Source of the DNA: an uncultured bacterium
GTDB lineage: Bacteria > Cyanobacteriota > Vampirovibrionia > Gastranaerophilales > Gastranaerophilaceae
NCBI GenBank assembly: GCA_902777605.1
Contig: CACYUI010000013.1
Coordinates: 1-64,000, forward strand
Direction: 5' to 3'
DNA: 64,000 bases
A program made the translations under genes and the position numbers. The notes under the pieces are model-generated. The model worked only from the letters and a program-made list of their open reading frames with translations. It was not told the DNA's origin and searched no databases. Positions 1 to 64,000 of the stretch are shown here, piece by piece (the stretch's first letter is position 1; each line of letters begins with the position of its first letter).

Positions 1-360
1 GAAAATATTAAAGAATATTCAAAAATAATATCATCTGTTAAACATAGTTTTTCTCATGATGTTGGGCAAGTATGCCCAACCTACCTTTGTTCACAAGATA
101 ATTTAAAAATAGGATATAAGAATAAAAGAGAAAAAGGATTATTTCAAAGACGATTTTATGAACACACGATATTAAATCAATCCGAACTGAACAATCATAT
201 AAATTATATTCACTATAATCCTGTCAAACACGGATATGTAAAATGTGTAAAAGATTGGAAATATTCTTCTTTCCATAAATTTGTTGAGGATAAATTTTAT
301 GATAAAAATTGGGGAAATCCAAATGATATAGAAAATATCAAAAATTTAGATTTTGAATAA
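1..360 (+). CDS. REP-associated tyrosine transposase (RAYT, Y1_Tnp/IS200-like), 3' part
   Basis: The reading frame is open from the first base and stops with TAA at 358-360, so the start lies outside the window. The C-terminal part carries the RAYT signature: a QRRFYEHTI-like block (residues about 50-58), then YIHYNPVKHGYV and W-K-YSSF. RAYTs are single-copy transposase-like enzymes that cut and join DNA at REP palindromes. The HUH metal-binding motif expected near the N-terminus is outside the window. Residues about 20-28 (DVGQVCPTY) are encoded by a REP-type hairpin at 61-84 that keeps the frame open. That block is absent from typical family members as I know them, so it looks like an in-frame insertion. 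Whether the product is still active cannot be judged from this fragment. Confidence 0.8.
   Translation, partial: ENIKEYSKIISSVKHSFSHDVGQVCPTYLCSQDNLKIGYKNKREKGLFQRRFYEHTILNQSELNNHINYIHYNPVKHGYVKCVKDWKYSSFHKFVEDKFYDKNWGNPNDIENIKNLDFE
61..84 (-). repeat. REP element inside the RAYT gene
   Basis: An 8-bp perfect stem (GTTGGGCA / TGCCCAAC) encloses the 4-nt loop AGTA and is followed by CTAC. Read on the minus strand this is GTAG followed by a palindrome, the layout of classical REP elements recognised by RAYT enzymes. The same 24-nt word occurs at 41499-41522 and, one base weaker, near 41802-41825. Confidence 0.8.
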
Positions 361-435
361 TTCTCAAAACCTCTGTTCTTTCTTCTCAAACCGAATGTTA
401 TTTTACAATTTCCAAATATCTTCACTATTTACTTA

Positions 436-744
436 TTATCTCGAAGGAGTTGTCGGCTCTCTATGTACTGGTTCTGGAGCTGATTCCGGTAACAAACTTT
501 TTATAAAAGCTTTTGTCAACTCCCATACAGTATATTCTCGTGCATTCGGTTGCGCCGGCTTAGGTATGTTAGTAGAAGCCACTTTTTCTGTCTTATTCTT
601 GAACCCGTTAATAATATCTTTATTTAAAAATGATGTTTCTCCTGTTTGACTGCCGGATTGGTTTGAAATATTTTTGTTATTCTTGTTGTTTTGGTTACCA
701 TAATTCCCAAAATTGTTCATCCCATAGCTTCCAATGTTGTGCAT
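436..744 (-). CDS. Small hypothetical protein, Asn/Gly-rich N-terminus
   Basis: This encodes a 102-residue protein that I do not recognise. The first 30 residues are rich in Asn, Gly and Gln (MHNIGSYGMNNFGNYGNQ). The rest is polar and Pro-rich, with a possible helix containing WELTKAFIKSLL. No signal peptide or membrane segment is visible. The first ATG at 744 has no Shine-Dalgarno. A second ATG at 720 is preceded by GGAAG with 7-nt spacing and may be the true start, giving 94 residues. The overlapping plus-strand frame looks like a shadow because its translation has no protein-like pattern. The gene stands alone, convergent with the RAYT fragment. Confidence 0.5.
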   Translation of the reverse strand: MHNIGSYGMNNFGNYGNQNNKNNKNISNQSGSQTGETSFLNKDIINGFKNKTEKVASTNIPKPAQPNAREYTVWELTKAFIKSLLPESAPEPVHREPTTPSR

Positions 745-860
745 TTTTAATACAAAATTTTATTACAATATCATTTGTAATTATCTATAGTTTACTTATC
801 GGCATATTATGTTAAAAACTTTAAAGATTTTTACATAATCTCTCTCAAAAAACAAACCTC

Positions 861-888
861 TTGACATTAAAACTTGATTTGATACTAT
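861..888 (+). promoter_or_regulatory. Sigma-70 promoter of tRNA-Glu(UUC)
   Basis: TTGACA (861-866) and TACTAT (883-888) are separated by 16 bp. The first tRNA base is at 903, about 14 bp after the -10 box, which leaves a very short 5' leader for RNase P. Confidence 0.75.
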
Positions 889-902
889 AGTTCTTGTGAC
901 TA

Positions 903-975
903 GCCCCCATCGTCTAGAGGCCTAGGACAACACCCTTTCACGGTGTAGACAGCGATTCGAATTCGCTTGGGGGTA
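903..975 (+). tRNA. tRNA-Glu (anticodon UUC)
   Basis: The cloverleaf folds completely. The acceptor stem is GCCCCCA with TGGGGGT (G1-U72 wobble). The D-arm is GTCT/GGAC. The anticodon stem ACACC/GGTGT encloses the loop CTTTCAC, giving anticodon TTC. The T-arm is AGCGA-TTCGAAT-TCGCT. The CCA end is not encoded. With the gltX product encoded nearby it supplies Glu-tRNA. Confidence 0.95.
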
Positions 976-983
976 ATTTATTT

Positions 984-1004
984 AGAGCCGTGAGGCTCTT
1001 TTTT
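984..1004 (+). terminator. Rho-independent terminator after tRNA-Glu
   Basis: The stem AGAGCC/GGCTCT with a GTGA loop is followed by a run of T. It lies 8 nt downstream of the tRNA and ends 20 nt before the map start codon. Confidence 0.85.
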
Positions 1005-1023
1005 AGTATTTGAGGGAATTTCC

Positions 1024-1776
1024 ATGATTAACAGAAAATCAAGAGACGAAATAAAGAGAATGAGACATGCAGGGCATATTGTTGCGCTTGTTCATAAAAA
1101 AATGAGAGAAGTTGTTGAACCCGGGATTTCAACGCTTGAGCTTGACAATATTGCGATGCATGTTATAAAAGAAAACAAAGCTATCCCGACCTTCTTAGGA
1201 TATAACGGTTTCCCTGCTTGTATTTGTACTTCAATTAACGAAAAAGTCGTACACGGAATACCGAATGAAAAAGAAATTTTAAAAGAAGGCGATATTATTG
1301 CAATTGATGTCGGTGCAACATACGGTGGTATGGTTGGCGACAGCGCTTGGTCTTATGCAGTCGGAAAAATTTCCGAAGAAAAGCAAATGCTAATGAAAGC
1401 TACTGAAGAAGCTCTTTATGCCGGTATTTCAAAAATGAGAGCAGGAAATGTTTTGGATGATATTTCAGGTGCAGTGGAAGATGTTGCGAACTCTTATAAC
1501 TTAGGCATTGTAAGAAACTATGGCGGACACGGGGTAGGACACCAAATGCATGAAGATCCTTTCTTGTTCAACTATAGAGTCGGTGACAAAACTCTCATCA
1601 AATCAGGCTATGTAATCGCAATAGAGCCGATGTTAAATTTGGGATGCGATGAAGTTTTTGTCGAGCCTGATGATTGGGGAGTAGTTACAAAAGACAGAAA
1701 AGCTTCCGCTCACTTTGAACACACAGTTCTTGCAACAGAAGACGAGCCAATTCTTATGACGACATTGATGGAATAA
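1024..1776 (+). CDS. map: Methionine aminopeptidase, type I
   Basis: This 250-residue cytosolic metallopeptidase removes the initiator Met from nascent proteins. Its length matches the short type Ia enzymes without an N-terminal zinc finger. All five metal ligands are visible: D95 (AIDVGA), D106 (MVGDSAW), H169 (GGHGVGH), E201 (AIEPM) and E232 (HFEHTV). The substrate-contact H77 is in VVHGIP. The ATG is preceded by GAGGGAA. It lies downstream of the tRNA-Glu terminator and so probably has its own promoter. It ends at a bidirectional terminator facing the next gene on the opposite strand. Confidence 0.96.
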   Translation: MINRKSRDEIKRMRHAGHIVALVHKKMREVVEPGISTLELDNIAMHVIKENKAIPTFLGYNGFPACICTSINEKVVHGIPNEKEILKEGDIIAIDVGATYGGMVGDSAWSYAVGKISEEKQMLMKATEEALYAGISKMRAGNVLDDISGAVEDVANSYNLGIVRNYGGHGVGHQMHEDPFLFNYRVGDKTLIKSGYVIAIEPMLNLGCDEVFVEPDDWGVVTKDRKASAHFEHTVLATEDEPILMTTLME

Positions 1777-1786
1777 TGGTATATAT

Positions 1787-1815
1787 AAAATGTGCGCCGT
1801 TTTGACGCACATTTT
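1787..1815. terminator. Bidirectional terminator between convergent genes
   Basis: A 10-bp stem AAAATGTGCG/CGCACATTTT with A and T runs on both flanks lies between map and the convergent gene ending at 1846, so it can serve both strands. Confidence 0.8.
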
Positions 1816-1845
1816 ATAGTTTTAGATTATTTAAAATAATATTAT

Positions 1846-2430
1846 TTAAAACAAGCCCATAAACCATTCCCAAGCTTTTTGTAGGTCAGACTTACAATTT
1901 TCGTGCAATTCACGAGCATATTCTGCTTCTTTTTGCTTTTTTGCTTTTTCCGCTGTTTCTTTCTGTTTTTTTATTACTTCTGCTTGCTGTTTTTCATTTT
2001 TCTCTCGCGCAGATTTTTCTGTATCTGTTTCGTAATCGAATGTTAGTTTAGTTGTTGTTCCAGCAGTATTTTTTACAGTAAATATTGTCTGACCGTTTGA
2101 ATTTGTTTCAATATTCACTACTTTGTTAAAATTCTCGTTATCTATATATTTACCTTTTAGGTTTTTTGCTAATTGTACATCTTTTTCAGAAAGATTTTGA
2201 GCATTTCCATCTAAAGACGATATTTTTTCAAATAAAGCAAACGAACTTGCATGGAAACCTGCTTCTCTTTTTCCTGCATATGTAACTTTTTCTCCATTAA
2301 AATTAACTTCTCCGCCCCGACTATCCTTTATATTTAATCTTCTGTTTCCAACAATTTCTTTTTTGTGTCCTGTTCCAAATATTTGTCCTTCACCCGCACT
2401 TGCGTTAGCAAATAAAATAGTTCCACCCAT
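1846..2430 (-). CDS. Hypothetical protein with C-terminal coiled coil
   Basis: This 194-residue protein matches no family I know. The ATG at 2430 has a good AGGAGAAA ribosome-binding site. The N-terminal 125 residues are Gly/Asn-rich and look beta-type, with short strands such as GEVNFNGEKVTYAG. Residues about 135-180 are a highly charged Lys/Glu/Gln/Ala helix, probably a coiled coil. The protein ends in an aromatic tail (AWEWFMGLF). No secretion signal is visible. It is probably lineage-specific and monocistronic. Confidence 0.75.
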   Translation of the reverse strand: MGGTILFANASAGEGQIFGTGHKKEIVGNRRLNIKDSRGGEVNFNGEKVTYAGKREAGFHASSFALFEKISSLDGNAQNLSEKDVQLAKNLKGKYIDNENFNKVVNIETNSNGQTIFTVKNTAGTTTKLTFDYETDTEKSAREKNEKQQAEVIKKQKETAEKAKKQKEAEYARELHENCKSDLQKAWEWFMGLF

Positions 2431-2649
2431 GTACTTTCTCCTTATGTAAATATCTCGTATGTATATACTAAGTATTTAACTTTTAAAAAATTGCCTTTTG
2501 GGGTAAACAATGTTAAGTTTTGTAAACTGTTTTTGAAGTCAAAGATTTCGACTTTCCCTCAACGGGCAGGTTTTAAGAAACTTTGACAAAAAATTTTTAG
2601 CGTTATAAAATTGTTAAGAATTGTTGATATCTTAATCACAGAGGTAAAA

Positions 2650-2895
2650 ATGGATCAAATTATTAAAGTTGCATGGGAACTTAACGAAAGTTGCGATAAC
2701 CGATACAAGCTCGTTTATGAAATTGCCGAGCTTGCAAAAAAACTTGTAGATGAGACTCAGATGAAGAAAGCCCGAGACGAGTTCGGTTTTGAAGAAGCAG
2801 CTATAAGTGAAAATCCTTATAAAAAGGAAAATCCCGTAGAACATGCCATAATGGTAAAAGCTTCAGAATCAGACGATACGGAGCTTGTTGGATAG
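2650..2895 (+). CDS. rpoZ: Probable RNA polymerase omega subunit
   Basis: This 81-residue protein has the layout of omega. Near the N-terminus is DNRYKLVYEIAELAKKL, comparable to the NRFELVxxAAKRA core that wraps the beta' C-terminus. The C-terminal part, ENPVEHAIMVKASE, matches the KPxxxALxEIxxG segment. Similarity is moderate, so the call is probable only. I start at the ATG at 2650 because it has GAGG 5 nt upstream; the extension upstream has no signal. A candidate promoter is TTGACA (2583-2588) with TATAAA (2604-2609), spaced a little short at 15 bp. A strong terminator follows. Confidence 0.65.
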   Translation: MDQIIKVAWELNESCDNRYKLVYEIAELAKKLVDETQMKKARDEFGFEEAAISENPYKKENPVEHAIMVKASESDDTELVG

Positions 2896-2919
2896 GATAA
2901 GAAAGATAAAAGGTTTTAT

Positions 2920-2953
2920 AAGGCGGCTGCTTTTTTAAAGCAGCCGCCTTTAT
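2920..2953 (+). terminator. Rho-independent terminator after rpoZ
   Basis: An 11-bp GC-rich stem (AAGGCGGCTGC/GCAGCCGCCTT) is followed by TATT. Base pairing is perfect. It may also work in reverse. Confidence 0.85.
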
Positions 2954-3026
2954 TAATGTAAAAAAATCTTTACAAAGAGTCAATTTTTCGAATTTACAAG
3001 TTTTTAAAAAGAAAGAAGGTCGTAGT

Positions 3027-3074
3027 ATGAATAAACATAGTAAAAAATTAATGAACCTGAAATGGGGGTTGTAA
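3027..3074 (+). CDS. Possible 15-residue leader ORF
   Basis: ATG at 3027 has AGAAGG about 7 nt upstream and opens MNKHSKKLMNLKWGL, ending in TAA at 3072-3074. The next gene starts one base later at 3076. The layout suggests translational coupling, or simply a mis-chosen start. It is too short to support by composition. Confidence 0.3.
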   Translation: MNKHSKKLMNLKWGL

Positions 3075-3075
3075 T

Positions 3076-4356
3076 ATGGCGAATGTAGGAACAATATTTT
3101 CAACACTCGGTAACCCCAATTCACTTATACCGCTGGCTATCAAGGATATGTCAGCAACTGCAGGTATGACTGCAAGTTCTTTTGTAACAGGAAAAGAAGA
3201 GGGGCAGGACAGATTAATAGATGAACTCGGAACTCAAGCTCTTTGGCTTGGTGGGATTCCGGGGTTTAAGTGGTTATTTGATAAAACAGTTTTTAAAACA
3301 TTTGGGCTTGATTCAAAGTTTGATGTCAGAAATCTTAAAAACAAGGATGTTTTTGAAAAGATAAAAGAGTATGCCCCAACTGATGAAATAAGGCAAGGGA
3401 TAGAAAAAATCGGAAACAAACAAGGAACATTCAAGAATGTTGCTTTGTGGAAATTTTTTATCGCAACCGGTGCTACTATTGCGACCTACATAGGATTAAC
3501 GAGAGCGAAACAAGCTTATACAGAGAATAAGATTAAAAATAATCTTATAAATGAATACTACGCAAAACAGCATAAGGATAAAAAAGAGGAAGTGGACAAC
3601 TCCAAGACTTCATTTAAAGGTGTTGGAGATGTAGTTAAGAACTTTGCGTTTTCCCCTGTTAGAAACATGTGGATTTTAGATGGTGCAATAACAGGAGAAA
3701 GACTTGCAGATTCAAGAACTCCGCAGGAATTTGTAGGATACTCAATAAAGGAAGGATCGCTTCTTTTCTTCATGTATTATGCAGGCGGAAAAATTCAAGA
3801 ATATTTTGAAAATAGGGCAAACAAGAAGTACCAAAAATCTATAGGTCTTGATGCAAGAGTAATAGAAGATGATTCTGTAAAAAAAGTTTTTGAGGACGGT
3901 TCAATTCAAAAGAGTCTGGATGAATTTAAAAAAGTTGCAGATTTGAAAGATGATGCAAAATTGTACGAATTTTTACACAAAAATCCTGAAAACGAGATTG
4001 TAAAAGTTGCGAAAAAATCTGATATTATTACACTTCACAAAGAAACCGGAAAAATTGACACAAGAAAGTATATCGACCTTGAGGACATAAAGGGAATAAA
4101 TAATAAACTTGAAACACTGTATAAACAGTATCAAGAGGCAATTGCAAACGGTCAAACTTCGGAAAAATTCTTTAAGGGAGTAAAAAAATTAAAAAGACAT
4201 TCTATCGTTATGAACATAGGAAGCTGTATTTTAGCTCTTGGTGTTCTTACACCGCTAGCAATGCTTAGCAAAAGACTTTTAGGCAAGGATGATGCAGAGT
4301 TTCAAACCAAAAAACAAATCAGAGAACAGTTGATACAAGAAGGTATTATATCCTAA
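3076..4356 (+). CDS. Hypothetical membrane-associated protein, 426 aa
   Basis: I do not recognise this family. Several hydrophobic segments are seen: around residues 123-140 (FFIATGATIATYIGL), around 225-242 (SLLFFMYYAGG), and a clear membrane helix near 375-400 (SCILALGVLTPLAMLS). Between them are charged helical regions rich in Lys, Asp and Glu. There is no N-terminal signal peptide. A GGGGG tract about 7 nt upstream may act as the ribosome-binding site, possibly coupled to a 15-codon ORF that ends just before. The upstream region carries a CTTTACAAA word and AGTCAATTTTTCGAA (2978-2992), a motif also found before the small gene at 7357. Confidence 0.8.
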   Translation: MANVGTIFSTLGNPNSLIPLAIKDMSATAGMTASSFVTGKEEGQDRLIDELGTQALWLGGIPGFKWLFDKTVFKTFGLDSKFDVRNLKNKDVFEKIKEYAPTDEIRQGIEKIGNKQGTFKNVALWKFFIATGATIATYIGLTRAKQAYTENKIKNNLINEYYAKQHKDKKEEVDNSKTSFKGVGDVVKNFAFSPVRNMWILDGAITGERLADSRTPQEFVGYSIKEGSLLFFMYYAGGKIQEYFENRANKKYQKSIGLDARVIEDDSVKKVFEDGSIQKSLDEFKKVADLKDDAKLYEFLHKNPENEIVKVAKKSDIITLHKETGKIDTRKYIDLEDIKGINNKLETLYKQYQEAIANGQTSEKFFKGVKKLKRHSIVMNIGSCILALGVLTPLAMLSKRLLGKDDAEFQTKKQIREQLIQEGIIS

Positions 4357-4407
4357 ATAACATATTATTAAAAAATATGATATAATACAAAGAAAAAGGA
4401 GTTGAGT

Positions 4408-4725
4408 ATGAAATTATTAGTATCTTTATTAGTTTTATGTATGACAACATCAGTAGTTTTTGCAGATAATTTCTTCCAAAATACAAACCCATTTCCGACT
4501 CAGGTAAGCTCTCCGCAGCTTAATAACATATACGAAACAGAGCCTGTGGTTATGAAAAAAGAAGATGAAGTCGCAAAAAAAGCTAATGCAAAATGGTGGA
4601 ACAGATTGCGTAATGCTGATCCTGTTTCAGAAACAACAAATATAGATACACCTTCTGCATACAAAAAAATTAATGAAGGTGTAATTGATGAAAACAACAG
4701 CTTTGTAGTATTTCCTGCGAAGTAA
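4408..4725 (+). CDS. Small secreted hypothetical protein
   Basis: A typical Sec signal peptide (MKLLVSLLVLCMTTSVVFA, cleavage before DNFF) is followed by about 85 polar residues with no recognisable domain. I place the start at the ATG at 4408 because AAAGGA lies 7 nt upstream; an in-frame TTG two codons earlier is less likely. A TATAAT at 4381-4386 probably belongs to its own promoter. The mature protein has a KWWNRLRN segment. The gene is convergent with the protease gene ending at 4747. Confidence 0.75.
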   Translation: MKLLVSLLVLCMTTSVVFADNFFQNTNPFPTQVSSPQLNNIYETEPVVMKKEDEVAKKANAKWWNRLRNADPVSETTNIDTPSAYKKINEGVIDENNSFVVFPAK

Positions 4726-4746
4726 TCTGTATTAGTTCGATTATAT

Positions 4747-5532
4747 CTACCCTTCGTTGCGGTTATTATTTAAGTATTTTTTTACATCAGGTGCTAAAGA
4801 TATATTTTGGAGCATCATTTTGTAGCGCTTTAAATCCCCTATGTTTGCGGATTCTTCAAGCAAATCTCTTCTTGTAGAAATTTGCAGTTTGCTGTTTTCG
4901 CCTGCTGAACCTTGGTTATTTTTAGAATCAATTTTTCTTATTACTGCATCCAAATCAGTTGAGGTTGAGATACCGTACTTTGATGCAAGCTGCTTAACAG
5001 ATGCACCTGCTTGCAAGCGATATAACCAGTTTATTGAGTACTTATCATTTTCAGATAGAGCAGAAATTCCGTATTGGTGAGGTGTGTACATGATGTCTGT
5101 TTTATAAGGACTGTGATTAAGCCCGAGCGCATGCCCAATTTCGTGCAATATAGTGTGATAAACTTCTATATCACTGTCGTACTGCTGATGAATTCGTCCG
5201 TCTGTTAAGCCTATAGAAACTTCAGCACCTGCTAATCTGCCCTGTGAATCCCAATTGAAATAACAATGCCCCAATGCTTGACGATCAACTCGTTTCCAAT
5301 CAACATTTATAAGTGAGTCATAGAGGTTGCTTGTAATTTTAAACCTTAATTTTCCACCTGTTGCAGCAGCCCAAACAGAAAAAGCGTCCATAACCATTTT
5401 TCTGAATTTCATATCTTCGCCTTGTTTAGAGTAAAATTTCATCGGGGCAATATAAACAGTAAGAGTATTAACGGGCCATCTCATAACATTCCCGTTTTTA
5501 ATACTTCCGTTTAGATATGTATACCTTTGCAT
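4747..5532 (-). CDS. Matrixin-like zinc metalloprotease
   Basis: The 261-residue protein carries the full metzincin signature HEIGHALGLNH (H130, E131, H134, H140) and a Met-turn at M148 (DIMYTP), as in matrixins (peptidase family M10). Residues 18-30 (RWPVNTLTVYIAP) resemble the start of the M10 catalytic fold. The last 80 residues contain a putative LysM-like or helical stretch (GASVKQLASKYGIS) and an unclassified tail. No signal peptide or propeptide is visible, which is odd for this usually secreted group. The start at 5532 lies exactly 6 nt after TGCTATAAT and lacks a Shine-Dalgarno, so the message is probably leaderless. An alternative start is Met17. Confidence 0.88.
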   Translation of the reverse strand: MQRYTYLNGSIKNGNVMRWPVNTLTVYIAPMKFYSKQGEDMKFRKMVMDAFSVWAAATGGKLRFKITSNLYDSLINVDWKRVDRQALGHCYFNWDSQGRLAGAEVSIGLTDGRIHQQYDSDIEVYHTILHEIGHALGLNHSPYKTDIMYTPHQYGISALSENDKYSINWLYRLQAGASVKQLASKYGISTSTDLDAVIRKIDSKNNQGSAGENSKLQISTRRDLLEESANIGDLKRYKMMLQNISLAPDVKKYLNNNRNEG

Positions 5533-5538
5533 ATGGAT

Positions 5539-5547
5539 ATTATAGCA
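5539..5547 (-). promoter_or_regulatory. Extended -10 for a leaderless protease mRNA
   Basis: TGCTATAAT is read on the minus strand. Six nucleotides (ATATCC-type) separate it from the ATG at 5532, so transcription should start at or beside the A of the start codon. Confidence 0.7.
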
Positions 5548-5706
5548 TATTTTAGGTAATTGTGATTATTCAAATTTAGATTTTCTGCAGAATAAAATGC
5601 CTTATGGAATTTCAAAACTGCTTCAAATAAATTTACCCTCTTTTATCTTTGTGCTTTAATATAAGTAGTCAGTAAAAACTGATTAATAAAAGGAAGGAAT
5701 ATAAAT

Positions 5707-7182
5707 ATGTCAGAAGTAAGAGTAAGAATTGCGCCTTCTCCAAGCGGCAACCTTCATATTGGTACTGCAAGAACTGCGCTCTTTAACTATTTATTCGCAA
5801 AGAAAAATAACGGAAAATTTGTTTTAAGAATTGAAGATACAGATGCAGAGAGAACTTCTCAAGAATATGTTGACAATATTTTTGATTCACTAAAAGCTCT
5901 AGGCTTAAATTGGGATGAAGGTCCTGATGTTGGCGGAAATTATGGTCCGTACACACAATCACAAAGATTTGATATATACCCAAAATATGTTCAACAATTG
6001 CTTGATAGTGGTTTTGCTTATGAATGCTTCTGCACTCCTGAGGAATTAGAGGCAGAAAAAGAAGAAGCAACTGCTGCAAAAAGGGCATATGTTTATTCTA
6101 AAAAATGTGAAAACTTAACTGACGAAGAAAAAGCAAAATTAAGAGCAGAAGGCAGAAAACCTGCAATAAGATTTAATATTGCAAAAGCTCAAAAAGCTTT
6201 CCACGACTCATCAATTTTGGAATTTGACGATTTGGTAAAAGGTAAACTCCATGTTGATACGAACCTTATTGGCGATTTTGTTATTATGAAGTCTAACGGT
6301 GCTCCAACTTATAACTTTGCGGTTGTAATTGACGATGCTTTAATGAAGATTTCTCATGTAATAAGAGGTGAAGATCACATTTCTAACACTTATAAACAAA
6401 TCCTAATCTTTGAAGCATTAGGATTTGAAGTTCCGAGATTTGGTCATTTGGGTATGATACTGGCACCAGATAGAAGCAAACTTTCAAAAAGACACGGTGC
6501 TACAGCCGTTTCAGACTTTGTTAAGGAAGGCTACTTAACTGATGCCCTTATAAACTTCGTAGCACTTTTAGGTTGGTCACCATCTGATGGAGAAGAAATT
6601 AAGACAGTAGATCAAATCGCTCAAGATTTTAGAATCGGTGAAATTTCATCTTCTAACTCTATTTTTGAGTATGATAAATTAAAATGGATGAACAGCCACT
6701 ACATTAAAATGCTTCCGATGGAAGAATTAAAAGAAAGACTAAAACCGTATTTAACAAAATATGATTTGAACTCTTTAACAGATGAACAGTATACAAAAAT
6801 GGTAGAGATTACTCGTGAACCTTTGACACTTTTATCTGATATAACAGATGCCGTTCCTTATTTCTTCGGTAAAGATGTTGAAATTGAGCCGGAAGTGCAA
6901 ACCGGAACTATTGATACCGAAGTTTCACAAAAAGTTCTTGTTGACTTTGTAAATAAGGCAAAAGATTGGGAATGGTCAGAGGAAAATCTTCATGAGAAAT
7001 TGGCTGATTTCCGTGCATACTGGAAAGAAACAGACGGTATCAAACCAAAAGTTACAATGTGGGCAGTAAGAGCAGCTATAACAGGAAGAACTTGTGGCGC
7101 TGACATGGTCGGTATTCTTGAAATATTAGGTAAAGAAACTTCTTTATACAGAGCACAAAAGGCTATTAAAGTAGCTGTATAA
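5707..7182 (+). CDS. gltX: Glutamyl-tRNA synthetase
   Basis: This 491-residue class I aminoacyl-tRNA synthetase charges tRNA-Glu with glutamate. The HIGH motif is at residues 17-20 (LHIGTART), and the KMSKS equivalent is KLSKRHG near residue 260. The C-terminal anticodon-binding helical domain is present and length is normal for bacterial GluRS. A strong AAGGAAGGA ribosome-binding site precedes the ATG. Both tRNA-Glu isoacceptors occur in this window, but neither is in the same transcript. Whether it is discriminating or also charges tRNA-Gln cannot be read from the sequence. A strong terminator follows. Confidence 0.97.
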   Translation: MSEVRVRIAPSPSGNLHIGTARTALFNYLFAKKNNGKFVLRIEDTDAERTSQEYVDNIFDSLKALGLNWDEGPDVGGNYGPYTQSQRFDIYPKYVQQLLDSGFAYECFCTPEELEAEKEEATAAKRAYVYSKKCENLTDEEKAKLRAEGRKPAIRFNIAKAQKAFHDSSILEFDDLVKGKLHVDTNLIGDFVIMKSNGAPTYNFAVVIDDALMKISHVIRGEDHISNTYKQILIFEALGFEVPRFGHLGMILAPDRSKLSKRHGATAVSDFVKEGYLTDALINFVALLGWSPSDGEEIKTVDQIAQDFRIGEISSSNSIFEYDKLKWMNSHYIKMLPMEELKERLKPYLTKYDLNSLTDEQYTKMVEITREPLTLLSDITDAVPYFFGKDVEIEPEVQTGTIDTEVSQKVLVDFVNKAKDWEWSEENLHEKLADFRAYWKETDGIKPKVTMWAVRAAITGRTCGADMVGILEILGKETSLYRAQKAIKVAV

Positions 7183-7200
7183 TTAAGTATAATTAATAAG

Positions 7201-7235
7201 AAGGCGGATTGATTTTTCTAATCAATCCGCCTTTT
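7201..7235 (+). terminator. Rho-independent terminator after gltX
   Basis: The perfect 13-bp stem AAGGCGGATTGAT/ATCAATCCGCCTT has a 7-nt loop and is followed by T residues. Confidence 0.88.
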
Positions 7236-7356
7236 CAATAAAAATTTAAAAATTCATCTTTACAAAACTTTACAAATCCAATAAAAAAAGTCAATTTTTT
7301 GAAACTTATATACTTTATATATATGTAAGAGATGATTAATAGAGAGAGTTCAAAAA

Positions 7357-7602
7357 ATGACAGAATTATATGATGCAATTGAAAGAAACAAAAAACCGGC
7401 TGGAGCTTTAGAAATCCCTGAAAACTTTCAATTCTATTATTTGAATAAACAAGACCGTCAAATGAGATTTAACAACGGTGGTGACCCAATTTACGCTATT
7501 TTCGAAAAAATCGAAAACAGACCTCTTTCTAAAATTGCAAAAGATTTTGTAAAAGAATTGGCAGACGATTCTATCAGATTTATCTCTACATTAGTTAAGT
7601 AA
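7357..7602 (+). CDS. Small hypothetical protein, 81 aa
   Basis: This short soluble protein belongs to no family I recognise. It contains NFQFYYLNKQDRQMRFNNGG and an amphipathic C-terminal helix (KIAKDFVKELADDSIRFIS). An AGAGAG ribosome-binding site precedes the ATG. The upstream region holds two CTTTACAAA words (7258-7266 and 7268-7276) and AGTCAATTTTTTGAA (7289-7303), nearly the same combination as before the gene at 3076, which suggests shared control. A short hairpin (GGGTGT/ACACCC, 7633-7655) follows without a T-run. Confidence 0.7.
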   Translation: MTELYDAIERNKKPAGALEIPENFQFYYLNKQDRQMRFNNGGDPIYAIFEKIENRPLSKIAKDFVKELADDSIRFISTLVK

Positions 7603-7706
7603 TTGAAAATTGTAAGTAACAGCAATTTTAAAGGGTGTGTCAAAACGATACACCCTAATACTTATTTAAAATTGTAGTTCACATTTATCACTATACCATT
7701 GTTTAT

Positions 7707-8576
7707 TTAGCCAATTAATTCTTTCAAATAGTTAGGCAGTGCAAATCTTGCTTCGTGGTACTCCTTGTTATAAATTTTGCAAGTCTTTGTAATAGCATTT
7801 CCTCTTCTTTCATCCCAGTAAGAAAGCGGTTTTACTGTTTCGGAACAGAATGCCCAAGCCCAATATCCACCGGGATATGTTGGAATGTTAGAGGTGTAAG
7901 TAGAAACTATAGGGAAAACTCTTTTTAATTGTGTATACATTTTTTTTATTTCTTCCCTATTCGTAAATGGTGATTCTGATTGAGCAACCATTATACCGCC
8001 TTCTTTAAGTGACTTTTTGACATTTGTATAGAATTCATCAGTAAACAAACCTTCTCCGGGACCCATCGGGTCAGTAGAGTCAATAAGCACTATATCAAAC
8101 ATTTTTTCTTTGTCTTTAATGTATTCGATAGCATCTTGCACAAGTATTTCACATTTTGGATTATCAAGCTCGCAAGCGATTGTCGGCAGGTATTTTTTGC
8201 AAGCATCAATAACCATACCATCAATTTCACATAAAACAACTTTTTCTACTGTGTCGTGCTTAAGAACTTCTCTAACAGTTCCGCCGTCACCGCCACCTAT
8301 AACAAGAACGGTTTTCGGGCATTTGTGAGTCATCATTGGAATGTGCGCAATCATTTCGTGATAATGAAATTCATCACCTTCCGTTGTCATCATTAAGTCA
8401 TCGAGAGTCAGAACTCTTCCGAGAGTAGAATCGGTGCTGAAAATTTCTACTTTTTGAAATGGTGATTTATCAGAAAACAAAACCTCTTTTGTTTTTATTG
8501 CAATTCCGTATCCCCCCGGGGTAATTTCTTTATACAATTCTTCTCTGTCGTCTATACCTTGTAAAACCCTTACCAT
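7707..8576 (-). CDS. speE: Spermidine synthase (polyamine aminopropyltransferase)
   Basis: The enzyme transfers aminopropyl from decarboxylated SAM to putrescine, giving spermidine and methylthioadenosine. The Rossmann motif VIGGGDGGTVREVLKH (residues about 92-107) and the acidic VLIDSTDPMGPGEGLF block with the catalytic Asp are intact. The 289-residue length is normal. Its ATG follows the HIT-gene stop directly (no gap), with GGAGG inside the end of that gene, so the two are co-transcribed and probably coupled. The methylthioadenosine by-product can feed the mtnA step encoded at 48.5 kb. Confidence 0.95.
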   Translation of the reverse strand: MVRVLQGIDDREELYKEITPGGYGIAIKTKEVLFSDKSPFQKVEIFSTDSTLGRVLTLDDLMMTTEGDEFHYHEMIAHIPMMTHKCPKTVLVIGGGDGGTVREVLKHDTVEKVVLCEIDGMVIDACKKYLPTIACELDNPKCEILVQDAIEYIKDKEKMFDIVLIDSTDPMGPGEGLFTDEFYTNVKKSLKEGGIMVAQSESPFTNREEIKKMYTQLKRVFPIVSTYTSNIPTYPGGYWAWAFCSETVKPLSYWDERRGNAITKTCKIYNKEYHEARFALPNYLKELIG

Positions 8577-8894
8577 TTATTTTATTCCTCCGCTAAGTAT
8601 GTGTATATGCAGGTGAAAAACTTCCTGCCCTGCCTCTTTCCCTGTATTTATAACAGTTCTATATGATTTAATACCTTCTTTTTTTGTAACTTCTTTTACT
8701 GTCATCATAAGCTTTCCAAGAAGTTTTTCGTCATCTGTTTCGTTAAGTGACTCAACATGCACTCTCGGTACAACAAGTAGGTGAATATCAGCTTTCGGGT
8801 TAATATCTTTGAATACAACAGCATACTCATTTTCGTATACAAATTCTGTTCCAAAATCACCATTAATTATTTTACAAAATATACAATCACTCAT
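8577..8894 (-). CDS. HIT family nucleotide hydrolase (HinT-like)
   Basis: This 105-residue histidine-triad protein ends with the active-site pattern FHLHIHIL (His-x-His-x-His). It starts with CIFCKI-NGD as in HinT-like phosphoramidases that hydrolyse AMP conjugates. The ribosome-binding site is GAGGAAA. It is the first gene of a two-gene unit with speE. The cellular substrate cannot be told from sequence. Confidence 0.93.
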   Translation of the reverse strand: MSDCIFCKIINGDFGTEFVYENEYAVVFKDINPKADIHLLVVPRVHVESLNETDDEKLLGKLMMTVKEVTKKEGIKSYRTVINTGKEAGQEVFHLHIHILSGGIK

Positions 8895-8960
8895 TTTTAT
8901 TTCCTCAAACTTAAAATGTCATATTTAACCTTAAGAACTTCCAATTCGCTAAACTTCCAA

Positions 8961-9545
8961 TTACCCCTGCTTCTTGTATTTAGAAAGAACAGTATTTTTA
9001 ATACTGTCGTTTCTTGAATGCAGTGCTCTTACTAAAGCTTCCTCATCAACAGTGGCGCCTGCGTTTACAAGAGAAGTTACCATTTCTGCATTACGCTTTT
9101 TTATAGCATAGTTTAGAGGTGCAATACCCCATGAAACTTCGTTCACTCTTGCTCCGTTCCAGATAAGAACTTTAACTGTATCAGAATTTTTGCTTGCAAT
9201 TGCAGCATTCAATAAGCTTCTGCCCTTGAAATTTGTATTCGGGCTAACCCCTGCTTTCAAAAGCTGTTCTACGACTTTTGGCTGTTTTCTTGCTATTGCA
9301 AAATATATTGCAGGAAGTTTCATGTTAGTAGTATTCGGATCCATTCCTGTTTTAAGAAAAAGGTCTACACATTCTGTATTACCATCACCGATAGCTTCAA
9401 AAAATCCGTTTACTGTGTAGTTGTAGTTGCTTGAAATAATTTGTTTTATTATCTGCTCTTTTGGTGTCAAATCATCGTCAGCATTTGCTGCACTAACACA
9501 AAATATAAGCATTGATAATAAACATAGTGCAAAAAGTTTTTTCAT
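8961..9545 (-). CDS. Secreted ankyrin-repeat protein
   Basis: A Sec signal peptide (MKKLFALCLLSMLIFCVSA, then ANADDD) precedes three to four ankyrin repeats. Examples are GNTECVDLFLKTGMDPNT, KQPKVVEQLLKAGVSPNT and KNSDTVKVLIWNGARVNE, followed by a degenerate last repeat. The mature protein should be periplasmic or extracytoplasmic and mediate protein contacts. I start at the ATG at 9545 because it has GGAGG 7 nt upstream and opens directly with the signal peptide. The longer frame from 9572 would put nine residues before it and overlap the upstream gene. The partner is unknown. Confidence 0.88.
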   Translation of the reverse strand: MKKLFALCLLSMLIFCVSAANADDDLTPKEQIIKQIISSNYNYTVNGFFEAIGDGNTECVDLFLKTGMDPNTTNMKLPAIYFAIARKQPKVVEQLLKAGVSPNTNFKGRSLLNAAIASKNSDTVKVLIWNGARVNEVSWGIAPLNYAIKKRNAEMVTSLVNAGATVDEEALVRALHSRNDSIKNTVLSKYKKQG

Positions 9546-9559
9546 AAATATCCTCCCTG

Positions 9560-9886
9560 CTATGCCACCCATTTTTTAGGGTCAAATTTTAAATCACGAA
9601 CATTCATTTGAAGAGTTTTTAAATATGGCTCAAACTTTTTCATTAAAATAACTTTGTACAAAGAAAGCTCTTGAGCTACAACCGGATTTTCGCAAGCAAT
9701 AACCATAACACCTTTTGGTAGCATGGAAAATGGCCTGGATTTACCTTTAAATTTTTCGGGTAAAATTTTGTCCCAAAAATTAAAAAGCGTAGTTCTTGTA
9801 ACAGCTTTTTTTAATTGCGGATTATCCATCATTGATTCAATGACAGTATCAATCCCCTCAAAATCAGTGTACAAGACCTTTCCCAA
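9560..9886 (-). CDS. DUF721 protein (DciA-like)
   Basis: This 108-residue protein shows the DUF721 layout: an N-terminal helix, FWDKILPEKFKGKSRPFSM, then GVMVIACENPVVAQELSLYK and a terminal helix. The family includes DciA, the ancestral loader or operator of the replicative helicase, and cyanobacterial relatives exist. Function is inferred from family only. The start appears to be TTG at 9886 (GAAGGAT about 10 nt upstream); ATG codons at residues 19-20 are alternatives. It is divergent from nrnA and upstream of the ankyrin gene, with a 14-nt gap to that gene's start. Confidence 0.7.
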   Translation of the reverse strand: MGKVLYTDFEGIDTVIESMMDNPQLKKAVTRTTLFNFWDKILPEKFKGKSRPFSMLPKGVMVIACENPVVAQELSLYKVILMKKFEPYLKTLQMNVRDLKFDPKKWVA

Positions 9887-9909
9887 AACTTTTAAATCCT
9901 TCTTTTTTG

Positions 9910-9918
9910 TGATATCAT
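9910..9918 (+). promoter_or_regulatory. Extended -10 for leaderless nrnA mRNA
   Basis: TGATATCAT lies 6 nt (ACCCCT) before the ATG at 9925. No Shine-Dalgarno is present in the gap. Confidence 0.65.
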
Positions 9919-9924
9919 ACCCCT

Positions 9925-10872
9925 ATGGAATGTAATTTAGATAATATCATAAAATCTTCAAAAAAGATACTATTATTATCACATATGAATCCTGACGGAG
10001 ATACATTAGGTTCTATGTGCGCAATGTATAGCATGATTTATAACAGGTTTAAGATAAAGCCTGATATGAGCGTAGTCTCAAACATTCCTTATAACTACAA
10101 ATTTTTACCGAATGTAAATAAAGCTGAACGGCATTTTGATAAATCTTTGGTTTACGATTTGGTAATATCTTTGGATGTAGCTTCTATTGAGCGAACATTA
10201 GATGCACAACACTTTTTTGATAAAGCTAAGGTTTCCGTAAACATTGACCATCACAAAACAAATCCGAAATTTGGCGATTATCAAATTATTGAACCTGAAG
10301 CAAGTTCTTGTGGTGAGGTTTTGTATAACTATTTTAAAAAGCATGACTGGAAGATTGATAAAGAATCTGCTATTTGTTTGTATGTGGCAATTATGACAGA
10401 TACAGGCAATTTCAGATTTGAAAATACTTCCTCAAATGTCTTTAGAGCAGTTGCGGATTTGGTAGATAATGGGGCAAATCCAAATGAACTTTACAAAAAC
10501 TGTTACGAAACAAAAACCAAGAACTTTGTACTTTTCCAAAACTATTGTGTAAACAAGGCAGAGTTTTTAGAAGATAATAAAATTGCTTATACAACAGTTT
10601 ACAAAAAAGATTTGGAAAAATTCTCGGCAGGAGATGATTATACAGACGGTATTGCAGAAACTTTAAGAGCAATCGAAACAACTGAAGTATCTTTTGTAGC
10701 AAAAGAAGTTGATACAAAACTTACCAAAATATCAATGAGAAGCAAAAAAACTGATGTGGCTCAAATCTGTACAAAATTTGGCGGAGGAGGACATACATTT
10801 GCCGCAGGATGCACAATCAAAGCAAGTGTAAAAGATGCAGTAAAAAAACTTTTGGACGAAATAAAACTGTGA
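9925..10872 (+). CDS. nrnA: DHH/DHHA1 phosphoesterase, NrnA-type oligoribonuclease/pAp phosphatase
   Basis: This 315-residue enzyme degrades short RNA (nanoRNA) and pAp using manganese. The DHH domain motifs are present: SHMNPDGDTLGS near residue 19, SLDVAS, NIDHHKTNPKFGDY near 111, and MTDTGNFRF. The C-terminal DHHA1 domain has the FGGGGHTFAAGC signature. It starts a three-gene overlapping operon with the YihY-like and YkgJ-like genes. Transcription is probably leaderless, since TATCAT lies exactly 6 nt before ATG. Single-stranded DNA exonuclease RecJ is excluded by its short length. Confidence 0.93.
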   Translation: MECNLDNIIKSSKKILLLSHMNPDGDTLGSMCAMYSMIYNRFKIKPDMSVVSNIPYNYKFLPNVNKAERHFDKSLVYDLVISLDVASIERTLDAQHFFDKAKVSVNIDHHKTNPKFGDYQIIEPEASSCGEVLYNYFKKHDWKIDKESAICLYVAIMTDTGNFRFENTSSNVFRAVADLVDNGANPNELYKNCYETKTKNFVLFQNYCVNKAEFLEDNKIAYTTVYKKDLEKFSAGDDYTDGIAETLRAIETTEVSFVAKEVDTKLTKISMRSKKTDVAQICTKFGGGGHTFAAGCTIKASVKDAVKKLLDEIKL

Positions 10873-11765
10873 AAAATAAAACTTTTAAAACAATAAAAAC
10901 AATAATAATCTCAATAGTAGATAATGATCTTTTCGGAATGGCAGCTGAAATGGGCTTTATGCTTGTTATAGGTTTTTTCCCGTTTATTTTATTTTTGACT
11001 GCAATCTTTGGCTGGCTTGGCAAACACTCATTTATGATACCGCTTCTGACATTTATGCATCAGGTAATTCCTGAAGATATTCTTACATTATTGCAAATTG
11101 TCATGAATGAAGTTTGGTTTTTTACAAAGGGCGGTTTGATTGCAGCTTTGGGATTCTTTATTACGGTTTTCTTATCAATGAACGCTATTGCGATAGTTGC
11201 TAAAGGGTTAAATAGAGCATACAAAATTGATGATTCAAGGTCTTTTATTTATAACAGATTACTAGCACTGGTTATGGTTTTTGTAAATGCTCTAGTTCTA
11301 TTTCTAAGTATTGATCTGATTGTATTCGGTAAAGTTATTATTCAATTTTTAACAAGGTATTTAGGTTTGACGGAGCTTGCAGGAAACATAATTTTATTTG
11401 CAAGATGGCCTGTTGCGTTTGTTGCATTGTTTATTATGGCATATTTACATTATTACATACTTCCTGATTTGAAAGGCGATGAAATACTTAGACGAAGAAG
11501 CGCGCTTCCCGGAGCTTTGTTCTTTACAATTTCATGGTTGATAGGTTCTTGGGGGTTTTCTATATATATTAATAACCTGCATACATACAACTTTGTGTAC
11601 GGGACAATTGGTGCGTTTGCAGTACTTATGATTTGGCTTTACTATACTTCTATTCTTATTCTTGTTGGCGGAGAAATCAACTCTCAGCTGCTTAGCAGAC
11701 TTGAAAGAAAAGAAGAATTGACTGAAATAAGACAGAGCAGGAATACTAATGATAACGAGATATAA
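10869..11765 (+). CDS. YihY/virulence factor BrkB family membrane protein
   Basis: The protein has about 298 residues and six hydrophobic segments, with the family blocks AAEMGFMLVIGFFPFILFLTA, LNRAYKI and the C-terminal YGTIGAFAVLMIWLYYTS followed by LVGGEINSQL. Members were once named RNase BN, but that activity belongs to another protein; their role is unknown. I choose GTG at 10869, which overlaps the nrnA stop (GTGA). The frame is open further upstream, but only inside nrnA. It overlaps the next gene by 17 nt, so the three genes are translationally linked. Confidence 0.9.
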   Translation: MKNKTFKTIKTIIISIVDNDLFGMAAEMGFMLVIGFFPFILFLTAIFGWLGKHSFMIPLLTFMHQVIPEDILTLLQIVMNEVWFFTKGGLIAALGFFITVFLSMNAIAIVAKGLNRAYKIDDSRSFIYNRLLALVMVFVNALVLFLSIDLIVFGKVIIQFLTRYLGLTELAGNIILFARWPVAFVALFIMAYLHYYILPDLKGDEILRRRSALPGALFFTISWLIGSWGFSIYINNLHTYNFVYGTIGAFAVLMIWLYYTSILILVGGEINSQLLSRLERKEELTEIRQSRNTNDNEI

Positions 11766-12306
11766 AAAATATCTTGATTTTTTGGATAGCAAGTTGCATA
11801 AAATGTTTGATAGTCAAAGACCATTTATTAAATGTAAAAGCGGCTGCTCATATTGCTGTGAAGAAGGTGAATATCCACTGTCAGAGCTGGAATTCATATG
11901 GCTGATGATGGGATACGAGGGTTTAGATCAAGATACCAAAGATAAAGTTGATGCAAATATTCAGGAATTAATTTCAAAACCCAGACAAAAAATGTATAAA
12001 TGCCCTTTTTTGATAGACAAAAAATGCTCTGTATATAATAACAGGGCAATAATTTGCAGAACCTTCGGACTTATTTCTTACGACAGTAAAGGCAAGAAGA
12101 AAGTACCGTTTTGTGTAGATAAAGATCTTAATTATGCAGAGGTTTTTGACAAAGAAAGCTCTAAAATTGTGGCTCTTGCTCCTGACGGAACTGAGCCGGT
12201 TGCTTTTAATATAGACAGGGAGTTTTTAACAAATAAAGAATTTGAGAAAGAGTTTAAAATATTCTTTGGCGATGACAAAACTCTTTATGACTGGCTTAAG
12301 GAGTAA
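11749..12306 (+). CDS. YkgJ-type cysteine cluster protein
   Basis: The 185-residue protein has the cysteine pattern of the YkgJ (CxxxCxxCC) family: KCKSGCSYCCEEGEY near residue 28, then CPFLIDKKCSVYNNRAIICR near 85. Such clusters are thought to hold zinc or an iron-sulfur cluster; the substrate is unknown. CAGGAA precedes the ATG inside the end of the upstream membrane-protein gene. It is the last gene of the nrnA operon. Confidence 0.88.
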   Translation: MITRYKKYLDFLDSKLHKMFDSQRPFIKCKSGCSYCCEEGEYPLSELEFIWLMMGYEGLDQDTKDKVDANIQELISKPRQKMYKCPFLIDKKCSVYNNRAIICRTFGLISYDSKGKKKVPFCVDKDLNYAEVFDKESSKIVALAPDGTEPVAFNIDREFLTNKEFEKEFKIFFGDDKTLYDWLKE

Positions 12307-12345
12307 AAAGTAGTAAATTGCAACTTTGCAGCTTGTAGAGTTTAC

Positions 12346-12945
12346 CTATACAACATTCTCAAATGTGCTTTTTACAGCATGGTTTTCGCTACTTTTGTAT
12401 GAATTCAATGCTTTTCCTGCATTCGAAATTTTTAAATGTCCATCATTTGTTTCTTCATACTTAGTATTAGTTTTTACTTCTTGAGCTGTTGCATTTGACT
12501 GGCAATATTCCAAATAGTTTTTATAATTAACCTTGTTCTCTGAATTTTGGCCATTAGATATATTGTACTTGTTATCTTCTTGTTTTAAATGTTGAGGTTC
12601 AAATTTTGTTCCTTTTAATTTCGGAGAAACATTTGGGATTAATTTTGAAATATAATTTATTGTGTCTTCTTCAGCTTTCATTGTACGGTAAAAAGATGCC
12701 ATTTTAGACATTTTTACCATTTCGTTGCTATTAATACCATTTGTCTTGCAGTATTCTCTGAATTCGTCGAGTGTAACAGTTCCGTCCTCATCAGTATCCA
12801 TATCCGCCATGTACATCGGTTCACCCTTTTGTGCATACTCAGCGGTTTGGTTAGCAGCATAATTATTAGTACGGTCAACTCTGTTTGTACTATTCAGCAG
12901 CAATGATTGAATATCTAATGCATTATTAACTGAAGTTATTTCCAT
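12346..12945 (-). CDS. EF-hand calcium-binding protein, non-secreted
   Basis: This 199-residue protein has one canonical 12-residue EF-hand loop, DTDEDGTVTLDE (about residues 50-61), with Asp at positions 1, 3 and 5, Gly at 6 and Glu at 12. A helix follows (FREYCKTNG). The rest is Asn/Lys-rich and unclassified, with no signal peptide or membrane segment. I start at the ATG at 12945 (AGAGGT upstream) rather than the adjacent GTG. The lone EF-hand could be structural, or may need dimerisation to bind calcium. It is monocistronic. Confidence 0.82.
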   Translation of the reverse strand: MEITSVNNALDIQSLLLNSTNRVDRTNNYAANQTAEYAQKGEPMYMADMDTDEDGTVTLDEFREYCKTNGINSNEMVKMSKMASFYRTMKAEEDTINYISKLIPNVSPKLKGTKFEPQHLKQEDNKYNISNGQNSENKVNYKNYLEYCQSNATAQEVKTNTKYEETNDGHLKISNAGKALNSYKSSENHAVKSTFENVV

Positions 12946-13055
12946 CACACACGACCTCTAATACATTTGTTATATATTAAGTATAACTCTCTTTTTAAGA
13001 ACTACAACCCTAAACTTAATAAAACTTAAACGAAATTATTACTCATTTAAACGGA

Positions 13056-14435
13056 TTAAGCTTCTTTAACAGGTTTTACTCCGCGAGTAATAGCTTCAAG
13101 TATTCGTTTAACTTTTACAATCTCTATGCCTTCAAATTTTTCTTGAATATCGTTGGCATCCGGTATAATTATGCGTTTAAATCCTAATTTTTGCGCTTCG
13201 TTAATTCTTTTTTCTATATGATTAACGGCTCTAATTTCTCCAGAAAGACCAATTTCACCAACAATTGCTGTTTGGAGGTCAAATACTACATCTCTTACGC
13301 AAGTTACAATAGCAAGTGCTATCCCTAAATCTGCAGCAGGCTCACTAACATCTATGCCGCCAATTACATTCACATAAACATCTTGTTTAGAAAGATTCAG
13401 TCCTATTCTTTTTTCAAGAACAGCTAATATTTGCAATACTCTTCCAGTATCAACACCGTTTGCAACCCTTCGTGGTGCAGGGTAAGGTGTTGTCCCGACA
13501 AGAGCCTGTATTTCGACCAAAAGCGGTCTTGTACCTTCGCTTGTTACAATAATTGTGCTCCCTGGAGTTTGGGTTTGATTATATTCTTTCAAAAACAATT
13601 GGCTTGGGTTAATTACTTCTGTTAATCCGTTTCCACCCATTTCAAAAATACCAACTTCCGATGTGTTTCCAAAACGATTTTTTATTGAGCGCAAAATCCT
13701 GTAGGACTTGTATTTATCGCCCTCAAACTGAATAACTGTATCTACCATATGCTCTAAGACTTTTGGACCGGCTATGTTTCCTTCTTTTGTAACATGCCCG
13801 ATTACTATAATAGAAACATTTTGAGATTTAGCAACTTGCATCAAAGAATTGCAACATTCTCTAATTTGAGAAACGCTTCCGGCAGAGCTTTGTATTGTTG
13901 ATGTATAAATTGCTTGAATACTATCTACAATGACCAAATCAGGTTTTAAATTGTCGATATTTCTTTTTATAAGTTCCAAATTCGTCTGGGGGTATATATA
14001 AAGATTATCTGATTTAACGCTAAGCCTTTCTGCTCTAAGTTTTACTTGACTTGCTGATTCTTCCGCTGATACATAAAGAACTTTTTTCCCGTTCTTGCAT
14101 AACTCTCCTGATGTTTGGAGTAGTATGGTTGATTTACCGATACCCGGATCTCCGGCAATAAGCACAAGTGAACCTTGAACAATACCACCTCCAAGAACTC
14201 TATCGAATTCAGAAATGTTAGTTGATAATCGTATTTCTGTATCCATTTCTATTTCAGAGAGTTTTTGAGGCGGGTAAATATCTTCTATAACGGGCAAATT
14301 TTTGTGTTCAGAACTACTATCGGCAATTTCTTCTACAAAAGAACCCCAACTGCCACATTCAGGACACTTACCTAAATATCCTGCAGTTTCATAACCACAG
14401 TTCTGACACACATATTTTGACTTGACCTTTGCCAT
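13056..14435 (-). CDS. radA: DNA repair protein RadA (Sms)
   Basis: RadA is a RecA-like branch-migration helicase used in recombinational repair. The 459-residue protein has the N-terminal zinc finger (C10, C13, C24, C27), the Walker A motif GDPGIGKST near residue 95, the KNRFG motif diagnostic of RadA, and a C-terminal Lon-protease-like (S16) domain. The start follows the LysM gene by 6 nt, so the two form an operon. No proteolytic activity is expected for the Lon-like domain in this family. Confidence 0.97.
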   Translation of the reverse strand: MAKVKSKYVCQNCGYETAGYLGKCPECGSWGSFVEEIADSSSEHKNLPVIEDIYPPQKLSEIEMDTEIRLSTNISEFDRVLGGGIVQGSLVLIAGDPGIGKSTILLQTSGELCKNGKKVLYVSAEESASQVKLRAERLSVKSDNLYIYPQTNLELIKRNIDNLKPDLVIVDSIQAIYTSTIQSSAGSVSQIRECCNSLMQVAKSQNVSIIVIGHVTKEGNIAGPKVLEHMVDTVIQFEGDKYKSYRILRSIKNRFGNTSEVGIFEMGGNGLTEVINPSQLFLKEYNQTQTPGSTIIVTSEGTRPLLVEIQALVGTTPYPAPRRVANGVDTGRVLQILAVLEKRIGLNLSKQDVYVNVIGGIDVSEPAADLGIALAIVTCVRDVVFDLQTAIVGEIGLSGEIRAVNHIEKRINEAQKLGFKRIIIPDANDIQEKFEGIEIVKVKRILEAITRGVKPVKEA

Positions 14436-14441
14436 AAATGA

Positions 14442-15008
14442 TTAATTAATACCTTTATTCATAGGTATTACAAGCTTTTGACCTATTGACAAGGCATTTG
14501 GATTCGCCATTTTATTAGCTTCTTGAATAGCATTAACCTTGTTCATATCAAAAGAACCATAAAATCTGATAACTATACTTTCTAAAGTATCGCCTTCTTT
14601 TACAATATATTCCTCGTTAGACATTACAACCGGAGTAATTTTTTTGTTAGAAGCCGTGTCTGCAGGAACAAATCTAAACTTGCCGGTTCCGGTAGATTGA
14701 GGTTTTGGTGCGACAATAGTATCATCTTTCGGAGTAGAAAGATTAATAAGTATACTTATAAAAGTAGTAATAAGCAAAGTTACAATAACACCACAAATCA
14801 AACCTGTAACAAAATATACTTGCGGAGCTTTTTCGTTTTTTTGTGGTTTCACACCAAAAGACTGCCAAAGAGCATCAAGCTCTTTTGTTTTTAGCTGTGA
14901 TCTATAAAAATCTTCATCTTGGTGAGCTCTGTTATATCTGTTTAGAGCCTCCATCATCGCAACTTTTTCTCTTGTAATATTTGATCTTCTGAGTGTTGTG
15001 CTTTTCAT
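14442..15008 (-). CDS. Membrane-anchored LysM protein
   Basis: The 188-residue protein has an N-terminal cytoplasmic part of about 65 residues, one transmembrane helix at about 66-90 (VTGLICGVIVTLLITTFISI), a Thr/Pro/Lys linker, and a C-terminal LysM domain (EEYIVKEGDTLESIVIRFYG to GQKLVIPM). It probably tethers the membrane to peptidoglycan. The ribosome-binding site is GAGGAAG. It precedes radA by 6 nt; the functional link to repair is unclear. A CTTTACAAA word lies in its upstream region near 15075. Confidence 0.9.
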   Translation of the reverse strand: MKSTTLRRSNITREKVAMMEALNRYNRAHQDEDFYRSQLKTKELDALWQSFGVKPQKNEKAPQVYFVTGLICGVIVTLLITTFISILINLSTPKDDTIVAPKPQSTGTGKFRFVPADTASNKKITPVVMSNEEYIVKEGDTLESIVIRFYGSFDMNKVNAIQEANKMANPNALSIGQKLVIPMNKGIN

Positions 15009-15111
15009 ACTTCCTCACAATTTTGGTACAAAACCCTAACTATATATAAAAATTATCACAAAATGACACAAGGCGCAAATTTGTAAAGATTTGTATTAAG
15101 ATTTGTTAATA

Positions 15112-15966
15112 TTAGCAGTTGCAATAATCTTTTAATTTAGGATTTTTTCTAAACCAAGTCAGCTGCCGTTTTGCATAGTTTCTTGAATGTTGCTTTAGTT
15201 TATCCAAGGCTTCATCTAATGTCGATTGACCGTCTAAAAAAGTCAAAATTTCTTGATATCCTATTGTGCATACAAAATTTTTGATTCTTCCATGCTTTGC
15301 CAAGAGCGACCTTGTTTCTTCTACAATACCCAGTTCGACCATTGTATCGACTCTTTTATTTATTCTGTTGTAAAGTTCTTCTCTTGATTTAATAACAGGC
15401 ATAACCCAATCAACATCATATTCGGGTTCTTTTAGGAGTGATAGTTCGGATAATGGTTTTTTTAAAGTTTTTATCATTTCTAAAGCTCTGACTATTCTTC
15501 TTTTGTTTCCGTCTTTTACTCTTTCATATGTCAAAAAATCTAAATGTTTAAGTTCTTGTAATAACTCTTCTCTGTCCTTTTTATCGAGTTCTTCTCTTAG
15601 TTCATAATTAGTTTCTACTTCAGGAAGATTGTAATTTTCCAAAAGAACTCGAAAATACAATCCTGTACCGCCGGCTATTATTGGAAGCTTGCCTTTTGCA
15701 AGAATTTCTTCTATTGCTAATTTAGCATCTTTCATCCAATCTCCTGCAGAGTAATCAAATTCCGGTTCAACAATATCAATTAGATGGTGTTTTATTCCCT
15801 GCATTTCTTCTGTTGTTGGTTTTGCAGCCGCAATATTAAAACCCTTATAAACAAGCCTTGAGTCAGCAGAAATAACCTCGCCGTTATATTTTTGTGCAAG
15901 TTCTATTGCCAATTTTGTTTTTCCGCTTGCAGTAGGGCCTGCAACTGCTATTACTTTAGGTTTCAT
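15112..15966 (-). CDS. miaA: tRNA dimethylallyltransferase
   Basis: MiaA adds the dimethylallyl group to A37 of tRNAs that read codons starting with U. The P-loop GPTASGKT near residue 10, the ISADSRLVYKG block and the RRIVRALEM segment are present. Its 284 residues are slightly short for the family. The C-terminus ends in DYCNC. No Shine-Dalgarno is seen; TAGAAT lies 7 nt before the ATG, so this may be another leaderless or near-leaderless message. It is divergent from the TPR/NHL gene at 16013. Confidence 0.95.
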   Translation of the reverse strand: MKPKVIAVAGPTASGKTKLAIELAQKYNGEVISADSRLVYKGFNIAAAKPTTEEMQGIKHHLIDIVEPEFDYSAGDWMKDAKLAIEEILAKGKLPIIAGGTGLYFRVLLENYNLPEVETNYELREELDKKDREELLQELKHLDFLTYERVKDGNKRRIVRALEMIKTLKKPLSELSLLKEPEYDVDWVMPVIKSREELYNRINKRVDTMVELGIVEETRSLLAKHGRIKNFVCTIGYQEILTFLDGQSTLDEALDKLKQHSRNYAKRQLTWFRKNPKLKDYCNC

Positions 15967-15993
15967 AATATTAATTCTACCCTAAAATTAAAA

Positions 15994-16012
15994 ACTGTGA
16001 TATAATCACAGT
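15994..16012 (+). promoter_or_regulatory. Palindrome over a -10 box, abutting a start codon
   Basis: ACTGTGAT-ATA-ATCACAGT is a perfect 8-bp inverted repeat. It contains TGATATAAT (15998-16006, an extended -10) and ends on the base before the ATG at 16013. The arrangement fits either an operator that blocks RNA polymerase or chance overlap with a leaderless promoter. Confidence 0.6.
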
Positions 16013-16837
16013 ATGTTTAAAAGAATAGCTGCTATCTTAATGTTATCAATGTCACTTTCTGCTTATGCTGCAGAAATTCCTGTTGATGCAAAAATGGATT
16101 ATAACCAGGGTATTGATTTTTATAAACTTGGAATGTATGAACGAGCAATCGAATCTTTCCGTTCGGCAGTAAGAACATACCCTGACTATATTGATGCATA
16201 TTATAATTTGGCAACTGTCTTAGAATATTTAAAGCAGTACGCTGAAGCGCTGTCTACTTATAAACAAGTATATGCAAGAAATCCGCATGATTATGAAGTA
16301 ATATATAAAATGGCTTTGATGAGCTCTAAAATAGAGGATTATAATAAGGCTGCAGAATATATTTCTCTTATTCCTCAATCAAGTTCATATTATCAAAGAG
16401 GGTTAGAACTTGCAGAATCAATTAAGATGACAAATGCAATTCCTCAAAAACCTGCAAATTTGCCATCTAAAGTTGCATCGTTTTCGGGTGTGTATGAAAA
16501 TGTTTTAAGTCCAACAGGTATTACAACAGATACATTTGGTAATGTTTATGTCGCAACATTTTCTGATAATACAATTTTAAAAATTACACCTGACGGGAAA
16601 AGACAAGTATTCCTAAAAAGTGAATTAATAAACGGTCCGATAAGTTTAGCAAGTGATAAAGTCGGAAATATTTATGTTTCGAATTATAATACTAATAATG
16701 TGCTTAAAATAACTCCCCAAGGTTCGGCATCAGTCCTTGTTTCAAGAATAGATAAACCATATGGTTTGCATGTTGAGGGAGATATGCTTTTTATAACCTG
16801 TCAAGGCTCAAATTCAATTCTTAGACAAAAACTATAA
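16013..16837 (+). CDS. Secreted TPR plus NHL-type beta-propeller protein
   Basis: The signal peptide (MFKRIAAILMLSMSLSAYAA) is followed by about three TPR units at residues 28-125 (for example QGIDFYKLGMYERAIESF and YNLATVLEYLKQYAEALSTY). A C-terminal segment at 155-274 carries NHL/SMP-30-like blades (TTDTFGNVYVATFSDNTILK, SDKVGNIYVSNYN). Only three blades are evident, too few for a closed propeller, so the protein may oligomerise. No Shine-Dalgarno is present; the start is 6 nt after an extended -10. The last 6 nt overlap the convergent gene. Confidence 0.85.
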   Translation: MFKRIAAILMLSMSLSAYAAEIPVDAKMDYNQGIDFYKLGMYERAIESFRSAVRTYPDYIDAYYNLATVLEYLKQYAEALSTYKQVYARNPHDYEVIYKMALMSSKIEDYNKAAEYISLIPQSSSYYQRGLELAESIKMTNAIPQKPANLPSKVASFSGVYENVLSPTGITTDTFGNVYVATFSDNTILKITPDGKRQVFLKSELINGPISLASDKVGNIYVSNYNTNNVLKITPQGSASVLVSRIDKPYGLHVEGDMLFITCQGSNSILRQKL

Positions 16838-17740
16838 TATCATTGCAAGAACCATAAGTATCATTGCGCCAATTTCCATAGCCGTTGACATATGTTGTGC
16901 AAATTTTTGTGAATCATATTTTTTTGATGATTTTTTAGCTTTATTAACACTATTAAGTCTTTTTAATCGTTTTTGTGTACTCTCATTAGAAAACTCCGTA
17001 CCAAATGTTGCGTATTCCATTTTTGCCAATTCATCATCTAAATTGTCCGAAGTTTGTACATTATCATAATCTTCAAATGTATTTCCATAGTTATTGTATT
17101 TTCTTGTGTAATTTCTTTGACCAAAAGGATTTCCAAAACGGTTGCTGCTAAGACCAGATAGGTCCATAGAATTAATCATTTCGTCGTTATAATAACTGCC
17201 GTCTCCATAGTAATCAATTTCTTTTGATTTTGGCGAAGATGCGATTGTGCTTCCCGGATGCATTTTTTCTTTTATTCTGTCCATGCGTGTTGAATAATCA
17301 TCTACATCGTAAATTTTACCGAATAATTTTTTTTCGATTGTGACAATTCTTGTGTGAAAATCTCTGTTTTTGTATGTAGTTTTAAATAATTCTTTTTCTA
17401 TTTCATCTACAATAGGATAATTAACATTACTCTCTTCTTGAGCTTCTTCTTCTGCCAAAAGGGTATCTTTTACAGGAGGAATTTCTAATCCGATAACATC
17501 AGCCGAAATATCTCCTGAAAGTTTCTTTAATCTTTTATTTATATCACCTGTTGACGCCTTGCCGTAAACTGTTTTTTCAAGTCTTTCAATTCTTTTTGAA
17601 CTTGAATCTTTCGAGTAATCATAACCAAACAGACTATTTTCTATTTTAGAAATGGATGCATCTATTGTTGAACTGTCCGCTACAGAAATAGAAAATATAA
17701 AAAATATAGGAATAAAAATGTATAAAATTGTTTTTTGCAT
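16832..17740 (-). CDS. Secreted or anchored repeat protein with LFG/R motifs
   Basis: The 302-residue protein has a signal sequence (MQKTILYIFIPIFFIFSISVA), a degenerate motif repeated about four times, and a C-terminal hydrophobic helix (IGAMILMVLAMIL). The motif is roughly I-E-K-x-LFG-x-x-Y with R-x-x-R-LE about 15 residues on. Instances are KIENSLFGYDYSKD, EIEKELFKTTYKNR, TIEKKLFGKIYDVD and KMEYATFGTEFSNE. I know no named domain for it. The spacing suggests amphipathic helix pairs. The ribosome-binding site is AAAGGTGG. It overlaps the TPR/NHL gene tail to tail by 6 nt. Confidence 0.8.
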   Translation of the reverse strand: MQKTILYIFIPIFFIFSISVADSSTIDASISKIENSLFGYDYSKDSSSKRIERLEKTVYGKASTGDINKRLKKLSGDISADVIGLEIPPVKDTLLAEEEAQEESNVNYPIVDEIEKELFKTTYKNRDFHTRIVTIEKKLFGKIYDVDDYSTRMDRIKEKMHPGSTIASSPKSKEIDYYGDGSYYNDEMINSMDLSGLSSNRFGNPFGQRNYTRKYNNYGNTFEDYDNVQTSDNLDDELAKMEYATFGTEFSNESTQKRLKRLNSVNKAKKSSKKYDSQKFAQHMSTAMEIGAMILMVLAMIL

Positions 17741-17894
17741 AGCAATACCACCTTTGGTATCACTATAAATTGAGTTTTAAGCTTTCTGTATTCGACTGAA
17801 TATTACAAATTATCAGAGGTGAATTTTAATAAAAAATACTAGCACTATTAAATAATGAAATATTTTTATAGCACTTTTAAATTAGCCTAGTACA

Positions 17895-18578
17895 CTAAAT
17901 ATAAAGCTTTGCAAAATCTAAATCGCTTTTTGTAGTAATTTTTATGTTTGTGTAACTCCCATTTACTATATAAACAGGAATACCAAGCTCTTCCAACATT
18001 GAACAATCGTCTGTATAATTTCCGTCCCTAAGTTTTTCATGAACTTCTTTAATAATAGTGGTTTTAAAGCCTTGAGGGGTTTGAGTATTGTATAGTTTAG
18101 AACGATCGATTGTTTTTATTATTTTCCCGCTTATGTCGACTTCTTTAATAGTGTCGGTTGTTTTTGTCATAACAGATACTGCGCCCTTATCGAGCACGGT
18201 TTCAATTGTTGCAGCGATTATATCTCGTCTTATTAAAGGTCTTGCTCCATCGTGAATAAGAACATATTCATTTTTAACATGTTTTAGTGCATTAAAAACG
18301 GATTTTTGTCTTGTATCGCCGCCTTCTACGATTTTTATTTTTGGAGAATCAAACATTTTTTTCAATATTTCTTTTATAGAGATATTAGCTGCTATTATTA
18401 TTTCCTTTATTTCATTAAAATCTGTAAATTTAGAGACAGTTTCTTCTATAACAGTTTTTCCGTTAATTTCTTCTAAAAGTTTATTTTTATTACCATATCT
18501 TGAGGATGTGCCACCTGCCGTAATAATTACAGAAAAAAGCGGATTTTTAGTATTGTTTTCATAATATTCACTGTTCAT
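17895..18578 (-). CDS. ispD: 2-C-methyl-D-erythritol 4-phosphate cytidylyltransferase
   Basis: IspD makes CDP-methylerythritol in the non-mevalonate isoprenoid pathway. The CTP-binding loop ITAGGTSSRYGNKNK, the VLIHDGARPLI block and the TQTPQGF motif are visible. Its 227 residues are normal. GGAGAATAG precedes the ATG, and the gene follows thiL by 2 nt, so both are in one operon. IspD products eventually supply the dimethylallyl donor used by MiaA, encoded upstream. Confidence 0.95.
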   Translation of the reverse strand: MNSEYYENNTKNPLFSVIITAGGTSSRYGNKNKLLEEINGKTVIEETVSKFTDFNEIKEIIIAANISIKEILKKMFDSPKIKIVEGGDTRQKSVFNALKHVKNEYVLIHDGARPLIRRDIIAATIETVLDKGAVSVMTKTTDTIKEVDISGKIIKTIDRSKLYNTQTPQGFKTTIIKEVHEKLRDGNYTDDCSMLEELGIPVYIVNGSYTNIKITTKSDLDFAKLYI

Positions 18579-18580
18579 AG

Positions 18581-19474
18581 CTATTCTCCAAAATGATTAT
18601 ATACTCTAAGTTCATCATAACTTGAATACTTGTTTCCTGCAATTTCAACTCTTGTTCCGTCAAAAGGACATACTTCGCCAATTTGAACAGCTCCTTTAAT
18701 AAGAGTTAAATATTTTTTAGGGACTGCTGCAACAAGTTTGTAATCTTCTCCGCCAAATAAAACATGTTCTGTTTTTGCTTCTTTTAAATGCGGAATTTTA
18801 TCATAATCTACAACAAGCTTTACACCACTTGCTTCTGCAATTCTAAAGAGAGCATCTACTATACCGTCTGAAGTATCCATCATTGCATAATTTTCTTTTA
18901 CGAGTGTTGATACTTGTTCTGAAAATTCGTACTCTAACTCAGGTTCAAGGTGATATTTTACAAATTCATTATCTTTTTTACCTTCTTGCAGCTTTTCTAA
19001 ACCTAAAGCGCTAGAGCCATAATTTCCTTTTGTTAATAAAATATACCCCTTTTTTGCATTTCTTCTTGAAGATATGTTTCTGCCTTTAGTTAAGCCGATT
19101 GCTGTAATAGAAATCATTATATCTTTTTTTGAGCCGGTTATATCTCCACCAACAATTTCTATATTCTTGCAAACGGATTGGGCACCTTTGTAGAACTCTT
19201 TTACAAAGTTTTCATCTATATCATTCGTTAAAGAAAGAGCAATTGTAGTATACTTTGGTTTGGCACCTGATGCAAGAATATCACTAATATTAACTGCCAT
19301 AGATTTATAGCCGAGTTGATATGTGGAACACCAATCTCTTTTAAAATGGATGTTTTCTACAAGACTGTCTTGAGAAATTACAATCCCTAATTCTTTTAAA
19401 TATGCACAATCATCGCCTACATATTTTGTGCCGATTTGACTCTCAATAGCTTTAATAAAACTCAGTTCCTTCAT
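18581..19474 (-). CDS. thiL: Thiamine-monophosphate kinase
   Basis: ThiL phosphorylates thiamine monophosphate to the active cofactor thiamine diphosphate. The 297-residue protein shows the PurM-like fold markers: DDCAYLKE near the N-terminus, QDSLVENIHFKRDW, VGGDITGSKK and GEDYKLVAAVP. It is the first gene of the thiL-ispD unit. No Shine-Dalgarno is present; TGATAAAAT ends 6 nt before the ATG, so the transcript is probably leaderless. Confidence 0.94.
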   Translation of the reverse strand: MKELSFIKAIESQIGTKYVGDDCAYLKELGIVISQDSLVENIHFKRDWCSTYQLGYKSMAVNISDILASGAKPKYTTIALSLTNDIDENFVKEFYKGAQSVCKNIEIVGGDITGSKKDIMISITAIGLTKGRNISSRRNAKKGYILLTKGNYGSSALGLEKLQEGKKDNEFVKYHLEPELEYEFSEQVSTLVKENYAMMDTSDGIVDALFRIAEASGVKLVVDYDKIPHLKEAKTEHVLFGGEDYKLVAAVPKKYLTLIKGAVQIGEVCPFDGTRVEIAGNKYSSYDELRVYNHFGE

Positions 19475-19480
19475 ACACTA

Positions 19481-19489
19481 ATTTTATCA
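19481..19489 (-). promoter_or_regulatory. Extended -10 for leaderless thiL mRNA
   Basis: TGATAAAAT is read on the minus strand, followed by TAGTGT and the ATG at 19474. The spacing is exactly 6 nt. Confidence 0.65.
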
Positions 19490-19739
19490 TAAAAAAGCTT
19501 TAAGTCTAAATCCAGTTATAATAAGAAAAATTATATTAAGTGTATTTGTTACGATTTATAAATCACTCTAAAGTATTACTATAATCTGTATTGCAGCCAC
19601 TTGAAAAAGTATTAAGTGTATTGTATAATAAAAGTAGAGATAGTATATGAAATTATAATTACCTCTAGAGTGTTAACTAGCCCCACGCCACTCTTTAAAC
19701 AAAAAGGTATCCGTAACTTTTAACAAATCGGTGAGAGCA
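19490..19739. other. Intergenic leader region before the glycosidase gene
   Basis: No gene is seen in this 250-bp divergent region. It includes AGAGTG (19667-19672) and CACTCT (19689-19694), an inverted repeat around a C-rich loop, and AT-rich promoter-like words near 19620-19660. It may form a 5' leader structure, but I recognise no known riboswitch. Confidence 0.4.
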
Positions 19740-20960
19740 ATGGATACGCTACTTTTACAAAAGCCCCAACTTGAAAAGACTGCGACAAGCGCGGCAGGAA
19801 TCGGAATTGCATTATGCTTGCTGCTTGTCCAAAATTTGGGAATCTTTGCTAAGGATATAGGCGGGCTAACAGGAATTTCACCAACAATAAACAGTATTTT
19901 AGAAAAACAAAAAATTCAGGAAGAGTTGTTTGAACAAGAGATTTTAGAAAAATATAAAAATTTAAATGTTGTAGAAGTGGAAAAAGGTGTTAAACATGTC
20001 AGGATGATTAGATACTATAACGGAAAACCGGTAAGAATAAATATAGTAGAAATTTCAAAAGGTGTTAATGGGGATTTGGCGATAGAACCGGCAATAGCAT
20101 CAGATACACTTGCAGCACGCTCAAAAATTTCAAAAATAGCGAATAGAGAATCTGCAATAGTTGCAATAAACGGCGGTTATTTTAAGCCTCAGACAGGAGT
20201 TCCTCTTGGAACACTTATGATAAACAAAAAAGTTTACACCGGTCCGATATATGACAGAGTTGCAATGGGTATCTTTGATGAAGGGTACGCAATGGCAAGA
20301 GTTCAGTTGAAAGCAGAAGTTAAAACAAATCTAGGAGGATTAAAAATTGATAACATTAATCAACCAAGAATGTTGGCGACTCATACACTTGTATATACGC
20401 CGGAGTGGGGCGAAGTTTCTCCACTATCTCCAAAATATGGTATGCAGCTTGTTGTAGAAAATGGTAAACTGGTAAAAGTTTCAACTTCACCAAATAAAAT
20501 ACCGGCAAATGGTTATGTAATTGTTGGTTCTGAAAAGAATTTAAATACAATTATAAATGCTAAGAATTTCGACTTAGATATAAAAATTAATCCTGAATGG
20601 AAAAATGTTAACCATATCATTAGTGGCGGACCTTATTTAGTAAAAAATGGCGAAGTTTTTGTAGATATGACAGAACAAAAACTGGGAGCAATTGGCGGAA
20701 GGAATCCGCGTACTGCGATTGGTTACACTAAAGATAATAATCTCATTATGCTAACTGCTGATGGCAGGGAGGGAGCTTCAATAGGTCTTACACTAAATGA
20801 ACTTGCCGCTTTAATGAAATCGCTCGGTTGTGTCAATGCAATGAACCTCGATGGAGGTGGCTCAACCGTAATGCTTATTAAAGGTCAAGTAGTAAATAAG
20901 CCTGCTGTTCAAGGTGGTATTCCATTATCTCACACTCTTATGGTAAGAAAACTTTCTTAA
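19740..20960 (+). CDS. Phosphodiester glycosidase family protein (NAGPA/DUF2233)
   Basis: The protein has about 406 residues with an N-terminal membrane segment (GIGIALCLLLVQNLGIFA), so it is anchored or exported. The NAGPA-type domain is clear: AINGGYFKPQTGVPLGT, then GGRNPRTAIGYT, MLTADGREGAS and a C-terminal MNLDGGGSTVML. Relatives cleave GlcNAc-phosphodiester bonds or act in exopolysaccharide metabolism and are common in cyanobacteria. I start at the ATG at 19740, 4 nt after GGTGAG; an in-frame GTG three codons earlier is possible. The natural substrate is unknown. Confidence 0.88.
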   Translation: MDTLLLQKPQLEKTATSAAGIGIALCLLLVQNLGIFAKDIGGLTGISPTINSILEKQKIQEELFEQEILEKYKNLNVVEVEKGVKHVRMIRYYNGKPVRINIVEISKGVNGDLAIEPAIASDTLAARSKISKIANRESAIVAINGGYFKPQTGVPLGTLMINKKVYTGPIYDRVAMGIFDEGYAMARVQLKAEVKTNLGGLKIDNINQPRMLATHTLVYTPEWGEVSPLSPKYGMQLVVENGKLVKVSTSPNKIPANGYVIVGSEKNLNTIINAKNFDLDIKINPEWKNVNHIISGGPYLVKNGEVFVDMTEQKLGAIGGRNPRTAIGYTKDNNLIMLTADGREGASIGLTLNELAALMKSLGCVNAMNLDGGGSTVMLIKGQVVNKPAVQGGIPLSHTLMVRKLS

Positions 20961-20995
20961 CACATATCTTTTACCCCACAAAGATTTGTGATCTG

Positions 20996-21027
20996 CCCCT
21001 CTTTGATATATTTCAAAGAGGGGTTTG
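20996..21027 (+). terminator. Terminator hairpin after the glycosidase gene
   Basis: An 11-bp stem (CCCCTCTTTGA/TCAAAGAGGGG) with a 6-nt loop is followed by TTT only, so termination efficiency is uncertain. Confidence 0.65.
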
Positions 21028-21099
21028 AGGTTATATTTACTTTTGGGTGTATTTTAAGTATAATTTTATAGAGATTTGGAGAGGTAAGAGCCTTACATA

Positions 21100-23040
21100 A
21101 TGAAAAGATTGAAGCGGTTTTTATATCTTTTTATAACATTTTTTATGTTTTTGACTCTGTCTGTTTGCGCAGAGCCAAATAAAGTGATGTCGCTAAATTA
21201 TGATGACTCTTCTTCTTTGGTTTATATAAATGTGGAAGGAAGTTCCGCAAAAGATAGCGCACCTGTTAAATATGTAAGACTTGAAAATCCGAATAGAATA
21301 TATTTTGATATACAAAACTCTGTGCTAATAGGACAAAAACAACAATTGGTGTTTGAAAAAAGTAATATTAAAGAAATTCGTATTGCACAGTTTTCAACAA
21401 ATCCTGATATTGTAAGAGTTGTTATCAGTTTTGAAGAAGATTTTGACAGTTCAAAAATAAAACTCGTGAATATTGATGGAAAAATTATAGTCAAGGTTGC
21501 AAAACCTACTTTAGGAAATGATTATTTTAATCTGATATATGATGAAAATCCTTCATCTGTGCCATACTCAGGTATTGTCGCAAATTCTCAAGTTGTACAA
21601 AGAGTTTCAACCGGAGTAGGAGCCGGTGCTGTAAATACATCTGCGTCTTCTCAAAACGCAGCCCAGGTAATGAACGATATAACAAAAGCCTTTGCTGATT
21701 CTACTTTAAATAATTCGGACGGAAAAACTTTTGAATCAGTTGTTTCAATTGACTTATCTTCTGCTTTAAAACTAAGGACAAAATATTTCATAAACGGTTA
21801 TTATTACAAAAACGGAGGGCTTTTAATCAGCGGACTTGGTCAAATGACTGCTGCTAAAATGTTTACTCTTGATGCACCAAAGAGAGTTGTAATAGATTTG
21901 CCTAACACATATGTTGATAGAAGAATAAGAAATACGACGGTTAATCTATGTCCAGGAGAAGCGTGCAAAGATTCTGCAAAAATAGGACAATTTGAATTTA
22001 ACAAAGCTCGAATTGTTGTAACAACAGAGACTCCTGAAAAATATATTCCGGTGTATTCTGCTGATTCACAATCAATGTTGTTTATTAATGCTGGCAAGCT
22101 AAATCACAAATCTTTAGTAAGTTCTGTAGCAAATGTTCAAAAGGCTTATGTAAAAAAAATTAATTCCAAAACACATGAGTTAATACTGTCTTTTACAGCG
22201 CCTGTCGTTCATTCTATTATTAGAGATAATAACTATTTGTCAGTATATTTATTCAATGTAAAAAGCTATAATGAACCCGATTTGATAAAAACTTTTAACG
22301 GTTCTTATTATAAAACTATGACATTATCTTTACTTCCAGAAGTAGGAATAAAAACAACAATGAAAATCAATAAAGATGATGTTATTAAAATAGAGCAAAG
22401 TGTTGACGGTAAAGCTCTTAAGTTTACGATTATACAATCCGATAACAAAAATGATACTAAAAATCAAAAAACAGAAGATACTGATAAGCCTAAAAAACCT
22501 CCTATAAAAAATAAAGTCGTAATTGATCCTGGTCACGGAGGCAGTGATTACGGTGCCATAAGAGAAGGTATAAATGAAAAAGATATCACATTAGATATGT
22601 CGCAAAGAGTAGCTTCAATATTGAAGTCAAAAGGTTATAAAGTAGCATTGACAAGAGAGGATGATACATACATAGGTTTGCAGGAAAGGTGTGACTTTAC
22701 TGAAGTAGAAAATCCTGAAATCTTTGTAAGCATTCATGTAAATTCTGCTGTAGCAACTGAACCTTACGGAATCGAAACGCATTATTATCATGAACAAAGT
22801 AAAGATCTTGCTGAAATAATACAAAATCATCTTGTGAAAGATATTGATACAAAAGATAGAGGTATCATAAAATCAAAATTCTATGTTATTAACCACACTG
22901 ATGTTCCTGCAGTTTTAGTAGAGACAGGATTTATTTCAAATGCAAACGAAAGGGCAGAGTTAATAACAGACAAAAGAAAACAGGAAGCTGCTAAAGCTGT
23001 TGCAGAGGGTATAATAGAATATCTAAAGAAAAACAAATAA
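21100..23040 (+). CDS. N-acetylmuramoyl-L-alanine amidase with AMIN domain
   Basis: This 646-residue periplasmic enzyme cleaves the bond between MurNAc and the stem peptide. Order: signal peptide (1-24), an AMIN-like beta domain (about 30-130), a second similar region (about 210-340), a Lys/Asp-rich linker near 450-468, and an Amidase_3 catalytic domain (470-644). Zinc ligands are H479 (DPGHGG), E493 and H546 (SIHVN), and the catalytic Glu is E608 (VLVETGF). It overlaps murI by one base (TAATG), pairing a wall hydrolase with a wall precursor enzyme. GGAGAGG lies somewhat far upstream of the ATG. Confidence 0.94.
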   Translation: MKRLKRFLYLFITFFMFLTLSVCAEPNKVMSLNYDDSSSLVYINVEGSSAKDSAPVKYVRLENPNRIYFDIQNSVLIGQKQQLVFEKSNIKEIRIAQFSTNPDIVRVVISFEEDFDSSKIKLVNIDGKIIVKVAKPTLGNDYFNLIYDENPSSVPYSGIVANSQVVQRVSTGVGAGAVNTSASSQNAAQVMNDITKAFADSTLNNSDGKTFESVVSIDLSSALKLRTKYFINGYYYKNGGLLISGLGQMTAAKMFTLDAPKRVVIDLPNTYVDRRIRNTTVNLCPGEACKDSAKIGQFEFNKARIVVTTETPEKYIPVYSADSQSMLFINAGKLNHKSLVSSVANVQKAYVKKINSKTHELILSFTAPVVHSIIRDNNYLSVYLFNVKSYNEPDLIKTFNGSYYKTMTLSLLPEVGIKTTMKINKDDVIKIEQSVDGKALKFTIIQSDNKNDTKNQKTEDTDKPKKPPIKNKVVIDPGHGGSDYGAIREGINEKDITLDMSQRVASILKSKGYKVALTREDDTYIGLQERCDFTEVENPEIFVSIHVNSAVATEPYGIETHYYHEQSKDLAEIIQNHLVKDIDTKDRGIIKSKFYVINHTDVPAVLVETGFISNANERAELITDKRKQEAAKAVAEGIIEYLKKNK

Positions 23041-23837
23041 TGGCAAATATAAAAGATAATACATCATCAATAGGATTTTTTGATTCGGGAGTCGGAGGAC
23101 TCTCTGTTTTAGCTCGCTTTAGAGAAATATTACCAAATGAAAATATAGTTTATTTCGGTGATACTGTTCACTTGCCCTATGGTAATAAAACAAAAGAAGA
23201 GTTAATAGGTTATGCAAAAGATATACTTAATTTCATGTCAGAAAAAAATGTAAAAGCTGTTGTTATTGCATGCAATACCTCTTCCGCACAAGCATATGAT
23301 GCAATAAAGGAATTATATAACTTTCCTATTTACCCAATTATACAAACATGCGCTAAAGGTATAGGAGTTAATAATTATAAAAAAATAGGTGTTTTTGCAA
23401 CAGAAGCTACCGTAAAATCAGGAAAATACTCTGAGGAGTTAAAAAAAGGAAATTCAAATATACAAGTTAAAGAAATTGCAAGCAAAAATTGGGTAGGAAT
23501 TGTTGAAGGTGTGTCTGAAAACAGAGAAAAAAATATCAAAAACATACAGTATGAAATAAAAGAAATGCTTGAATTTAAGCCTGATAAAATAATTTTGGGC
23601 TGTACTCATTACCCGTATTTAATGAATGAATTTGTAAAATACGCACCAAGAGAATTATTCATTGATCCTGCAGAAATTTTTGTTAAGTATATAAAAGATG
23701 ATTTATCTAAAAAACAACTGCTCAACGAAAAAAACTCTTCAGCAAAAGAAGAATTTTATGTAAGCTCAAACCCTCAAGAATTTGTAAGAAACGGTAGAAT
23801 TTTTTATATTGTAAAAGAACTGCCCACAGTAGTGTAA
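23040..23837 (+). CDS. murI: Glutamate racemase
   Basis: MurI provides D-glutamate for peptidoglycan. The 265-residue protein has the N-terminal IGFFDSGVGGLSVL block, YFGDTVHLPYG, and both catalytic cysteines in VIACNTSSA and ILGCTHYPYL. It is translationally coupled to the amidase gene by a TAATG overlap and has no clear Shine-Dalgarno of its own. It runs tail to tail with tsaD, only 3 nt apart. Confidence 0.96.
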   Translation: MANIKDNTSSIGFFDSGVGGLSVLARFREILPNENIVYFGDTVHLPYGNKTKEELIGYAKDILNFMSEKNVKAVVIACNTSSAQAYDAIKELYNFPIYPIIQTCAKGIGVNNYKKIGVFATEATVKSGKYSEELKKGNSNIQVKEIASKNWVGIVEGVSENREKNIKNIQYEIKEMLEFKPDKIILGCTHYPYLMNEFVKYAPRELFIDPAEIFVKYIKDDLSKKQLLNEKNSSAKEEFYVSSNPQEFVRNGRIFYIVKELPTVV

Positions 23838-23840
23838 TAC

Positions 23841-24884
23841 CTATCTCTTAACTCTTGAAAATACTTCTACATCAATGTTATCAAATGTATTATCAAAGAA
23901 GTATGCTGCAGAAGCAACCATTGAAGCATTATCTGTACAATATTTCATTTGCGGAGCGTAGACTTTATATCCTAAATCAGCAAGACTGAAAATTTTCTTT
24001 CTTATTTCTGAATTAGCCGCAACTCCTCCTGCTAATACAACTTGATTAAAACCTGTTTCTTCTAGTGCGTGTTTAACTTTTTTATATAGAGTAGAAGAAA
24101 CGCATTCTTGAAAACTTGCACAAATATCATTAAGTGGAAGCTCTTTACCGTCAAAAGATTTAACAAGCCTTAGTGCAGCTGTTTTAAGACCTGAGAAGCT
24201 AAAATCATATTCTCCAACCTTTGCTTCCGGTAGTTTAAAAGCGTGAGGATTTCCTTCTTGTGCTAACTTGTCTAGTTTAGGACCTCCGGGGTATGGCAAA
24301 CCAATTAAGCGTGCTACCTTATCATACGCTTCACCTACTGCATCATCTATAGTTTCGCCTATTATTTGCATATCAGAATATGAGTTAACTTTTATAATCT
24401 GCGTATGTCCTCCGCTAACCAATAGTGCAATAAAAGGAGGCTCCAAATCGGTATCAATAAAGTTAGCGGCCAAATGTGCGTTTAGGTGGTTTATCCCGAT
24501 AAATGGTTTGTCATAAGCCAATGCTAATGATTTAGCGGCATTAAGCCCAACAAGCAGACACCCAACCAGTCCTGGACCAACCGTTCCTGCAAATGCATCA
24601 ATTTTGTCCCGTTCATTTGCCCCTATACCAGCTTGCTTAAAAGCTTCTTCTATAACAACATTAATTGCTTCTAAATGTTCTCTTGCCGCAATCTCAGGGA
24701 TAACACCACCGTATTCTTCGTGGATTTTAATTTGAGATGCTACAACATTTGATACAACTTCTCTGCCGCCTTTTACGATAGCACAAGCGGTTTCGTCACA
24801 ACTTGATTCAATAGCCATAATTAGTGAATTATTATCAATTGTAACGGGCTTATTGGTAAATAATGTATTTCTAACTTTGTTCAT
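23841..24884 (-). CDS. tsaD: tRNA N6-adenosine threonylcarbamoyltransferase
   Basis: TsaD transfers threonylcarbamoyl to A37 of ANN-decoding tRNAs, working with TsaB and TsaE (not in this window). The 347-residue ASKHA-fold protein has MAIESSCDETA near residue 23, the metal-binding INHLNAHLAA (H133, H137), VSGGHTQI and a C-terminal VLAGGVAANSEIR. The message is probably leaderless, as TATAAT lies exactly 6 nt before the ATG with no Shine-Dalgarno. It is divergent from obgE across only 39 bp. Confidence 0.96.
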   Translation of the reverse strand: MNKVRNTLFTNKPVTIDNNSLIMAIESSCDETACAIVKGGREVVSNVVASQIKIHEEYGGVIPEIAAREHLEAINVVIEEAFKQAGIGANERDKIDAFAGTVGPGLVGCLLVGLNAAKSLALAYDKPFIGINHLNAHLAANFIDTDLEPPFIALLVSGGHTQIIKVNSYSDMQIIGETIDDAVGEAYDKVARLIGLPYPGGPKLDKLAQEGNPHAFKLPEAKVGEYDFSFSGLKTAALRLVKSFDGKELPLNDICASFQECVSSTLYKKVKHALEETGFNQVVLAGGVAANSEIRKKIFSLADLGYKVYAPQMKYCTDNASMVASAAYFFDNTFDNIDVEVFSRVKR

Positions 24885-24890
24885 ATTAGT

Positions 24891-24896
24891 ATTATA
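24891..24896 (-). promoter_or_regulatory. -10 box for leaderless tsaD mRNA
   Basis: TATAAT is read on the minus strand, followed by ACTAAT and the ATG at 24884. No TGn extension is present. Confidence 0.65.
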
Positions 24897-24923
24897 TTAC
24901 AAAGGGTTGAAATACAACAGATT

Positions 24924-26225
24924 ATGGTTAAATTTCTTGATAAAGCGCGTATTAAAGTAATCTCAGGCCATGGCGGAAACGGTATGGTTGCTTGGCGCAG
25001 AGAAAAATATGTAGACAAAGGCGGGCCTGCCGGTGGAGATGGTGGAAGAGGCGGTGACATATATTTTGTAGCTGATGAAAACATGTCTACACTATTAGAC
25101 TTTAAAATTAAATCTGTTTATAAGGCGAAATCCGGCGAAAATGGCGGCATAAAAGGTATGCACGGTGCCGGAGCAAAAGATTTATTCATAAAAGTTCCTA
25201 TAGGAACAATGGTTCGTGATACAAAAACTGGAAAAATTATTGCAGATTTAACAGAGAACGATCAGCAGGTTCTTATTGCCAAAGGTGGTCGTGGTGGCCG
25301 TGGTAATGCACGATTTGCTACCGCACAAAAGAAGGCTCCTCAATTTTGTGAACCCGGAGAACCCGGAATCGAGAGAGTCTTAGAGTTGGAACTCAAATTA
25401 ATTGCTGATGTCGGATTGTTGGGAATGCCAAATGCAGGTAAGTCAACATTTATTAGTGCTGTAAGTTCGGCTAAACCTAAAATTGCAGATTATCCTTTTA
25501 CAACGCTTGTGCCTAATCTCGGTGTTGTTCAAAAATCAGACGGCGGTTCATATGTCATTGCAGATATTCCTGGGTTAATTGAAGGTGCATCTGAAGGTGT
25601 AGGACTTGGTCATGAATTCCTACGCCATGTAGAGAGATGCCGTTTTTTGGTTCATATTGTTGACTTGACAGCAGAAAATCCTGTGGATAATTATAAAATT
25701 ATTAATAACGAACTAAAAAAACATTCCGAACATTTAGGTAACTTGTATCAAATTTTGGTGTTGAATAAGATTGATGCAATTACTAAAGAAGACTTAAGTA
25801 AATATGTAGAAGATTTTAAAAAATATTCTAATGACATTTTTCAAATATCAGCTGTTACAAGAGAAGGTATAAAGGAATTGTTGCATTTTATTGATGCAAA
25901 GGTTGATGAAATACCTAAGCCGATTTTTGAAGTCGAAGTAGAAGAAGATATTGCCGCATACGATAATGATGACAGTGCTTTTGAAATTCACAAAATTGCA
26001 AAAGATGCCTATGTTATTGAGGGTGGTAAAATAAGTCGTTTAGCAAAAGTTACCGATTCAAGAAACACTGAGCAGGTTATTAGACTCCAAAACATATTAA
26101 AAAGTATGGGTGTATTCGAAGAATTAAAAAAATATGGACTAAAAAATGGCGATGTGGTAATATTAGGACACTTGGAACTTGCATATTACGATGACGAGTT
26201 CTGGGGTGATGAAGCTAAAGGATAA
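24924..26225 (+). CDS. obgE: GTPase Obg/CgtA
   Basis: This essential ribosome-associated GTPase acts in 50S assembly and stress control. The glycine-rich Obg domain spans residues 1-160. The G1 motif GMPNAGKST is at 167-175, then DIPGLIEGA (G3) and LNKID (G4). The C-terminal OCT domain (about 350-425) is present, so this is the 433-residue long form. It heads a plus-strand run reaching pheA, although the 57-bp gap after it may hold another promoter. No clear Shine-Dalgarno is close to the ATG. Confidence 0.96.
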   Translation: MVKFLDKARIKVISGHGGNGMVAWRREKYVDKGGPAGGDGGRGGDIYFVADENMSTLLDFKIKSVYKAKSGENGGIKGMHGAGAKDLFIKVPIGTMVRDTKTGKIIADLTENDQQVLIAKGGRGGRGNARFATAQKKAPQFCEPGEPGIERVLELELKLIADVGLLGMPNAGKSTFISAVSSAKPKIADYPFTTLVPNLGVVQKSDGGSYVIADIPGLIEGASEGVGLGHEFLRHVERCRFLVHIVDLTAENPVDNYKIINNELKKHSEHLGNLYQILVLNKIDAITKEDLSKYVEDFKKYSNDIFQISAVTREGIKELLHFIDAKVDEIPKPIFEVEVEEDIAAYDNDDSAFEIHKIAKDAYVIEGGKISRLAKVTDSRNTEQVIRLQNILKSMGVFEELKKYGLKNGDVVILGHLELAYYDDEFWGDEAKG

Positions 26226-26282
26226 AATTCGACCTGTGTATCACAAATAGCGAATCTCAGTATAAATTTTAAAGGAGCCTTC

Positions 26283-26639
26283 ATGAAAATATTAAATAGC
26301 TGTTCTCCATCTTTTGGAATTAAAATTGTTGAAAATAAAGCTTTTAAAGAAGTTGTAGAATATTCTTATAAAGTAAATAAAAATGATATTTTACATAAAG
26401 CTATAAATAATCTTGAACATACAATAGAAGGTGATGTTTTAATTACTCACGGTATAGATAAAAAAGGGAAGCATTTTTCACAGTTTGAATTAAATGGCAG
26501 GAAAGTAGAAAATACTCCTTACTTTGACGAAACATATTTGGATGCTACATTAAGGTGTATATATGACCTTTCAAATTTGGGCAGCAGATTCAAAACGCTA
26601 ACAGGAACTAATACTATCAAAACAAGAACAAATAAATGA
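26283..26639 (+). CDS. Small hypothetical protein with N-terminal PSFGIK motif
   Basis: This 118-residue protein belongs to no family I know. It begins MKILNSCSPSFGIKIVENKA. The P-S-F-G-x-K word resembles VGFKG near the start of the large GH13-like protein at 29561. A beta-hairpin-like stretch (GDVLITHGIDKKGKHFSQFE) and an Asp/Glu-rich middle follow. AAAGGAG precedes the ATG. Its stop overlaps the tadA start (ATGA). Confidence 0.7.
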   Translation: MKILNSCSPSFGIKIVENKAFKEVVEYSYKVNKNDILHKAINNLEHTIEGDVLITHGIDKKGKHFSQFELNGRKVENTPYFDETYLDATLRCIYDLSNLGSRFKTLTGTNTIKTRTNK

Positions 26640-27082
26640 TAAATGCAATTAATGAAGCAAAAAAAAGCGGAGCGGATATTCCTATAGGATGTGTTATTAA
26701 ACAAAACGGGAAAATTATTGCATCAACACATAATAGAAGAGAAGTTGATGAAGATATTACTGCACATGCAGAAATACTTGCTATAAAAGAAGCACAAGCA
26801 AAATTAGAAACTTCAAGATTAAATGATTGTGAAATGTATGTAACACTAGAGCCTTGTCCAATGTGTGCTTGGGCCATTATTCAATCAGGAATAAAAACTG
26901 TATATTTTGGTTCTTATAACACGCAATATGGTGCACTAGGTTCTGTTTTAGATTTACCACAAATTGCAAAATCTAAAATTAAAATATACGGTGGTATTGA
27001 AGAAGAAATATGTAATAAACTGTTGGAAGATTTTTGGAATAATGTAAGGGAAAAAAATGATATCGGCGAAGGAATTAGATAG
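26636..27082 (+). CDS. tadA: tRNA-specific adenosine deaminase
   Basis: The 148-residue zinc deaminase has the catalytic TAHAEILAI motif and the PCPMCAWAI zinc ligands, plus the TadA-type GALGSVLDL near the C-terminus. TadA converts A34 to inosine in tRNA-Arg(ACG). The N-terminus is slightly short for TadA, and another nucleoside deaminase is possible but less likely. It overlaps both neighbours (4 nt upstream, 26 nt downstream). Confidence 0.85.
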   Translation: MINAINEAKKSGADIPIGCVIKQNGKIIASTHNRREVDEDITAHAEILAIKEAQAKLETSRLNDCEMYVTLEPCPMCAWAIIQSGIKTVYFGSYNTQYGALGSVLDLPQIAKSKIKIYGGIEEEICNKLLEDFWNNVREKNDIGEGIR

Positions 27083-27839
27083 TTTAGTTTTAAAATATGA
27101 AAATGAAGATTTTATAAAGGATGATCCCGTTCAATTCGTATATCGAGGGAAAACAAAAAAAGATAAGGAAATAGCAGGTTTTATAGCTTCTTCGTTTGCA
27201 TTTGGTAACAGAAAAGCTTTTATAAAAACTTTAAGCCAAATTTTTGAATATTGTGACTATGATATATACAATTACATTATAAATGGTGATTTTAGCGCAC
27301 TTAAGGGTGCATATTACAGAATATATAAAGATAGTGATATAATAGGTTTATTTAAAGTTTTGTACTATATATATACAAAAGAAGGCGGGTTGGAAGAGAT
27401 TTTTAGGGGAAATTTTAAACAAGATAGAGGAATAAAATATGACCACTTTCTCTCAGGTATAGTAGATCTTATGTACAGATACACTCCAAAAGATGTAAGT
27501 TTTGGATTTTATCATATGATACCGGATGCGAAAAAAGGCAGTGCTATGAAAAAAATGAATATGTTTCTAAGATGGATGATAAGAAAATCTTCTGTTGATA
27601 TAGGTCTTTGGAATTTTATGGAACCCAAAGATTTATTCATTCCTTTGGATGTGCATGTTGCACGACAATCAAGAGAAATGGGACTTTTAAAAAGAAAAAG
27701 TAATGATTATACGGCTGCGAAAGAATTAACTGAAACTTTAAGAAGTTTTTGTTTTAATGATCCTATAAAATATGATTTTGCAATGTTTGCTTTTGGTGTA
27801 GAATTAAAAAAGGAAAGTAGGAGCTTAATAAATGTTTAA
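27057..27839 (+). CDS. TIGR02757 (DUF2400) family protein
   Basis: The 260-residue protein shows the conserved blocks of this uncharacterised family: KEIAGFIASSFAFGNRKAF, a KKMNMFLRWMIRKSSVDIGLW stretch and FIPLDVHVARQSREMGLL. The fold is helical and somewhat like HhH DNA glycosylases, but no glycosylase catalytic Asp can be assigned. It is soluble. AAGGGA precedes the ATG. It lies between tadA and a TPR gene in an overlapping operon. Confidence 0.88.
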   Translation: MISAKELDSLVLKYENEDFIKDDPVQFVYRGKTKKDKEIAGFIASSFAFGNRKAFIKTLSQIFEYCDYDIYNYIINGDFSALKGAYYRIYKDSDIIGLFKVLYYIYTKEGGLEEIFRGNFKQDRGIKYDHFLSGIVDLMYRYTPKDVSFGFYHMIPDAKKGSAMKKMNMFLRWMIRKSSVDIGLWNFMEPKDLFIPLDVHVARQSREMGLLKRKSNDYTAAKELTETLRSFCFNDPIKYDFAMFAFGVELKKESRSLINV

Positions 27840-28533
27840 AGATGTTGATTTTAATACAAAAAAATATTTGATATTAATGTTTATAATTTGTGCAGCGTTT
27901 TTTATAATTGTAATAAAAGCATTTGAATATTTGCCAACTGATGATAAACAACTTGCTACAAATCAAGCAAGAGTTAGCAATATAAATAGAACAACTACTA
28001 CTGAACCTGTGCAAAATGAAAACATAATTAATGAAGAGAATTCTGTTTCAAAAAAACAAAAGCATGTACACATCGATTTATTAAAAAATTCTGTAGAAGA
28101 TGTTGGTGAAACTATTCCGGAAATACAAGCTCCTGAAGGTGTAGACTATGAAAAAACAGAGATAAAAACAACAGATGATAATGCTGCAAAATATGAGCTT
28201 TCATCAGAAGAAAAAGCTGTAATTTCCCTATATAAAGCAAAGAATTACTATTCTAACGGCGAATTTTCAACAGCATTAAAAGAATATAATTCTGTCGTTC
28301 AAATGACAAACAATTCAGAGCTTGTTGCCCAAGGATATGAAGGAATTGCACATGTTTATGCAGCAAACAGAAAATTAGGTACAGCATTGGCTTTTGCAAC
28401 AAAGGCATATACTATAAATCCTTCTTCTTCAAGAGAATTGCTGCTTGCAAGATTATATTACAAAACAGGCGATATAGAAAAAGCAACAAAAAGAGTGAAT
28501 AACATTCTTCATAGAGATTTTTCCAATAACTAA
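27832..28533 (+). CDS. Membrane-anchored TPR protein
   Basis: This 233-residue protein has a single N-terminal membrane helix (YLILMFIICAAFFIIVIKAF, about residues 12-31), a low-complexity Thr/Asn/Glu linker, and C-terminal TPR-like helices (AVISLYKAKNYYSNGEFSTA, IAHVYAANRKLGTALAFATK). It probably works as an assembly or anchoring factor outside the membrane. It overlaps the DUF2400 gene by 8 nt and precedes pheA by 9 nt. Confidence 0.8.
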   Translation: MFKDVDFNTKKYLILMFIICAAFFIIVIKAFEYLPTDDKQLATNQARVSNINRTTTTEPVQNENIINEENSVSKKQKHVHIDLLKNSVEDVGETIPEIQAPEGVDYEKTEIKTTDDNAAKYELSSEEKAVISLYKAKNYYSNGEFSTALKEYNSVVQMTNNSELVAQGYEGIAHVYAANRKLGTALAFATKAYTINPSSSRELLLARLYYKTGDIEKATKRVNNILHRDFSNN

Positions 28534-28542
28534 GGCATAAAG

Positions 28543-29412
28543 ATGGAATTAGAAGTACTGGATACAACAAAAATAAAAAAATTACTTTTTTTAGGACCAA
28601 ACGGTTCTTATAGTGATTTTGCAAAAAACAAATTTATAGAAGCTTTTAGATTAAATTGTGTAAGTACAAATCTAAAATCTATCTCAGCAATTATACGAGC
28701 ATTAAAAGATGCAAATTCTGATGACATTGCAGCCGTTATTCCTATCGAAAACTCAATAGAAGGAATCGTTAGAGAAACATTGGATAATTTGTCCTCTCTA
28801 AAAAAAGAAGGAATTAAAATAGTAGCAGAAACAACTATGGATGTAAAACATGCATTGTTAGGATATTCTGATAATAAAAGGGAAATAAAAATCATTCGTT
28901 CTCATCCTCAGGCTCTTGCTCAGTGCAAGCATTTTATACAGGTTAATTTTTCTGATTCGTTGATAGAAGAAGCAACTCTTTCAACATCGGCTGCCATTCG
29001 TTCTTTAACAGAAACAGATAAAAATATTGCCGCAATAGGAAGTGTTGAATGCGCAAAAATGTACAATGTTCCTGTTATGGAAGAAAATATTAATGATGAA
29101 GAAAATAACCAAACAAGATTTATCCTTTTGGCAAAATATCTTTCTCCTAAAACAGGAAATGATAAAACAAGTATTACTTTTTCTACCGAAAACAAAGCTG
29201 GTGCATTGAGCAAAATCTTAACTATTCTAGATAAGAACCATATTAATATGTCCTACATTGATTCAAGACCTTCAAAAAAAGAACTGGGAGAGTATTTGTT
29301 TTATATAGACTTTGAAGGACATCTCTTAGATGAAAAAACCCAAAAAGCATTTAAGGAATTTGAAAAATTTGTAAAAATGTTCTATGTCATTGGTTCTTAT
29401 CATGCCGTATAA
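28543..29412 (+). CDS. pheA: Prephenate dehydratase
   Basis: PheA converts prephenate to phenylpyruvate for Phe synthesis. The 289-residue protein is the monofunctional form without chorismate mutase. The catalytic domain has FLGPNGSYSDFA near residue 17, PIENSIEGIV and the NNQTRF motif. The C-terminal ACT domain (SITFSTENKAGALSKIL, then YIDSRPSKKE) carries the Phe-binding GAL and ESRP-type regions and should allow feedback inhibition. It is the last gene of the obgE-to-pheA run. Confidence 0.94.
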   Translation: MELEVLDTTKIKKLLFLGPNGSYSDFAKNKFIEAFRLNCVSTNLKSISAIIRALKDANSDDIAAVIPIENSIEGIVRETLDNLSSLKKEGIKIVAETTMDVKHALLGYSDNKREIKIIRSHPQALAQCKHFIQVNFSDSLIEEATLSTSAAIRSLTETDKNIAAIGSVECAKMYNVPVMEENINDEENNQTRFILLAKYLSPKTGNDKTSITFSTENKAGALSKILTILDKNHINMSYIDSRPSKKELGEYLFYIDFEGHLLDEKTQKAFKEFEKFVKMFYVIGSYHAV

Positions 29413-29560
29413 ATATTGAATTAAAGCCTTGTTTGTTATATAAATAAATTGTGTATTATATATAATATTAACTTTTGTAAATATTTTTATTTTACATGCC
29501 GAAAAACAAGCAAAATTTTCTCTTTAGAAATCTTTATATTAATAGATAGGAGTTTTCCGG

Positions 29561-32500
29561 GTGTTCGTAAGTAAGATAAATAGTATCGCTCAAAATGTGG
29601 GATTTAAAGGATACCAACACATAAAGAACAGTGTTGGTGAATCTGTAATGAGATTTAACTATCCTTATGATAGCGATAAAGAAACTTGCGAAATTCAAAT
29701 TTTTAAAGTTATTCCAACCGACAAATACAATTATAAACTTGTTGAAAAACCAATTGCAACAGTGCCGTTGACACCTGATGGTGTAAATGTAAATCTGCAA
29801 GATCTAACAAATTTAGATGGTGATGAGGCTTTTGCTTACAAATATGTAAGAAGAGATAAAGTTACCGGAAATGTTGTTTCAGAAGGAGCAGATACCGGTG
29901 TAAAAATAAAGAAAAAAGGCGATGAATATGGATTCAGAATCCATAATGATAAGACTTTTTACGAAGAAAAAGATGCGAGCGGAAAAGTAATACGGAATTA
30001 CGAAGGTTATATTGATCCGGTTTCTAATTACAATTATACTCTTGTAACAAGAATCGGTACTACACCGACAGTTCAAGGTGCGATGTATATGGGACTTCCT
30101 GATTCTTACAAACCAGGGGTAAAGTATAAAGGTTTTGATGATCCGAATACAGGGGCTTTATATTATGATAAAAATACTCAAATAAAAGCTGAAAATACTG
30201 TTAAAACTTTTTCAAATGCTTTAGGCGGAACCTTTGCAGGTTTTGAAGAAGCTATCCCTGAACTTAGAAAAAACGGATATAAAATGCTTTTGACAACACC
30301 AATTGCTAATGGTGATAATGTTTCTTCTCACAGTTATTGGAACAAAAATAATATGCAAATTTCTCCAACGATGGGTAACACGGAAAATTTTGCATCCTTT
30401 ATGAGAGAACTATACAAAAACGGTATGGGATATGTATATGATGGTACATTTACATCAGAAGGCTTGGAAGGCATTTGTTTCCAAGACATGCTAAGAAAAG
30501 GAAAGAACTCTCAATTCTATTATCATTTTAGAGCAAACGGTATTAATGATGCTCCTCTTTTATTAGGTTTAATTCCTGAAAATGATGAATATTTTAGAGT
30601 AAAATTTGTTAATACACCTCATATATATGAACAAAAAGGTAATCAAATCTTAATAAAATCAAATCCAAATTATGATCCAAATATGGAATCTTATATAGAA
30701 ACTTATGACTCAAGAAAAGATGTTAATGAACTAAGTATCAATAGCCATGATGATACAGTGATGAATTATAAGTTTCAATTAACAAATACAAATCTGAAAG
30801 AATTGGATAGTAATGTAGAAAAAATTAATGAATTGAATAAAAAATACGGAAGAAATATAAATTTAGATTCGGCAGAAGCATCAAAACTTTTGGCTCAATT
30901 CTCTAATTTTGCAATTGGTAAAAAAACAGAGGGTGGTTTTGTAACTTGGGATGCCAATACTGATATGGCAAAGAAAAATTATCATATATCAGGATATGAT
31001 ACAAAAAATCTTATGGCAATTCCAAATCGCGCTCAAAGAGATTATGAAAAGAATATGATAGAGCGTGGTGCAAGAGAAGTTCAGGATATGACCATTCAAG
31101 CCGGTAAATATTGGACTGCGAAGGTTAAAGATATACAAACAATGTACACAGCTCAAACTTTAGGCAGAGCAAAAACTATTGAAGCAATAAATAAGCTTAT
31201 AAAAGATGGCAAATTACCGAAAGAGGCAGGAATTAATGAAGCTATTTTGAATAATATTCTCAATGGAATGTATTTACTTGAGCCCAAAGGAATTCTTGAT
31301 AAAGAATCTATAACAGTTAAATCATTAATGAAGCTTCCTCTTGATTCATTGGAATTTGGTGAAAATACACAGAGTGTTCTAACAACATCTTATTTTTCAA
31401 ATCGTGCAACAACAGACGAAACTATCGGTGTTTCAAGATATGAATTAATGAAGCAAAACAATCCTCATCTTGTAAGTGAGTATGCGAATGTATATAACAA
31501 GGTTAATAATTTATTTACTAATGAACTAAAAGATTTTGCAGAATCAGTTGTAAAGAGAGCTAATGAAAGTTCAGATACAAAACTTGTTGATAAGAACGGA
31601 GATTATACTGAATATGGTGAATATGTAATTGAGCTTGTTGGACAAGATATTGCTAAATATGCTCTTCTTAAATCATTAAGCGGAGATAAATTCCGAGCAA
31701 AAACATTGCAAAATGGCGAAATAACATATGATTATGATTCTATAAGAAAATCAACTTCTTTGAAACAATTAGGTGTGAATGGAAATAATCCTGAAGAAGA
31801 GGCAATGCTGCTTGAAAGAAAGATTGAAAATGGATTAAAGAAGTTAAATTCAGAAGATATCTCATTTGTTGCAAATGCTTTGAATAAAAGGATAGCTGGA
31901 ACGGATACTTCAAGCTTTCGACTTGCAGAAGCTTTGACTTCAAGAGCAGGACTGGGATTGAATTGGAGATTAGATGCCGCAAAAGATGTTATGGATATGG
32001 ATTCCATAAGAAATAAAGAAAATGATTTTGATGACAACTGGAATGATGTTATTTCTTTTTGGAAAAAATTTGTACAAGGTGTAAAACAAAACAATTCTAA
32101 TTCATACATTGTAGCAGAAATAACGGATATACCTGATTTGATGAAAGATACATATGGAGCAGACTCAGTTCCTTATAACGGCTTAACAGATTTGGGAAGA
32201 AAATTTAACGGTGAACCTGATGCTATGGCTAAGTTCTTTAATGAAACAGGAATTACATCAGAAGCCGGCTACTCGTATTTCTTTACTGATTTGTTAAAAA
32301 TATTTGCACCTGAATTTGAATCTGGCAGAGAAATTTCAGAAAATCATGATTCTTTTAAGAATAGATTAGACTTACTTCTTCAAACAAGAAGTGTTGATTA
32401 TCTTAGAAATTTATATACATTTATGGGAAATCACGATAAGCCAAGAATGATTCACGGTTTAGCTATTGATATGCGACTTTTCCACTCTCCTTTATTGTTC

Positions 32501-34327
32501 AAATATGATAACGGAAAAGCAGACTTTAACTATGAACACAAGCAAAGATTAGATGCTATAAGAGTTTTATCAGGTGCAGAAAAAATTTCTGATGTACCAA
32601 TTGAGCTTAGGTTGAATGTTGATAACAACGACTATTTTAAGACAGTTTCATCAAGAGCCGTTGCTCAATCAAAACTGTTAATGGATGCAATTGATGATTT
32701 GAGTGCAAATATTTCTGACGAAGATAGAACGCTTATTAAATCAGCATTGGTAGATTTAACAAACGGAAATTATTTGGAAAACACTGAAACTCCTCAAATG
32801 GCAAGAATTAATATTAAAGAGCTTTCAAGTGTAGAGGATGCATTTAAAGAAATTCTTTTGTTAGCTAAACAAAATCATCATTTGAATCTTACAGATGCAG
32901 AATATGATGCGATGGTTCAAAAAACTGTAGCTAAAGCTAATGAAATGGATTTATCAGATTTTTTAGTTCACGGAGACTTTGACTGGACTGGTGCAAATGA
33001 TGAAATAGGAAAAACGAATCTCAAATATTTAGAAGAAGTACTTGGAACATCAGAAAACAGTATGCAATATGACTTGTACACAGTTCAGCTTGCAAGACTT
33101 GTTCAAAAAGCTTATATAGATTCAAAGAGAAATCCTGCAGCAAAAGAAGTTATTATAGAAGCAACAAAAGATTTTATCAAAAAATATAACAGAGAAAAAG
33201 TTAACAGTGCAAGACAAGAATATTCAAGAACAGAATCCCCTGCTCTTTCAATGAAGAAAAACGGATATGCAGCAAGAGATGTAAAAACAGCTCTCGCTAT
33301 GGCAGTAAAGCAAGCAGAATTCAAAACGGGTAAAACGATTGATAATAAAGAAGATATTATAAACCAAATTTATCAAACGGCTACAGAACCGGCAGTTACT
33401 AAAGCTGCAATGATTATGGAATTCTTAAAAGGACTTCCTGGTATGCCTACCATGTACGCAGGTGACGAATTAGGAATGACCGGTTATGAAGAAAAAGCTA
33501 AGAATGTATATCTTCAAAACAGAAATGCTCTTCCTTGGGAAGATTTGAAAACAAACAGTTACAGACAATCCGTAAAAACATTAATGGATGGAACATTACA
33601 AGACAGAAGCAATCCTGAGCTTGAAGCTTTAAATAGCGGAACTCCGTATGCAATGGATGTAATGGCTCATAATAAAAACAGAGATGGAGTTCAGGCAAGA
33701 ATTTCCGCTATTAGAAATGAACTTCAAGGTTTGGATGAAAATTCACAAAAAGCCGTAGATTTAAAGGAAGAACTTAAAGCATTGACAAAAGACCTTGCAA
33801 AAATTGCTTATATGATGCAATCTGCAAACGGAGATGTTACTGTTTCATTATTTAATGCAGGTGAAGTTGAATTTGATAACAGATACGATTACTTTAAAAA
33901 GTATGGACTTGATACAGAAGAAAAACGCAAAAAATTCTTTGAAGATAATAATATAGACTCTATTAATCCTGAAAACAGATATGTTCCTATTCAACCGAAA
34001 TCTGAATTGGATGCAATATTATTAGGGACAGGTGTTGCACTACCTATCGGTACAATATTTATGAATGCAAATGCCAGAGATAAAGCTCAGTATATTGTAA
34101 AAGAAATTAATGGCAAACTAGGTATTGCAAGAAAAGACGGTAATAAAATTATAATGGACGGCTTAACCTCTAAAAATGGTGTAATGATATTGAAACACTT
34201 GAAAAAGATGGCATTTAGAGGCAAAAATACAGCTTTCTACAATCAAAAGTATAATTTAGTTTCTAATCCTTATGTAAAAGAAGTTCCTGCAGCAGAAGGC
34301 AAAAAGCTTTCTATAATCGCAAAATAA
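29561..34327 (+). CDS. Very large GH13-like (alpha-amylase superfamily) protein
   Basis: This 1588-residue protein appears cytosolic, with no signal peptide. It begins with GTG 8 nt after AGGAG. GH13 regions appear in order. Region I is GMGYVYDGTF (D294). Region II is NWRLDAAKDV (nucleophile D805). Region III is IVAEITDIP (acid/base E853). Region IV is MGNHDKPRM (H958, D959). A later GMPTMYAGDELGM block is typical of amylase and branching-type enzymes. The 510 residues between regions I and II far exceed a usual barrel, so large extra domains are present. Substrate is probably an alpha-glucan such as glycogen. N-terminal residues 13-19 carry VGFKGYQ. Confidence 0.85.
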   Translation: MFVSKINSIAQNVGFKGYQHIKNSVGESVMRFNYPYDSDKETCEIQIFKVIPTDKYNYKLVEKPIATVPLTPDGVNVNLQDLTNLDGDEAFAYKYVRRDKVTGNVVSEGADTGVKIKKKGDEYGFRIHNDKTFYEEKDASGKVIRNYEGYIDPVSNYNYTLVTRIGTTPTVQGAMYMGLPDSYKPGVKYKGFDDPNTGALYYDKNTQIKAENTVKTFSNALGGTFAGFEEAIPELRKNGYKMLLTTPIANGDNVSSHSYWNKNNMQISPTMGNTENFASFMRELYKNGMGYVYDGTFTSEGLEGICFQDMLRKGKNSQFYYHFRANGINDAPLLLGLIPENDEYFRVKFVNTPHIYEQKGNQILIKSNPNYDPNMESYIETYDSRKDVNELSINSHDDTVMNYKFQLTNTNLKELDSNVEKINELNKKYGRNINLDSAEASKLLAQFSNFAIGKKTEGGFVTWDANTDMAKKNYHISGYDTKNLMAIPNRAQRDYEKNMIERGAREVQDMTIQAGKYWTAKVKDIQTMYTAQTLGRAKTIEAINKLIKDGKLPKEAGINEAILNNILNGMYLLEPKGILDKESITVKSLMKLPLDSLEFGENTQSVLTTSYFSNRATTDETIGVSRYELMKQNNPHLVSEYANVYNKVNNLFTNELKDFAESVVKRANESSDTKLVDKNGDYTEYGEYVIELVGQDIAKYALLKSLSGDKFRAKTLQNGEITYDYDSIRKSTSLKQLGVNGNNPEEEAMLLERKIENGLKKLNSEDISFVANALNKRIAGTDTSSFRLAEALTSRAGLGLNWRLDAAKDVMDMDSIRNKENDFDDNWNDVISFWKKFVQGVKQNNSNSYIVAEITDIPDLMKDTYGADSVPYNGLTDLGRKFNGEPDAMAKFFNETGITSEAGYSYFFTDLLKIFAPEFESGREISENHDSFKNRLDLLLQTRSVDYLRNLYTFMGNHDKPRMIHGLAIDMRLFHSPLLFKYDNGKADFNYEHKQRLDAIRVLSGAEKISDVPIELRLNVDNNDYFKTVSSRAVAQSKLLMDAIDDLSANISDEDRTLIKSALVDLTNGNYLENTETPQMARINIKELSSVEDAFKEILLLAKQNHHLNLTDAEYDAMVQKTVAKANEMDLSDFLVHGDFDWTGANDEIGKTNLKYLEEVLGTSENSMQYDLYTVQLARLVQKAYIDSKRNPAAKEVIIEATKDFIKKYNREKVNSARQEYSRTESPALSMKKNGYAARDVKTALAMAVKQAEFKTGKTIDNKEDIINQIYQTATEPAVTKAAMIMEFLKGLPGMPTMYAGDELGMTGYEEKAKNVYLQNRNALPWEDLKTNSYRQSVKTLMDGTLQDRSNPELEALNSGTPYAMDVMAHNKNRDGVQARISAIRNELQGLDENSQKAVDLKEELKALTKDLAKIAYMMQSANGDVTVSLFNAGEVEFDNRYDYFKKYGLDTEEKRKKFFEDNNIDSINPENRYVPIQPKSELDAILLGTGVALPIGTIFMNANARDKAQYIVKEINGKLGIARKDGNKIIMDGLTSKNGVMILKHLKKMAFRGKNTAFYNQKYNLVSNPYVKEVPAAEGKKLSIIAK

Positions 34328-34334
34328 GCTTTTC

Positions 34335-34363
34335 TTGTAATTTAAGATTTAGGATTGTAAAAT
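34335..34363 (+). promoter_or_regulatory. Promoter of tRNA-Glu(CUC)
   Basis: TTGTAA (34335-34340) and TAAAAT (34358-34363) have a 17-bp spacer. The tRNA begins 16 bp downstream. Confidence 0.65.
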
Positions 34364-34378
34364 GGAGTGTAATCATGT

Positions 34379-34453
34379 AGCGGTATCGTCTAGTGGTTAG
34401 GACGGGAGATTCTCATTCTCCAAACAGGGGTTCAATTCCCCTTACCGCCGCCA
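34379..34453 (+). tRNA. tRNA-Glu (anticodon CUC) with encoded CCA
   Basis: The cloverleaf has D-arm GTCT/GGAC, anticodon stem GGAGA/TCTCC with loop TTCTCAT (anticodon CTC), and T-arm AGGGG-TTCAATT-CCCCT. The acceptor reads AGCGGTA with TACCGCC, then discriminator G and genomic CCA (34451-34453). Six acceptor pairs form, but position 1 is A opposite C72, a mismatch. The other two tRNAs here lack encoded CCA. Confidence 0.9.
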
Positions 34454-34834
34454 TACTTTTTTCTTTACTAAAAAGAAAAAAGTAGGCAAAAAAGAAAAGA
34501 ACAATTTGGCTTGTAGGTATAACTACAGGCTTTTTTATATTTACCCCTAGGGGAATTGAACCCGCAATAACTTCGTCATTGGGGGTTCGCCCCTCTCGCA
34601 AAACGTAATAATTAATGTTTAATCTTACTCGTTCGCGTTTAACGGGTCTGCGGTTTTTCTTTTCAGAAACTTTGTTTCTTTCAAAGAAAATACCTCCGCC
34701 CTCAGCTCACTCGCGCTCAGCAGAGTCCTTACCGCCGCCATACTTTTTCTTTACTAAAAAGAAAAAAGTAGGCAAAAAAGACTTTTTATAATTGGCTTGT
34801 AGTTTTTACTACAGGCTTTTTGTGTATTTACCCC
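34440..34834 (+). repeat. Partial tRNA-Glu 3'-end duplication with hairpins
   Basis: The last 14 nt of the tRNA (34440-34453) recur at 34727-34740, and the match continues downstream through a hairpin (ACTTTTT-CTTT-ACTA-AAAG-AAAAAGT type) and TAGGCAAAAAAGA. A second shared hairpin follows each copy: GGCTTGTAG, a short loop, CTACAGGCTTTTT, which resembles a terminator. The 240 bp between copies are non-coding and contain T-arm-like pieces in reverse orientation (GGGGAATTGAACCC near 34551). This fills the gap between the GH13 gene and dnaE. Confidence 0.75.
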
Positions 34835-34840
34835 TTACCC

Positions 34841-37800
34841 CTATACTTCCGCAAGTGGTTTGTCTAACGAACGAATTGAAACATCTACTTCGTCAGGAAA
34901 TACACTTTTTATATGGCTTACCAAATCATTTGTTGAACTTACCCAAAAAATAGGTGAGGTTAAAATTTTTGCTCTATAACCGTCATTTTCAGGCAATTTA
35001 AACATCACAGGGTCATCGCCGTGGTGTTGTGCAAGAACATTTTTTATTGCACAAAGTTCTTCGTACTTAACTTCTCTTTTTAAATCTACTGTTACGATGT
35101 TTGCATTGTCAACATCCTTAACGGAGTCTATTAATATACTAATCTGATCTTCGCCCCTATGTTGAACTTTTCCTGTTATAACAACCTTGTTATCCGTCAC
35201 TAATATATCAGCATACTCTTGCAATTTTTTATGGAAACATACGCAGTCAACTTTTCCCGTCAAATCTTCAAGGGTTACAAATCTCAAGAATTTTGAAGGA
35301 TCTTTTTTGGTAGGTATTTGTCTTGTTGCAGTAATAAGTCCGCAAAGAGTAACGGATTCTTCTTCCTTGCACTCTGCAAGCTCTGATACCGTATGTGTTT
35401 TCAAGAATTGTAACTTATCTCTTATTGAAAACAGCGGATGCGATGTCAAATAAAATCCTACAAACTCTTTTTCAAAGGCTTGAAGTTCTTTATCCGTATA
35501 TTCTTCATCTGTTCCGTTGAGTTGATATTGTGCATTTGCAAAATCATCATCAGCACCCAAGGATGCGAATAAGCTTACCTGTCCCATAGCTTTATCTTTT
35601 GCTTCTTTTGAAGTTACATCAAGAATATGTTCAATATTTTCAAAGAGTTGTTTTCTGCTTTTTTCTATACCAGAAAAAGCTCCCGATTTAATTAAGCCTT
35701 CAAGAGATTTTTTGTTTACATATTTTGCATCAACTCTTTTGCAGAAATCAAAAATGCTTGTAAACTCTCCATTTTCATCACGCTCTTTTATAATAGCTTC
35801 AACAACGGGAGCTCCAACACCTTTAATTGCCGCCATACCAAAACGAATATTGTCACCGTCAGGAGCATATTCTAAATATGATTTGTTTATATCAGGGGGA
35901 AGAACCTTACTGCCGTACTTTTGTGCTTCCTCTATATATAGCTGAGTTTGGTCTTTGTTATCAGAAACGCTTGATAAAAGTGCAGAGAAATATTCAACAG
36001 GATAATGTCGCTTTAAGTATGCAGTTTGATATGCAACAAAGGCATATGCCGCAGAGTGGGACCTGTTAAAACAGTATGATGCGAATGCAAGAATTTGGTT
36101 AAAGAGTTTTTCCGCATCCTCTTTTTTCATATCGTGCTTTGCGGAGGCTTCAATAAACTTGTCTCTTTGTTCTTCCATAGTTTTAAGGTCTTTTTTACCC
36201 ATCATACGGCGAACTTGGTCTGCTTGACCGAGAGAATAATCAGCAAGAACTTGAAATACCTGCATAATCTGTTCTTGGTAAACAATTGTTCCGTATGTAT
36301 CTTTTAAAACAGGTTCCAATAGTGGATGTGCATATGTTATTGCCTGTAATCCGTGTTTTCTTGCGACAAAATCATCAACCATTCCTGAACCCAATGGCCC
36401 CGGACGGAACAGAGCAACCAACGCGCCCAAATCTTCAAAAACATCAGGTTTTAATCTTTTTACAAGATTCATCATTCCTTGAGATTCAAGCTGGAATACA
36501 CCAATTGTTTCACCTTTTGTAAGCATATCAAATGTCGGCTTATCATCAAGCGGAATGTGATTGATGTCTACATCAATTCCCCTATACTTTTTAACCATTT
36601 TGACAGTTTTTGTAATCATGGTTAAGTTTCTTAAACCTAAAAAGTCCATTTTTAAAAGGTCGAGAACTTCTGTCGCTTCGTGTTTCGGATAACCTGTTTG
36701 AACAATTCCGTCTTTTGAAGGCTGAACGGGAAGGATCGTATCTAAAGGTGCGTGAGAAATAATTACACCGGCTGCGTGAGTGCCTGTTCCGCATTTTAAA
36801 CCTTCAATTGCAACAGCCATATCAACCCAGCGTTTAAAACTGATTTCGTTACCGGTATCAGGGTTTGTTATTTTGTAATCTTCTTCGTACAGTTGCTTAA
36901 ATTCTGACATCCCTTCGGCTGATATAATATCTCTAAGCCATTCAGCCTTAGGATTTGTAGCTCTTGCCACATCCAATCCCGGCTCAATAAGTCCCGTAAG
37001 TCTGTTGCTTTCAACAAAGGGAACTTGTAAAACTCTCCCTACACCCTTAAATGCAGCTTTTGGAGCATAAGTTGAAAATGTAATAATCTGACAGACTTTA
37101 TCTTCACCGTATTTTTCAGTTACATAGTCAATAACTTCACTTCTTCGGTCGATACAAAAGTCGATATCAATATCAGGCATGGTAAATCGTTCAGGATTCA
37201 AAAATCTTTCGAACAAGAGCTTATGGTAAATTGGATCAATATCAGTAATTTCAAGTGCATAAGCTACAACAGAACCGGCAGCGGAACCTCTCCCCGGTCC
37301 TACAGGAATATCATGAGTTTTCGCAAAATGGATAAAGTCCCAAGTTATCATAAAGTATGCAGGAAATCCCATTTGGTTTATGACACCAAGCTCATATTTT
37401 GCGCGTTCTACAATAGAATCAGGAACAGGATCTCCGTATCTTTTCTTCAACCCTTCAAAAACAATGTGCTCAAGATAGTTTTCTATTCCTTGAATATATT
37501 TTGCCTCTTCTAAAACATCCTCTTTTTTATCAGTTTTATGTTTCTGTTTAAGACGCTCTATAATCTTTTCATCAACATCATCAGATGTGTAAATAAATTC
37601 CTCAGGCACATCATAGTGCGGAAGCGGTGCATTATGAAGTTCAATTTCCACATGACACTTATTACAAACTTCTTCAGTGTTTGCACAGCATTCTTCAAAT
37701 GTTGCATCATCCATCCAAGAAAATGCCTGTCGCATTTCTTCTTTAGACTTAATATAAAACTCATTATTAGGGAAAGAAAATCTCTTATCATCATCTTTAT

Positions 37801-38479
37801 TTGCATTTGTCTGCAAGCATAATAATGTATCTTGAGCATCGGCATCTTCTTTTCTCAAATAGTGCGAGTCATTTGTAATAATCATTTTTATACCAAGCTC
37901 TTTAGATAACTTTATTAACTCAGGGTTAGTTCGCTTTTGCTCGTCCAAATTGTGATCTTGAAGCTCTATATAGTAATCATCTCCAAATAACTCTTTGTAT
38001 CTTTTTGCGCAATCATAAGCTTTCTCTTTTTCGCCTTTAAGAAGATTTTTTAGAACTTCGCCACCTAAGCAGGCGGAAGCACATATTAAACCTTCATGGT
38101 GTTCTTTAAGAAGTTCAAAGTTAATACGAGGCTTGTAATAAAATCCTTCGCACCAAGCAGTTGAAACAAGCTTTATAAGATTTTTATAACCTTTATCATT
38201 TTTAGCAATCAAAATCAAGTGATATAAAGGATTGTCAGCAGGATTATGTTCTTTAATATCTCCGTCATGCACATAAAACTCGCATCCGATAAGCGGATTT
38301 ATGCCTGCTTTTTCAGCAAGTTCGTAAAATTCAATAGCAGAATACATGACACCGTGGTCAGTAATAGCAATACCCGGAAGTTCATTTTCTTTAGCATAAT
38401 TAACAAGGTCACCAACCTTAATCATACCGTCAAGAAGAGAGTATTCAGTGTGAATGTGAAGTGGAACAAACTTTGACAT
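34841..38479 (-). CDS. dnaE: DNA polymerase III alpha subunit
   Basis: The 1212-residue replicative polymerase has an N-terminal PHP domain, the catalytic PDIDIDFCIDRR motif (about residues 410-421), HhH, and a C-terminal OB-fold (TLCGLITATRQ to VVITGKVQHRG). In the PHP domain the metal residues look intact (H8, H10, D17, H42, E67, H87, C137, D204, H206 by my count), unlike E. coli DnaE, so a PHP exonuclease may be active. The gene stands alone. TGCTAAATT ends 6 nt before ATG and no Shine-Dalgarno is seen, so a leaderless message is likely. Confidence 0.97.
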   Translation of the reverse strand: MSKFVPLHIHTEYSLLDGMIKVGDLVNYAKENELPGIAITDHGVMYSAIEFYELAEKAGINPLIGCEFYVHDGDIKEHNPADNPLYHLILIAKNDKGYKNLIKLVSTAWCEGFYYKPRINFELLKEHHEGLICASACLGGEVLKNLLKGEKEKAYDCAKRYKELFGDDYYIELQDHNLDEQKRTNPELIKLSKELGIKMIITNDSHYLRKEDADAQDTLLCLQTNANKDDDKRFSFPNNEFYIKSKEEMRQAFSWMDDATFEECCANTEEVCNKCHVEIELHNAPLPHYDVPEEFIYTSDDVDEKIIERLKQKHKTDKKEDVLEEAKYIQGIENYLEHIVFEGLKKRYGDPVPDSIVERAKYELGVINQMGFPAYFMITWDFIHFAKTHDIPVGPGRGSAAGSVVAYALEITDIDPIYHKLLFERFLNPERFTMPDIDIDFCIDRRSEVIDYVTEKYGEDKVCQIITFSTYAPKAAFKGVGRVLQVPFVESNRLTGLIEPGLDVARATNPKAEWLRDIISAEGMSEFKQLYEEDYKITNPDTGNEISFKRWVDMAVAIEGLKCGTGTHAAGVIISHAPLDTILPVQPSKDGIVQTGYPKHEATEVLDLLKMDFLGLRNLTMITKTVKMVKKYRGIDVDINHIPLDDKPTFDMLTKGETIGVFQLESQGMMNLVKRLKPDVFEDLGALVALFRPGPLGSGMVDDFVARKHGLQAITYAHPLLEPVLKDTYGTIVYQEQIMQVFQVLADYSLGQADQVRRMMGKKDLKTMEEQRDKFIEASAKHDMKKEDAEKLFNQILAFASYCFNRSHSAAYAFVAYQTAYLKRHYPVEYFSALLSSVSDNKDQTQLYIEEAQKYGSKVLPPDINKSYLEYAPDGDNIRFGMAAIKGVGAPVVEAIIKERDENGEFTSIFDFCKRVDAKYVNKKSLEGLIKSGAFSGIEKSRKQLFENIEHILDVTSKEAKDKAMGQVSLFASLGADDDFANAQYQLNGTDEEYTDKELQAFEKEFVGFYLTSHPLFSIRDKLQFLKTHTVSELAECKEEESVTLCGLITATRQIPTKKDPSKFLRFVTLEDLTGKVDCVCFHKKLQEYADILVTDNKVVITGKVQHRGEDQISILIDSVKDVDNANIVTVDLKREVKYEELCAIKNVLAQHHGDDPVMFKLPENDGYRAKILTSPIFWVSSTNDLVSHIKSVFPDEVDVSIRSLDKPLAEV

Positions 38480-38485
38480 ATCAAT

Positions 38486-38494
38486 AATTTAGCA
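38486..38494 (-). promoter_or_regulatory. Extended -10 for leaderless dnaE mRNA
   Basis: TGCTAAATT is read on the minus strand, then ATTGAT and the ATG at 38479. Confidence 0.62.
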
Positions 38495-38585
38495 CAGAAT
38501 CATATTAAGGTTTGTAAAAGTTTATCCGATTGTAGAATAAACTTTTATAACAATACATAATAAATTTTTAACAAAGGAGAAATAT

Positions 38586-39155
38586 ATGAAATTTGAAAAT
38601 TCGGAAACAAGACAATGCCTGATAAATGCATTTGCAGGGGAATCCCAAGCAAGAAACAAGTATACATTCTATTCAAAAGTTGCAAAAAAAGAAGGGTATG
38701 AACAAATAAGCGAAATGTTTTTAGAAACTGCAGATAACGAAAAAGAGCATGCAAAATTATTTTATAAATATTTGTCAAACGGCAGTTACACACCTAATGC
38801 TATTTACCCCTTTTTTATGGGAGATACTTATGAAAATCTTATGTCTGCTACACTTGCAGAAAGAGATGAGTGGGAAAATGTTTATAAGCACGCATCACAA
38901 GTAGCTAAAGCAGAGGGGTTTGACGAAATATCAGCACTTTTTTACAACATTGCAGAAATTGAGAAAAGACATTCGCACAGATTTTCTGTTTTAGCGGAAG
39001 AAATAAAAAACAAAACCGTATTCAAAAAGCAAGAAAATTCGCAATGGATATGTATGGAGTGTGGACATACACATATAGGAAAAGAAGCCCCCTGTATTTG
39101 TCCTGTCTGTGCTCACGAGCAAGCATATTTTAAATTATTTGTAGAAAAATATTAA
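38586..39155 (+). CDS. Rubrerythrin
   Basis: The 189-residue non-haem di-iron protein reduces hydrogen peroxide in anaerobes. Its ferritin-like four-helix domain has the iron-ligand motifs EKEHAK (E-x-x-H, first copy) and EIEKRHSHR (second copy). The C-terminal rubredoxin-like domain has ICMECGHTH and CICPVCAHEQ with four cysteines. AAAGGAG precedes the ATG. The gene is monocistronic and ends at a strong terminator. It supports an oxygen-avoiding lifestyle. Confidence 0.95.
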   Translation: MKFENSETRQCLINAFAGESQARNKYTFYSKVAKKEGYEQISEMFLETADNEKEHAKLFYKYLSNGSYTPNAIYPFFMGDTYENLMSATLAERDEWENVYKHASQVAKAEGFDEISALFYNIAEIEKRHSHRFSVLAEEIKNKTVFKKQENSQWICMECGHTHIGKEAPCICPVCAHEQAYFKLFVEKY

Positions 39156-39160
39156 CAAAA

Positions 39161-39192
39161 AAGAGGCGGAAGCTTTGCTTCCGCCTCTTTAC
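39161..39192. terminator. Bidirectional terminator after rubrerythrin
   Basis: A perfect 13-bp stem AAGAGGCGGAAGC/GCTTCCGCCTCTT with a TTT loop has A and T runs on both sides. It serves the rubrerythrin gene and the convergent gene ending at 39206. Confidence 0.88.
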
Positions 39193-39205
39193 AAATTCGC
39201 AATTA

Positions 39206-39562
39206 TTAGCTTAAAGCTAATAAAGATTTTACTGAACGAGCATTTTCCTTTACACTCTCATCAGAGTGCAAGTTTATTGTATCGTCCAATATTTTTATAA
39301 CTTCAGTTTTGTCTTTCAATGACAATATTTCGTTAATTGTGCTCATTGCAACAGCAGGAGAAAGATCGTTTATGCCTTTCCCTTGGTTTATGATGACAAC
39401 TTTTAGAGAATCATGAACATTTTTTCTCACAAGAGCGCGAGATGTATATTCTCTAACATCATTGTCAGAAGAGTTTGTTCCTAATTCTTCTAAAACTCCA
39501 ATTGAAGAAGTATCTTGATGAGCAGCCAGTGCATCTATAATTTCGGCAATATTTTTATTCAT
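39206..39562 (-). CDS. Small helical (HEAT-like) protein
   Basis: The 118-residue all-helical protein has a repeat-like pattern of paired helices (SIGVLEELGTNSSDNDVREY, then AVAMSTINEILSLKDKTEVI, then SVKENARSVKSLLALS), reminiscent of HEAT repeats. No enzyme motif is visible. Its ATG overlaps the upstream stop (TAATG), and GAGGTGG lies within the end of that gene. The two genes form a unit of unknown function. Confidence 0.72.
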   Translation of the reverse strand: MNKNIAEIIDALAAHQDTSSIGVLEELGTNSSDNDVREYTSRALVRKNVHDSLKVVIINQGKGINDLSPAVAMSTINEILSLKDKTEVIKILDDTINLHSDESVKENARSVKSLLALS

Positions 39563-40122
39563 TAAGCCACCTCTTTCTTAGAAGCTAGTTCAATTTCATC
39601 CAACCACATAGTTCTTAGTTCTGCAACAGGAGTTTCTGAACTGATTCTTTTATGGTTAATTTTTTCAATAAGCCCTGCCCACTTTCCTGATATAGTTTGA
39701 TTTATTTCAGTTAAATTTATATGTGGAAGTGCTAATCTGTCTGTAATTTCTTTTCCGATATTAATATTTTTAATTTTTTCTGATAATTTATCTATGCCAA
39801 GAAATTCTGAAACAGATGTGTTATTTGCATAATCCCAAGCACTAGTGATACCTGTTCTTACTCTGTTTACAAAATTTACAATAGGTTCTGTTATATTTGA
39901 ACGAATTTTAGTCATTGTACCCACTACAGAAGCTGTAATCATTTTTAATTTACTAACTGGTTTGCTGCTACCTTCAAAAACATCTGCAAATGCTGAAAGG
40001 TCTAATGTATTACCTTCAAAATCGTTGTACTTAAAAGGATTTGTTGATGATTTGCGAGTTGTTTTAAAAGGATTTGCAATTTTTTGAGCTAAGTTTAACT
40101 CAATTTTTTGAATTTTTGCCAT
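39562..40122 (-). CDS. Hypothetical protein, 186 aa
   Basis: This soluble, basic protein belongs to no family I know. The N-terminus holds two similar words, IANPFKTTRKSS and STNPFKYNDF. A helical middle follows (ITASVVGTMTKIRSNITEPI). I start at the ATG at 40122, 6 nt after GAGAGG; the ATG two codons earlier overlaps that site and is less likely. It is first in a two-gene unit with the HEAT-like gene. Confidence 0.7.
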   Translation of the reverse strand: MAKIQKIELNLAQKIANPFKTTRKSSTNPFKYNDFEGNTLDLSAFADVFEGSSKPVSKLKMITASVVGTMTKIRSNITEPIVNFVNRVRTGITSAWDYANNTSVSEFLGIDKLSEKIKNINIGKEITDRLALPHINLTEINQTISGKWAGLIEKINHKRISSETPVAELRTMWLDEIELASKKEVA

Positions 40123-40254
40123 AATCATCCTCTCTATATTTATATTGACTAATTGACTCTACTACAATACCAATATTTTGTGTAAAAAAAATCATTAAAA
40201 TAGATGATATATTTTTAAATAAATCTATAACTAAAGTATGAATTTAATAATTTA

Positions 40255-40779
40255 TTAATCTTTTTTTTGTAATGCTAAACCAAAAGCAACAAACCATCCA
40301 ATGCCGGTAATTCCTAGTAATAAATTTAATATGTAAACAAGAGGTACATTAGGATTGTTGTTTTCGATGGCAATAATTGATGGTATAAAGTAGAGGTATT
40401 GAATAATTTCTGCAGCAACAAATGCAATGCTAAAAACGATGATAATTCCTCCTGTAGATTTATCAGTTCCAGCTGTCATAAAAGCTGTTATTAGTATGCT
40501 TAAAGCAAAAGATGTTAATAATATGATTATATTATAAGGTATTCCGCTAATATTGTGTCTTACCGGTTTCTTTATGATTGTATTGTCTTGAACTATGTTA
40601 AATACTGCACCACAATATTGGCAATAGTTATCATCGTCATTAACAGGAGCATTACATTTTGTGCAGGATAGCCCCTGTGTTTTTTGTTTTTTATAAAGAT
40701 ATCTTCCGCAATACTCACATGTTTCCGCATCTTTAAAAATTTCGTTTCCACAATATCTGCAAATTTTTGTATCTGCCAT
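40255..40779 (-). CDS. Double zinc-ribbon membrane protein
   Basis: The 174-residue protein starts with two zinc ribbons: CRYCGNEIFKDAETCEYC (residues 6-23) and CTKCNAPVNDDDNYCQYC (38-55). Three hydrophobic segments follow (IIILLTSFALSILITAFM, IIIVFSIAFVAAEIIQYL and NLLLGITGIGWFVAFGLAL). It probably sits in the inner membrane with the zinc ribbons cytoplasmic. Function is unknown. GAGGGA precedes the ATG. Confidence 0.85.
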   Translation of the reverse strand: MADTKICRYCGNEIFKDAETCEYCGRYLYKKQKTQGLSCTKCNAPVNDDDNYCQYCGAVFNIVQDNTIIKKPVRHNISGIPYNIIILLTSFALSILITAFMTAGTDKSTGGIIIVFSIAFVAAEIIQYLYFIPSIIAIENNNPNVPLVYILNLLLGITGIGWFVAFGLALQKKD

Positions 40780-40893
40780 ATTATTCCCTCAATATAATAC
40801 AATATTATTTTTAATATATAGATAAAATTCTTATAATTCAAGAATATTAATTAAAAATCACTTTAATGGTGGATATTGGAGTTAAAATTTAAC

Positions 40894-40922
40894 TTTACAA
40901 CAAGAGTTCTCTTGCATATAAT
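40894..40922 (+). promoter_or_regulatory. Promoter of tRNA-Ser(GGA)
   Basis: TTTACA (40894-40899) and TATAAT (40917-40922) have a 17-bp spacer. The tRNA starts 16 bp later. Confidence 0.75.
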
Positions 40923-40937
40923 AAAAAGAGCAATCAA

Positions 40938-41024
40938 AGAGGGGTGTCCGAGCGGTTGATGGTGCGATCTTGGAAGGGTCGTGTAGGGGCAACTCTACCG
41001 TGGGTTCGAATCCCATCCCCTCTG
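40938..41024 (+). tRNA. tRNA-Ser (anticodon GGA)
   Basis: This is a class II tRNA. The acceptor AGAGGGG pairs with CCCCTCT (7 bp) and discriminator G follows. The anticodon stem CGATC/GGTCG has loop TTGGAAG (anticodon GGA). A long variable arm (GTAGGGG-CAA-CTCTAC type) and T-arm GTGGG-TTCGAAT-CCCAT are present. CCA is not encoded. Confidence 0.95.
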
Positions 41025-41275
41025 TATAAAACAGGATTGAACAGTTGTTCAATCCTGTTTTATTTTGGGATGAGGATGAGAAACCACTTTTTGTGGGTTC
41101 GAGCGCGAGGGAGCGGAGTGCGGAGTGCTTTTGCAATGTGATGAAATCACAGAAGCAAAACACGCAGACATGTTCAACGCGAGTGAGCAAGACAATCCCA
41201 TCCCCTCTGTATAAAACAGGATTGAACAGTTGTTCAATCCTGTTTTATTTTGGGATGAGGATGAGAAACCACTTT
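41009..41275 (+). repeat. 82-bp direct repeat duplicating the tRNA-Ser 3' end
   Basis: 41009-41090 and 41194-41275 are identical over 82 bp. Each copy holds the last 16 nt of tRNA-Ser, the terminator and the flank to GAAACCACTTT. The 103-bp spacer is visibly richer in G+C and non-coding. The layout (tRNA, short segment, copy of the tRNA end) parallels the tRNA-Glu(CUC) locus. Confidence 0.85.
41028..41066 (+). terminator. Terminator after tRNA-Ser
   Basis: A stem of about 15 bp (AAAACAGGATTGAAC with its complement, loop AGTT) is followed by TATTTT. An identical copy lies at 41213-41251 within the duplicated segment. Confidence 0.85.
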
Positions 41276-41311
41276 ACCTTTTTTCAGGACATTTGGTCGG
41301 AAGCTGTTCAT

Positions 41312-41345
41312 GTCATTGCGATCCTGTAAAGGCGAAGCAATCCAG
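41312..41345. repeat. GTCATTGCGA-type intergenic palindrome
   Basis: TCATTGCGA and, after about 10 nt, GCGAAGCAATCC form an imperfect palindrome (ATTGC/GCAAT ends). This word is a common dispersed intergenic repeat in many bacterial genomes. Only one copy is found here, in the first tandem unit. Confidence 0.45.
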
Positions 41346-41469
41346 CCTTTTGCCGATTTATAAAGGTCAGAAGTCGGTTGAGTTAAAATGTCCGAAAAGT
41401 CCGATTTAGGTAACAAAAATGTCCGCTCATTTGAACTTTTTGTCCCAATAATTGCACTATAAATTTATT

Positions 41470-41490
41470 GTTGGGTTTCACCCAACCTAC
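41470..41490 (-). repeat. REP element, TTC-loop type
   Basis: GTTGGGT-TTC-ACCCAAC is followed by CTAC. On the minus strand it reads GTAG then a 7-bp palindrome. Confidence 0.8.
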
Positions 41491-41498
41491 AGACTTGT

Positions 41499-41522
41499 GT
41501 TGGGCAAGTATGCCCAACCTAC
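41499..41522 (-). repeat. REP element, identical to the copy in the RAYT gene
   Basis: GTTGGGCA-AGTA-TGCCCAAC is followed by CTAC, a 24-nt identity with 61-84. It lies 8 nt after the previous REP, in the same orientation. Confidence 0.85.
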
Positions 41523-41751
41523 AAGCTGTTTTGTATTTTTTTAGATGAAGTGTATTTTTACCTTTTAACAGGACATTTGGTCGAAAGGGGTAAATAATTT
41601 TAGTTGGCAAGATAGCTAATTTTAGTAAATTATAGCAATTTTGTAAGGTCGGAAATTGATAGAGTCAAAAAGTCCGAGATGTCCGATTTAGGTAACAAAA
41701 ATGTCCGCTCATTTGAACTTTTTGTCCCAATAATTGCACTATAAATTTATT

Positions 41752-41772
41752 GTTGGGTTTCACCCAACCTAC
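41752..41772 (-). repeat. REP element, TTC-loop type
   Basis: This is the second copy of the 41470-41490 hairpin, inside the duplicated 99-bp core. Confidence 0.8.
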
Positions 41773-41802
41773 AGACTTGAAAATTGCACTCAAAAGTTAT
41801 CA

Positions 41803-41825
41803 TTGGGCAAGTATGCCCAACCTAC
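41803..41825 (-). repeat. REP element, AGTA-loop type
   Basis: TTGGGCA-AGTA-TGCCCAA is followed by C and CTAC. The outer G-C pair of the longer copies is replaced by A-C. Confidence 0.75.
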
Positions 41826-41897
41826 CGACTAGTAGGTTCGGATTCCACAAGGTCAATTCATGTGTATAAAATAGTCAAACTGCATGTTCTTTTACAA

Positions 41898-42491
41898 TTA
41901 TTTAACATAAGAACATATTGCAAGTATGAGCAAAATACTGTACAAAACTATTGTAAATGATGTAAATACATCATTATTTAAAACAATTAACAGAATTAAT
42001 GTAGGCAGCGAAAAAACGGCTAAAGCTATAAGTAAAATTTGTCCGTTGTTTATTTCAGAAATATTTTTATTATTCGGTTTCTTATTGCAAAATTTTTCAT
42101 CCAAATGCTTGATAAAGTTATCAAAATCATTATTTAAACCATTTGGAATATTTATACTTTTATTGCAGTTTTTTAATTTTATTACATGAAATGATAGGTA
42201 AGGTGAAGAAATTATGTCAAGCTTAGCAATATCAGTATATTTAATTTCATAAGACATATCCTTAAGTAATTTTGAACCGTATTTTATTATTTTCATACTA
42301 TAATTTGTTGCTTCTATTTTGATATTTCGCTGAAGATATACACAAAGAATTCCTATCAAACAAACAATAGCAAAAAAGCAAAACATTTGAATTTTCGAAA
42401 ATATAAAAGTTGTAATAAAAATAATAAAAAAAGAAATAAGTATAATTTTTGTTGATTTACATTTAGGAATAAGAAATAGATTATCATCCAT
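41898..42491 (-). CDS. Membrane protein, possible PH-like domain
   Basis: The 197-residue protein has two N-terminal membrane helices (IILISFFIIFITTFIF and FCFFAIVCLIGILCVY), a soluble middle domain with alternating beta-type pattern (NIKIEATNYSMKIIKYGSKL to VIKLKNCNKSINI), and two C-terminal helices (ILLIALAVFSLPTLILLIVL and SFTIVLYSILLILAIC). The middle region could be a bacterial PH-like domain, but similarity is weak. Codon use is very AT-rich compared with neighbours. No clear Shine-Dalgarno is visible. It lies next to the repeat cluster and may be recently acquired. Confidence 0.65.
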   Translation of the reverse strand: MDDNLFLIPKCKSTKIILISFFIIFITTFIFSKIQMFCFFAIVCLIGILCVYLQRNIKIEATNYSMKIIKYGSKLLKDMSYEIKYTDIAKLDIISSPYLSFHVIKLKNCNKSINIPNGLNNDFDNFIKHLDEKFCNKKPNNKNISEINNGQILLIALAVFSLPTLILLIVLNNDVFTSFTIVLYSILLILAICSYVK

Positions 42492-42908
42492 AAAATTTTT
42501 TACTACCTTATCATTTTAGTTAATAAATTTTCCTATTGTATAGAATAAAATATAACACATAATTGAATAGAAAACAATAAATATCAACGGCAATTTGTTC
42601 CAAGTTTAAACCCAATTATTCATTTCTTCAAATCGACCGTTATTTTGCACTGACTATTACGAGTTAGCCAAAACATAATTGTGTTGTTCTTTGAGTATGT
42701 AGGTTGGGTGAAACCCAACAAAAAAAAGCCAATTATATTTTTTCACCAAAACAATTCTCTTGCCCTATGTTTTTCTTTCTAAAACCAACTGTTTAATTAC
42801 AATAATCACAATGTTTGTTAAGAAAAAACTAATTACAACTGAAAAATAAATTATTATTAATCCATTCATTGCTACCGAATGTATAGCTATTTAAATAAAA
42901 CAGACTGA
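42492..42908. other. Gene-free AT-rich stretch
   Basis: No supported gene lies in these 417 bp. It holds one inverted REP (42699-42720) and otherwise AT-rich sequence with many stops in all frames. Confidence 0.7.
42699..42720 (+). repeat. REP element in the opposite orientation
   Basis: GTAG is followed by GTTGGGT-GAA-ACCCAAC and A, the reverse complement of the TTC-loop copies at 41470 and 41752. It is a single copy about 900 bp from the cluster. Confidence 0.8.
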
Positions 42909-44246
42909 TTACTTGCTGTTAATAAAGTCAATAATTCCTTTTGTAATCCCTTTAGCGGTTTTCTTGGCAAAGTCACTGTGCCTGTATAGCACAGAATCGA
43001 ATGGGTTTGTCATATAGGCGCATTCAACTAATACTCCAACATAATCTGTTGGACGAACAACTGCAAAACTTGCGGTATGGATTCCGTCTTTTCTTGTACC
43101 AGAAGCGGAAGAAACTGTTTTTTCCAAAATTTCAGCTAATTGCTTAGAGTTGTTATTGAAATAGTATATTCCAGTTCCTCTATTTTTATGAATATCCATT
43201 TCTGTATTTCCGCCAATAGAATTTAGATGAATACTTATAAAAATATCAGCATCAACATCTTTTGCAATTTGTACTCTGTCATCTAGGGAAATATTGCCGT
43301 CACACTCTCTCGTCATAACAACATTAAAGCCTTTTTTTTGAAGTTCTTGTGATAGTTCTGTTGCAATCTTTAAATTTATATCTTTTTCTTCATCCCTCAA
43401 ACAGCCGATAGCTCCTCTTTCGGAACCTCCGTGCCCTGCATCTACAACTACTGTAATATCACTTATTTTTTCTGGAATCTGCTTAACTTTTAGAGTATAT
43501 TTTCCGCAATCTGAAGTTATTTTGTAAGTATATTTTGTGGGTTTTGGAACATTAATAGAGTAAACAGAATCTTCGGATAGTTCCGGGTTGTATACTCTGA
43601 AGATGATTTCTTTTTCGCTGTCTTCTACTGTATAAGGAAGAATATTGGTAAAAGAGATGGTTTGTATTACTGCATTTTTAAATCTTTTACTATCCATAGA
43701 AATGAATTCTGCTGTATTTCTAAGCCCAAGAGTATCTATTGTAACACTTTCTTTTTTTATCCAACCTTCTTTATCTTTAGATAAAAGAACTCTGTAAAAA
43801 TCACCCTGAGAACCATTGATGATAATGCTTGTATTTGCAAATAGATGTCCGATTCTATTTAAACCAGCATCAACCGGTGTACTTCTTAGAGGTGTATTAT
43901 CAGAATTTACAAAAGCTTTTTTAGGTTCAAAAGTTTCAGTCGGCAATTCTTGTTGTGTTGGTGTTGTTTTATAAAATTTAAAAAATTGTACACCATAATC
44001 TGATTTTAGTTTTATTCTATTTTCGCCGTCCTTTAATTTAAAAGTGTAAGCAAATGCTCCATTTGGTGCTATATGTACGCCACTATCATTTATACTTATA
44101 GATTCGCCGTTTTTTGCTTGTCCGTAGAAAAATGCATAATCAGAAGTTGTGCAATTTTTCTTTTCAGCGGGGTATACAAGATCAAAACCATAAGTTTTGA
44201 TACTGCAGCATAACAACGAAAGTATTAAAATTAGCCCTCTTTTCAT
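42909..44246 (-). CDS. N-acetylmuramoyl-L-alanine amidase with SH3-like domain
   Basis: The 445-residue exported enzyme has a signal peptide (MKRGLILILSLLCCSIKTYG), an Ig-like beta region (25-95), an SH3b-like domain (about 112-172, ending in GWIKKESV), a further beta region, and an Amidase_3 domain from about 262. Visible zinc ligands are H272 (DAGHGG) and E287, then SIHLN; the catalytic Glu lies in VLVECAYM. It differs from the amidase at 21.1 kb in its targeting domains. No Shine-Dalgarno is evident; TAAAAT lies 9 nt upstream. It is divergent from dnaX. Confidence 0.92.
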   Translation of the reverse strand: MKRGLILILSLLCCSIKTYGFDLVYPAEKKNCTTSDYAFFYGQAKNGESISINDSGVHIAPNGAFAYTFKLKDGENRIKLKSDYGVQFFKFYKTTPTQQELPTETFEPKKAFVNSDNTPLRSTPVDAGLNRIGHLFANTSIIINGSQGDFYRVLLSKDKEGWIKKESVTIDTLGLRNTAEFISMDSKRFKNAVIQTISFTNILPYTVEDSEKEIIFRVYNPELSEDSVYSINVPKPTKYTYKITSDCGKYTLKVKQIPEKISDITVVVDAGHGGSERGAIGCLRDEEKDINLKIATELSQELQKKGFNVVMTRECDGNISLDDRVQIAKDVDADIFISIHLNSIGGNTEMDIHKNRGTGIYYFNNNSKQLAEILEKTVSSASGTRKDGIHTASFAVVRPTDYVGVLVECAYMTNPFDSVLYRHSDFAKKTAKGITKGIIDFINSK

Positions 44247-44289
44247 AATACGGATATTTTAATATAAAATTTTACTGAGCGCAATTTTA

Positions 44290-44298
44290 TGGTAGACT
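44290..44298 (+). promoter_or_regulatory. Extended -10 for leaderless dnaX mRNA
   Basis: TGGTAGACT ends 6 nt (ATTTTT) before the ATG at 44305. No Shine-Dalgarno is present. Confidence 0.58.
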
Positions 44299-44304
44299 AT
44301 TTTT

Positions 44305-46128
44305 ATGAGCGAAAATTATGTACCTTTGTATAGAAAGTATCGTCCGCAGACATTGGATACGCTTGTTGGTCAAGAACATGTAAAAAAGACTCTTACAAGC
44401 GCTATAGAGCTTGGAAAAATTGCGCATGCATTTTTGTTTACAGGTCCAAGAGGAACGGGTAAAACATCTACGGCAAGAATTCTTGCAAAATCTCTTAATT
44501 GTAAAAACGGACCGACAATTCATCCTTGCGGAGAATGTGAAAGTTGCAAAGATATTACAAACTCAGTTCCGATTGATGTTATAGAAATTGATGCTGCAAG
44601 TAACAGAAAAGTTGAAGATACTCAAAATATTTTGGAGAAAATCCAATATGTTCCTGTGCATGGAAAATATAAAATATACATAATAGACGAAGTTCATATG
44701 CTAACAAACCATGCATTTAATGCTCTTTTAAAAACATTAGAAGAGCCTCCTGAAAATGTTATATTTATCCTTGCTACAACTGAAGTTCACAAGGTTTTAG
44801 ATACAATCAAGAGTCGTTGTCAAAGGTTTGATTTTAGAAGAATAACAACAGAAGACATCGTAAAACATTTAAGATTTATTTCAGACAAAGAGAATATTAA
44901 TATCTCTGATGATGCGCTCTTTAGTATAGCAAAAAATTCTGCAGGAGGTATGAGAGACAGTATTTCACTCTTAGACCAATTGAGTTTGCTTGGAGTTTCC
45001 AAACAAATTACTTCTGATGATGTGAATGCTATTTTGGGAAGAATTTCTTTTGATGTTTTATATAATTTGAGTGAAAAAATTATTTCTTCTTCTTCAAATG
45101 AAGCCATAGAGATTCTTAACGATATTTATAATTCAGGAAATGAACCGCTTCAAATTCTTACAAATTTGTCAGAGTATTTTAAAAATCTTCTTATTACAAA
45201 AAATTGTAAAAAGGATTTACTGAGTGAATTGACAGGATTAAATGAACCTCAGATTGCACAGATTTTGAAACAAAAAGACTCTTTAGAAACTCAACAGGTT
45301 GTATTTTTAATTGAGAGAATTTCTTACTATATAAAAGAAGTAAAACTTGCTACAAACCAACATTTGTGGTTGGAAGTTTGTATGATAGACTTAGCCAATA
45401 TGACAGAAAATTCTTCTCTTTTAGAACTGCAAAACCGTGTAAGAATGCTAGAAGAAGGTTCTGTATCAGTGCCTGCGCATAGAACTTTTGTTGAAAAGCC
45501 TGTTTCAAGACCTGCGCCGGTTGAACCTGAACCAATAGTAAAAGCTGAAGAAAATGTTATTAAGAATAAAAATGTAGAAAAAACATTTGCAGTTGAAAAA
45601 GAAGAAGACGATTTTACTCCTCCACCTGTTTCTAAAAAATCATCCGGGGCTGATATTCAAACATTGTGGAAAACGCTATTATCTAATGTTAAAAGTCCTG
45701 CAACAAAGGCTCTGTTGAATTTAGCTACACCTGTTAAAATTGCAGCAGATGAAGTTATAATAACTTTCAAAAATGATAAATTGGTATCACAAATTACTAC
45801 AACTAATAAAAAAGATATGTTGGTTGAGGCTGCTGACATTATGTTTAATCAAAAAGGGACGAGCGTAATTGTAAGGCTTCCACAGCAGGGCGATAGAGCA
45901 ATTGCACAGACATCAACGATTCCTGTAGAAACAATAGTAGAATTAAAAAAAAACAATGAACCTAAATTTGTAAAAAATGAAGGAAGTTCTGTTTTAGATG
46001 ATGTTCCAGAAGCGAAAAATGCAGAACATCAAAAACAAGAAAATCTAGATAATCAAGCAAAAGAACGCTTAGAATCAGACCAAGAAAAAATGGTATTGGA
46101 ACTTTTCGATGGAAAGTATATTGAATAA
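44305..46128 (+). CDS. dnaX: DNA polymerase III gamma/tau subunit
   Basis: DnaX is the clamp-loader ATPase. The 607-residue tau-type protein has Walker A GPRGTGKT (47-54), zinc-binding C66, C75, C78 and C81, and a DEVH-type Walker B (IIDEVHML). The sensor-1 region ILATTEVHK and the arginine-finger SRCQRF follow, then domain III, a charged linker (from about 390) and a C-terminal domain that should bind DnaE. A run of nine A near codon 547 could produce a slightly shorter form (separate entry). It is a single gene with a probable leaderless start. Confidence 0.96.
   Translation: MSENYVPLYRKYRPQTLDTLVGQEHVKKTLTSAIELGKIAHAFLFTGPRGTGKTSTARILAKSLNCKNGPTIHPCGECESCKDITNSVPIDVIEIDAASNRKVEDTQNILEKIQYVPVHGKYKIYIIDEVHMLTNHAFNALLKTLEEPPENVIFILATTEVHKVLDTIKSRCQRFDFRRITTEDIVKHLRFISDKENINISDDALFSIAKNSAGGMRDSISLLDQLSLLGVSKQITSDDVNAILGRISFDVLYNLSEKIISSSSNEAIEILNDIYNSGNEPLQILTNLSEYFKNLLITKNCKKDLLSELTGLNEPQIAQILKQKDSLETQQVVFLIERISYYIKEVKLATNQHLWLEVCMIDLANMTENSSLLELQNRVRMLEEGSVSVPAHRTFVEKPVSRPAPVEPEPIVKAEENVIKNKNVEKTFAVEKEEDDFTPPPVSKKSSGADIQTLWKTLLSNVKSPATKALLNLATPVKIAADEVIITFKNDKLVSQITTTNKKDMLVEAADIMFNQKGTSVIVRLPQQGDRAIAQTSTIPVETIVELKKNNEPKFVKNEGSSVLDDVPEAKNAEHQKQENLDNQAKERLESDQEKMVLELFDGKYIE
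45945..45953 (+). other. A9 slippery tract in dnaX, correct phase for -1 shift
   Basis: The zero-frame reading is TTA AAA AAA AAC, a correctly phased A-AAA-AAA heptamer. A -1 slip, or one extra A from RNA polymerase slippage, would read AAA CAA TGA and stop at once. The product would have about 551 residues instead of 607. No upstream Shine-Dalgarno stimulator or strong downstream stem was noted. Confidence 0.45.
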
Positions 46129-46188
46129 AATTTAGTTTACCCAATACTCCATTTATGCTAAAATTGTTATGTAGATAAGGAGAAGGGT

Positions 46189-47430
46189 ATGGGATTAACT
46201 CTTGTTGAAAAAATTATATCTGAGCATGCAGGCAAGACTGTTCATGCAGGAGAACTTGTTATATCAAAAGTTGATGTTACGGCGGTTCAAGACGGAACAG
46301 GACCGCTAACGGTACAAGAATTTAAAAAACTAGGAAAAAGTAAGTTAAATAACCCTGAAAGAACTATATTATTTATTGATCACGCTTCTCCAAGTCCGAG
46401 AAAGGAACTTTCTAATACCCATATGGTTCTCAGAGAATTCCATAAAGAGTATGGTGCTATATTATCTGATACGGGTGCAGGAGTTTGCCACCAAAGGCTT
46501 GTAGAAACATTTGTGAATCCGGGAGAAATATTAATAGGGGCTGATTCTCATACTTGTACATCAGGAGCTCTTGGCGCATTTGCAACAGGCATGGGTTCAA
46601 CTGATATTGCAGTTGGTATGGCGCTTGGAAAAACTTGGTTAAAAGTTCCTGCAACATTTAAAATTGTAGTAAACGGTAGATTTAGAGAGGGAATCTGTTC
46701 TAAGGATTTGATGTTATATCTGATAGGTATGATTGGTGCTGATGGTGCAACTTATAAAGCATTAGAGTTTACCGGTGACACAATTGACAATATGTCTATG
46801 TCAGAAAGATTTACACTTGCAAATATGGCAGTGGAAGCCGGTGCAAAGTGCGGTTTATTTGTTGCTGATGATAAGACAAAAGCTTTTCTTGAAGAAAGAG
46901 GCAGAGGTGATAAATTCAGACAAATTCTGCCAGATAAAGATGCAGAATATGAAAGGATAATAGAAATCAATGCTCAAGATATTCCACACACAGTCTCTTG
47001 CCCGCATACGGTAGACAATACTCGTCCTGTTTCTGAGTTGAAAGATGTAAAAGTTAATCAGGTATATGTAGGTACTTGTACTAACGGCAGAATAGAGGAT
47101 TTGAGAGTTGTTGCAAATATCCTTAAAGACAAAAAGGTTAACGAAGATGTTAGAATGTTAATCTGTCCGGCTTCAAAGGATGTGTATAAACAAGCCTTAA
47201 AAGAAGGACTTATTGATATTTTTGTGGATGCTAATGCATCTGTTCTTCCTCCGGGGTGCGGTCCTTGTGTAGGTGTACATGCAGGAATACTTGGTGATGG
47301 AGAGGTTTGTCTAGCAACACAAAACAGAAATTTCCAAGGAAGAATGGGAAATACGAAAGGATTTATTTATTTAGCATCTCCCTATGTAGCCGCTTATACC
47401 GCTCTAAGAGGCTATATTTCTGCCGAATAA
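46189..47430 (+). CDS. leuC: 3-isopropylmalate dehydratase large subunit (aconitase superfamily)
   Basis: The 413-residue protein isomerises isopropylmalate in Leu synthesis with its small-subunit partner LeuD. The 4Fe-4S ligands are C297 (GTCTNGR), C357 and C360 (PGCGPC). DSHTCTSGALGAFATGMGS and GPLTVQEFKKLG are typical of the shorter LeuC2/HacA-type group, so homoaconitase-like use is not excluded. AAGGAGAAG precedes the ATG. No leuD or other leu gene is adjacent; the next gene encodes an unrelated membrane protein. Confidence 0.9.
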   Translation: MGLTLVEKIISEHAGKTVHAGELVISKVDVTAVQDGTGPLTVQEFKKLGKSKLNNPERTILFIDHASPSPRKELSNTHMVLREFHKEYGAILSDTGAGVCHQRLVETFVNPGEILIGADSHTCTSGALGAFATGMGSTDIAVGMALGKTWLKVPATFKIVVNGRFREGICSKDLMLYLIGMIGADGATYKALEFTGDTIDNMSMSERFTLANMAVEAGAKCGLFVADDKTKAFLEERGRGDKFRQILPDKDAEYERIIEINAQDIPHTVSCPHTVDNTRPVSELKDVKVNQVYVGTCTNGRIEDLRVVANILKDKKVNEDVRMLICPASKDVYKQALKEGLIDIFVDANASVLPPGCGPCVGVHAGILGDGEVCLATQNRNFQGRMGNTKGFIYLASPYVAAYTALRGYISAE

Positions 47431-47454
47431 CCATTAAAAGGAGGATTTAATAAT

Positions 47455-47940
47455 ATGAATATTCTTTTGTTAAAACAACTTGCAATAATAAGTGCTTTTG
47501 CCGGCGTGATATTGGGATTGGTAACAATAATTCCATATGTAAGTTTTATTTCTTTTATGGTTCTAATGCTATTTTTAGCAGCATTTGTTATAGCTTATAT
47601 GAAACAAAATGATTTGATTGGAATAATAAGCATTAGAGAAGGGTGTGTGTTTGGTGCTATAATTGGTTTTGTATCATTCATTGCTTTCTCTGTTGCATAC
47701 ACTCCTATAAGTATGCTGATAGGATGGATATTCCCTAATTATACTCAAGGTTTTTTGAGATTTTTCCTCAATAGTTTCGGTTCCTTTATTGTAATGGTTC
47801 TTTTAATGATTTTAATGGCAGGAATCAGCGCCTTAATGAATGGATTTGCCGGACTGGTAACCGCGTGGGTTTACGAGGTTGTTACAGGTATAAATAAAGA
47901 GTCTGCACAAAATAACAGTATTGATTTTGAAATTAAATAA
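47455..47940 (+). CDS. Hypothetical membrane protein, four helices
   Basis: The 161-residue integral membrane protein has four hydrophobic segments: QLAIISAFAGVILGLVTIIP, FISFMVLMLFLAAFVIAYM, CVFGAIIGFVSFIAFSVAY and SFIVMVLLMILMAGISALM. Small residues in the helices suggest tight packing. No transporter family is recognised. AAAGGAGG precedes the ATG. It lies 24 nt after leuC and may share its transcript, and it overlaps the convergent gene by 8 nt. Confidence 0.78.
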   Translation: MNILLLKQLAIISAFAGVILGLVTIIPYVSFISFMVLMLFLAAFVIAYMKQNDLIGIISIREGCVFGAIIGFVSFIAFSVAYTPISMLIGWIFPNYTQGFLRFFLNSFGSFIVMVLLMILMAGISALMNGFAGLVTAWVYEVVTGINKESAQNNSIDFEIK

Positions 47941-48352
47941 GCTTTTTAAAAGCTTCTTTAACAAATTTTAAATTTAACGAATCTGCTGCATCTTTAACCA
48001 TTGCATCCAATATATCTTTCTTTTTCCCTTCACTTGGTAAAAACTCTTTGAGCCTTAAAAAATTCATGCACTCTTTTAGTGTTGCATTGCTTAACAACTG
48101 AACTTGTTTTAAACCTTCTGAATAACTAATATCTCCAGCATTTACACCTTTTAATATTTTTAACAGTAAATTGTTCTTTTTATTTTTCATTTGTACAGCT
48201 GCTTTCAAATACGATTTCGGATTTCCGTTTATTCTTTGATTAAATTCTTTGTTAAAATCAGAAACTTTTATATGCATGTTGGCTTCTGTCCAATTTATAC
48301 AATTTTCGTATAAATTTGTTGGTCCGAGATTAATTATCGGCAATCTATTCAT
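47933..48352 (-). CDS. Hypothetical soluble protein, 139 aa
   Basis: I do not recognise this Lys/Leu/Asn-rich helical protein (MNRLPIINLGPTNLYENC at the start, FVKEAFKKLI at the end). I choose the ATG at 48352 because AAAGG lies 7 nt upstream; an in-frame ATG five codons earlier is possible. It has no signal peptide. It is convergent with the membrane protein gene, sharing 8 nt. Confidence 0.65.
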   Translation of the reverse strand: MNRLPIINLGPTNLYENCINWTEANMHIKVSDFNKEFNQRINGNPKSYLKAAVQMKNKKNNLLLKILKGVNAGDISYSEGLKQVQLLSNATLKECMNFLRLKEFLPSEGKKKDILDAMVKDAADSLNLKFVKEAFKKLI

Positions 48353-48500
48353 AAAAAAACCTTTCATAATAATACATACTACTTGTAAATCCTATAAGTT
48401 ATGTGAATGTCTAAAATTGACTAAAATATGAATAAAGCTTTACAAATCGTTACACTTTGCAGATGTTCATTTGTTATAATTTAATAGAGAGGGGGAAAAT

Positions 48501-49559
48501 ATGGAATTTAAATCAAAAATTAAAACAATAGAATGGGTTGATGATTACTCAAAAATGGTTGATCAAACTGTAGTACCATACGAATATAAATTTGTTAATA
48601 TAACAAAGGGCGATGATATGTTCCTTGCAATCAGAAATATGATTGTTAGAGGCGCACCGGCTATAGGTATTGCCGGAGCTCATGGTGTTGTGTTGTATGC
48701 TCAAGAACTTGAAAAAGAAAATTTATCAAGAGAAGAATTTGTTGCAAAATTAATTGAAAAAGCAGAGTATATGAAAACCTCTCGTCCAACAGCCGTAAAT
48801 TTAATGTGGGCATGTCAAAAACAAATAGATGTAATAAAGAATTCAAAGTCCGATATTAAAGGTATAATCGAGGAACTTAAGCAAAACGGTATTAAATTAG
48901 AAAATGAAGATATAGAAATTAATAAAAAAATTGGTGATTATGGAGCAGAAGTTGTGCCAAAAGGAGCAACTATTTTAACTCATTGTAACGCAGGTGCTTT
49001 GGCAACTGTTGGTTATGGAACAGCTCTTGGTGTTGTTCGTTCAGCTTATGCGAAAGACAATACAATTCAAGTTTTTGCAGATGAAACTCGTCCTCGCCAA
49101 CAAGGTGCAAGAATTACTACTTTTGAACTTGCCATGGATGGAATTCCTGTAACACTTATTACTGACGGAATGTGTTCATATTTTATGAGCAAGGGTATGA
49201 TAGATATGGTAGTAGTAGGTGCAGACAGAATTGCTGCAAATGGAGATACTGCTAACAAAATCGGAACTTATACAGTTGCGATTGCTGCAAAATATCACAA
49301 TATTCCATTCTATATAGCAGCGCCGCTTTCGACAATTGATACTTCAATACAATCAGGCAATGAAATTCCTATAGAAGAAAGATCACATGAAGAAGTTACA
49401 CATATAAACGGTAAACGAATTTGTGCAGAGGGAATAAATATTATAAATCCGGGGTTTGATGTTACTCCGCACGAATTAATTGCAGGTATTATAACTGAAA
49501 AAGGGATTTTAAGACCAGATTATAATAAATCTATAGCTGAAGCATTTTCTAGAATATAA
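48501..49559 (+). CDS. mtnA: S-methyl-5-thioribose-1-phosphate isomerase
   Basis: MtnA converts methylthioribose-1-phosphate to methylthioribulose-1-phosphate in methionine salvage from methylthioadenosine, the by-product of SpeE. The 352-residue protein has RGAPAIGIAGAHG near residue 50, the catalytic C162 (THCNAGALAT), ADETRPRQQGARIT and catalytic D242 (VVGADRIAANGD). These separate it from eIF2B regulatory relatives. GAGAGGGGG precedes the ATG, and TATAAT at 48475-48480 is a probable -10. No other mtn gene is in the window. Confidence 0.95.
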   Translation: MEFKSKIKTIEWVDDYSKMVDQTVVPYEYKFVNITKGDDMFLAIRNMIVRGAPAIGIAGAHGVVLYAQELEKENLSREEFVAKLIEKAEYMKTSRPTAVNLMWACQKQIDVIKNSKSDIKGIIEELKQNGIKLENEDIEINKKIGDYGAEVVPKGATILTHCNAGALATVGYGTALGVVRSAYAKDNTIQVFADETRPRQQGARITTFELAMDGIPVTLITDGMCSYFMSKGMIDMVVVGADRIAANGDTANKIGTYTVAIAAKYHNIPFYIAAPLSTIDTSIQSGNEIPIEERSHEEVTHINGKRICAEGINIINPGFDVTPHELIAGIITEKGILRPDYNKSIAEAFSRI

Positions 49560-49578
49560 AATCTAAAAGGAGGAAAGT

Positions 49579-49863
49579 ATGAAAAAGTTTTTAGTTTCTA
49601 TTATGACTTTGTGTGTATTATCATCAATTACACCTGCATTTGCCGGAACACATGGTGTTAATGGTTCTGTTAGCGCTCGCTCTGTTTGCGCAGGTGCATT
49701 ATCTCTTATTGTATGGCCGGGTTTAGGTCAAGTAGTTAATGAAGAAGCTTATGATAAGAATATAACTCATGCTATTCTTGGTTTGACGGGAATTTTCCGT
49801 ATTTGGTCTTGTTATGATGCAGTTGTTGACAGACATGGCGGTGTTTGGGAAAACAGAATTTAG
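49579..49863 (+). CDS. Small secreted or membrane hypothetical protein
   Basis: The 94-residue protein has a signal peptide (MKKFLVSIMTLCVLSSITPAFA). The mature part has a hydrophobic Gly-rich stretch (CAGALSLIVWPGLGQVVN), a second one (AILGLTGIFRIWSCYDAVVD) and two cysteines. The P-G-x-G-Q motif resembles small membrane proteins with paired helices (TM2-like), but this is weak. AAAGGAGG precedes the ATG. It follows mtnA by 19 nt and ends at a strong terminator. Confidence 0.75.
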   Translation: MKKFLVSIMTLCVLSSITPAFAGTHGVNGSVSARSVCAGALSLIVWPGLGQVVNEEAYDKNITHAILGLTGIFRIWSCYDAVVDRHGGVWENRI

Positions 49864-49865
49864 TT

Positions 49866-49899
49866 AAAAAGACCGATTTTAAAATCGGTCTTTTTTTTT
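49866..49899. terminator. Bidirectional terminator
   Basis: The perfect palindrome AAAAAGACCGATTTT/AAAATCGGTCTTTTT with extra T residues lies between convergent genes and can act on both strands. Confidence 0.9.
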
Positions 49900-50347
49900 A
49901 TAGACCTATTTGTCTTATCACTTCATATACAGTTATTGCAACAGAGTTAGATAAATTCAAACTTCTCTGTCCTTCTTTCATTGGTAATGTTATTGCGCTT
50001 TCAAGTGTAACATATTCTTGTGGTAACCCTCTTGATTCTGGCCCAAACACAAGAAAATCTCCTTCTTTAAATTCAATATCTGTATATTTCTTTTTAGATT
50101 TTGTTGTTAAATAAAAAAATCTTCCGTTTGGAAATGTTTTAAAAAGTTCATCCATTGATTCAACTCTATGTAAATCAACATTTTGCCAGTAATCCATGCC
50201 TGCGCGTTTTACATATTTATCGGTAAGAGCGAATCCTAACTTTCCAACAAGATAAAGTGAAGCTCCTGTGCAAACGCATAATCTCGCAATATTTCCTGTG
50301 TTTGCAGGAATTTCCGGCTCATATAAAACAACATTAATTCTAGACAT
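49898..50347 (-). CDS. trmL: tRNA (cytidine/uridine-2'-O)-methyltransferase
   Basis: The 149-residue SPOUT-fold enzyme methylates the ribose of the wobble base 34 in tRNA-Leu isoacceptors. It has the TrmL blocks LYEPEIPANTGNIARLC at the start, FGPESRGLP in the knot, and LPMKEGQRSLNLSNSVAI near the C-terminus. The short length without an extra RNA-binding domain is typical for TrmL. GGAAA precedes the ATG. The foldback element lies directly upstream. Confidence 0.94.
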   Translation of the reverse strand: MSRINVVLYEPEIPANTGNIARLCVCTGASLYLVGKLGFALTDKYVKRAGMDYWQNVDLHRVESMDELFKTFPNGRFFYLTTKSKKKYTDIEFKEGDFLVFGPESRGLPQEYVTLESAITLPMKEGQRSLNLSNSVAITVYEVIRQIGL

Positions 50348-50373
50348 TTTATTTCCTTTTATAATACTAAGTA

Positions 50374-50885
50374 TAATACAACAAAATTAATATTTTGTTG
50401 TATTAATATTTTAGATTTATAATTCCACTTTCTTTGACCGCAAAGAAAGTGGGAAAGAAACTCTCGGGGCTGTAACTTCATTCACTAAACAATTGTACGG
50501 TTCAGCCTAATCGAGTAAACTCGGAACATTCGGGGTAAATTCTTTATTTAATTTATAATTCTTTAGTTACAATAAATCAACGAATTTACAACCCGCCTGT
50601 TCCTCAGACAATACTCTCTTCGTTGTTGCTTCACCTACATTGTTTGTTCATTGCGTTGAGCCCCGAACCCAAGCATTACGAAGCGAACAATCAATGTTAG
50701 TGAGACAATAACAGAGCGAGCATTGTTTGAGCATAGCGAGTTTGCGAGCTCGGGTCGAACCCTACAATTGATTAGTGAGCGTAGTACCGCTTGGGCAGTT
50801 TCTTTGGTGACTTTCTTTAATGATAAAGAAAGTCACACTAAAAAATAAATGAACTATACAACAAAATATTAATTTTGTTGTATTA
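50374..50885. mobile_element. MITE-like foldback element
   Basis: This 512-bp non-coding element has near-perfect terminal inverted repeats of about 30 bp (TAATACAACAAAAT at each end, each itself a palindrome, 50378-50401 and 50858-50881). Inside each end is another hairpin (CCACTTTCTTTG/CAAAGAAAGTGG at 50425-50452; GTGACTTTCTTTA/TAAAGAAAGTCAC at 50807-50836). Further in, 50483-50503 is complementary to 50757-50777 at 19 of 21 positions. The whole sequence folds back with arms of about 125 bp. No transposase frame is present. The right end supplies the stop codon of the next gene. Confidence 0.75.
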
Positions 50886-51467
50886 CTCTTCTATAACTCT
50901 TTTTGCTTCAATAACAACAGGTAGTCCGCGAACTACACAAAATACGATTGCAAATACTGCTGCCCAATAACCGATATTCCAGATGAGTTCTTGATTTGGA
51001 ACACTTGGTATTTTAGCTGCAATAATAAGGATAAAAGCAAGTACTTTAGCTACTGCATAACTGATTCTCATAAATTTAGAGCCGGTTATCCATTTGCAAA
51101 CAGGGTTTCTTTGCATGCCAAAAGGTGTTAACCCTTTTTCCATAGCAGCACTTCTTATTGTATCTGTTACAAAACCCCTTGTAAGAGCAATTAGCGGGAA
51201 CAAAATATTCAACCATCCCATTACAGCAAATAATACCCAATAAGTATTTTCAACTATTCTATCACCCATAATATCGAGAAGCGCGCCAAACTTTGAAACT
51301 TCATTGAACTTTCTTGCTACCCAACCGTCAACACCGTCTAGTGAGAATGCTAAAATTGTTAGAATTAAAGCCCAAAAATATGCCTGTGCATTACCTTCCA
51401 TTGCATATATTAAATATACAGCAGCAAACATAATAAAAATTCTAAATATTGATATAAAATTCGCCAT
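50883..51467 (-). CDS. CDP-alcohol phosphatidyltransferase family protein
   Basis: The 194-residue integral membrane enzyme carries the complete catalytic motif D-x2-DG-x2-AR-x8-G-x3-D-x3-D (LDGVDGWVARKF to LLDIMGDR). It has about five to six membrane helices. It condenses a CDP-alcohol with a second alcohol, as in phosphatidylglycerophosphate synthase (PgsA) or an inositol-phosphate synthase; the acceptor cannot be assigned. GGGGAG precedes the ATG. Its stop codon lies in the terminal repeat of the foldback element, so the C-terminus may have been altered by that insertion. Confidence 0.88.
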   Translation of the reverse strand: MANFISIFRIFIMFAAVYLIYAMEGNAQAYFWALILTILAFSLDGVDGWVARKFNEVSKFGALLDIMGDRIVENTYWVLFAVMGWLNILFPLIALTRGFVTDTIRSAAMEKGLTPFGMQRNPVCKWITGSKFMRISYAVAKVLAFILIIAAKIPSVPNQELIWNIGYWAAVFAIVFCVVRGLPVVIEAKRVIEE

Positions 51468-51590
51468 TTTAACTCCCCTTGTTCTTTTGGTGTAAAAATT
51501 GTACCCTACTGACTTTTTATTGTTGTAAAAATACTTTATTTTATTAATCTTTCTTCTAAAAACATATAATTCTCATTCGGTTTAAAATTT

Positions 51591-52589
51591 TTACCCCTTC
51601 ATTCTTGACAGTGCAAAGTTTGTTTTATCCAATTCTTCTTTTTTAGAACCAAGCATAATTCGTTCTGCTTCTTCTAAAATGCTAACAACCTCATATCCGT
51701 TAGCACCATCGGAACGAGCTTTTTGACCTGTTGCAATACAGTTTACAAAGTGTTGACATGCAAGTTTAAGCGGCTCGATTTCCAAATAATCAAGAGCAAC
51801 ATTTTGTGTGTTTGCAGGAACAAAGTTGTCATAAATTTTTAATTTGTCTGTTGGAGCACAATCATCAAATATTGCAGTAGCTTTTGTTCCTCTGACGAGC
51901 AGGTTAACATGTTTTTGCGGGGTAATCCAACTGTCTGATATATGTGCAATAACACCGTCTTCAAACTCTATACCAAGATGTGTAATATCCATGATATTAT
52001 TCCTGTCACTTGATGCTCCGATTGCAGAGATGACTTTTATCGGTTTTTTTCCGGTTACATATGCAACCATTGCAACATCATGTGGTGCCAAGTCCCACAT
52101 TACACTTCTGTCATTCTTATGATAATTGACATTAAGTCTGTCACTTTGAGCATAAACAATATCTCCAAGCTGCCCTTCTTCAATAAGCATTTTTAATCTG
52201 TTAACTGCAGGATGGTATAAAAGCAGGTGATCAACCATTAAAACAAGATTTTTTGATTCAGCAAGCTCCATTAACTGTCTTGCTTCTTCGGCAACTGTAG
52301 AAATAGGCTTTTCTACATAAACATTTTTACCTGCTTCCAGCATAGTTTTAACAATTTTAAAGTGAGTATGACTGGGAGTGACAACAGCGACTCCTGTGAT
52401 TTCCGGATTGTTAATAATATCGTTAAAATCTTTTGTTGTTTTAACTCCGGGAAATTGCTCTCTTACAGTTTTTAGAGATTCTTCGTCTAAATCACACACA
52501 TATTCTAAAACATTTAAGTTATAGAAATTGCGGACAATATTTTTCCCCCACATTCCCATTCCTATAACTGCAATCTTTTGATTATCCAT
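51591..52589 (-). CDS. Gfo/Idh/MocA family oxidoreductase
   Basis: The 332-residue NAD(P)-dependent dehydrogenase has the Rossmann loop VIGMGMWGKNIVRNF, VVTPSHTHFKI and the catalytic YVEKPIS (EKP) motif near residue 97. It also has MVDHLLLYHPAVNRL, as in sugar-nucleotide 3-dehydrogenases of the WlbA group. The substrate is likely a UDP-sugar for surface glycans, but no glycan genes are adjacent. GGAAAGAG precedes the ATG. The gene appears monocistronic. Confidence 0.9.
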   Translation of the reverse strand: MDNQKIAVIGMGMWGKNIVRNFYNLNVLEYVCDLDEESLKTVREQFPGVKTTKDFNDIINNPEITGVAVVTPSHTHFKIVKTMLEAGKNVYVEKPISTVAEEARQLMELAESKNLVLMVDHLLLYHPAVNRLKMLIEEGQLGDIVYAQSDRLNVNYHKNDRSVMWDLAPHDVAMVAYVTGKKPIKVISAIGASSDRNNIMDITHLGIEFEDGVIAHISDSWITPQKHVNLLVRGTKATAIFDDCAPTDKLKIYDNFVPANTQNVALDYLEIEPLKLACQHFVNCIATGQKARSDGANGYEVVSILEEAERIMLGSKKEELDKTNFALSRMKG

Positions 52590-52688
52590 ACTATCTCTTT
52601 CCTTTATATAAAATTATTGTCGAAAACAGACCTCGACACTCCCCAAAAATATTATATTACAATAACTTCCTACAGTAAAGAAATTAAG

Positions 52689-53612
52689 TTATTTTAAATA
52701 TTTTGTTTCAATTAATTTTTTAAGCGCTTTAGCATTAACTGCATTTGGTTCAATTTCTATAATTTTGTTAAGATTTTGTATCGCTTCTTTGAATTGTCCC
52801 ATATTTTTTTGAATAGCTGCTATAGAGTAGTATGCATCCAAAAATTTTGGGTCAAGAGCAACCGATGTAACAAAGTCATCTAATGCTTTTTTAGGCTCTG
52901 TTTTAAATAGTAATTTACCTCTGTTATAATATGCATCAATCATATTTTTATTGATTTTAATCGATTGAGTATAAGCATCTATGGCTTTTTCATCTTGTCC
53001 AAGACATTGATAAGCGGCTCCTTTATAGAACCAAGCCAAATCAGATTCTTTATTGTATTTAAGAGCTTCATCAAGATTATTTATTCCTTCTGGAATATTG
53101 CCCATGTTTATTTCGGTAATCCCCATGCTTAAATAAAATTTCTCGCTAAAATTTTCATCATCTTTTAGACAAACTTCATTGAGTAATTTTGCTTTGTTAT
53201 CAATGGCAATCTTTAGCTTAGGGTTTAATAAAATTGCTTTATTATAATCTTTTAAAGCAGCTTCAAATTTTTGCATTTTATACTTGGTATATCCCCTGTT
53301 ATTGTATGCAAGTGCACACTTCTGATCCAGTTTAATGGCATTTGTGTAATCATCAATAGAGCCTTCATAATCCTGAAGCTCATTTTTTACAAGACCTCTG
53401 TTTATTAGAGCATCTAAATAATCTGATTTGATATCAAGAGCTTTTGAATAAAGTTCTAATTTCTTATTTAAATCAGATGAAATAAGAGCAAGATAAAAAT
53501 AATACTCTTCCTTTTTCCCTTGCCTTTTTATATCGTTTTCAATAATTTTTCTTGCTGATTCATAATCATTTGCATTAAGTGCATTATTTAATTTTTTTAA
53601 GATTTTTTCCAT
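52689..53612 (-). CDS. TPR repeat protein
   Basis: The 307-residue cytosolic protein consists almost wholly of tandem TPR units, about eight, such as YLDALINRGLVKNELQDYEG, ALAYNNRGYTKYKMQKFEAA and MIDAYYNRGKLLFKTEPKKA. It should act as a protein-protein scaffold. There is no signal peptide. TGCTAAAAT ends exactly 6 nt before ATG and no Shine-Dalgarno is present. It is divergent from the phosphoesterase gene across 114 bp, where both genes seem to have leaderless promoters. Confidence 0.9.
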   Translation of the reverse strand: MEKILKKLNNALNANDYESARKIIENDIKRQGKKEEYYFYLALISSDLNKKLELYSKALDIKSDYLDALINRGLVKNELQDYEGSIDDYTNAIKLDQKCALAYNNRGYTKYKMQKFEAALKDYNKAILLNPKLKIAIDNKAKLLNEVCLKDDENFSEKFYLSMGITEINMGNIPEGINNLDEALKYNKESDLAWFYKGAAYQCLGQDEKAIDAYTQSIKINKNMIDAYYNRGKLLFKTEPKKALDDFVTSVALDPKFLDAYYSIAAIQKNMGQFKEAIQNLNKIIEIEPNAVNAKALKKLIETKYLK

Positions 53613-53618
53613 ATATAA

Positions 53619-53627
53619 ATTTTAGCA
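53619..53627 (-). promoter_or_regulatory. Extended -10 for leaderless TPR gene
   Basis: TGCTAAAAT is read on the minus strand, then TTATAT and the ATG at 53612. Confidence 0.65.
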
Positions 53628-53714
53628 TATAAAGAATTTAAAAAAATAACTCAATTATCCCATCCGTTTTATGTATTTGCGCTAATTTAGATTGATTAAA
53701 ATTATAAAATGAAC

Positions 53715-53720
53715 TAAAAT
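53715..53720 (+). promoter_or_regulatory. -10 box for leaderless phosphoesterase gene
   Basis: TAAAAT is followed by TAGTCT and the ATG at 53727. No TGn extension and no Shine-Dalgarno are seen. Confidence 0.58.
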
Positions 53721-53726
53721 TAGTCT

Positions 53727-54707
53727 ATGACAAAATCTAAAAAAGAGAAAAAAGAATCATTGTTTGCAAAGTTTGTGAATTTAATTTTAACAGTAACAAT
53801 TGCGGTTTTGATAGGTTCACAGGTCTGTACTGCAGCGAATAATAATCTTAGAATAGCACAGATTAGTGATGCACATTTTTCATCTTTTGAAAAAAATACT
53901 TCATATAAATTTTTGGAAAAATCAGGTGATTTACTTGATGATGCAATTACACAAGTCAATACTTCTGGGGCATACGATTTTGTAATTTTTACGGGGGATT
54001 TAATTAACAAACCAAAAGTTTCCGAGTTGCAAAAATTTTTAAATCACACAGATAATCTTATTTATCCTTGGTATGCAATAGATGGTAATCATGATATAAG
54101 CATTGACGGAGAACTTAATAAAAATAAATTTAGAGAAATATTAGCTAATAATAATGATAGAATGAACCAGAGGAATATGTATTATGCATTTACTCCAAAA
54201 AAAGGTTATCGTGTAATATGCTTAGATTCAATAATTGATTATAAAATTACTACTAATGGTGAAATTCCAAATGATGAGTTTATTTGGCTAAAAGAAGAAC
54301 TTGATAAATATTCAAAAGATACAATTATTATATGTACACATGTTCCAATCTTAGAACCTTTTCCAAGTGCAAATCATAGGATGGAAAACGAATATGAATT
54401 AAAAAGGTTGTTAAAAACTCAAAAAACTCCTATAATAGTACTTCAAGGACATTATCATGGAGCAAGACTTATGCAGGATAAAAATGTTCTATATATATCT
54501 TGTCCATCTTTAGTAACATTTCCGAATGCATTTAGAGTAATAAACATAAACACGAATAAAGATAAAATTAAAGTAGATGTATTTTTGAAAGAAACCGGTT
54601 TGAAAGATATTCAGACACGCGCAAAAATCAGAGTTATGGGAACTCAGATGTTGTACGGAGAAGAGTCCGACAGAAATGGAAGTTTTGAACTAAGAAGGGA
54701 AGAATAA
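53727..54707 (+). CDS. Exported metallophosphoesterase (calcineurin-like)
   Basis: The 326-residue protein has an N-terminal hydrophobic segment (FVNLILTVTIAVLIGSQV) that directs export or anchoring. The full set of di-metal motifs follows: ISDAHFSS (D-x-H), FTGDLIN, DGNHDIS, ICTHVP and LQGHYHG. The substrate is unknown; relatives include phosphodiesterases and purple-phosphatase types. It overlaps the next gene by one base (TAATG), and the two probably act on related phosphoesters. Confidence 0.92.
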   Translation: MTKSKKEKKESLFAKFVNLILTVTIAVLIGSQVCTAANNNLRIAQISDAHFSSFEKNTSYKFLEKSGDLLDDAITQVNTSGAYDFVIFTGDLINKPKVSELQKFLNHTDNLIYPWYAIDGNHDISIDGELNKNKFREILANNNDRMNQRNMYYAFTPKKGYRVICLDSIIDYKITTNGEIPNDEFIWLKEELDKYSKDTIIICTHVPILEPFPSANHRMENEYELKRLLKTQKTPIIVLQGHYHGARLMQDKNVLYISCPSLVTFPNAFRVININTNKDKIKVDVFLKETGLKDIQTRAKIRVMGTQMLYGEESDRNGSFELRREE

Positions 54708-55639
54708 TGGATGAATTTAAGATAAAATTTCGAGGCGTAAGAGGAAGCTATCCTGTTGCAGAAAAAGAATTTTTAAAATACGGCGGTAATACTGCATGTA
54801 TTGAAGTGCGTGTAGGAGGTCATTTGATAATTCTTGATGCCGGAACAGGATTAATAAGTCTTGGTAATGAACTTATGCACAAATATATTCAATCCGGCAC
54901 GACAATAACTGATAGAACACCTGTTAGGTGCACAATATTACTAAGTCATATACACCTTGATCATATACAAGGTTTTCCATTCTTCCGTCCGGCCCACCTT
55001 TCATCTACAAGAATGAATATGTTGGGTGGAGTTAACTATAATGAGACACTGGAGCAAGAACTTGCAAAACTTTTATTTACAAAGTCATTTCCTCTTGATT
55101 TGGGCGATATAGCTTCCGATTTGAAAATTTGTGACTTGAATGAAACTAACTATATCATATTTAAAAAAGGCGAAGAAATGCCGAGTATAATTAGGGTTAA
55201 TGAACTCAAAGGAAATGAATATACCAAAGAAGATGTTGTAATTACTTGTTATAAATCATATGCTCATCCTCAAAATGGTGTTTTTGTATACAAAATTGCT
55301 TACAAAGGAAAAACACTTGTTTATGCAACAGATAAAGAAAGCTACCCGGGAGGCGATAAAAAGCTGGTAAAATTCGCAAAAGGTTGCGACTTAATTATTC
55401 ATGATGCTCAGTATTCCACAGAAGATTACTTAAGCATATATGTTCCAAAGCAAGGCTTTGGACATTCTACATTTGAAATGGCACTTGATTGTAAACAACA
55501 GGTTGGTGCTAAGAAAATTGTATTTTTCCATTACGATCCGGGATATAACGATGAAAAACTTGACTCTTTGGCAGAAGAGTATGCTTCAGAAGATGCAATA
55601 ATGGCATATGAAGGCCTAGAATTAGATTTGTTTGAATAA
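54707..55639 (+). CDS. MBL-fold metallo-hydrolase
   Basis: The 310-residue protein has the metallo-beta-lactamase motif SHIHLDHIQGFPFF, a FRGVRGSYPV start and TACIEVRVGG, with a later HDAQYSTEDY and FFHYDPGYND. This layout matches the group near class III cyclic-nucleotide phosphodiesterases and response-regulator-linked MBL proteins. It appears cytosolic. It is translationally coupled to the phosphoesterase gene and followed 17 nt later by a TPR gene. Confidence 0.9.
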   Translation: MDEFKIKFRGVRGSYPVAEKEFLKYGGNTACIEVRVGGHLIILDAGTGLISLGNELMHKYIQSGTTITDRTPVRCTILLSHIHLDHIQGFPFFRPAHLSSTRMNMLGGVNYNETLEQELAKLLFTKSFPLDLGDIASDLKICDLNETNYIIFKKGEEMPSIIRVNELKGNEYTKEDVVITCYKSYAHPQNGVFVYKIAYKGKTLVYATDKESYPGGDKKLVKFAKGCDLIIHDAQYSTEDYLSIYVPKQGFGHSTFEMALDCKQQVGAKKIVFFHYDPGYNDEKLDSLAEEYASEDAIMAYEGLELDLFE

Positions 55640-55656
55640 ATCGTTAAGTATATAAT

Positions 55657-56208
55657 ATGAAAAAATTATTATTAATATTTTTACTTCTAATAATGTTTTT
55701 ATGCTCAGCTTATAGAAAACCATACAAGTATACTATTGATGCTGAGAAGGATGCATTTTTTCATAATAATGTCGGTTTAAACTATCTCTCTGATCGAATT
55801 TATTATGCTGCTATACAGGAATTTAAAATAGCAATTCAATTGAGTCCTAATACTCAGGCAACTGCAATTTTTAAAAATAATTTGGGAGAAACCTATAATT
55901 ATATCGGGTATCCTGATATGGCAAGGGTTTGTTTTGAAGATGCTTTAAAACTATACGGTTTAAATTTGAAATATTATATGAATCTTGCAGATTGCTATGT
56001 AAATCTAAATATAGCAAATACTAAAATCTCCGAATATTCAGCTTCCAAAAGTATTTATGATAAAATTATGTTAGGAATTTTATATATAAAGACAGGCGAG
56101 AAACGAAAGGGAGTAATACTTCTTGATGAACTTTGTCAACTTGAGCCGGATTTGCTAATAACTCCTGCAATAAGGCAATATTTAAAAGAAGTAACAAAAG
56201 ATTTGTGA
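55657..56208 (+). CDS. Exported TPR-like protein
   Basis: The 183-residue protein has a hydrophobic N-terminus (MKKLLLIFLLLIMFLCSA) that reads as a signal peptide. The Cys at 16 lacks a proper lipobox, so a lipoprotein is doubtful. Two to three TPR-like helix pairs follow (HNNVGLNYLSDRIYYAAIQE, IFKNNLGETYNYIGYPDMAR). It is last in the operon with the phosphoesterase and MBL genes. No Shine-Dalgarno is visible. TATAAT directly abuts the ATG, which is too close for a leaderless promoter. Confidence 0.8.
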   Translation: MKKLLLIFLLLIMFLCSAYRKPYKYTIDAEKDAFFHNNVGLNYLSDRIYYAAIQEFKIAIQLSPNTQATAIFKNNLGETYNYIGYPDMARVCFEDALKLYGLNLKYYMNLADCYVNLNIANTKISEYSASKSIYDKIMLGILYIKTGEKRKGVILLDELCQLEPDLLITPAIRQYLKEVTKDL

Positions 56209-56209
56209 G

Positions 56210-56836
56210 TTATCTGAAAAATTTTGTCATAGTGTTAATGCAAGTTTGATTAAATTTTTCTGCAGTTTCTTGGAATGGAAATTTTGTGCTAAAGGCGTGC
56301 TGCAAAACATCAAAAGAAGCGTTGTCGTCTTTTGTAAACTTAGTCATTACTCTCATAAAACTTCGAATAACATTATTAATTCCGTTATCATTATGATTGA
56401 ATTTATCGTATATCATTCTTTTTGTTAAACTTGCTATTAATGTATAAGCTTTTAAATTTATTGCTTCAAGCTTTTTGTACTCATTAAGCGGCATTGCGGC
56501 AGGTCTGTTATCTCTAAGCCATCGAAGTTCATTTCCCCAAAATAGAACTTGATTATCTATAAACAAATTTGGCTTGTTACCATTTAAATGCGTGTATGTT
56601 ATGCACAATGAATCATTGTTAATTCTATCTTCTGATTGTCCAAGCAGTGTTTTTAATTTATTATATTCTGCTAAATCAGTTTGTTCTTCATCGTTTAACT
56701 GAGCTGCAATGAATGTAATCATGCCGTTTCTGGCACTGATTTCATCAGATATAATATTCTTATAACCATAAAAGTTTTGAGCTGTCGTTGCAATTCTCAT
56801 ATTATCCAAAAAACTTGTAAAAAAATTTTTTGCCAT
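56210..56836 (-). CDS. Hypothetical protein, 208 aa
   Basis: I do not recognise this soluble, mostly helical protein. It starts MAKNFFTSFLDNMRIATTAQ and ends with a helical FNQTCINTMTKFF stretch. Visible features are a Trp-rich middle (VLFWGNELRWLRDNRPAAM) and no signal peptide. It is divergent from the Memo-AMMECR1 gene across 28 bp and tail to tail with the TPR gene. No Shine-Dalgarno is clear. Confidence 0.7.
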   Translation of the reverse strand: MAKNFFTSFLDNMRIATTAQNFYGYKNIISDEISARNGMITFIAAQLNDEEQTDLAEYNKLKTLLGQSEDRINNDSLCITYTHLNGNKPNLFIDNQVLFWGNELRWLRDNRPAAMPLNEYKKLEAINLKAYTLIASLTKRMIYDKFNHNDNGINNVIRSFMRVMTKFTKDDNASFDVLQHAFSTKFPFQETAEKFNQTCINTMTKFFR

Positions 56837-56852
56837 GTTTATTTAGTTATTT

Positions 56853-56858
56853 TATAAT
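56853..56858 (+). promoter_or_regulatory. -10 box for leaderless Memo-AMMECR1 mRNA
   Basis: TATAAT is followed by AACAGT and the ATG at 56865. Confidence 0.65.
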
Positions 56859-56864
56859 AACAGT

Positions 56865-58271
56865 ATGAACAAAAAACCATCTTTTGCTGGGATGTTTTAT
56901 CCTGAAAAACCTGAAGAGTTAACGAACTTGATTAATTCATACAAAGAGGAGAGCTCATTTGATTATAAGTCAAAAGCAGTAATTGTTCCCCATGCCGGGT
57001 ATGTATATTCAGGCCATGCAGCTATGGCTGCGTTTCAGCATCTCGAAGCGAACGAAAATATCTTTATAATAGCTCCTTCTCATCATGAAAACTTTAGCAA
57101 CATTGCGCTTCCTGAGTACACATATTTTGATACTCCTTTAGGAAGCTTGGAAGTAAATAATAGACTTATAAAAGATATCGCAGAAAAATTCCCTTGTATA
57201 GTTGCAAATGAAATCTTTGATAATGAACATTCGATAGAAGTGCAATTGCCTTTTTTGCAAAACATTTTTCATCCTCAGAAACAGAGTGCAGCAGATTTTG
57301 TTAAAAATTTAAAAAAAATTGGCAGAAAAATTAGAATTGTTCCTGTTTTGGTTGGAAAATGTGACTATAGGCTTGTATCAGATTTAATAGAAGCTTATTG
57401 GGAAAATTCATCTTTTGTGATTTCTTCTGACTTAAGTCATTATTATACTCAAACGCAATGCAGACAAATTGATACATATACGGCAACTATTATTGAAACT
57501 GGTAAGTTAGAGTGTTTTGAACCTGAGCAGGCTTGCGGACTTATTGGTATAAAAGGGTTGGTTGATTTTGCTAACAGGCATGGATATACAATGATAAGGA
57601 CTGAAATGTACAATTCCGGCGATGTTAGTGGTGAAAAAGAAAGAGTCGTTGGATACGGTTCTTGGTTTGCATACGAAGGTGCAAAAAATGATTTTATAGA
57701 AAAATATTATTCAAAATACATATTAGAAGTTGCAAGAAGAAGTATAGTAGATGGAATTAATGGAGAGGAATTTGTTCCGAGAAGTATTCCTACTGTACTT
57801 ACTCAATATGGGGCATCATTTGTTACACTAAAAATTGATGGTCAGCTAAGGGGTTGTATTGGTTCAATTTTTCCAACAAAACCTCTTATATTGGATGTGA
57901 TAGATAATGCTAAAAACGCTGCATTTCAAGATCCAAGATTTAATCCGTTGGAAATAGAAGAATTAGGAAACATTGATATATCAGTTTCTGTTCTTTCTTC
58001 TATAGAAAAAATTGATTTTAAAGATGAAAGAGATTTACTTTCAAAAATTTATCCATACGGAATAATTATTGCAGAAAGAGAAAGACGCGCTGTATATTTA
58101 CCTGTTGTATGGGAGCAGCTTCCTGACAGAGAAATTTTCTTAAATTCTTTAAAAGAAAAAGCTGGATTACCTGCAAGGTATTTTTCAAGAACCTTTGAAG
58201 CGTACAAATTTACGGCATTACTCATTAATGATGATACAATAAATAACCAGCATTCAAATATTATTTCATGA
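56865..58271 (+). CDS. Memo-AMMECR1 fusion (AmmeMemoRadiSam proteins B and A)
   Basis: The 468-residue protein joins two domains. Residues 1-275 are a Memo-type domain related to metal dioxygenases: PSFAGMFYP, VPHAGYVYSGH (H43), APSHHENF (H73/H74), EHSIEVQLPFLQ and C226 (EQACGLIG) as probable metal ligands. Residues about 285-455 are AMMECR1, with its hallmark LRGCIG (330-335). Such genes usually occur with a radical SAM enzyme, but none is adjacent here. The biochemical role of this system is unsettled. A -10 box lies 6 nt before ATG, and there is no Shine-Dalgarno. Confidence 0.92.
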   Translation: MNKKPSFAGMFYPEKPEELTNLINSYKEESSFDYKSKAVIVPHAGYVYSGHAAMAAFQHLEANENIFIIAPSHHENFSNIALPEYTYFDTPLGSLEVNNRLIKDIAEKFPCIVANEIFDNEHSIEVQLPFLQNIFHPQKQSAADFVKNLKKIGRKIRIVPVLVGKCDYRLVSDLIEAYWENSSFVISSDLSHYYTQTQCRQIDTYTATIIETGKLECFEPEQACGLIGIKGLVDFANRHGYTMIRTEMYNSGDVSGEKERVVGYGSWFAYEGAKNDFIEKYYSKYILEVARRSIVDGINGEEFVPRSIPTVLTQYGASFVTLKIDGQLRGCIGSIFPTKPLILDVIDNAKNAAFQDPRFNPLEIEELGNIDISVSVLSSIEKIDFKDERDLLSKIYPYGIIIAERERRAVYLPVVWEQLPDREIFLNSLKEKAGLPARYFSRTFEAYKFTALLINDDTINNQHSNIIS

Positions 58272-58301
58272 TATAATGTTTTCAAGGGTTGGGAGTGTTG
58301 T

Positions 58302-60992
58302 ATGGCAGAAAAGAAAACTTTAATTTTAATTGACGGACATGCATTGGCTTTTAGACAATTCTTTGCGCTTGAAAGGACCGGCATGAAAAATTCAGAAAAT
58401 CAACCGACATGGGCTGTTTATGGATTTTTTAAAGCTATTTTTGATTTGCTTGCAAAAATTCATCCCGATTTTATAGCAGTAGCTTTTGATGTCGGCAGGC
58501 AAACCTTTAGAGTTGAAAAATATGAAGAGTATAAAGCACAAAGAGAGGCAATGCCTGACAGCTTAAGAAGTCAAATTGGAGTTATTTGCGAAGGACTTCA
58601 AGCTTTTGATATTCCTATTTATACAAAAGAAGGTTTTGAAGCCGATGATGTAATTGGTACAATTTCTCGAATTGCGTCTGAATCTGGGCATAATACATTG
58701 ATTTTAACTGGAGATCAAGACAGCTTTCAACTCATAGATAAGGAAGGTAGTGTAAAGGTTCTTATTCCAACAAAGGGTGAACTTTTAGAATATGATTGGA
58801 ATAAAGTTTATGAAAAACTTGGAGTTTATCCTAACCAAATAACAGATTACAAAGGACTAAGAGGTGATACTTCCGATAATATACCCGGAATTAAAGGAAT
58901 TGGTGAAAAAACTGCACAAAAGTTGTTGAATAGATATCCAACATTGGAAGCCGTTTTAGAGGATGCTGAAAATATCCCTGAAAAAGCCGTCAAACAAAAA
59001 GTTCTCGAGGGAAAAGAAATTGCGGTTTTATCGAAAGATTTGGCAACAATTATAAGAGATGTTGATGTAAACTTTGATATAAATACTGCCTGTGTAACAC
59101 TCCCGAGTTTAAATAAAGTTTCTGAGTTTTTGCGTAGAATGCAGTTTTATACTTTTATAAAAAATATTGATAAGATACTTTCATCATTTGATGCCGAATG
59201 TATTCCTGTAAATAAAAATCTTAGTCTATTTGCAGAACAAAAAAAACAAATTGCGGACACGCCTATTCAGCAAGGGCTTTTTTCTCAAGCAATTAAGGAA
59301 AATATTGATGATGGCGATTTTGAGTATACTATAGTTAATAATGATAATTTAGAAAAATTATTAAAAGAGCTTCTTGAATCAAAAAGGATTGGTATAAGAT
59401 TTTTAAAAAAAGATAGTGTAATAAAAGGTGCTTCTGTTTCTTTTGGAACTACTTACTATTTTGATGAAAATTTTATATCAAATCTAAAACCAATAATAGA
59501 AAATCCAAAGATAAATAAAATCGGATATGATACAAAATCAGATATTCATTTGTTATTAGAAAATGGTATTCACATGAAAGGTCTAGAGTATGATGTGCTT
59601 TTAGCAAGTTATGTAAAAGATCCTAATCGCAAGCACACAATAGATGCTCAGGGTTTGGATTTTTTAAATCACATCCTGACAAATACTTCTGATGAAGTAA
59701 AATATTTGTGCGATGAAGCGTATACAATATTTAAGTTATATGAATATTGGCAGAATAATTTAGATGAAGATGAACAGAAACTTGTCAAAGATATTGAAAT
59801 GCCGTTAACTGTTGTACTTGCAAAAATGGAGCATACAGGTGTTGCTATTGATGTTAACTATTTGAAAGAATTATCTTCATATATGACTGAAAAGCTTGCA
59901 GAACTTGAGGACTTAATTTATCAGTTAGCAGGAGAACCCTTTAATATCAATTCTCCAAAGCAAGTTGCAGAGATTCTTTTTGATAAACTTGAACTAAAAA
60001 CCAAAAAGAAAAAATCTCGTTCTACAAGTGCTGAAGTATTGGAAGAATTAGCTCAAGAGTACGAAATATGTGAATATATTTTAGAACATAGAAAGTTCTC
60101 AAAATTAAAATCGACTTATACAGATGCCCTTCCGGCTCTTATCAGCAAAAAGGACGGAAGAATACATACAACATACAATCAGGCGCTTACCGTGACAGGA
60201 AGGCTTTCTTCTTCAAATCCAAATTTGCAAAATATTCCTATAAGGACGGAAGAAGGAAACAAAATTCGCTCTGCTTTCTGTGCTATGGATAAAGAAAACA
60301 ATCTTATTTTGAGTGCTGATTATTCTCAGATAGAATTAAGATTGCTTGCTCATGTATCAGGTGATGAGCATTTGATTAATGCATTTACATCCGGTGAAGA
60401 TATTCATACTATGACTGCAGCTAAGGTGTTTGGTGTTGATGTAAAAGATGTAACGAAGGAAATGAGAAGACGAGCAAAAGCAGTTAACTTTGGCATTGTT
60501 TACGGTCAATCTAAATACGGTCTTGCTAAAAATCTTGGTATTACAAATAATGAGGCGCAAGAATTTATTGATAAATACTTTGAAACATATCCGCGAGTAA
60601 GAGAGTATATGCAAGGTGAAGTTGAATTTGTGAATACTCATGGCTATGTAGAAACTATATTTGGAAGGAAAAGGTATCTCGCAACAGAACTAATGAGTCC
60701 AAACTTCCAGATAAGAGAATTTGCTCAAAGAGCCGCAATAAATCAACCGCTTCAAGGAACGGCAGCTGATTTAATAAAGATGGCAATGATTGAAGTAGAA
60801 AAACAGATAGAGGCAAAAGGCTTAAAGGCAAAAATGATTATGCAGGTTCACGATGAACTGGTGTTTGAACTTCCAAAAGAAGAACTTGAAGAATTAAAAG
60901 AGCTTGTGCTAAATGCAATGGAATTAGGACAGCCGCTAAGAGTTCCTTTGGAAGTTGATATAAATTACGGATATTCATGGAAAGAGAATTAG
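58302..60992 (+). CDS. polA: DNA polymerase I
   Basis: The 896-residue repair polymerase has an N-terminal 5'-3' exonuclease domain (residues 1-290; AFDVGRQTFR, TGDQDSFQL, GVYPNQITDYKGLRGDTSDN) and a Klenow part. Polymerase motif A is DYSQIELRL near D673; the O-helix block includes RRAKAVNFGIVYGQ; motif C is HDELVF with D851. The 3'-5' exonuclease region (about 345-500) lacks the first D-x-E (IGIRFLKKDS instead), so proofreading is probably lost. GGGAG precedes the ATG, and TATAAT at 58271-58276 is a likely -10. Confidence 0.96.
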   Translation: MAEKKTLILIDGHALAFRQFFALERTGMKNSENQPTWAVYGFFKAIFDLLAKIHPDFIAVAFDVGRQTFRVEKYEEYKAQREAMPDSLRSQIGVICEGLQAFDIPIYTKEGFEADDVIGTISRIASESGHNTLILTGDQDSFQLIDKEGSVKVLIPTKGELLEYDWNKVYEKLGVYPNQITDYKGLRGDTSDNIPGIKGIGEKTAQKLLNRYPTLEAVLEDAENIPEKAVKQKVLEGKEIAVLSKDLATIIRDVDVNFDINTACVTLPSLNKVSEFLRRMQFYTFIKNIDKILSSFDAECIPVNKNLSLFAEQKKQIADTPIQQGLFSQAIKENIDDGDFEYTIVNNDNLEKLLKELLESKRIGIRFLKKDSVIKGASVSFGTTYYFDENFISNLKPIIENPKINKIGYDTKSDIHLLLENGIHMKGLEYDVLLASYVKDPNRKHTIDAQGLDFLNHILTNTSDEVKYLCDEAYTIFKLYEYWQNNLDEDEQKLVKDIEMPLTVVLAKMEHTGVAIDVNYLKELSSYMTEKLAELEDLIYQLAGEPFNINSPKQVAEILFDKLELKTKKKKSRSTSAEVLEELAQEYEICEYILEHRKFSKLKSTYTDALPALISKKDGRIHTTYNQALTVTGRLSSSNPNLQNIPIRTEEGNKIRSAFCAMDKENNLILSADYSQIELRLLAHVSGDEHLINAFTSGEDIHTMTAAKVFGVDVKDVTKEMRRRAKAVNFGIVYGQSKYGLAKNLGITNNEAQEFIDKYFETYPRVREYMQGEVEFVNTHGYVETIFGRKRYLATELMSPNFQIREFAQRAAINQPLQGTAADLIKMAMIEVEKQIEAKGLKAKMIMQVHDELVFELPKEELEELKELVLNAMELGQPLRVPLEVDINYGYSWKEN

Positions 60993-61066
60993 GTTATGGA
61001 ATAATTAGGGAAGATTTTTTATGTTTTCTATAATATAAAATATAATTATGATATTTTGGAGAAGAG

Positions 61067-61684
61067 ATGAATAAGGGATTTTTTATAACATTTGAAGGTG
61101 CTGATGGGTGCGGAAAAACAACACAGATTGAACTTTTGAATAAATATTTGCAAGAAAACGGAAAAGAAACTTTATTAACAAGAGAACCGGGAGCTAAAGG
61201 CTTAGGGGTAAAATTAAGAGAAATTCTTTTGAACTACGATGGTGAGGTATCCCCGAATTGTGAATCATTTTTGTTTCTAGCAGATAGAGCTCAACATGTT
61301 GATTGCATAATAAAACCGGCATTAGACAGTGGAAAAATTATACTTTGTGACCGTCATACAGATTCTACTGTTGCATATCAAGGATATGGCAGAGGTTTGG
61401 ATATTGATAGAATTACTTCTCTAAACATTATTGCAACAAGCGGACTTAAACCTGACTTAACAATAGTGTTTGATATCGATGTAGAAACTTCTATGGAAAG
61501 AGTTGGTAAAACAAAGGACAGAATGGAATCTGCCGGCATGGAATTTTTTAATAAAGTTCGTCAAGGTTATTTGGAAATTGCTAAAAAAGAGCCAAATAGA
61601 GTTAAAGTTATTAATTCATCTGATACAATAGAGAATATTCACAAACAAGTTTTGGAGTTGGTTAACAAATTATGGCAAGTATAA
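61067..61684 (+). CDS. tmk: Thymidylate kinase
   Basis: Tmk phosphorylates dTMP to dTDP. The 205-residue protein has the P-loop [14 protein letters not shown] near residue 6, [11 protein letters not shown], the [16 protein letters not shown] block and the lid-side DRMESAG. GGAGAAGAG precedes the ATG. It overlaps prfB by 13 nt, so translation of the two is probably linked. Confidence 0.96.
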
Positions 61685-62736
61685 GTGAATTAAAAGAAAG
61701 AGTTGAAAAAATTAAAGGTGATGAAAAAAATCAAAACCTTGAAGAAAAACTTGCTGAAATAGAGGCAAAATTACAAAATCCTGAAGTTTGGTCAAATCAA
61801 AATTTTGCCAACGAACTTGGGCAGCAATCGAGAGAAATTAAAGATAGTATAGAACAACTTTCCCGTTGGGAAACTGTTATAGAAGATGCTATGACTGCTC
61901 AAGAGATTGGTGACGAAGAATTAATTGCAGAAAGTGATACCCAACTTTTGAAATTGGAAAAAGAGCTTGATAAATATGATATTCAAAGGATGTTGTCGGG
62001 AGAATACGATGAAGCGGATGCTTTTTTGACAATAAATGCAGGTGCGGGTGGAACTGATGCACAGGATTGGGCATCAATGCTCCTAAGAATGTATATTCGC
62101 TGGGCAGAAAACAGGGGGTGGAAAACCGAACTGGTAGACAAGTCTGACGGAGAAGAGGCCGGAATAAAATCCGCGACAATAAGAATTACTGGTAAATATG
62201 CATACGGATACGCTAAGGCTGAAAAAGGAGTTCATAGACTTGTTCGCATATCACCTTTTAATGCAAACGGAAAAAGACAAACGAGTTTTGCATCCTGCGA
62301 AGTCTCGCCAATAATACCCGATTATGAAAAAACAATCAATATTCCTCCTGAAGATTTGGAGATTGATACTATGCGCTCTGGCGGAGCGGGAGGGCAAAAT
62401 GTTAATAAGGTAGAAACTGCTGTAAGAATCTTGCACAAACCGACTGGGATTGTAATCAAGTGTCAACAGGAACGCTCGCAGCTTCAAAACAAAGAAAATG
62501 CTATGCAAATGCTTGCTTCAAAACTTCTTGAACTTCGTCAAAGAGAGCATGAAAAGAAACTTGCAGAACTTAAGGGAGAAGCTTTTGATATTAACTTTGG
62601 CTCCCAAATTCGTTCATATGTATTTCATCCGTACAAAATGGTAAAAGACCACCGTACAGGATTTGAAGTCGGGAATGTAGATGCAGTAATGGATGGTGAT
62701 TTGGATGGTTTTATAGAAACATTTTTAAAAGCATAA
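61672..62736 (+). CDS. prfB: Peptide chain release factor 2
   Basis: RF2 reads UAA and UGA. The 354-residue protein has the SPF anticodon-like tripeptide ([10 protein letters not shown]) and the catalytic GGQ loop ([16 protein letters not shown]). The gene reads without interruption: the CTTTGA programmed frameshift of many prfB genes is absent, so autoregulation by UGA seems lost here. The ATG at 61672 lies inside the end of tmk. A terminator follows. Confidence 0.95.
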
Positions 62737-62740
62737 AATA

Positions 62741-62772
62741 AGAGCGAGTTATAAAAGATAACTCACTCTTTC
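62741..62772. terminator. Terminator between convergent prfB and ABC transporter genes
   Basis: AGAGCGAGTTAT pairs with ATAACTCACTCT (one mismatch, AAAAG loop) and is followed by TTTCT. It is flanked by A on the left, so it may work both ways. Confidence 0.72.
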
Positions 62773-62776
62773 TAAC

Positions 62777-64000
62777 TTAAACCGTTGTTTCAGAACTTTT
62801 TTCAGTATGCTTAAACTGTGTTTCATAAAGAGCCTTGTATTGACCGTTTTCTATGTTCATCAACTCTTCGTGAGTGCCAAGTTCAACAAGCTCTCCTTCA
62901 TTTATTACCGCAATTCTGTGTGCATTTTTGATTGTAGAAAGTCTGTGAGCAATTACAAATACCGTTTTATTTTTAATAAGGTTATCCAATGCTCTTTGTA
63001 CAATCTCTTCAGACTTGTTATCAAGAGCAGAGGTTGCTTCATCCAATATAATAATCGGTGAATTTTTAATCATTGCTCTTGCTATAGCAACGCGTTGTCT
63101 TTGACCGCCAGAAAGTGTTGTTCCTCTTTCTCCCAGTACAGTATCCAAACCGTCAGGCAGTTCTTCCAGCATCTCTTGAAGATGAGCAGATTCAATAGCC
63201 AAATTAAGCTCTTCCTCTGTTGCATCAGGTTTGCCCATTAAAATATTTTCTCTTATAGTACCTGTGAATAAGAAATTATCTTGAAATACCATTGAAATAT
63301 TTTCTCTGATACTTTTCATTGAATAATCTCTTAAATCAATTCCGTCTATAGTTATAGAACCTGAATTAACATCATAAAAACGAGGTATCAAGTTTACCAA
63401 AGTTGACTTTCCACCGCCGGAATTTCCTACGATAGCGAGTGTTTCATCTTTTGCTACTTTCAAACTTAAATCTTTAAGAACAGGATGGTCTTCCGTATAT
63501 CGGAAGTTGACATTCTTGAATTCAATCCCTTCTTTGAGTTCTTGAAATTCAATGGCATCTTTTCTGTCTTCAATTTCAGGCTTGATGTCAAATAACTCAA
63601 ATACACGCCCCATTGCTACAAATATTCCTTGCAAACTTGTTAGTGTATTTCCGAGAGTTTTCACAGGTTTGTATAATAAAAGTAATGAAGTTACGAAAGA
63701 CGCAAAGCTTCCTGCTGTCATAACTCCTGATGTGATTAAGTGAGTTCCATATGCTAAAACTAAAGCGATACCAACTGATGCAATTAAATACATCAACGGT
63801 GACATCCAACCTGCGCGTTTAACAAGTGACATATTGTTTGCAAAAGCTTTCCATAGCTGGTCTTGAAATCTGAATTTTTGCCTTTCTTCTAAACAATATG
63901 CTCTCATAACTTTGTTACCTGAATAGGTTTCGTTAAAATTAGTGGTAATATTTCCGCCGATTACCATGTTTTTGTTAGAGGTAGCTTTAACTCTTTTTCT
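62777..64000 (-). CDS. ABC exporter, permease-ATPase (MsbA-type), 5' end outside window
   Basis: The frame stays open to the window edge, so only the C-terminal 408 or so residues are visible. A membrane part includes LMYLIASVGIALVLAYGTHL and FASFVTSLLLLYKPVKTLGN. The ATPase domain has Walker A VGNSGGGKST, signature LSGGQRQRVAIARAM, Walker B IIILDEATSALD and the switch VIAHRLSTI. Such half-size exporters form homodimers; lipid or lipid A-type flipping is one option, but the substrate is unknown. The internal Met 11 codons from the edge is not the true start. Confidence 0.93.
   Translation of the reverse strand, partial: RKRVKATSNKNMVIGGNITTNFNETYSGNKVMRAYCLEERQKFRFQDQLWKAFANNMSLVKRAGWMSPLMYLIASVGIALVLAYGTHLITSGVMTAGSFASFVTSLLLLYKPVKTLGNTLTSLQGIFVAMGRVFELFDIKPEIEDRKDAIEFQELKEGIEFKNVNFRYTEDHPVLKDLSLKVAKDETLAIVGNSGGGKSTLVNLIPRFYDVNSGSITIDGIDLRDYSMKSIRENISMVFQDNFLFTGTIRENILMGKPDATEEELNLAIESAHLQEMLEELPDGLDTVLGERGTTLSGGQRQRVAIARAMIKNSPIIILDEATSALDNKSEEIVQRALDNLIKNKTVFVIAHRLSTIKNAHRIAVINEGELVELGTHEELMNIENGQYKALYETQFKHTEKSSETTV

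Follow-up and report, generated by a model that had tools for sequence, protein, structure and literature searches.

According to the published rule, every RAYT (REP-associated tyrosine transposase) reading frame has an inverted REP on each side and coevolves with this pair (Nunvar 2010, PMC2817692). The GTAG-hairpin orientation of a REP is the one used by TnpA-REP, and the reverse orientation is inactive in assays (PMC8266576). Intragenic GTAG/CGTC REPs that lie wholly inside open frames and encode extra residues have been described (Di Nocera 2013, PMC3733652); the parts of that work drawn on here also list REPs overlapping RAYT ends, without naming a RAYT that has a REP inside it. Most study of how RAYTs act on REPs has concerned REPs lying outside the gene. 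In published work the REP tetranucleotide is treated as a guide for cleavage-site choice, and RAYTs do not, to our knowledge, copy themselves. Here we describe a clade of RAYT genes in which a REP lies within the reading frame, starting from a 64,000-nucleotide stretch of DNA (the window) whose features are listed in Table 1.

The window begins where contig C13 begins, in a genome of 2.0 Mb and 43 contigs, and the RAYT gene found there is cut by the contig end. An earlier note, made from the letters of the window, had recommended retrieving the full gene from the adjacent contig. The missing 5' (N-terminal) part turned up at one end of C1, a contig that carries it on the opposite strand (C1:1-204(-)). 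The C1 end and the window start have GAAAATATTAAA in common, 12 bases that are in frame, and an uninterrupted full-length relative (L055) is 95% identical to the window/C1 gene; for these two reasons, the 183-residue gene pieced together from the two contigs is credible. Against Pfam Y1_Tnp the L055 protein scored 41.8 bits, and against the NCBIfam model REP_Tyr_transpos (NF047646) it scored 133.5 bits, where the cut-off is 80; the window fragment by itself had no Pfam Y1_Tnp match. The full-length relative has the HUH motif, the downstream catalytic tyrosine and the family-model match of a RAYT, and the best match of the predicted fold is PDB 4er8 (E 5e-13), E. coli TnpA-REP in complex with a REP hairpin. 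Flanking by two inverted REPs was not found: there is an upstream REP, and its inverted partner lies within the frame. Membership of the protein among the RAYTs rests on the family models, and the gene layout is the variant part. Among named relatives, most are gut and rumen Gastranaerophilales MAGs, an order in which the genome is tentatively placed. We additionally observed that several assemblies are broken inside RAYT genes (C1 start, C13 start, G014:C134, G028:C96 and G017:C1/C26), which suggests unresolved copies or strain mixtures.

Table 1. Features of the window, with positions on its forward strand.
Feature	Position	Strand	Details
RAYT gene, 3' two thirds, catalytic-tyrosine half	1..360	+	open frame; cut by contig end
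Embedded REP	61..84	+	8-bp stem GTTGGGCA/TGCCCAAC, loop AGTA, foot CTAC; encodes VGQVCPTY
Separate dispersed repeat after the RAYT stop codon	361..407	+	~50 bp; AATTCTCAAAA..TGTTCTTTCTTCTCAAACCGACTGTTATTTTACA
REP of other type	41470..41490	+	GTTGGGTTTCACCCAACCTAC; flanks canonical RAYTs of the same family
Dispersed REP, between genes	41499..41522	+	identical to the embedded REP
Dispersed REP	41802..41825	+	one mismatch

The earlier note had claimed that the RAYT frame stays open through a hairpin-plus-CTAC word that recurs as a free REP, and both statements were borne out: the 24-base REP GTTGGGCAAGTATGCCCAACCTAC is in frame, contributes exactly eight codons, and is repeated without a difference between genes elsewhere in the window, where shuffled sequence is expected to hold 0 copies. 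In the genome as a whole, copies with no more than 3 mismatches number 7, and the reversed control gave none; a wider form, GTTGGG-N(2-14)-CCCAACCTAC, is represented by 33 REPs. The embedded hairpin has the form of a GTAG-type REP, a palindrome of 20-40 bp with GTAG at one end and dispersed copies; it is not extragenic, whereas the copies near 41500 are intergenic. Its active orientation (GTAG-hairpin) is on the template strand. An inverted REP with the same stem lies about 22 bp upstream of the ATG in this gene (C1:227-250); for the clade the distance is about 25 to 50 bp. Within the protein, the embedded REP falls in the linker that leads from the HUH motif to the catalytic tyrosine, where its peptide overlaps a low-confidence loop of the predicted structure (residues 88-109). 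The note's further proposal, that the REP adds residues between blocks that are normally close together, is right in comparison with E. coli TnpA-REP, relative to which the linker is longer (about 18 residues), and fails within the family: RAYTs of the same family that lack the REP have a similar linker length, so the REP peptide replaces linker and is not an addition to it. The separate repeat of ~50 bp that begins at the RAYT stop codon has some 20 copies in the genome (L004-L054), often near REPs.

We found the embedded REP at the same place and in the same codons in 58 RAYT genes of this bacterial family, and this shared position led us to reject a recent insertion. The 8-bp stem is perfect in 52 of these genes and no longer perfect in six. 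In a tree of 77 family RAYTs, a single branch separates the 58 from the other 19 (support 91/77; present in 92% of bootstrap trees); the 19 have no embedded REP, most of them carrying REPs before the start and after the stop. The internal hairpin was also absent from the 16 RAYT genes that we checked in other cyanobacterial families. Decay of the gene, which the note had raised as something the REP might mark the start of, is contradicted by dN/dS values of 0.10-0.15 in ten gene pairs, by which the protein is shown to be still needed, and by retention of the REP in genes down to ~58% protein identity. We therefore rejected gene decay, with dN/dS at about 0.1.

The stems fall into types. Type A has the stem GTTGGGCA with the loop AGTA, and type A' the same stem with a CGAC foot; type B has GTTGGGGT with the loop AGAA; type C and the singleton Q have GTTGGGCT and GTTGGGCA, respectively, with a TTAC foot; and type F has GTCGGCTT or GTCGGATT. 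Within types, the REP codons are nearly frozen at synonymous sites, with synonymous differences of 0.061 (mostly in the loop codon) against 0.333 elsewhere in 21 type-A genes, and of 0.000 against 0.344 elsewhere in 7 type-B genes. For both types the seven REP codons are the 7-codon window of lowest synonymous divergence in the gene. Close homologues that keep the peptide in unrelated codons, which the note had named as grounds for abandoning its view, are the opposite of what we observed, since the codons are the same even at dS near 1. Across types, two-sided compensating changes occur in 4 of the 8 stem pairs, and the stem covariation score is 0.433 against 0.136 when shuffled (reached in 0 of 500 shuffles), a signal that is lost when the partners are slid by one to three columns. 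Selection on the peptide VG...PTY, with the palindrome as a by-product, would fit the recurrence of V, G, P and T in every type. However, these are the residues encoded by the outer stem, the middle residues vary between types as stem pairing demands, the peptide lies in a low-confidence loop, and it is missing from RAYTs of other cyanobacterial families. We regard this reading as very improbable, and rejected it on the synonymous conservation of the REP codons. On these comparisons, the embedded hairpin appears to be an old, clade-marking feature that is kept for its DNA.

The perfect hairpin and its covariation would also be expected if the REP were kept as an mRNA structure, acting in translation pausing, mRNA stability or decay and unrelated to recognition by the RAYT. 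The REP does fold in RNA as a local hairpin, which is stable, and the note's proposal of folding in the mRNA may hold, but the 180 nt around the hairpin fold only modestly better than shuffles (z -1.7). What this reading leaves unexplained is the relation of the embedded REP to the one ahead of the ATG. In all 35 genes in which both REPs are readable, the two stems are identical (shuffles, mean 13.3 and maximum 22), the feet are equal in 31 and the loops in 21. Because the stem types are clade-wide and follow the gene tree, the 35 matches amount to only about four independent changes; REP type follows the gene tree without exception. Also unexplained are the co-change of the foot from CTAC to CGAC, in which both REPs are altered in six genes of the CGAC-foot group and only the embedded REP in four, and the breaks of RAYT genes at the REP described below. 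We consider a role confined to the mRNA unlikely. Pairing of the upstream and embedded REPs over the full 24 bp was rejected as the conserved feature, the loops differing in 14 of the 35 pairs and the stems never, and the single hairpin seems to be the conserved unit. In L061, L064, L065, L066 and L068 both gene REPs naturally have a GTCG foot in place of GTAG, and dispersed REP copies with the GTCG foot occur in three genomes (G036, G041 and G002).

A matched pair could instead be produced by homogenisation, if dispersed REPs repeatedly overwrite the embedded one by gene conversion or insertion, with no selection involved. Dispersed REPs of the matching stem are indeed commoner in type-A and type-F RAYT genomes than in others, an excess that holds after subtracting two copies as the gene's own (p 7e-5 and 3e-5, kinship between genomes ignored), and hybrid REPs are found at the junctions of two broken copies (L309 and L303). 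In type-B genomes, by contrast, dispersed B REPs show no excess when the copies belonging to the gene are left out of the count. Of 21 type-B RAYT genomes, 12 have no exact-stem copies besides the one or two of the gene itself, and the embedded REPs there are intact; thus the matched REP pair is maintained by the gene and not by a surrounding population of REPs. The agreement of REP type with the gene tree speaks against overwriting as well, and we judge homogenisation to be quite unlikely. Several genomes also contain dispersed REPIN-like units of ~187 bp, in which a GTGCAA-rich spacer lies between inverted REPs that are often of different types (L123:338-524, L043, L124, L125 and L127).

Copies of the gene that are broken end preferentially at the REP. 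With contig edges, low-identity or distant copies (L139, L223 and L252) and short internal pieces left out, and with L307/L308 counted once, 13 of 14 broken RAYT copies among the loci analysed break within 30 bp of the end of the embedded REP, the exception being L311 at -115. The set comprises six 5' halves (L082, L088, L089, L248, L249 and L299) and eight 3' halves (L086, L303, L304, L305, L307, L309, L310 and L311). For evenly spread breaks the probability of this outcome is ~3e-10, a value that serves as a guide only because the 53-bp window was set post hoc and part of the candidates were chosen as partial matches. Among the 5' halves, L082 is exactly the 325-bp segment bounded by the upstream REP (at its GTAG) and the embedded REP (at its CTAC); it has foreign flanks and is 95% identical to the window/C1 gene. 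Two of the 3' halves have composite junctions: in L309 a type-A left arm is joined to a type-B right arm, and in L303 a different REP type stands ahead of a type-B 3' half. Two genes are chimeric (L076 and L078), with a type-B 5' part and linker and a type-A 3' part; the switch of type lies some 70-100 bases past the REP, near the EHTI motif.

Half-gene copies may be what is left when a deletion between the embedded REP and a neighbouring REP has removed part of a full gene. C-terminal remnants begin at the REP as N-terminal ones end there, and foreign or hybrid REPs stand at the junctions, as such deletion would leave them; the exact bounding of L082 by both REPs, at 95% identity and between foreign flanks, fits it poorly. 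We searched for an empty site for L082 and found none, so movement and REP-REP deletion are indistinguishable. We hold a deletion origin to be a real possibility at somewhat less than even odds, and it is compatible with the embedded REP being a second cognate site. In L297:413-720 a canonical RAYT is cut short, its downstream REP following immediately on the 5' half; this internal-deletion derivative hints at a possible route by which a REP could enter the frame. Among full-length genes, L055, L056, L057 and window/C1 are closely related RAYTs in different gene contexts, their homology beginning exactly at the upstream GTAG. A precise right end for the full-length unit was rejected, homology stopping anywhere between the stop codon and ~+50. 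One genome (G185) has two RAYT loci with equal scores.

We propose, with a probability of roughly 60%, that the embedded hairpin serves the RAYT's own unit as its second cognate REP site and is kept for its DNA. Weighing against this proposal are the missing excess of dispersed REPs in type-B genomes, the small number of independent stem changes, the six genes whose stem is no longer perfect, and the chance that deletion produced the half-gene copies or that the hairpin acts in the mRNA. The inner REP would stand in for the REP that normally follows the stop codon: the 5' REP is still just ahead of the start codon, while its inverted partner sits in a probably disordered stretch that links the HUH domain to the tyrosine helix. 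If one protein recognises both REPs, their stems, and mostly their feet, would change together. Action at the two sites might consist of cleavage, strand exchange or REP-REP recombination, by which the 5' half of the gene could be released, copied or replaced; half-gene copies that end at the REP, and leftover 3' halves that start there, would be the result. We take the two REPs as the RAYT's cognate sites on account of their matching, their conservation and the breakpoints, and we infer that the RAYT itself recognises and cuts the embedded one. The earlier note had suggested that a REP inside its own mobiliser might be self-targeting, and this suggestion gains support from the upstream match (stem 35/35, foot 31/35), the conservation as DNA and the breaks at the REP.

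The benefit of keeping the site would, by inference, be control or self-limitation of the RAYT in cis. Candidate gains are autoregulation by binding to its own gene, self-limitation by cutting it and mobility of the 5' half; cis control appears likeliest because the hairpin is kept although it could easily be lost synonymously, and because dN/dS is 0.10-0.15. More specifically, and doubtfully, the in-frame cleavage site could be a built-in brake or exchange point, at which an abundant enzyme cuts, disables or swaps its own 5' half. If this were true, a domesticated transposase would be self-limiting by way of a site within its gene, and protein and DNA would have to coevolve to keep that site. 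Many natural genes, among them matching variants of stem and foot, bear a coding constraint and a DNA-site constraint on one and the same 24 bases, and each gene points to its own likely substrate, so that coevolution of enzyme and site is directly testable; synonymous recoding could remove the REP site with the protein unchanged.

Searches of the open-access literature turned up no RAYT gene described as carrying a conserved internal REP, and the embedded-REP clade is a variant of the REP-RAYT arrangement. With the described RAYT/TnpA-REP/REPtron systems it has in common the HUH and Y motifs, the family model, the fold of 4er8, matching inverted REPs, RAYT-REP coevolution and the GTAG foot. 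It differs from the REPtron in that the second REP is inside the reading frame, there is mostly no REP after the stop, and full-length copies end shortly past the stop codon without one. In canonical RAYTs of the same bacterial family the second REP follows the stop codon, in line with the published rule. The intragenic REPs of Di Nocera 2013 are, as far as that account is drawn on here, sporadic, in unrelated genes and mostly at non-conserved sites, in contrast to the one conserved site in the RAYT clade; conservation at the DNA level and a match to a flanking REP, both present in the clade, are not given in those parts of the source (PMC3733652). Rickettsia palindromic elements (RPEs) are likewise in-frame palindromic repeats tolerated as peptide. 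RPEs occur in many unrelated genes and have no tie to a transposase of their own, whereas the embedded REP lies in the RAYT gene itself. Finally, the RAYT 5' half has the layout of a REPIN, two inverted REPs around a spacer (Bertels and Rainey 2011, PMC3116915), with one exact dispersed copy (L082); unlike in a REPIN, the spacer consists of the RAYT gene's own first half.
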